From assembly GCA_003152795.1 (NCBI GenBank), contig PMBA01000317.1, positions 1-13,403 of the forward strand: DNA of 13,403 nt. The letters run 5' to 3'. Under the pieces are notes generated by a model that saw nothing but the letters and a program-made list of their open reading frames with translations, was not told the origin of the DNA and did no database searches. Made by a program: the position numbers and the translations under genes. Positions 1-13,403 of this stretch are shown piece after piece (within the stretch, counting starts at the first letter, position 1; the number at the start of each line of letters is the position of its first letter). Origin of the DNA: Acidobacteriaceae bacterium (GTDB lineage: Bacteria; Acidobacteriota; Terriglobia; Terriglobales; Acidobacteriaceae).

Positions 1-63
1 CGCAGATTTGCCGATGGCAACGGCAAAATGAGCCGTGACTGGGTGCGCTCCATCAGTCGCTAG
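1..63 (+). CDS. 3' end of a possible upstream gene (partial)
   Basis: An open plus-strand frame enters from the left edge and ends at TAG 61-63. The visible 20 residues read RRFADGNGKMSRDWVRSISR. The stop overlaps the stop of the convergent minus-strand gene (60-62), a packing typical of real neighbouring genes. The fragment is too short to assign a function, and an open stretch of 20 codons can easily be chance. Confidence 0.3.
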   Translation, partial: RRFADGNGKMSRDWVRSISR

Positions 64-716
64 GAAGCACAGATCGTGGCCCGATCAGGTTCCGGAGTTA
101 GGGAGGAGCAGAATTCGGGCTCAACTATAGAATCTTCGTCCGGCGATGACGGATCACCCGTAGCCGTGTCAGGCATGACGACCGGAATCTCGTGAACGGT
201 TAGTTCGGCGTCTTCGCACTGTGATGTGAGCAAGTCAACAAAAAGGAGGATGCTCTGCCGCGACCGCAGGGTACGCCTGAGTTTGGGCCATACAGAGGCG
301 AACAACTTTTGAACGTCCTCTTCCGTGGGTTCGGAAATCGGCTCATTGAGGAGATTTGCATCTGGGTTGAGGGTTCGAAGGTGACGTGCGACGAGCCTGT
401 CGGCGGTGGCTCTGGGGATTTGGTGTTCGCGCAGGAATGCCGACCATTGACCGTCGCGGCCGGGGCGCACAAGCATCTTCTTCATTTCGTGAAGCTGCTC
501 TCCCAACCTCGTCCGAAGCACACGAAGTTCTGCGTTTGTTAAGCGGGAGGCGATCTTTGCGTTTGCATGGGCAACCCACAAGCTGGTGATGGATTCGCTC
601 AGATCGTTCTCAGAATCAGTCGTTTCTGGCGGGAAATCCGTCACCACGTACTCGGGGGCCAAGGACTCAGTATCCGTGGTCTCGCTGGTGTTCATTACGT
701 CGATCAACTCTTGCAT
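60..716 (-). CDS. Hypothetical protein with acidic termini and a helical, HTH-like centre
   Basis: 218 aa from ATG 716, with GTGAGG as a plausible ribosome binding site seven bases upstream. About the first 40 residues are rich in Thr, Ser, Asp and Glu and look disordered. Residues of about 45-120 are helical, with a run of basic residues and a segment (IPRATADRLVARH) that resembles the second and third helices of a helix-turn-helix. The C-terminus (about 175-218) is again acidic and Pro/Ser-rich. I do not recognise a named family. The central layout (helix pair, short aromatic segment, then xRATxxRL) resembles the centre of the protein at 8823-9608, so both may be DNA-binding accessory proteins of the element. 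It is the last minus-strand gene in the window and lies 209 nt downstream of the gene ending at 926. Confidence 0.6.
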   Translation of the reverse strand: MQELIDVMNTSETTDTESLAPEYVVTDFPPETTDSENDLSESITSLWVAHANAKIASRLTNAELRVLRTRLGEQLHEMKKMLVRPGRDGQWSAFLREHQIPRATADRLVARHLRTLNPDANLLNEPISEPTEEDVQKLFASVWPKLRRTLRSRQSILLFVDLLTSQCEDAELTVHEIPVVMPDTATGDPSSPDEDSIVEPEFCSSLTPEPDRATICAS

Positions 717-925
717 ATTTGCCTCACTCGTTTCTTAGTCGGGGACGAAATCGCCCGGCGAAATTGCTCTTATTTACAGGCTGGGAATTGCGTCAATCGT
801 TTCGTTAGCGATTGCGGTCGTTTGATCGGTGCCAAGAAGCGCGATGGAAGAAACATCCGGGTATGGGAGGGAACCTGTGCGGCTAATCTCGGACTTTGTT
901 GCCCATGTATCCTGCGGCACCCGGA

Positions 926-1246
926 TTACTGAATGGTGGAACTGATGTTGTCCATCATCTGACGATCCGCCACGACCGAAGGCTCGGCGGCCACCAGCCT
1001 TGGCGGCCTGCTGCCGGGCGCAGGCGGCGCGATAGCGAAGCAATGGTCAATCAGCGTGTCACCAATACTCACCGTCAGGACGGAGCCAAGCACGACTTGC
1101 GCCCAAGTTTCGTCCTGCCTCTTAATCCAAATCGTGTCGCCTTCAGCATGGGTATGATGCGCCACGATGATCCATTTCTCCACGCCATCAGCAAATTCGC
1201 ACTTCCGAAATGTTCCGCAGGAATGACGCTTGTTGGTTTCGGCCAT
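926..1246 (-). CDS. Hypothetical protein, phage-type
   Basis: 106 aa starting 18 nt after the stop of the 501-aa replication-like gene, so probably in one transcript with it and translated by coupling. The sequence upstream of ATG 1246 has no strong Shine-Dalgarno. The N-terminal 75 residues have ordinary globular composition with alternating beta-like stretches (KWIIVAHHTHAEGDTIWIK, QVVLGSVLTVSIGDTLIDH), His and Cys near the N-terminus, and a short Pro-rich turn (APPAPGSRPP). The C-terminal 25 residues are less convincing. Another minus-strand frame overlaps its end (774-1043) and continues past this stop, so a frameshift near the 3' end is possible. Function unknown. Confidence 0.6.
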   Translation of the reverse strand: MAETNKRHSCGTFRKCEFADGVEKWIIVAHHTHAEGDTIWIKRQDETWAQVVLGSVLTVSIGDTLIDHCFAIAPPAPGSRPPRLVAAEPSVVADRQMMDNISSTIQ

Positions 1247-1264
1247 AAGTCTTAATACCGTCCG

Positions 1265-2770
1265 CTATCGCCCTTCCAAGAAAGCCGCCAGATTGTTTTT
1301 GGATTGCTCGTCCGAATTCGGCGAGTATTTCGCTTTCAATTCCGCTTGGTTCGCCTTGAACTTGCCCTCGCACTCCGTGGAGCAGAACCGATCTAATCTG
1401 GATTTGGAATGGAACCGCTTGCGGCATTCCTTCCAACCGCAATCGGCGTTCAACGGATGGCTGCACTCCACGGAAGTCACTTCGGCGTCCCTCCGGCTCT
1501 CTAATGAGCCGCTGGGGGGTGCGGCGGAAACGGGGGGCTTGTCATAGGTTTGGCCTTTTGGTTTCCAGTCCTTGGGGCACCCGCAGAGGTAGCAAGCCTC
1601 AATCCCGTCGTCCATGTAGGCAGGGATGTGTTCGTCGTCTTCGTGCAAGCAGGTCAGCCAATCACCATTCCAACTGTCCGCCATTCCGTGCCAGTCCGTC
1701 GATTCGTACGACCACGGAGCTAGTATGCTGTGCCTGTCGGCGGTTTCATCTTTGGCGACAGAGGTAGCCAAGAGGGTTTCTTCCGCCAATACCCTAGCGT
1801 GGGAATAGTGATTGGCGAACCAAAGGAAATCATAGGGTCGCCGTTTGCCCTTGTAGAAGGGAATCTTCCCCGTGAGCACCATACGCATCACAAAAAGGAC
1901 TTCGTCAAACCTGTGCTTCTTAATCAAGTCCCAAGCAGCCAGCACATCCTTCCACTTGTTCTTGTCCGACCTTACTCCGGCCAATTCGTAGAAGTGCCTG
2001 ACGATGCTGGGCTCCCAGCAAGAGCCGTTCATCAGGGGATAGCCAAGGCGTTTGAAGTTATCCAGCATTGTCCTTTCCAGTTCATCCAAGCCGTCTGGGT
2101 TTGGCTCCTCTTTGCTCACAATTGAATATTTCGTTGCTTGCGCTACTTGAGGCGAAGGCGAAGCCGACGCCTCATGACTGACTGACTGAATGACTGACTG
2201 GTTTTGACTTACCGAAACTGCAAGGTTGGGGGTCGGGGAAACTGCAAGGTTCGTACTGTAAGGCTTCGTCCTACTGGGTAGGATTTCATTTTCACTCAGT
2301 AGGATTTCATTCTCACTTGTAATCCTACTGGGTAGGATTTCATTTTTACCCAAGGTGTCACTTGTAATCCCACTGGGTAGGACTTCATTTGCAATGTCTT
2401 CCTGCTCACTAGGATTACATTCGGGGTCAGCGGCAGTTGCCTTGGCGATAATCTCTTGGTATTCCGGGGCGAGAATGGACGGACTAATGACGCTCTTGTC
2501 GGCTTTCAGATTCTTGCGTCCACGGGCCACTGTGGCAATCAACCCAAGGGCCTGCAATTCCCCGACCCCGGCCGTCACATATCCTTTGGAGCGGATGATT
2601 TCCTCTGCTATGCGCCGTTGGCCCACCCACACCTCGCCCTTCCAGTTGGAGCGGGCCGCTAGGTAGCGCAGTATGTCAGCGGCACAGGGGGTGATGTCAG
2701 GATGCAATTTACGGATTGATAATGCAGCGAGTGGAAACGCATTCCACGGTTGGCGTTTTTCAAATCCCAT
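1265..2770 (-). CDS. Replication-initiator-like protein with N-terminal winged helix (HTH_36-like) and C-terminal Cys motifs
   Basis: 501 aa. Residues of about 10-95 read like a Helix-turn-helix_36 domain of phage and plasmid replication proteins: an AADILRYLAARSNWKGEVWV-type helix, then RRIAEEIIRSKGYVTAGVGELQALGLI as the winged-helix core. Residues of about 115-205 are low-complexity and contain four NE(I/V)L(P/L)S repeats and two NLAVS repeats, encoded by the DNA repeats listed separately. A helical domain follows (about 225-340, with Trp-rich segments). The C-terminal 120 residues hold two Cys/His clusters, one around CYLCGCPKDW and one running CSHP...CGWKEC...FCSTEC, which look zinc-binding. 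The plan of N-terminal origin-binding domain, repeat-encoded linker and C-terminal domain recalls lambda O-type initiators (inference). ATG 2770 has only a distant AAAGG upstream, so the exact start is moderately sure. Other possibility: a large phage HTH regulator. Confidence 0.72.
   Translation of the reverse strand: MGFEKRQPWNAFPLAALSIRKLHPDITPCAADILRYLAARSNWKGEVWVGQRRIAEEIIRSKGYVTAGVGELQALGLIATVARGRKNLKADKSVISPSILAPEYQEIIAKATAADPECNPSEQEDIANEVLPSGITSDTLGKNEILPSRITSENEILLSENEILPSRTKPYSTNLAVSPTPNLAVSVSQNQSVIQSVSHEASASPSPQVAQATKYSIVSKEEPNPDGLDELERTMLDNFKRLGYPLMNGSCWEPSIVRHFYELAGVRSDKNKWKDVLAAWDLIKKHRFDEVLFVMRMVLTGKIPFYKGKRRPYDFLWFANHYSHARVLAEETLLATSVAKDETADRHSILAPWSYESTDWHGMADSWNGDWLTCLHEDDEHIPAYMDDGIEACYLCGCPKDWKPKGQTYDKPPVSAAPPSGSLESRRDAEVTSVECSHPLNADCGWKECRKRFHSKSRLDRFCSTECEGKFKANQAELKAKYSPNSDEQSKNNLAAFLEGR
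2170..2421. repeat. Intragenic direct-repeat cluster, candidate iteron origin
   Basis: Four 18-bp copies of ACTGGGTAGGATTTCATT-type sequence start at 2273, 2294 (ACTCAG variant), 2327 and 2372 (one C for T), with a degenerate fifth at about 2408. Start-to-start spacings are 21, 33 and 45 bp. Two copies form the dyad TCCTAC-TGG-GTAGGA, and the fourth has one arm mismatch. The block CACTTGTAATCC precedes copies three and four. To the left lie two exact 14-bp repeats GAAACTGCAAGGTT (2214-2227, 2238-2251), 24 bp apart, and a TGAC-rich tetranucleotide tract (about 2173-2200). All of it lies inside the replication-like gene and encodes its disordered linker. The identical synonymous codons, including CTA for Leu in all four copies, point to recent duplication or to selection at the DNA level. 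Confidence 0.7.
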
Positions 2771-2816
2771 TGGTACTCATACCTTTTCAAACACGATTTG
2801 CTTGTCCAGTCACGCC

Positions 2817-2846
2817 TTTGGGAAAGCGCCCATACTTTTGGGAAAG
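2817..2846. promoter_or_regulatory. Pair of 10-bp direct repeats 20 bp apart, operator candidate
   Basis: TTTGGGAAAG occurs at 2817-2826 and again at 2837-2846, exactly 20 bp (two helical turns) apart, 47-76 bp upstream of the replication-like gene's start. Identical sites on one face of the helix suit cooperative binding of a repressor or initiator. No clear sigma-70 promoter could be placed with confidence. Confidence 0.4.
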
Positions 2847-2852
2847 ACAAGC

Positions 2853-2876
2853 GGGGTCGGGTATGAGACCGACCCC
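2853..2876. promoter_or_regulatory. Perfect 8-bp inverted repeat upstream of the replication-like gene
   Basis: Arms GGGGTCGG (2853-2860) and CCGACCCC (2869-2876) are separated by 8 nt. It lies just beyond the two 10-bp direct repeats. It could be a regulator site or an RNA hairpin between the 67-aa gene and the replication-like gene. No T-run follows on either strand, so a classical terminator is less likely. Confidence 0.4.
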
Positions 2877-2908
2877 TTGAATCTTCTTGGTGAAGACCCA
2901 CCCATTTA

Positions 2909-2935
2909 AAGGAATCAGTAGCTAACTAATTCCTT
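2909..2935 (-). terminator. Weak stem-loop after the 67-aa gene
   Basis: Arms AAGGAAT and ATTCCTT (7 bp, 13-nt loop) lie 20 nt past the stop of the minus-strand gene at 2956-3159. In the minus-strand direction the stem ends in TTT and is followed by AAA. The stem is AU-rich and the T-run is short, so this is only a candidate. Confidence 0.3.
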
Positions 2936-2955
2936 GAGCCAGCCTGCCAGCCTGC

Positions 2956-3159
2956 TCACTTGTTAATACCCAAGAGGCCCGTGTGTTCAGCCGCAGTATT
3001 GAGCACCTGCTGCAGCCCCTCAGCAGTCTCTTGCAAGTTGGCGATGATGGTCAGTATGGTCACCCGTGTATCGACGTCAAAGTCGTCCGTGTCAAGTTTA
3101 GACGGGAAGAAGTTGTAAATTATGTGGTTGCTGATGTTTTCCAGTTCTTTTAGCGTCAT
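2956..3159 (-). CDS. Small helical protein, 67 aa
   Basis: Starts at ATG 3159, chosen because AGGAG (3164-3168) lies 4 nt upstream. The longer open frame to 3363 adds a Pro/His-rich stretch with no binding site and is rejected. The 67 residues are predicted mainly helical: an N-terminal MTLKELENISNHIIYNFF segment, then two amphipathic helices (about 30-45 and 46-60), with the ending GLLGINK. The size and the TRVTILTIIANLQETAEGLQ stretch suit a small coiled-coil or helical-bundle accessory protein. No family is recognised. It lies upstream of the replication-like gene on the same strand and is divergent from the gene at 3315. Confidence 0.6.
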   Translation of the reverse strand: MTLKELENISNHIIYNFFPSKLDTDDFDVDTRVTILTIIANLQETAEGLQQVLNTAAEHTGLLGINK

Positions 3160-3163
3160 AACG

Positions 3164-3168
3164 CTCCT
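3164..3168 (-). promoter_or_regulatory. Shine-Dalgarno that fixes the start of the 67-aa gene
   Basis: AGGAG on the minus strand, followed by CGTT and then ATG at 3159. It is the only strong site in the 135-codon open frame, and so decides for the short form. Confidence 0.65.
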
Positions 3169-3314
3169 GTGTGTAAGTTGTGGGACTTGCCTCGCTTCCC
3201 GATGGGCGTCAGGTTCGTCAGTCGCAAGTCCCGTTGCGTTCAGATTGCCGATTAGTGCACCACCCGGGTTGGGTCTGTGTCGTGTGTTGCTAGGAGGGTC
3301 AACACGGAGCGAGG

Positions 3315-4079
3315 ATGCAGAGTAATAGTGCAGCCCGTGCTCGTCGCAATCGCTGTAATTCACGCACTTTTCGTCTGGAACAATTGCAGTCTATGGGTCG
3401 CTTTCTTCTATTTCTGCAAAAGGACGACGGAAGCTTTGTGCACAAGTATCGGGTGGAGAGTGGTCCCGTGCAAGATTGGGATGTCCTGTATTATCCCGGC
3501 GAAGCTGCCTTGGGTTTCGTCGCCCTCTACGAAGCGGATCACTCCCGCGATTGGCTCGTCGCCGCGGGTAAAGCGCTGTCATTCTTAGCCAAAAGCCGCG
3601 CAAGACTTTCCACGGTTCCTGCCGACCACTGGGCGCTGATGGCAACCGCCAAACTGCTTCTCTATTGTGACCAGATTTCGTGTCCAGGATCTTCACGCGA
3701 AGAACTCGTCAATCACGCCATTCAAATTTGCAATTCCATTGTTCCGGAACAATTTAGAGGTTCCGTAGCTGCGGGAATCAATGGTGCTTTCGATCCAACG
3801 GGTAGAACTGCCCCGACGGCTACCCGACTTGAGGGACTGCTCGCCGCCTCAGAATTTCTGAAACCGAGTGAACTCCGAACGAAGGTCGAAGCGATCATCG
3901 AACGGGCGGTTGCCTTCCTTTTACGGATGCAAATCACCTCGGGTCTTTACTCTGGCGGCATTCCGGGTGCTTTCGCTACCAAGTCTCTCGACTCATCCGA
4001 GATACGAATCGACTATTTGCAACACACGCTGTCGGCTTGGCTTCGTTACCAGAAACGATTTCAGTTCGCTAGGAACTGA
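3315..4079 (+). CDS. Alpha/alpha-toroid-like protein (glycoside-hydrolase or prenyltransferase-repeat-like fold)
   Basis: 254 aa with GGAG 5 nt before ATG 3315. Recognisable pieces are FLLFLQKDDGSF (about 30-41), YYPGEAALGFVALYE (about 58-73), a WLVAAGKALSFLAKSR helix, PADHWALMATAKLL (about 101-114), a PTATRLEGLLAASEFL block (about 160-176) and EIRIDYLQHTLSAWLRYQ near the C-terminus. From memory these recur in bacterial proteins with paired-helix alpha/alpha toroids of unassigned chemistry. No signal peptide is visible, and the first 20 residues are Arg/Ser-rich and unconvincing, so the gene may have lost its original 5' part. A 6-bp inverted repeat (GTGTTG 3284-3289, CAACAC 3300-3305) encloses an AGGAGG just upstream. 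It converges on the TonB-like gene with a 22-nt gap. Substrate unknown. Confidence 0.7.
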   Translation: MQSNSAARARRNRCNSRTFRLEQLQSMGRFLLFLQKDDGSFVHKYRVESGPVQDWDVLYYPGEAALGFVALYEADHSRDWLVAAGKALSFLAKSRARLSTVPADHWALMATAKLLLYCDQISCPGSSREELVNHAIQICNSIVPEQFRGSVAAGINGAFDPTGRTAPTATRLEGLLAASEFLKPSELRTKVEAIIERAVAFLLRMQITSGLYSGGIPGAFATKSLDSSEIRIDYLQHTLSAWLRYQKRFQFARN

Positions 4080-4081
4080 CA

Positions 4082-4096
4082 GGGACCTTAAGTCCC
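4082..4096. terminator. Short hairpin between convergent genes
   Basis: GGGAC and GTCCC arms (5 bp) flank a CTTAA loop in the 22-nt gap between the stops at 4079 and 4102. GTTT follows on the plus strand. The position suits a bidirectional terminator, but the stem is short and the T-run weak. Confidence 0.4.
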
Positions 4097-4101
4097 GTTT
4101 C

Positions 4102-5262
4102 TCAGAGCGGCAGGGCGAAGTTCACAGCAATCTCCGTGTCAACCTCCGCAGCTTGTCCTGAAATTACATACGGTCTGTATCGCCATTGCCGAACTGCACT
4201 GACCGCTGCGGCGACTAGCTCTTGTGGCCCAGAGATTGGCTCAACGCTAACGACCTTTCCCTGAGTGCTAATCACAGCGCGTAGTAAGACTCTTCCGCCG
4301 ACGTGATTTTGTTTGGCAAACTGTGGGTAGACGGGACCGACGCGGCGAAGGAGTAGTCCTGCCATCACTCCGCTGGAAACCTGTACACGCCGAGGCGCAG
4401 TCGATGCCTTGCTGAGACTGTGCCCAGCGCCCGATTTGGCTGATTGGTCAAAATTCCGAGCACCAGTTGTGGCAGAAGCGAGAGCCACCCCCCAAGGCTC
4501 ATACTCTCTATAGTTACTAATTGCGAACCCAGCTGAGGGATCCGCTCCGTTGCTCAGGCTGACGACTAAACCTTGCAACGTAACCTGCAATATCGTCCGG
4601 TTTTTTGGCCCCCATTTGTACTTTCTCACCTTTTGTGTCTTGCCGAGAACCTGCGCTGTCTCCTCGCCAGCAAACACGATCTTCATGGGGTTGTCTAACT
4701 TTAGGGCGATGTCTCCGGGGTTGATTCCGCTCGTCAGGGCATAGACATTTATGCTGCCATCCTTAACCTTACTGTCCGAAGCCAGGTGTACAGCACCCGT
4801 TAGGAACCACACTAGATCCAAATCGTAGAACTCTCCGACAAGTAGGTACGGTGACGTTGCTTCGACCGATGTCGTCGCCTTTCGCCCCTCGGAGGATTCA
4901 GCGTCACATTTCAATTCTCTTTCCAAATATTGGCAGGAAATAGTCCAACCCGGAAGGCTTGAAGCACTCGAAGGCGGCATTGCATGCGCCCCGAACTGCA
5001 TGGTGTATCCACTTGGCAAAAACTGCCTGTCGAAATGAAATATCTGAACGGAAGATTTATCCTTGGCGCTGGAGTCTACCACCTCGTATGCGCCATCATC
5101 TAGCTGCCAGAGTTTCCAGTGATTGTTTAATCTACTGCCGTGCTCTGACCGCGAACCGCTGTCACCCTCTGCCAAAAGCGTACGACCGGTTCCAGTAGTG
5201 GTCTGACCGAACACCAATGTGCAGGCCAGGAACAAAGGGATGATCCAGGTTAACGTCTCCAC
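4102..5262 (-). CDS. Exported protein with C-terminal TonB-like domain
   Basis: 386 aa from GTG 5262, chosen because AAGGAGG (5268-5274) lies 5 nt upstream and because a hydrophobic export segment (TWIIPLFLACTLVFGQ, residues 5-20) follows at once. The upstream ATG at 5460 would overlap the preceding gene by about 100 nt and put 66 residues before the signal. Residues of about 20-290 are a beta-rich region I do not recognise. The last 85 or so residues match a TonB C-terminal domain: GLLLRRVGPVYPQFAKQ, then GGRVLLRAVISTQGKV, then AVRQWRYRPY. Such domains usually contact outer-membrane receptors or act as periplasmic protein-interaction modules, and acidobacteria have many. It lies 97 nt downstream of the membrane-protein gene and is probably co-transcribed with it. 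The n-region lacks Lys/Arg, which is a mild oddity. Confidence 0.78.
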   Translation of the reverse strand: METLTWIIPLFLACTLVFGQTTTGTGRTLLAEGDSGSRSEHGSRLNNHWKLWQLDDGAYEVVDSSAKDKSSVQIFHFDRQFLPSGYTMQFGAHAMPPSSASSLPGWTISCQYLERELKCDAESSEGRKATTSVEATSPYLLVGEFYDLDLVWFLTGAVHLASDSKVKDGSINVYALTSGINPGDIALKLDNPMKIVFAGEETAQVLGKTQKVRKYKWGPKNRTILQVTLQGLVVSLSNGADPSAGFAISNYREYEPWGVALASATTGARNFDQSAKSGAGHSLSKASTAPRRVQVSSGVMAGLLLRRVGPVYPQFAKQNHVGGRVLLRAVISTQGKVVSVEPISGPQELVAAAVSAVRQWRYRPYVISGQAAEVDTEIAVNFALPL

Positions 5263-5267
5263 CGCCA

Positions 5268-5274
5268 CCTCCTT
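5268..5274 (-). promoter_or_regulatory. Shine-Dalgarno deciding the GTG start of the TonB-like gene
   Basis: AAGGAGG on the minus strand, 5 nt before GTG at 5262. It is the best ribosome binding site in the 5' part of the open frame and places translation directly before the hydrophobic signal segment. Confidence 0.6.
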
Positions 5275-5359
5275 CACCTTGGTAGCAAGCCTCCGAAGGT
5301 GATTCAATGCATAGTATCGGGGCGCCGCTCGTAGCGACGATCTTATTCCCGATTCGTTG

Positions 5360-5869
5360 TCATCCAGAAAAGGGTTTAGTACGCCCAGCATCTGCTTCAT
5401 CGCTGCGGGCTCCTGTCCGGTTGAAAACAAGCGCCATCGTAGCGCCGATGGAATAGGCAACCGAATTGAGAGCTGGCCATGTATAGAACATTACACCTAG
5501 GCATTCCGTCATTCCACATTCACCCTGCTTGAGAGGAAACAATTCGATCCTGACCTTCGCCATCGGCGAAATCCCCACCGGATGCCACCCCCTCGATGTA
5601 TTTATAATTCCGCAAGCTAGCCAAACAAGGCCAGGAATCCACACAAAACATGCGGCGCGATGAAGAGTTCGACGATTTACAAAGAGACCCAATGCCAGCC
5701 CCGGCCACCAGACAAAAGGCCCGTACCAAGAGTCAATCAATTGAATTGGACCCACTTGGAATATATGGAGGCTGATGCCTAGTATGATTCCACCGATGAA
5801 GATACCAGCGACACTCACAGGCATTGCTACTATGGTGTGTATGCCAAGCTGTCCAAGAGTCTTTTTCAA
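5360..5869 (-). CDS. Four-helix membrane protein of unknown function
   Basis: 169 aa starting at TTG 5869, with AGGTG four bases upstream. Hydrophobic segments fall at about residues 10-36 (IVAMPVSVAGIFIGGIILGI), 48-63 (GPFVWWPGLALGLFV), 72-90 (ACFVWIPGLVWLACGII) and 122-150 (LGVMFYTWPALNSVAYSIGA). A soluble loop with Cys and Lys residues (about 98-121) separates the third and fourth. The first segment follows a Lys-Lys start, so the N-terminus is probably cytoplasmic. No family is recognised. It is the first gene of a two-gene minus-strand unit with the TonB-like gene. The pair looks like chromosomal-type cargo rather than an element core function. Confidence 0.7.
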   Translation of the reverse strand: MKKTLGQLGIHTIVAMPVSVAGIFIGGIILGISLHIFQVGPIQLIDSWYGPFVWWPGLALGLFVNRRTLHRAACFVWIPGLVWLACGIINTSRGWHPVGISPMAKVRIELFPLKQGECGMTECLGVMFYTWPALNSVAYSIGATMALVFNRTGARSDEADAGRTKPFSG

Positions 5870-5952
5870 TGGTCACCTAAGTTATGACTTGGCGCATCTT
5901 TGGATCACCTAGTATCGTCCAAACAGATTGATTCATCGGTGAGCTGCACGCA

Positions 5953-6168
5953 CTAAGTCGACCACCGGGTAGTGAGCGAATCGCCGATGCTTCCGATTGA
6001 TAAACCGATCCAACCACTTCCGACCTCCTCGCTGTCCCATCCGTATTCCAGCGTCGGCAGGGACTGCTCTTCGTTCTTCGCGGTTGGTGGCTCCGCGGCC
6101 TCTGTCAATTCATGCGCGGATAACGGAGCCGTCGCGGGATGGGCGGACTTTCGCCCGCCCGTGGTTGG
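5953..6168 (-). other. Intergenic stretch holding a 71-codon open extension in frame with the preceding gene
   Basis: The 299-nt gap from 5870 to 6168 has no gene with a convincing start. On the minus strand the frame of the 102-aa gene stays open for 71 codons after its TGA stop, until TAG at 5953-5955. It has protein-like content (for example KNEEQSLPTLEYGWDSEEVG). The stop context is TGA followed by C, which is a leaky context. This could be a remnant of a longer protein truncated by a nonsense change, a read-through tail, or chance. The 32-nt hairpin repeat at 6139-6170 lies in its first part. Confidence 0.35.
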
Positions 6169-6170
6169 TC
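6139..6170. repeat. Intergenic hairpin repeat, copy 1
   Basis: Begins ATGGGCGGACTTTCGC and ends CCGTGGTTGGTC. A GGGCGG/CCGCCC stem encloses the TTTCG-containing loop. It starts at the 3' end of the 102-aa gene. A diverged second copy lies at 6502-6534 with the same order of stem, TTTC loop and GTGGTT(A/G)GTC tail. Confidence 0.55.
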
Positions 6171-6477
6171 AAACGCTTTCGACGGCCGCCAAATCCGCTG
6201 CACCTTCTGTGATTGGCCGGATCATATACACCATGCCAGCGCCCGTGGGCTGCTTGTAATGGATCGCGGCACTGGAATAACGAGGATCGGCTTCTTCCTC
6301 TTTCTCGGTTTCGTGATAAGTGGTTTCGATCCGGATGGTCATGAAGACGCGGCACCCCTCGTCTTCGGGCACAGGTAAGAGGTTGCGCAGTATCCAGCCG
6401 TGGGTGCTGCCCGCTTCGACGGAGGCGATGGTGCGCCCCGCGAGCATGTCATTGAGGTCTTGCAGTTCGTTACTCAT
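6169..6477 (-). CDS. Hypothetical small phage-type protein
   Basis: 102 aa from ATG 6477, with GGAGA about 10 nt upstream. The sequence begins MSNELQDLNDMLAGRTIASVEAG and has alternating strands (WILRNLLPV, CRVFMTIRIETTY) and an acidic patch (ETEKEEEADP). The segment MTIRIETTYHETEKEEE is reminiscent of small beta-sheet accessory proteins of phages, but I do not recognise the family. It is the last of a run of short minus-strand genes (7425 down to 6169) that probably share a transcript. The stop is TGA followed by C, and the frame stays open for 71 further codons. Confidence 0.65.
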   Translation of the reverse strand: MSNELQDLNDMLAGRTIASVEAGSTHGWILRNLLPVPEDEGCRVFMTIRIETTYHETEKEEEADPRYSSAAIHYKQPTGAGMVYMIRPITEGAADLAAVESV

Positions 6478-6501
6478 TAATGCTGTTCTCCAAGAGAGGT
6501 A

Positions 6502-6534
6502 ATGGGCGGGAATTTCACTCGCCCGTGGTTAGTC
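6502..6534. repeat. Intergenic hairpin repeat, copy 2
   Basis: Begins ATGGGCGGGAATTTCAC and ends CCCGTGGTTAGTC. It shares the stem/loop/tail order of the copy at 6139-6170, with a few substitutions and a 1-nt length difference. It lies upstream of the 102-aa gene, so the two copies flank that gene as direct repeats. A related fragment (TTTCACCTCGCCC) sits just past the 106-aa gene at about 7085-7100. Confidence 0.55.
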
Positions 6535-6545
6535 GTGCGCTTGCG

Positions 6546-6674
6546 TCACAGAGCAGTCTTCCGCTTCGGCTTCGCACTTATGCGATCGTGCGATGGTGAG
6601 ATGAGTCTGCCGAGGAACCAAAATAGCGACGGGTTTGATAACCGATGAGTGGGTGTGTGTGGTGGGGCGGGCAT
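6546..6674 (-). CDS. Possible 42-aa peptide gene
   Basis: The 246-nt gap 6478-6723 contains an ATG at 6674 preceded by AGGG at 7 nt. It opens a 42-codon frame (MPAPPHTPTHRLSNPSLFWF at its start, a basic KPKRK near its end). The peptide has no recognised relatives, and the start lies inside a repeated block that lacks the ATG in its second copy (7040-7064). Low confidence. Confidence 0.2.
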   Translation of the reverse strand: MPAPPHTPTHRLSNPSLFWFLGRLISPSHDRISAKPKRKTAL

Positions 6675-6683
6675 TCGGTTTCC
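6657..6683. repeat. Intergenic repeat B, copy 1
   Basis: GTGTGGTGGGGCGGGCATTC followed by GGTTTCC. A diverged copy lies at 7040-7064. Both sit in the gaps between short minus-strand genes. Confidence 0.5.
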
Positions 6684-6688
6684 CTGCT

Positions 6689-6706
6689 CCGTATGTGCAC
6701 ATACGG
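6689..6706. promoter_or_regulatory. Perfect 18-bp palindrome, operator candidate
   Basis: CCGTATGTGCACATACGG is self-complementary with no spacer. It sits 18 nt past the stop of the minus-strand gene at 6724-7017, in the gap upstream of the 102-aa gene. Uninterrupted palindromes of this length are typical of dimeric repressor sites. It makes a poor RNA hairpin because no loop is left. Confidence 0.45.
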
Positions 6707-6723
6707 CTTGACCGCCTATCGCG

Positions 6724-7017
6724 CTATTCTGTTTCCGCCCCTTTTAGCTCGAAGTCCTCGATGTTCTGGAGCGACCACTTGAGCGCGATTACGATGGTCG
6801 CCATCTCTTCCGGTGTCGTGCGCATGTTCCGCAAGTTCCCGTTCGGGAGCAGTTCCATCAAGTTAAGCCGCGCGGCCAAATCCGGCTTCTCGTAGCCGTC
6901 CCATTCGCGCAGCAGGTTGTCGGCGTGCCAATGGAAACCGGAGTGGGTCTGGTCCGTCGTGTTGGGCGTGAGCAGTTTCAGCAGTTGTTGGTGGAAAAGT
7001 TCTTTTGGAATGTGCAT
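6724..7017 (-). CDS. Hypothetical small protein, 97 aa
   Basis: Start at ATG 7017, chosen because GGAG lies 4 nt upstream. An in-frame start four codons earlier (7029) has no binding site. The sequence begins MHIPKELFHQQLLKLL, has a His/Trp-rich centre (HSGFHWHADNLLREWDGYE) and a helical second half (LNLMELLPNGNLRNMRTTPEEMATIVIALKWSLQNIE). Composition is balanced and the product looks soluble and mostly helical. Family not recognised. It lies between two other short genes of the same strand and is followed by the 18-bp palindrome. Confidence 0.65.
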   Translation of the reverse strand: MHIPKELFHQQLLKLLTPNTTDQTHSGFHWHADNLLREWDGYEKPDLAARLNLMELLPNGNLRNMRTTPEEMATIVIALKWSLQNIEDFELKGAETE

Positions 7018-7039
7018 AAATCTCCGCATTATTCAGCAA

Positions 7040-7064
7040 GTGTGGTGGGCGTGCGTTCGTTTCC
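7040..7064. repeat. Intergenic repeat B, copy 2
   Basis: GTGTGGTGGGCGTGCGTTCG followed by TTTCC. It matches the copy at 6657-6683 with two short deletions and substitutions. It lies 23 nt upstream of the 97-aa gene's start. Confidence 0.5.
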
Positions 7065-7104
7065 TTGATCTGCAAGGTTCGTCGTTTCACCTCGCCCCAT
7101 TTGA

Positions 7105-7425
7105 TTAGTTTGCCTCTACGGCGTCGTCGCCTTCCGCTTCATCGTCGTCTGCTTCGCCGCCGTGCTCGCGGACTTCGTCGGCATCCAAGACGAACCAATC
7201 GTCTTGGCGCTTTTCGTAGATGCCGGAGCCATCCCTAAATACGAAAATGTCCGTGTACCGGGGACTGGCGCTTTGCAGCACATTTTCAGCCGTATCCTTC
7301 ATTTGCCTTACAGCCCGGCGATCAATGCCCGCTGCCACTCGTTCATCAGGGGTCTTGCCGCTCATCCACGAGCGGTCGATCTTTTCAAGCCACTGCTCTG
7401 CGATAGTCATTTTCTCTGTTGCCAT
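7105..7425 (-). CDS. Hypothetical protein with acidic C-terminal tail, 106 aa
   Basis: ATG 7425 with GAGG 4 nt upstream. The N-terminal half is helical (MTIAEQWLEKIDRSWMSG, then a basic AAGIDRRAVRQMKDTAENVL). Residues of about 54-80 form a small beta unit (YTDIFVFRDGSGIYEKRQDDWFVLDA). The last 25 residues are almost all Asp, Glu, Gly and Ala, an acidic tail of the kind seen in DNA mimics and in proteins that shield basic partners. The family is not recognised, and a DNA-mimic role would be speculation. It shares strand and spacing style with the other short genes. Confidence 0.65.
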   Translation of the reverse strand: MATEKMTIAEQWLEKIDRSWMSGKTPDERVAAGIDRRAVRQMKDTAENVLQSASPRYTDIFVFRDGSGIYEKRQDDWFVLDADEVREHGGEADDDEAEGDDAVEAN

Positions 7426-7449
7426 AACGCCTCAATGTGAATTTGGTTT

Positions 7450-7471
7450 CGGGCGGCATTGCGGCCGCCCG
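7450..7471. repeat. Strong GC-rich hairpin in the gap between the methyltransferase and the 106-aa gene
   Basis: Arms CGGGCGGC (7450-7457) and GCCGCCCG (7464-7471) are perfect, with loop ATTGCG. In minus-strand RNA it lies after the methyltransferase stop and 25 nt before the start of the 106-aa gene. No T-run follows, so it may be an RNA stability or processing hairpin rather than an intrinsic terminator. It is similar in style to the GGGCGG stems at 6139 and 6502. Confidence 0.5.
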
Positions 7472-7608
7472 ATGTTATTTGTTCCGCACATGCGCTTAAT
7501 ACTCGACGGGCCGGAGTTCCGTGGAACGGTCGGTAGTGGTTAGTGCATTGCGGCAATTACTGCAATCTCTCTCTTTCGCCATGGGTTGAACGCTCACGCC
7601 CTCTGCGA

Positions 7609-8826
7609 TCACTGCTTTTTATTGCTCCATGGGCCGAGTGATTCCATGTATGCCCGGATGAATTCCGCCGCCACTTCGGGAACGATTGCATTGCCGTATC
7701 CGCTGATTCTCATGTCCCTTGCTTCCGCCGTGGCATTCGCATCCAACGGTGCGCCCGGATCGCAGCCACGTCCCACGTTTCGGGAAAGCCCTGCAACCAG
7801 CGGGTAAATGCCGGGTTTAGTTGGCCGCCATTTCCCGTCGCCGGGGCAGTAGAGCCATCGGGCGTCGGCCCAGAAGCCAGCACCAGCACCACCTGCCCGC
7901 ACAGCATGCTCGGCGGCCCCTTCCCCTCCCCCCTCTTTTGCCCGTGGGTATCGCCCTCGATTGGCGTCCGCCAGCCCGCCAGCATCGTGACTTGGTCTTT
8001 CAGGTTCGAGCAGCCGCCCTTCGTTTTCCTTGCCTCCAAGTCCCGGGATTCCATGGAGTCCATGGTGTTGGGAGTCCCCCAAGGCACAAGCTGTGCCACC
8101 GTGCTCAGCATCTTCTGCTTCGTCCCCAGTTTGGGGTTCGCCGCCTTCTGCTTGGCGTTCAGCCGTTCCCATTCCTCGGGGCTCATGCCGTTCTCGTTCG
8201 CTCCCGGACTCGGCCAACTCGCAATCTGGGCCGCCACGCCCAGAGACATGCTGAACGGCGATTCCCTCGCCTCGTTCCTCCGCTTCCACGACTCCAGCGT
8301 CTCGCCCGATTCTTGGTCCCTCGGCGTCGGCCACCCAATACAATCGCTGCCGGATGTGGGGGCTGCCGACGCTGTGTGCTCCCAGTACAATCGCCCCGCA
8401 GGCGTAACCTTCCGTCTCCAAGTCTGACGAAACAAGATCGAGCCATCCGTAGGCAATCGCCTCCTCAACTTGCTCGCCAAGGACAAGCTGAGGTCGGCAC
8501 TCGCGGATGAGCCTGAACCATATGGGCCACAGGTGCCTCTCATCCTCGGTTCCAAGCTTCTTCCCTGCGGGCGAAAACGGTTGGCACGGGCACGACCCCG
8601 TCCAGCATTCGAGGTCCGGGACCCCGGCGTGTTGGAGGGAGAGGGGCCAGCCTGCGACCCCGGCAAAAAAATGACACTGCTTATATCCGGCGAGGTCGCC
8701 GGGTTGAACCTCAACGATGCTTCTCTCATCTATTTCTCCCTCCGGGATCAAACCCATCTTCATAAGTTGCCGCAGCCATTCGCATTTTTCGGGACTTATT
8801 TCGTTGTAGTACACGCGAGTTTTCAT
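7609..8826 (-). CDS. DNA (cytosine-5-)-methyltransferase, orphan, phage type
   Basis: 405 aa, predicted to transfer a methyl group from S-adenosylmethionine to carbon 5 of cytosine in DNA. Motifs visible in order: motif I FFAGVAGW (53-60), motif IV with the catalytic cysteine GSCPCQPFS (Cys81), GEQV (117-120) in place of the common ENV, IRQRLYWV (158-165, motif VIII), and the closing GYGNAIVP with a helical tail near the C-terminus. The stretch 169-318 is a low-complexity Gly/Glu/Arg-rich region with repeated (L/V/W)-(A/G)-(D/E)-(A/S) motifs at 165, 204, 249, 285 and 319, where a target-recognition region would be expected. ATG 8826 overlaps the previous gene's stop (ATGA), so translation is probably coupled. 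No restriction endonuclease is adjacent, which suggests an orphan enzyme. Another long frame overlaps it (7710-8729). Confidence 0.9.
   Translation of the reverse strand: MKTRVYYNEISPEKCEWLRQLMKMGLIPEGEIDERSIVEVQPGDLAGYKQCHFFAGVAGWPLSLQHAGVPDLECWTGSCPCQPFSPAGKKLGTEDERHLWPIWFRLIRECRPQLVLGEQVEEAIAYGWLDLVSSDLETEGYACGAIVLGAHSVGSPHIRQRLYWVADAEGPRIGRDAGVVEAEERGEGIAVQHVSGRGGPDCELAESGSERERHEPRGMGTAERQAEGGEPQTGDEAEDAEHGGTACALGDSQHHGLHGIPGLGGKENEGRLLEPERPSHDAGGLADANRGRYPRAKEGGGEGAAEHAVRAGGAGAGFWADARWLYCPGDGKWRPTKPGIYPLVAGLSRNVGRGCDPGAPLDANATAEARDMRISGYGNAIVPEVAAEFIRAYMESLGPWSNKKQ
7710..8729 (-). CDS. Overlapping second frame inside the methyltransferase gene, WPTP-repeat protein candidate
   Basis: 339 codons on the same strand, shifted by one base from the methyltransferase and lying wholly within it (methyltransferase residues of about 33-372). 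ATG 8729 is preceded by GGAG with a 6-nt spacer. Residues 95-136 read GSILFRQTWRRKVTPAGRLY, then WEHTASAAPTSGSDCIGWPTP. Further motifs are WPSP (172), WGTP (217), WRTP (253), GPTP (287), and near the end GGQLNPAFTRWLQGFPETWD (301-320). From memory, sequences of this kind occur in database proteins labelled methyltransferase-related or hypothetical, so this frame may be genuinely translated. In the 130-300 segment its composition is more normal than that of the methyltransferase frame. It could instead be a conserved by-product of the methyltransferase's repeats. Function unknown. Confidence 0.45.
   Translation of the reverse strand: MREASLRFNPATSPDISSVIFLPGSQAGPSPSNTPGSRTSNAGRGRARANRFRPQGRSLEPRMRGTCGPYGSGSSASADLSLSLASKLRRRLPTDGSILFRQTWRRKVTPAGRLYWEHTASAAPTSGSDCIGWPTPRDQESGETLESWKRRNEARESPFSMSLGVAAQIASWPSPGANENGMSPEEWERLNAKQKAANPKLGTKQKMLSTVAQLVPWGTPNTMDSMESRDLEARKTKGGCSNLKDQVTMLAGWRTPIEGDTHGQKRGEGKGPPSMLCGQVVLVLASGPTPDGSTAPATGNGGQLNPAFTRWLQGFPETWDVAAIRAHRWMRMPRRKQGT
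8736..8740 (-). promoter_or_regulatory. Shine-Dalgarno inside the methyltransferase gene for the second frame
   Basis: GGGAG on the minus strand, followed by AAATAG and ATG at 8729. It matches a good initiation site in sequence and spacing. It also encodes part of the methyltransferase's own Glu-Gly-Glu stretch, so it might be fortuitous. Confidence 0.45.
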
Positions 8827-9608
8827 GCGGCCGCCTTTTTCGTGCGCACGAACTTGCCGCTCCCGGCGTAGCGGAATTCCGCGCCCATGTCCTCGACAAG
8901 AATGAGGTCGCCGACGGCAACCTTGCGGACGCTCACATTTACAAGATTCTCCGCAGGAACGGTCACTGCCTTCTTCTCTCCCTCGAAGAGAACGTCGTAC
9001 TTGGGCACGCCGCCATCCGCGTCGTGCGCCTCCGTGACGACGCCCGGCTTGCCCTTACCCTTGACTTTGACCCTTGTGCCCTCCGCAAACTGCTTCGGCG
9101 TGGTTATTCCCGCGGCCTTGAGTAGGCGATAGATCGTTGCGCGTGACCCGAGATTGACCTTGCTTTTGATCCACGCATCGAACGTGAGATCGTCCGGGGC
9201 GTCGAGCAGGTCTGTGCGCTTGCCCTGCCGAGAGAGGGCGTCGTGCACGCGCCAGACCACAGGCACCAACGCCTTTCGTGCACGAATGATGTCCGCTCGG
9301 CTCAACACAAGGGTTTGGACGCCCGCGTCAAAGAACGAATCCAATTCAGGGAACGACATGGCGTCGATGTCACTTCGTCTCACTTGAGACAAGGTGCTGA
9401 TGGGGAGCGGTTCGCCTTCTTTTTCAACCTCATCGATCACTTTGTCAGAAGCTGACAAAGTTCCGACCTGCCCATCGTCGGTCGCCAGTGCATCGGCTCC
9501 CCTCGGAGCCGTGACGATTTCTCCCTTGGCTTTATGGCCGGCGTCGGCAGGCTGCGGCGGGAAATCGATTGCCCTTTCGCGCAACGAGTTTTGGTCTTTT
9601 TCGTCCAC
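8823..9608 (-). CDS. Putative DNA-binding protein coupled to the methyltransferase
   Basis: 261 aa from GTG 9608, where the ribosome binding site is weak. About the first 65 residues are polar and probably disordered. Residues of about 95-165 are helical and end in SRATIYRLLKAAGI, which resembles the recognition part of a helix-turn-helix. Residues of about 170-220 (GTRVKVKGKGKPGVVTEAHD, then YDVLFEGEKKAVTVPAENLV) look like a small beta-barrel of KOW/SH3 type, and the remaining C-terminal stretch (VAVGDLILVEDMG) looks similar. Its stop overlaps the methyltransferase start as ATGA, so the two products are likely made together. A role in steering or regulating the methyltransferase is inference. 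A perfect 10-bp inverted repeat lies inside the linker-coding part. Confidence 0.65.
   Translation of the reverse strand: MDEKDQNSLRERAIDFPPQPADAGHKAKGEIVTAPRGADALATDDGQVGTLSASDKVIDEVEKEGEPLPISTLSQVRRSDIDAMSFPELDSFFDAGVQTLVLSRADIIRARKALVPVVWRVHDALSRQGKRTDLLDAPDDLTFDAWIKSKVNLGSRATIYRLLKAAGITTPKQFAEGTRVKVKGKGKPGVVTEAHDADGGVPKYDVLFEGEKKAVTVPAENLVNVSVRKVAVGDLILVEDMGAEFRYAGSGKFVRTKKAAA
9439..9461. repeat. Perfect 10-bp inverted repeat inside the DNA-binding-like gene
   Basis: Arms ACTTTGTCAG (9439-9448) and CTGACAAAGT (9452-9461) with a 3-nt AAG spacer. It encodes part of the Ser/Ala/Asp linker (around LSASDK). It has the form of an operator for a dimeric regulator or of a strong RNA hairpin in the message. 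Confidence 0.5.
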
Positions 9609-9673
9609 TGCTGGCTCTTAGCTCTCAAAGACCCGCAAACAAAATCACGAGTCCCTCTGGTTCGTAGTTGTTT

Positions 9674-9862
9674 TTAGCTGTTGAATCCCCTGACCCTCAC
9701 ATCAAAACCAATTTCTGCCTGCTCGACATAGACCTCGTAACGTTCAGCCTCCCCGCCGTGCTCACAAAATGTACGCAGGGCGAAATCAATGACGCCTTCT
9801 CGAATGAGCGAGTTCACGATCTCCGTGTGTTCCGGTTTGAAAAGCAAATCGACTTTTGCCAT
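9674..9862 (-). CDS. Small hypothetical protein, 62 aa
   Basis: ATG 9862 with a strong GGGAGG 7 nt upstream. The product begins MAKVDLLFKPEHTEIVNSLI, and its second half is beta-like (ERYEVYVEQAEIGFDVRVRG). The alpha-then-beta layout suggests a compact single-domain protein. No family is recognised. It sits 27 nt after the Gp37/Gp68-type gene and 65 nt before the DNA-binding-like gene, so it probably belongs to the same transcript. Confidence 0.65.
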   Translation of the reverse strand: MAKVDLLFKPEHTEIVNSLIREGVIDFALRTFCEHGGEAERYEVYVEQAEIGFDVRVRGFNS

Positions 9863-9889
9863 GTGCTGCCTCCCGATTAGGCGCTGGGT

Positions 9890-10813
9890 TCATCCAGCCA
9901 GTTCTGTACTCTCTGGGAACTCACGCAGTCGGAGGTCTTCCGGCCATTCTTGGGGGTCACCACCCTTGGGATCGGAGTGAGCGATTGGAATGCTGCCATC
10001 CACGGGTCGCCTGCCGATCTGCTTCACGAAACACGGCACGTGTTGCTCGCGACACTGACCGATAATGGAACGCGCCCACTGGAGATCAAAAGGGCGTGCG
10101 CCGTGGCCGCTCTCGCCACCAACAATCACCCAATGGATTCCGGACAGGTCGAGTGCGCCCAAGCACTCCAAGAGCGGCTCAATGGAGAGGAACCGCACTG
10201 CTACGTCTGCGGAACGGAGATTTTCAATTCGCGGAAGACCGGATTTGCGGTTCTCTACTGAAACGCCCCACCAGATATGCGGGTCTCGCGCACAAAACTG
10301 AAGCTTGGAATTGAGCAGGTCACGCATGCGCTCACTTCTCTTTGTGAGCACCTGAAAGACGTGCCAGTTCGCCCGGTGCATGACTTCCGCAACCCTGATG
10401 ATGTCTGCGTCTGAAAGGTGCTCATGGAAGAGATCGCTCATTGAATTCACAAAGATCATCTGAGGCTTGCGCCAGTGAATCGGTTCTTCCAACTTGTGTT
10501 CCACCAGCCGAACCACCCCTGTCCACTTGGGAGTTCCTCCTTGAATAACGGTGAGACCTTGATATTGCGATATGCCCATTGCCTCACACCGGAACGCCTG
10601 CCACATTGCGTAACAGTGCTCACAACCCTTGCTGCATTTTGAGCAGCCGACCACGGGGTTCCACGTCCGTCCTGTCCACTGGATTTTGGTTTTGCCCTTC
10701 AATGACGCGCCACAGAATTGCCGCCTGCTGGGTCGGCCGCAAGACGTGCAGATTTCTGAGGCGGTTTTATTTGCCACCTTGCTATCCGTGTTCGTTTTGA
10801 TTGATCTCGCCAT
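9890..10813 (-). CDS. Phage Gp37/Gp68-type protein (DUF5131), radical-SAM-like cysteine cluster
   Basis: 307 aa from ATG 10813, with GGAAGGA about 8 nt upstream. The core KTKIQWTGRTWNPVVGC, then SKCSKGCEHCYA (residues 42-69) is the signature start of the Gp37/Gp68 family. Cys57, Cys64 and Cys67 match the family cysteines, and an added Cys60 makes a CxxxCxxC as in radical-SAM enzymes. Further family-like pieces are KPQMIFVNSMSDLFHE, FQVLTKRSERM, HIWWGVSVEN, RFLSIEPLLE, WVIVGGESG and PCFVKQIG. Residues 1-40 form an extension with three extra cysteines (C22, C25, C34), which could bind a metal. The biochemical role of the family is not settled to my knowledge. The usual partner TcmP is not visible here. 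Confidence 0.85.
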   Translation of the reverse strand: MARSIKTNTDSKVANKTASEICTSCGRPSRRQFCGASLKGKTKIQWTGRTWNPVVGCSKCSKGCEHCYAMWQAFRCEAMGISQYQGLTVIQGGTPKWTGVVRLVEHKLEEPIHWRKPQMIFVNSMSDLFHEHLSDADIIRVAEVMHRANWHVFQVLTKRSERMRDLLNSKLQFCARDPHIWWGVSVENRKSGLPRIENLRSADVAVRFLSIEPLLECLGALDLSGIHWVIVGGESGHGARPFDLQWARSIIGQCREQHVPCFVKQIGRRPVDGSIPIAHSDPKGGDPQEWPEDLRLREFPESTELAG

Positions 10814-10869
10814 TTGTCCATCCTTCCTCAGAAACGACTCTTGCCATGTCCAACATTAGAACGGTGTGA

Positions 10870-10897
10870 TGACATAATAAAATCACTAATCATGTCA
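10870..10897. promoter_or_regulatory. Spaced inverted repeat upstream of the Gp37/Gp68-type gene
   Basis: TGACAT (10870-10875) and ATGTCA (10892-10897) are separated by an AT-rich 16-nt spacer, 57-84 bp upstream of the start at 10813. The AT-rich setting, unusual for this window, suits a promoter/operator region, but I cannot place -35 and -10 boxes with acceptable spacing. The 201-nt gap 10814-11014 holds nothing else I can support. Confidence 0.3.
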
Positions 10898-11014
10898 CCA
10901 ACAATAAACAGGTAGTCAGGGAGACACAGGTTAGAACAGTGGTTGGTGTGCTGGAGCTATCGGTTGGGGAAGGTCTGGGTTGCGGGAAGTCTGGGAATCC
11001 GTGGAACGGACTCA

Positions 11015-11716
11015 TCACTGTGGGTTCTTCTGGCGTTCCCGATATGCTTGCTGGGCAACTGCATGACCGCAGGCTGGATTGTCACAGTACTTGCGGAAGT
11101 GTTTGCTTTTTACCTCATATGGGTTGCCGCAACGCTCACAAAAGCCGTATTTCACGTTCGCAAGTAGTCGTTGCAATGCTATGAACCGATAGCAGGAGCC
11201 TAATGATGGCCTCATTGTTACTGTGCCGTAGTACTCATACCCCCTTCTCTCCGCTATGACCTCTAACCTGTCCAATCTGAAGGAGTGAGCGAATTCAGGA
11301 TGGCGAAGCAACCTCGGTATGGGGAGACGCATGGCCTGCCGCAGGTTCGTTTGAGCTTCGACAAAGTTGCTCCAGCGAAACGGAACGACGTTCCAAATAT
11401 ATCTGCCATCCGGATGTCTAGCAATGCCGATGGGACCTGCGTAGGTCTCCATAAAAGTGACGAGTTGTTGAGGTTCCGTAATCGCGAGCAAACCATTCAA
11501 AAACTCCGTGGCGCGAGAGGGCGTCAGATTATCGCGATACATTTTCTCCATATAGCTGCGTGGCGGAACCATCTGGAACGTGCAGTCGTTTCCATCCCCT
11601 ACTATGCTCCACGAATAAACAGGCGAAGCCTCAAACTGGACCTCGATTGGAAGCGTCAGCAGTGACGGGGTCGCAGTCGTTGTTTGAGTTCGTGACATGA
11701 TTCGTGTCTTTTTCAT
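11015..11716 (-). CDS. Protein with C-terminal Cys4 zinc finger (CGNR-like)
   Basis: 233 aa from ATG 11716, next to a modest GTGAG site. A longer open frame to 11878 would run into the divergent excisionase gene and is rejected. The C-terminal 45 residues hold C193-x2-C196, C211 and C216 in the pattern FCERCGNPY, then FRKYCDNPACGHAVAQQAYR, which is the CGNR-type zinc finger seen in many bacterial regulators. The N-terminal 190 residues are a mixed domain I do not recognise (for example WNVVPFRWSNFVEAQTNLRQ). It is divergent from the excisionase gene with 74 nt between the starts, so it may be a regulator of the integration/excision module. That role is inferred from position only. Confidence 0.7.
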   Translation of the reverse strand: MKKTRIMSRTQTTTATPSLLTLPIEVQFEASPVYSWSIVGDGNDCTFQMVPPRSYMEKMYRDNLTPSRATEFLNGLLAITEPQQLVTFMETYAGPIGIARHPDGRYIWNVVPFRWSNFVEAQTNLRQAMRLPIPRLLRHPEFAHSFRLDRLEVIAERRGYEYYGTVTMRPSLGSCYRFIALQRLLANVKYGFCERCGNPYEVKSKHFRKYCDNPACGHAVAQQAYRERQKNPQ

Positions 11717-11790
11717 ATGCTCACGGTTGTTTATTTTACTCCTTGCCAACTTGAGCCGGATTTTTTCGGCGCGGGCCGAGGAGTGTTGTT

Positions 11791-12135
11791 GTGTACCGAG
11801 CCAATTCCCAACTGGATTCCGACGAGCATTCGGAGCCTGACTCTCCCGCAATACCAAGTGATCATCCAAAACCAGCATCTCGATTGGGGCCTAGGCCGAC
11901 CGATTACGAAGTGTTAACCTCCACCGAGCTAGCGCAACGGTTGAAAGTCAAGGAAAGCTGGGTTGTGGATCAGAGCAAGCGCTCTCGGACTCACGATCCC
12001 ATCCCGGTATTCCGGCTCGGGAAGCATCGGCGATATCGCTGGGGCTCTCCAGAGATGGATGCTTGGCTTGAACGGCGTGCTGGCTACACACAACAACAAC
12101 GCAGGGCTGAGCCAAAACGTAAGGAGGAACGCTGA
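11791..12135 (+). CDS. Excisionase-like winged-helix DNA-binding protein
   Basis: 114 aa from GTG 11791, with GAGGAG 7 nt upstream. Residues 41-95 match the excisionase / helix-turn-helix type 17 family: VLTSTELAQRLKVKESWVVD as helix-turn-helix, then a wing with PVFRLGKHRRYRWGSPEMDAW. The first 40 residues are polar and Pro/Ser-rich, and the tail is basic. Such proteins bind near an attachment site and bias the integrase toward excision or regulate it. The stop overlaps the integrase start by one base (TGATG), and the integrase ribosome binding site lies inside this gene, so the two are translationally coupled. Confidence 0.85.
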   Translation: MYRANSQLDSDEHSEPDSPAIPSDHPKPASRLGPRPTDYEVLTSTELAQRLKVKESWVVDQSKRSRTHDPIPVFRLGKHRRYRWGSPEMDAWLERRAGYTQQQRRAEPKRKEER

Positions 12136-13364
12136 TGGCTCAGCAGGGTACAGTTTTTGAAAGTCACGGTAGTTGGTATGTGCGATGGTGGGAGAAAGTC
12201 CAGCAAGAGAACGGCTCCTTCAAGTGGGTCCACCCTTCGCGTCGTTTGGCGCGAAAGCGAGATTTCCCGAAGAAGTCCGAGGTCATGCCTCTAGCGAAGG
12301 AATTCATGGATCGGGTGAACCGCACGGCGAAATCGCCGAACGCGGGAATCACAATCGTGGAATTCTTCGAGAAGGTTTACTCTCCGGCGATCACAGGGAA
12401 GTTGGCTCGCTCGACCGTAAAGGGGTACAAGGATTCTTGGCGCTGTCACATCAAAGATCGTGTCATCGGTCGCGTCAGGGACTTCAGGACAGTGGACGGT
12501 GAAAGCCTGATGTGTGATATCGAAACCGCGAACAAGACGAAAACGGACGACTTGGCCCATGGAACGTACAAGCACATCAAGGTAACGCTTTCTGCGATGT
12601 TCACCTTTGCTAAACGTAAGGGCATTTACGAGGGCGTCAATCCGATGACCGGGGTCTCGATCCCCAAGGGCAAAAGGTACGGTCGGAAACGCCTTGCCTA
12701 TGCTCTTGGGGAAGTAGAAAAGCACCTTGAATTTTTTTCCGGAACGGAGCCTCTTGTCATCCTCACCGAGGAAGGTCCGTACACGCCCGAGATTACTCAG
12801 GGTGTCATTCGTGCGGTCATTGGTGTGGCGGCATTTGCTGGTTTGCGCGAGGGCGAAATTCGAGGGCAATGGTGGGAAGACGACGATGGGGACATTCTTA
12901 ACATCCGGCGTTCGGTCTGGAGGACTCACCTGAAAGATGAGACCAAGACTCACGAGGATGACGATGACCCCGGTGTCGTTCCGATCATCGAACCCCTTCG
13001 ATCTGTGCTCGACGCCATCAAGCCGGAGAGTGCTTCTGGCTGGATGTTCCCGAACACGATTGGCGGGGCGCTTGACTTGGACAACCTCGCCGACCGCGTG
13101 ATAAAGCCAATTTTCAAGGCAAACGGGCTTAAGTGGAAAGGCTGGCATGCATATCGCCGAGGCCTAGCCACGAACCTGCATGAACTCGGTGTTCCTGATA
13201 TTGTGATCCAAGCGATACTCAGGCACGAGGACATCAGAACGACGCAGCGGAGCTATATCAAGACTGTGCCGCAAGTCGTCACTGCCGCCATGAAACGGCT
13301 TGAGTCTCAGGTCGCTTGTACAGCAGTTGTACAGCAAAAAACACCGAGCGATTTGGTAAACTAA
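12135..13364 (+). CDS. Tyrosine recombinase / integrase
   Basis: 409 aa from ATG 12135, with AAGGAGG at 12121-12127. It cuts and rejoins DNA at an attachment site through a covalent tyrosine intermediate. The N-terminal arm-binding-like part (about 1-60) is followed by a core-binding helical domain (about 72-175) and a catalytic domain carrying Arg238 (GLREGEI), a probable Lys271, His338-x-x-Arg341 (WHAYRRG), His364 (LRHED) and Tyr374 (QRSYIK). All expected catalytic residues are present, so the gene looks intact. The last 30 residues are encoded partly by an 11-bp-period repeat. The stop is 16 nt before a tRNA gene, which marks a probable integration locus. Confidence 0.93.
   Translation: MAQQGTVFESHGSWYVRWWEKVQQENGSFKWVHPSRRLARKRDFPKKSEVMPLAKEFMDRVNRTAKSPNAGITIVEFFEKVYSPAITGKLARSTVKGYKDSWRCHIKDRVIGRVRDFRTVDGESLMCDIETANKTKTDDLAHGTYKHIKVTLSAMFTFAKRKGIYEGVNPMTGVSIPKGKRYGRKRLAYALGEVEKHLEFFSGTEPLVILTEEGPYTPEITQGVIRAVIGVAAFAGLREGEIRGQWWEDDDGDILNIRRSVWRTHLKDETKTHEDDDDPGVVPIIEPLRSVLDAIKPESASGWMFPNTIGGALDLDNLADRVIKPIFKANGLKWKGWHAYRRGLATNLHELGVPDIVIQAILRHEDIRTTQRSYIKTVPQVVTAAMKRLESQVACTAVVQQKTPSDLVN
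13316..13336. repeat. Two direct copies of TTGTACAGCA at the 3' end of the integrase gene
   Basis: Exact copies at 13316-13325 and 13327-13336, giving an 11-bp period. They lie 45-65 bp from the tRNA gene. Short direct repeats this close to an attachment site can be arm-type or excisionase sites. Confidence 0.45.
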
Positions 13365-13380
13365 ACAAAGCAAACCAGAA

Positions 13381-13403
13381 GCCGACGTAGCTCAGTTGGT
13401 AGA
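13381..13403 (+). tRNA. 5' part of a tRNA gene, possibly tRNA-Thr (partial)
   Basis: The last 23 bases form the 5' acceptor strand GCCGACG, TA, the D-stem GCTC and the D-loop AGTTGGTAGA, a standard bacterial tRNA start. The sequence is close to the 5' part of tRNA-Thr genes as I remember them, but the anticodon is outside the window. It begins 16 nt after the integrase stop. Confidence 0.85.

Follow-up and report, generated by a model that had tools for sequence, protein, structure and literature searches.

A C5-cytosine DNA methyltransferase gene of an Acidobacteriaceae bacterium contains a second, +1 reading frame that, judging by its relatives, probably encodes a protein in its own right. 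We read the pair, at a probability of roughly 0.7, as a phage-type two-subunit m5C-methyltransferase encoded in overlapping frames, in which the second subunit would supply motif IX and swappable target-recognition modules. The window, by which we mean the whole stretch of 13,403 nucleotides analysed, carries the first frame (alpha, 405 aa) at 7609..8826 on the minus strand, as do all features below unless stated otherwise. Alpha is assigned as the catalytic subunit from its matches to PF00145, PHROG_363 and the M.HhaI fold. The +1 frame inside it (beta, 339 aa, 7710..8729) is the proposed specificity subunit, on the basis of PHROG_1008, frame conservation and purifying selection in relatives. 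A sequence-only reading of the window had described a 339-codon frame overprinted on a methyltransferase gene, with a GGAG and an ATG of its own; both open reading frames are present, and a Shine-Dalgarno GGAGG (8739..8743) within alpha is followed, after nine bases, by the beta ATG, an arrangement that agrees with the start contexts of relatives. The beta opening is long by the standards of the window: in five other genes of it, the longest +1 openings are 65–80 codons and the +2 openings 41–109.

Alpha contains PCQPFS (motif IV, with Cys81; 8572..8589), in columns that are invariant or nearly so in the alpha alignment, RQRLYW (motif VIII; 8335..8352) and GYGNAIVP (motif X; 7678..7701), the last recognised in the alignment by its conserved GNAI alone. 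Motif VI reads EQV, not ENV. We take the motif numbering (IV, VI, VIII, X) and the catalytic role of Cys81 to be as in C5-methyltransferases generally. Between motifs VIII and X lies a low-complexity, probably disordered segment (7876..8328; pLDDT <50 at residues 177–313, NN/SN ratio 1.0–1.3 in the cassettes of relatives). As had been remarked from the letters, the methyltransferase frame is here the simpler of the two: it is Gly/Glu/Ala-rich, with an entropy of 3.57 bits (4.12 bits in alpha upstream), vs 4.00 bits for beta over the same bases. Beta consists of a constant region, GS..TW..K.TP.GR (8355..8444), predicted from model confidence to form a beta-hairpin and including invariant G96 and W104, followed by four cassettes beginning WPTPRDQES (cassette 1, 8217..8333), WPSPGANEN (cassette 2, 8082..8216), WGTPNTMDS (cassette 3, 7974..8081) and WRTPIEGDT (cassette 4, 7872..7973), and by the motif IX-like LNPAFTRWLQGFPETWD (7770..7820), which is conserved in the beta alignment. 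All five 12-base cores said to be read in both frames (VADA/WPTP, LAES/WPSP, LGDS/WGTP, LADA/WRTP and WADA/GPTP) are there, but the fifth is not the head of a repeat. GPTP falls in the constant C-terminal part of beta, where the alignment pairs SGPTPDGSTA with SGEMLTGSSA, and the window therefore holds four cassettes rather than five repeats.

The strong evidence for the overlap comes from relatives rather than from the window gene. Taken alone, the whole window methyltransferase has 6 stops in the +1 frame vs 6.4 in synonymous shuffles (P 0.53), and its PCQP–GNAI interval has 0 vs 2.1 expected (P 0.038). A search with alpha, independent of beta, gave 80 phage loci. Far from being routinely broken and unconstrained, the outcome that the sequence-only reading had named as counting against it, the +1 frame is open for at least 200 codons in 76 of them, while the +2 frame never extends beyond 143. 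The other four are L026, with a single in-frame beta stop, L058, with an inserted ORF, L065, where the match lies near a contig end, and L080, where it covers only the last part of alpha. L070 has a +1 opening of 206 codons yet contains beta-frame stops, so that in three loci, L026, L058 and L070, a stop or an insertion interrupts beta. For a shuffling test, 86 loci (the 80 found with alpha, the window, 3 found with beta and 2 more) were grouped into 55 clusters at 90% identity, and 48 of the 55 representatives were used, 7 without recognisable motif patterns being left out. Between PCQP and GNAI (11,314 codons), these 48 contain 2 stops in the +1 frame, one each in L026 and L057, vs 169.3 expected under synonymous-codon shuffling; in the +2 frame they contain 574 vs 528.4 expected. 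A search with the beta alignment, taking the best 80 of 181 bacterial-genome loci and the best 80 of at least 568 viral loci (156 distinct stretches), approached the pair from the other side. Alpha is open across the beta match in 156 of these 160 loci; it has 4 stops in 49,638 codons, one apiece in L113, L142, L183 and L237, vs 2107 in the third frame. In 152 of the 160, the alpha ORF contains both methyltransferase motifs (PCxx and GNxI), and the remaining eight (L106, L113, L119, L126, L142, L159, L183 and L237) still have one or both in the alpha frame, some having been missed by the search pattern.

Selection on the overlap was assessed by counting distinct base changes relative to the consensus and sorting them by their effect on each frame (observed/possible). 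In the cassettes of enterobacterial phages, changes that alter alpha only (alpha-N/beta-S) number 281/737, those that alter beta only (alpha-S/beta-N) 31/746 and those that alter both (N/N) 66/1587. In the cassettes of other lineages the same three classes are 492/1293, 94/1381 and 229/2545, or 186/545, 13/552 and 47/1006 under stricter grouping. Purifying selection on beta is thus strong in relatives' cassettes, with constraint ratios of 0.11 (enterobacterial) and 0.24 (other lineages) and Fisher p values of about 1e-95 and 1e-99 when changes are treated as independent; in this test, of a kind that the sequence-only reading had proposed, the depletion of changes that alter beta amounts to about 4- to 9-fold. 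No constraint on alpha amino acids was detected in the same cassettes (ratios 1.0 and 1.3). Over the catalytic domain, alpha dominates in the constant part (ratio 0.13), and the beta ratio of 0.44 (p 0.006) is not clearly beyond those of fake +1 controls in the alpha head before beta (0.76), the alpha tail after beta (0.78) and an upstream neighbour gene (0.60), none of which is significant. Both frames are constrained in the C-terminal constant part, with ratios of 0.33 and 0.29. These results show that the two frames divide the labour along the overlap, with alpha in the lead at one end, beta in the lead in the middle and constraint on both at the far end.

Because beta is constrained and no constraint on alpha was detected, the 'ADA' repeats of alpha look like a by-product of selection on beta. 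The alpha readings of the bases that encode 142 cassette heads include VAHA, VANA, MGYA, VAES, LANT and many more, a variety that illustrates the point rather than testing it, as the heads were picked by a beta pattern. In other lineages, changes that would introduce a stop into alpha, as judged against the consensus, show no clear depletion (12/168) relative to other changes (229/2545), but such stops may not be stops in their own sequence contexts, and the direct count is the 4 in 49,638 codons given above. The relatives hold an overlapping gene pair, with both frames maintained and the second under selection. Two explanations had been offered at the outset, that two proteins share the DNA or that a set of repeats sustains two readings. 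The conserved frame and the depletion of beta-altering changes in relatives support the former; of the latter, the repeats survive as real modules, but it is beta and not the methyltransferase frame that selection keeps there.

Cassettes are reshuffled between phages. Beta usually has two to four, of about 28–45 residues each. In the enterobacterial cluster, 44 loci display 25 distinct ordered arrays of one to four W-x-T/S-P cassettes. These cassettes fall into 18 clusters, certain of which are set apart chiefly by their tails. The same types reappear at different array positions among the 203 of 242 beta ORFs that were parsed; the largest group of the first grouping was a constant-region artefact and was removed from later counts. 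Cassettes at least 80% identical form 1181 pairs, 14 of them on alpha cores no more than 65% identical; in 9 of the 14 the array positions differ. Near-identical alpha cores carry different arrays in 663 of 705 locus pairs, a figure that may be inflated because same-type cassettes were required to have equal length. Cassette 3 of the window has close relatives in L008, L009, L010 and L012; cassettes 1, 2 and 4 have weaker relatives only. Two frames of one strand that overlap for about 1 kb, with selection measurable on the second, are rare; here the division of labour between the frames goes together with module shuffling.

It is unlikely that the cassettes of such a two-subunit enzyme are instead docking or regulatory repeats, with specificity residing elsewhere. 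No sequence relatives of beta, cassettes included, were found in the PDB, and a Pfam scan of 32 beta family members returned a single weak match in one member; moreover, a passage of PMC3404938 places the predicted recognition domain of another split enzyme, M.EcoHK31I, in its larger subunit. All of this would suit repeats with a role other than recognition. However, the cassettes sit in the interval between motifs VIII and IX and are swapped between phages, and since alpha shows no amino-acid constraint beneath them, a recognition domain is hardly to be expected in that part of alpha.

Profile and structure comparisons divide the features of a C5-methyltransferase between the two frames. Alpha matches PHROG_363 over nearly its full length (E 1.6e-67) and PF00145 above the cut-off over residues 69–166 only; it falls below the cut-off for NCBIfam dcm and, in PADLOC, hits general methyltransferase models only. 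By hhalign it is related to C5-methyltransferases at P 1e-18, and it shares their catalytic fold, including motifs I, IV, VI and VIII. A recognition domain and motif IX were not found on the same chain: the PF00145 match stops at residue 166, and HMM similarity to M.HhaI ends just past RQRLYW, before both. An AlphaFold model of alpha, made from 26 sequences only, has a mostly confident catalytic domain (residues ~1–170) and a C-terminal helix on either side of the low-confidence segment, and its best PDB fold matches are M.HhaI (top) and M.HaeIII. Beta matches PHROG_1008 (E 1.9e-14) and PHROG_31772, with no match in Pfam, NCBIfam or PADLOC. Its model is poor (pLDDT 57, pTM 0.25) and gave no Foldseek match in the PDB at E 0.001 or better; it is locally better in the hairpin at ~96–125 (pLDDT block means 92–93 at residues 101–120), in a helix region near 181–200 and in the C-terminal helices. 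For motif IX, 20 C5-methyltransferase genes from 30 relative loci were collected as templates, 12 of them with the motif pattern. The C-terminal end of beta can be aligned with motif IX in register, at P 0.004 (motif pieces) and 0.011 (whole genes), a weak signal with hhalign probabilities of 0.9–8%; whole beta gave P 0.065, and an alignment with only seven templates P 0.19 and 0.52.

With a start and a selection regime of its own, beta could in principle be an independent phage protein with no more than its DNA in common with alpha, for instance one that counters restriction or acts as a regulator, and the label 'DNA methyltransferase' on its PHROG family may be a carry-over of annotation. 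We consider this distinctly improbable. Stand-alone beta was not found among the 160 loci (the best 80 of each beta search), alpha stays open in 156 of them, and the eight that fail any test retain methyltransferase motifs. In addition, the similarity of alpha to M.HhaI does not reach as far as the recognition domain or motif IX, the portions that the proposed second subunit would contribute.

Beta appears to begin at a conserved internal Shine-Dalgarno and ATG within alpha. A beta-frame ATG is found at the expected place in 187 of 201 distinct relatives (by alpha cores), and a Shine-Dalgarno sequence precedes 141 of these 187, vs 175 of 2230 (8%) other ATGs in the overlap, a contrast that is somewhat generous because several candidate beta ATGs were allowed per gene. 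We infer that beta is translated in the window as well. A programmed frameshift from alpha into beta would place the cassettes and motif IX on the same polypeptide as the catalytic motifs, but given the conserved internal start (141/187), and an alpha end with motif X that is conserved in the alpha frame, it is very improbable. Chance, in the form of low-complexity methyltransferase repeats that happen to be open in +1, would fit the whole-gene shuffle of the window (6 vs 6.4 stops) but is rejected for the family by the depletion of +1 stops (2 vs 169) and by selection on beta in two lineage sets, with the alpha repeats looking like its by-product.

In the two-subunit methyltransferase that we favour, alpha (frame 0) would provide SAM binding, catalysis (motifs I–VIII) and motif X, linked by a probably disordered spacer, and beta (+1), made from its own Shine-Dalgarno and ATG, would provide the motif IX-like end and the exchangeable cassettes, placed where the target-recognition domain of an ordinary C5-methyltransferase would be. 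Beta would bind alpha and bring motif IX and the recognition modules into the cleft, while the alpha chain would run past the modules as a spacer leading to motif X. Each cassette would read one DNA target, and an exchange of cassettes would change the sites that a phage protects. The benefit to the phage is likely to be protection from host restriction, with cassettes swapped as the enzymes of hosts change. We put at even odds that the pair represents a widespread class of phage m5C-methyltransferases, with an overprinted subunit bearing combinatorial recognition cassettes and the other frame serving there only as a stop-free spacer between core and motif X. If the cassettes do read DNA sites, hundreds of natural loci would offer a directly testable modular code of 5-methylcytosine specificity.

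In multispecific C5-methyltransferases of Bacillus phages (SPbeta/phi3T type), the stretch from motif VIII to motif IX holds several modular recognition units, in frame and on one chain. The likeness is in the several modules in that interval of a phage enzyme; here, in contrast, they are encoded in the +1 frame, on a second protein, and are unconstrained in the methyltransferase frame. The closest precedent is M.EcoHK31I (YGGCCR), whose two genes overlap in different frames. Split C5-methyltransferases were known before, and so was an overlap in such an enzyme. Passages of PMC3404938 describe M.EcoHK31I as having motif IX on a second, smaller polypeptide and motifs I–VIII and X on the larger, and one in PMC3439449 terms it naturally split; alpha, compared with this description, likewise has I–VIII and X. 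The present pair differs in that beta has exchangeable cassette arrays, and in that selection places the VIII–IX region in beta; for M.EcoHK31I, the same passages of PMC3404938 assign the predicted recognition domain to the larger subunit, an assignment that the selection counts speak against in this family. M.AquI is also split between two polypeptides, but with motifs IX and X both on the small subunit (as stated in a passage of PMC3404938), whereas motif X is on alpha here. PHROG_363 (alpha) and PHROG_1008 (beta) are both labelled 'DNA methyltransferase', in entries that are silent on overlap. Among the papers listed in literature searches, none describes the overlap or the cassettes in its title or abstract opening, and nothing there matched the spread of the pair among phages, the map of selection or the shuffling of cassettes within an overprinted frame; the available text of PMC9409062 has 'overprinting' and 'DNA methyltransferase' in unrelated places.

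The overlap is common to phages of many hosts and, by record titles, to bacterial genomes of several phyla; tblastn found relatives of the window beta in 112 phage records and of beta from another phage in 196. Annotators should be aware of it, as three of five phage records annotate one frame only: alpha in epsilon15 and RCIP0114, beta in phiKX1, and both in K1ind2 and PhiXhv-5. One E. coli copy is annotated as broken although neither frame is interrupted (L284 1189-2358; strain EC20, NZ_CP084900.1). RefSeq calls this methyltransferase two incomplete pseudogene pieces, yet its alpha frame runs through 389 codons and its beta frame through 343. Five W-x-T/S-P matches occur in beta, of which one probably belongs to the constant part; cassette variation may have misled the annotation. 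No restriction-enzyme neighbours are annotated at the two plasmid loci examined.

Two loci have extra segments. In L057, alpha, counted from where the match begins, is 565 codons long and has a lengthy additional stretch ahead of motif X, which suggests that the spacer tolerates large insertions. The insert in L058 (1798-2331) is a 177-aa ORF in the beta frame that breaks beta and leaves alpha open. It appears HNH-like by eye, with no Pfam match, and resembles 'ShiLan', an out-of-frame HNH insertion in a phage methylase described in a passage of PMC11855218; Rfam at the gathering threshold found nothing, and no intron, in L058 or the window.

The antisense of the overlap (window 8194-8370, plus strand) weakly matches beta residues 121–179 (E 3e-4), probably for compositional reasons. 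Elsewhere, the window encodes a DUF5131 protein (9890-10813, minus; PADLOC models PDC-M41B and PDC-M30B), a phage integrase (12135-13364, plus) and a weakly replication-O-like protein (1265-2770, minus), on account of which it looks like an integrated phage or element. Within this presumed element, a protein with a TonB C-terminal domain (4102-5460, minus) is possibly host DNA or cargo.
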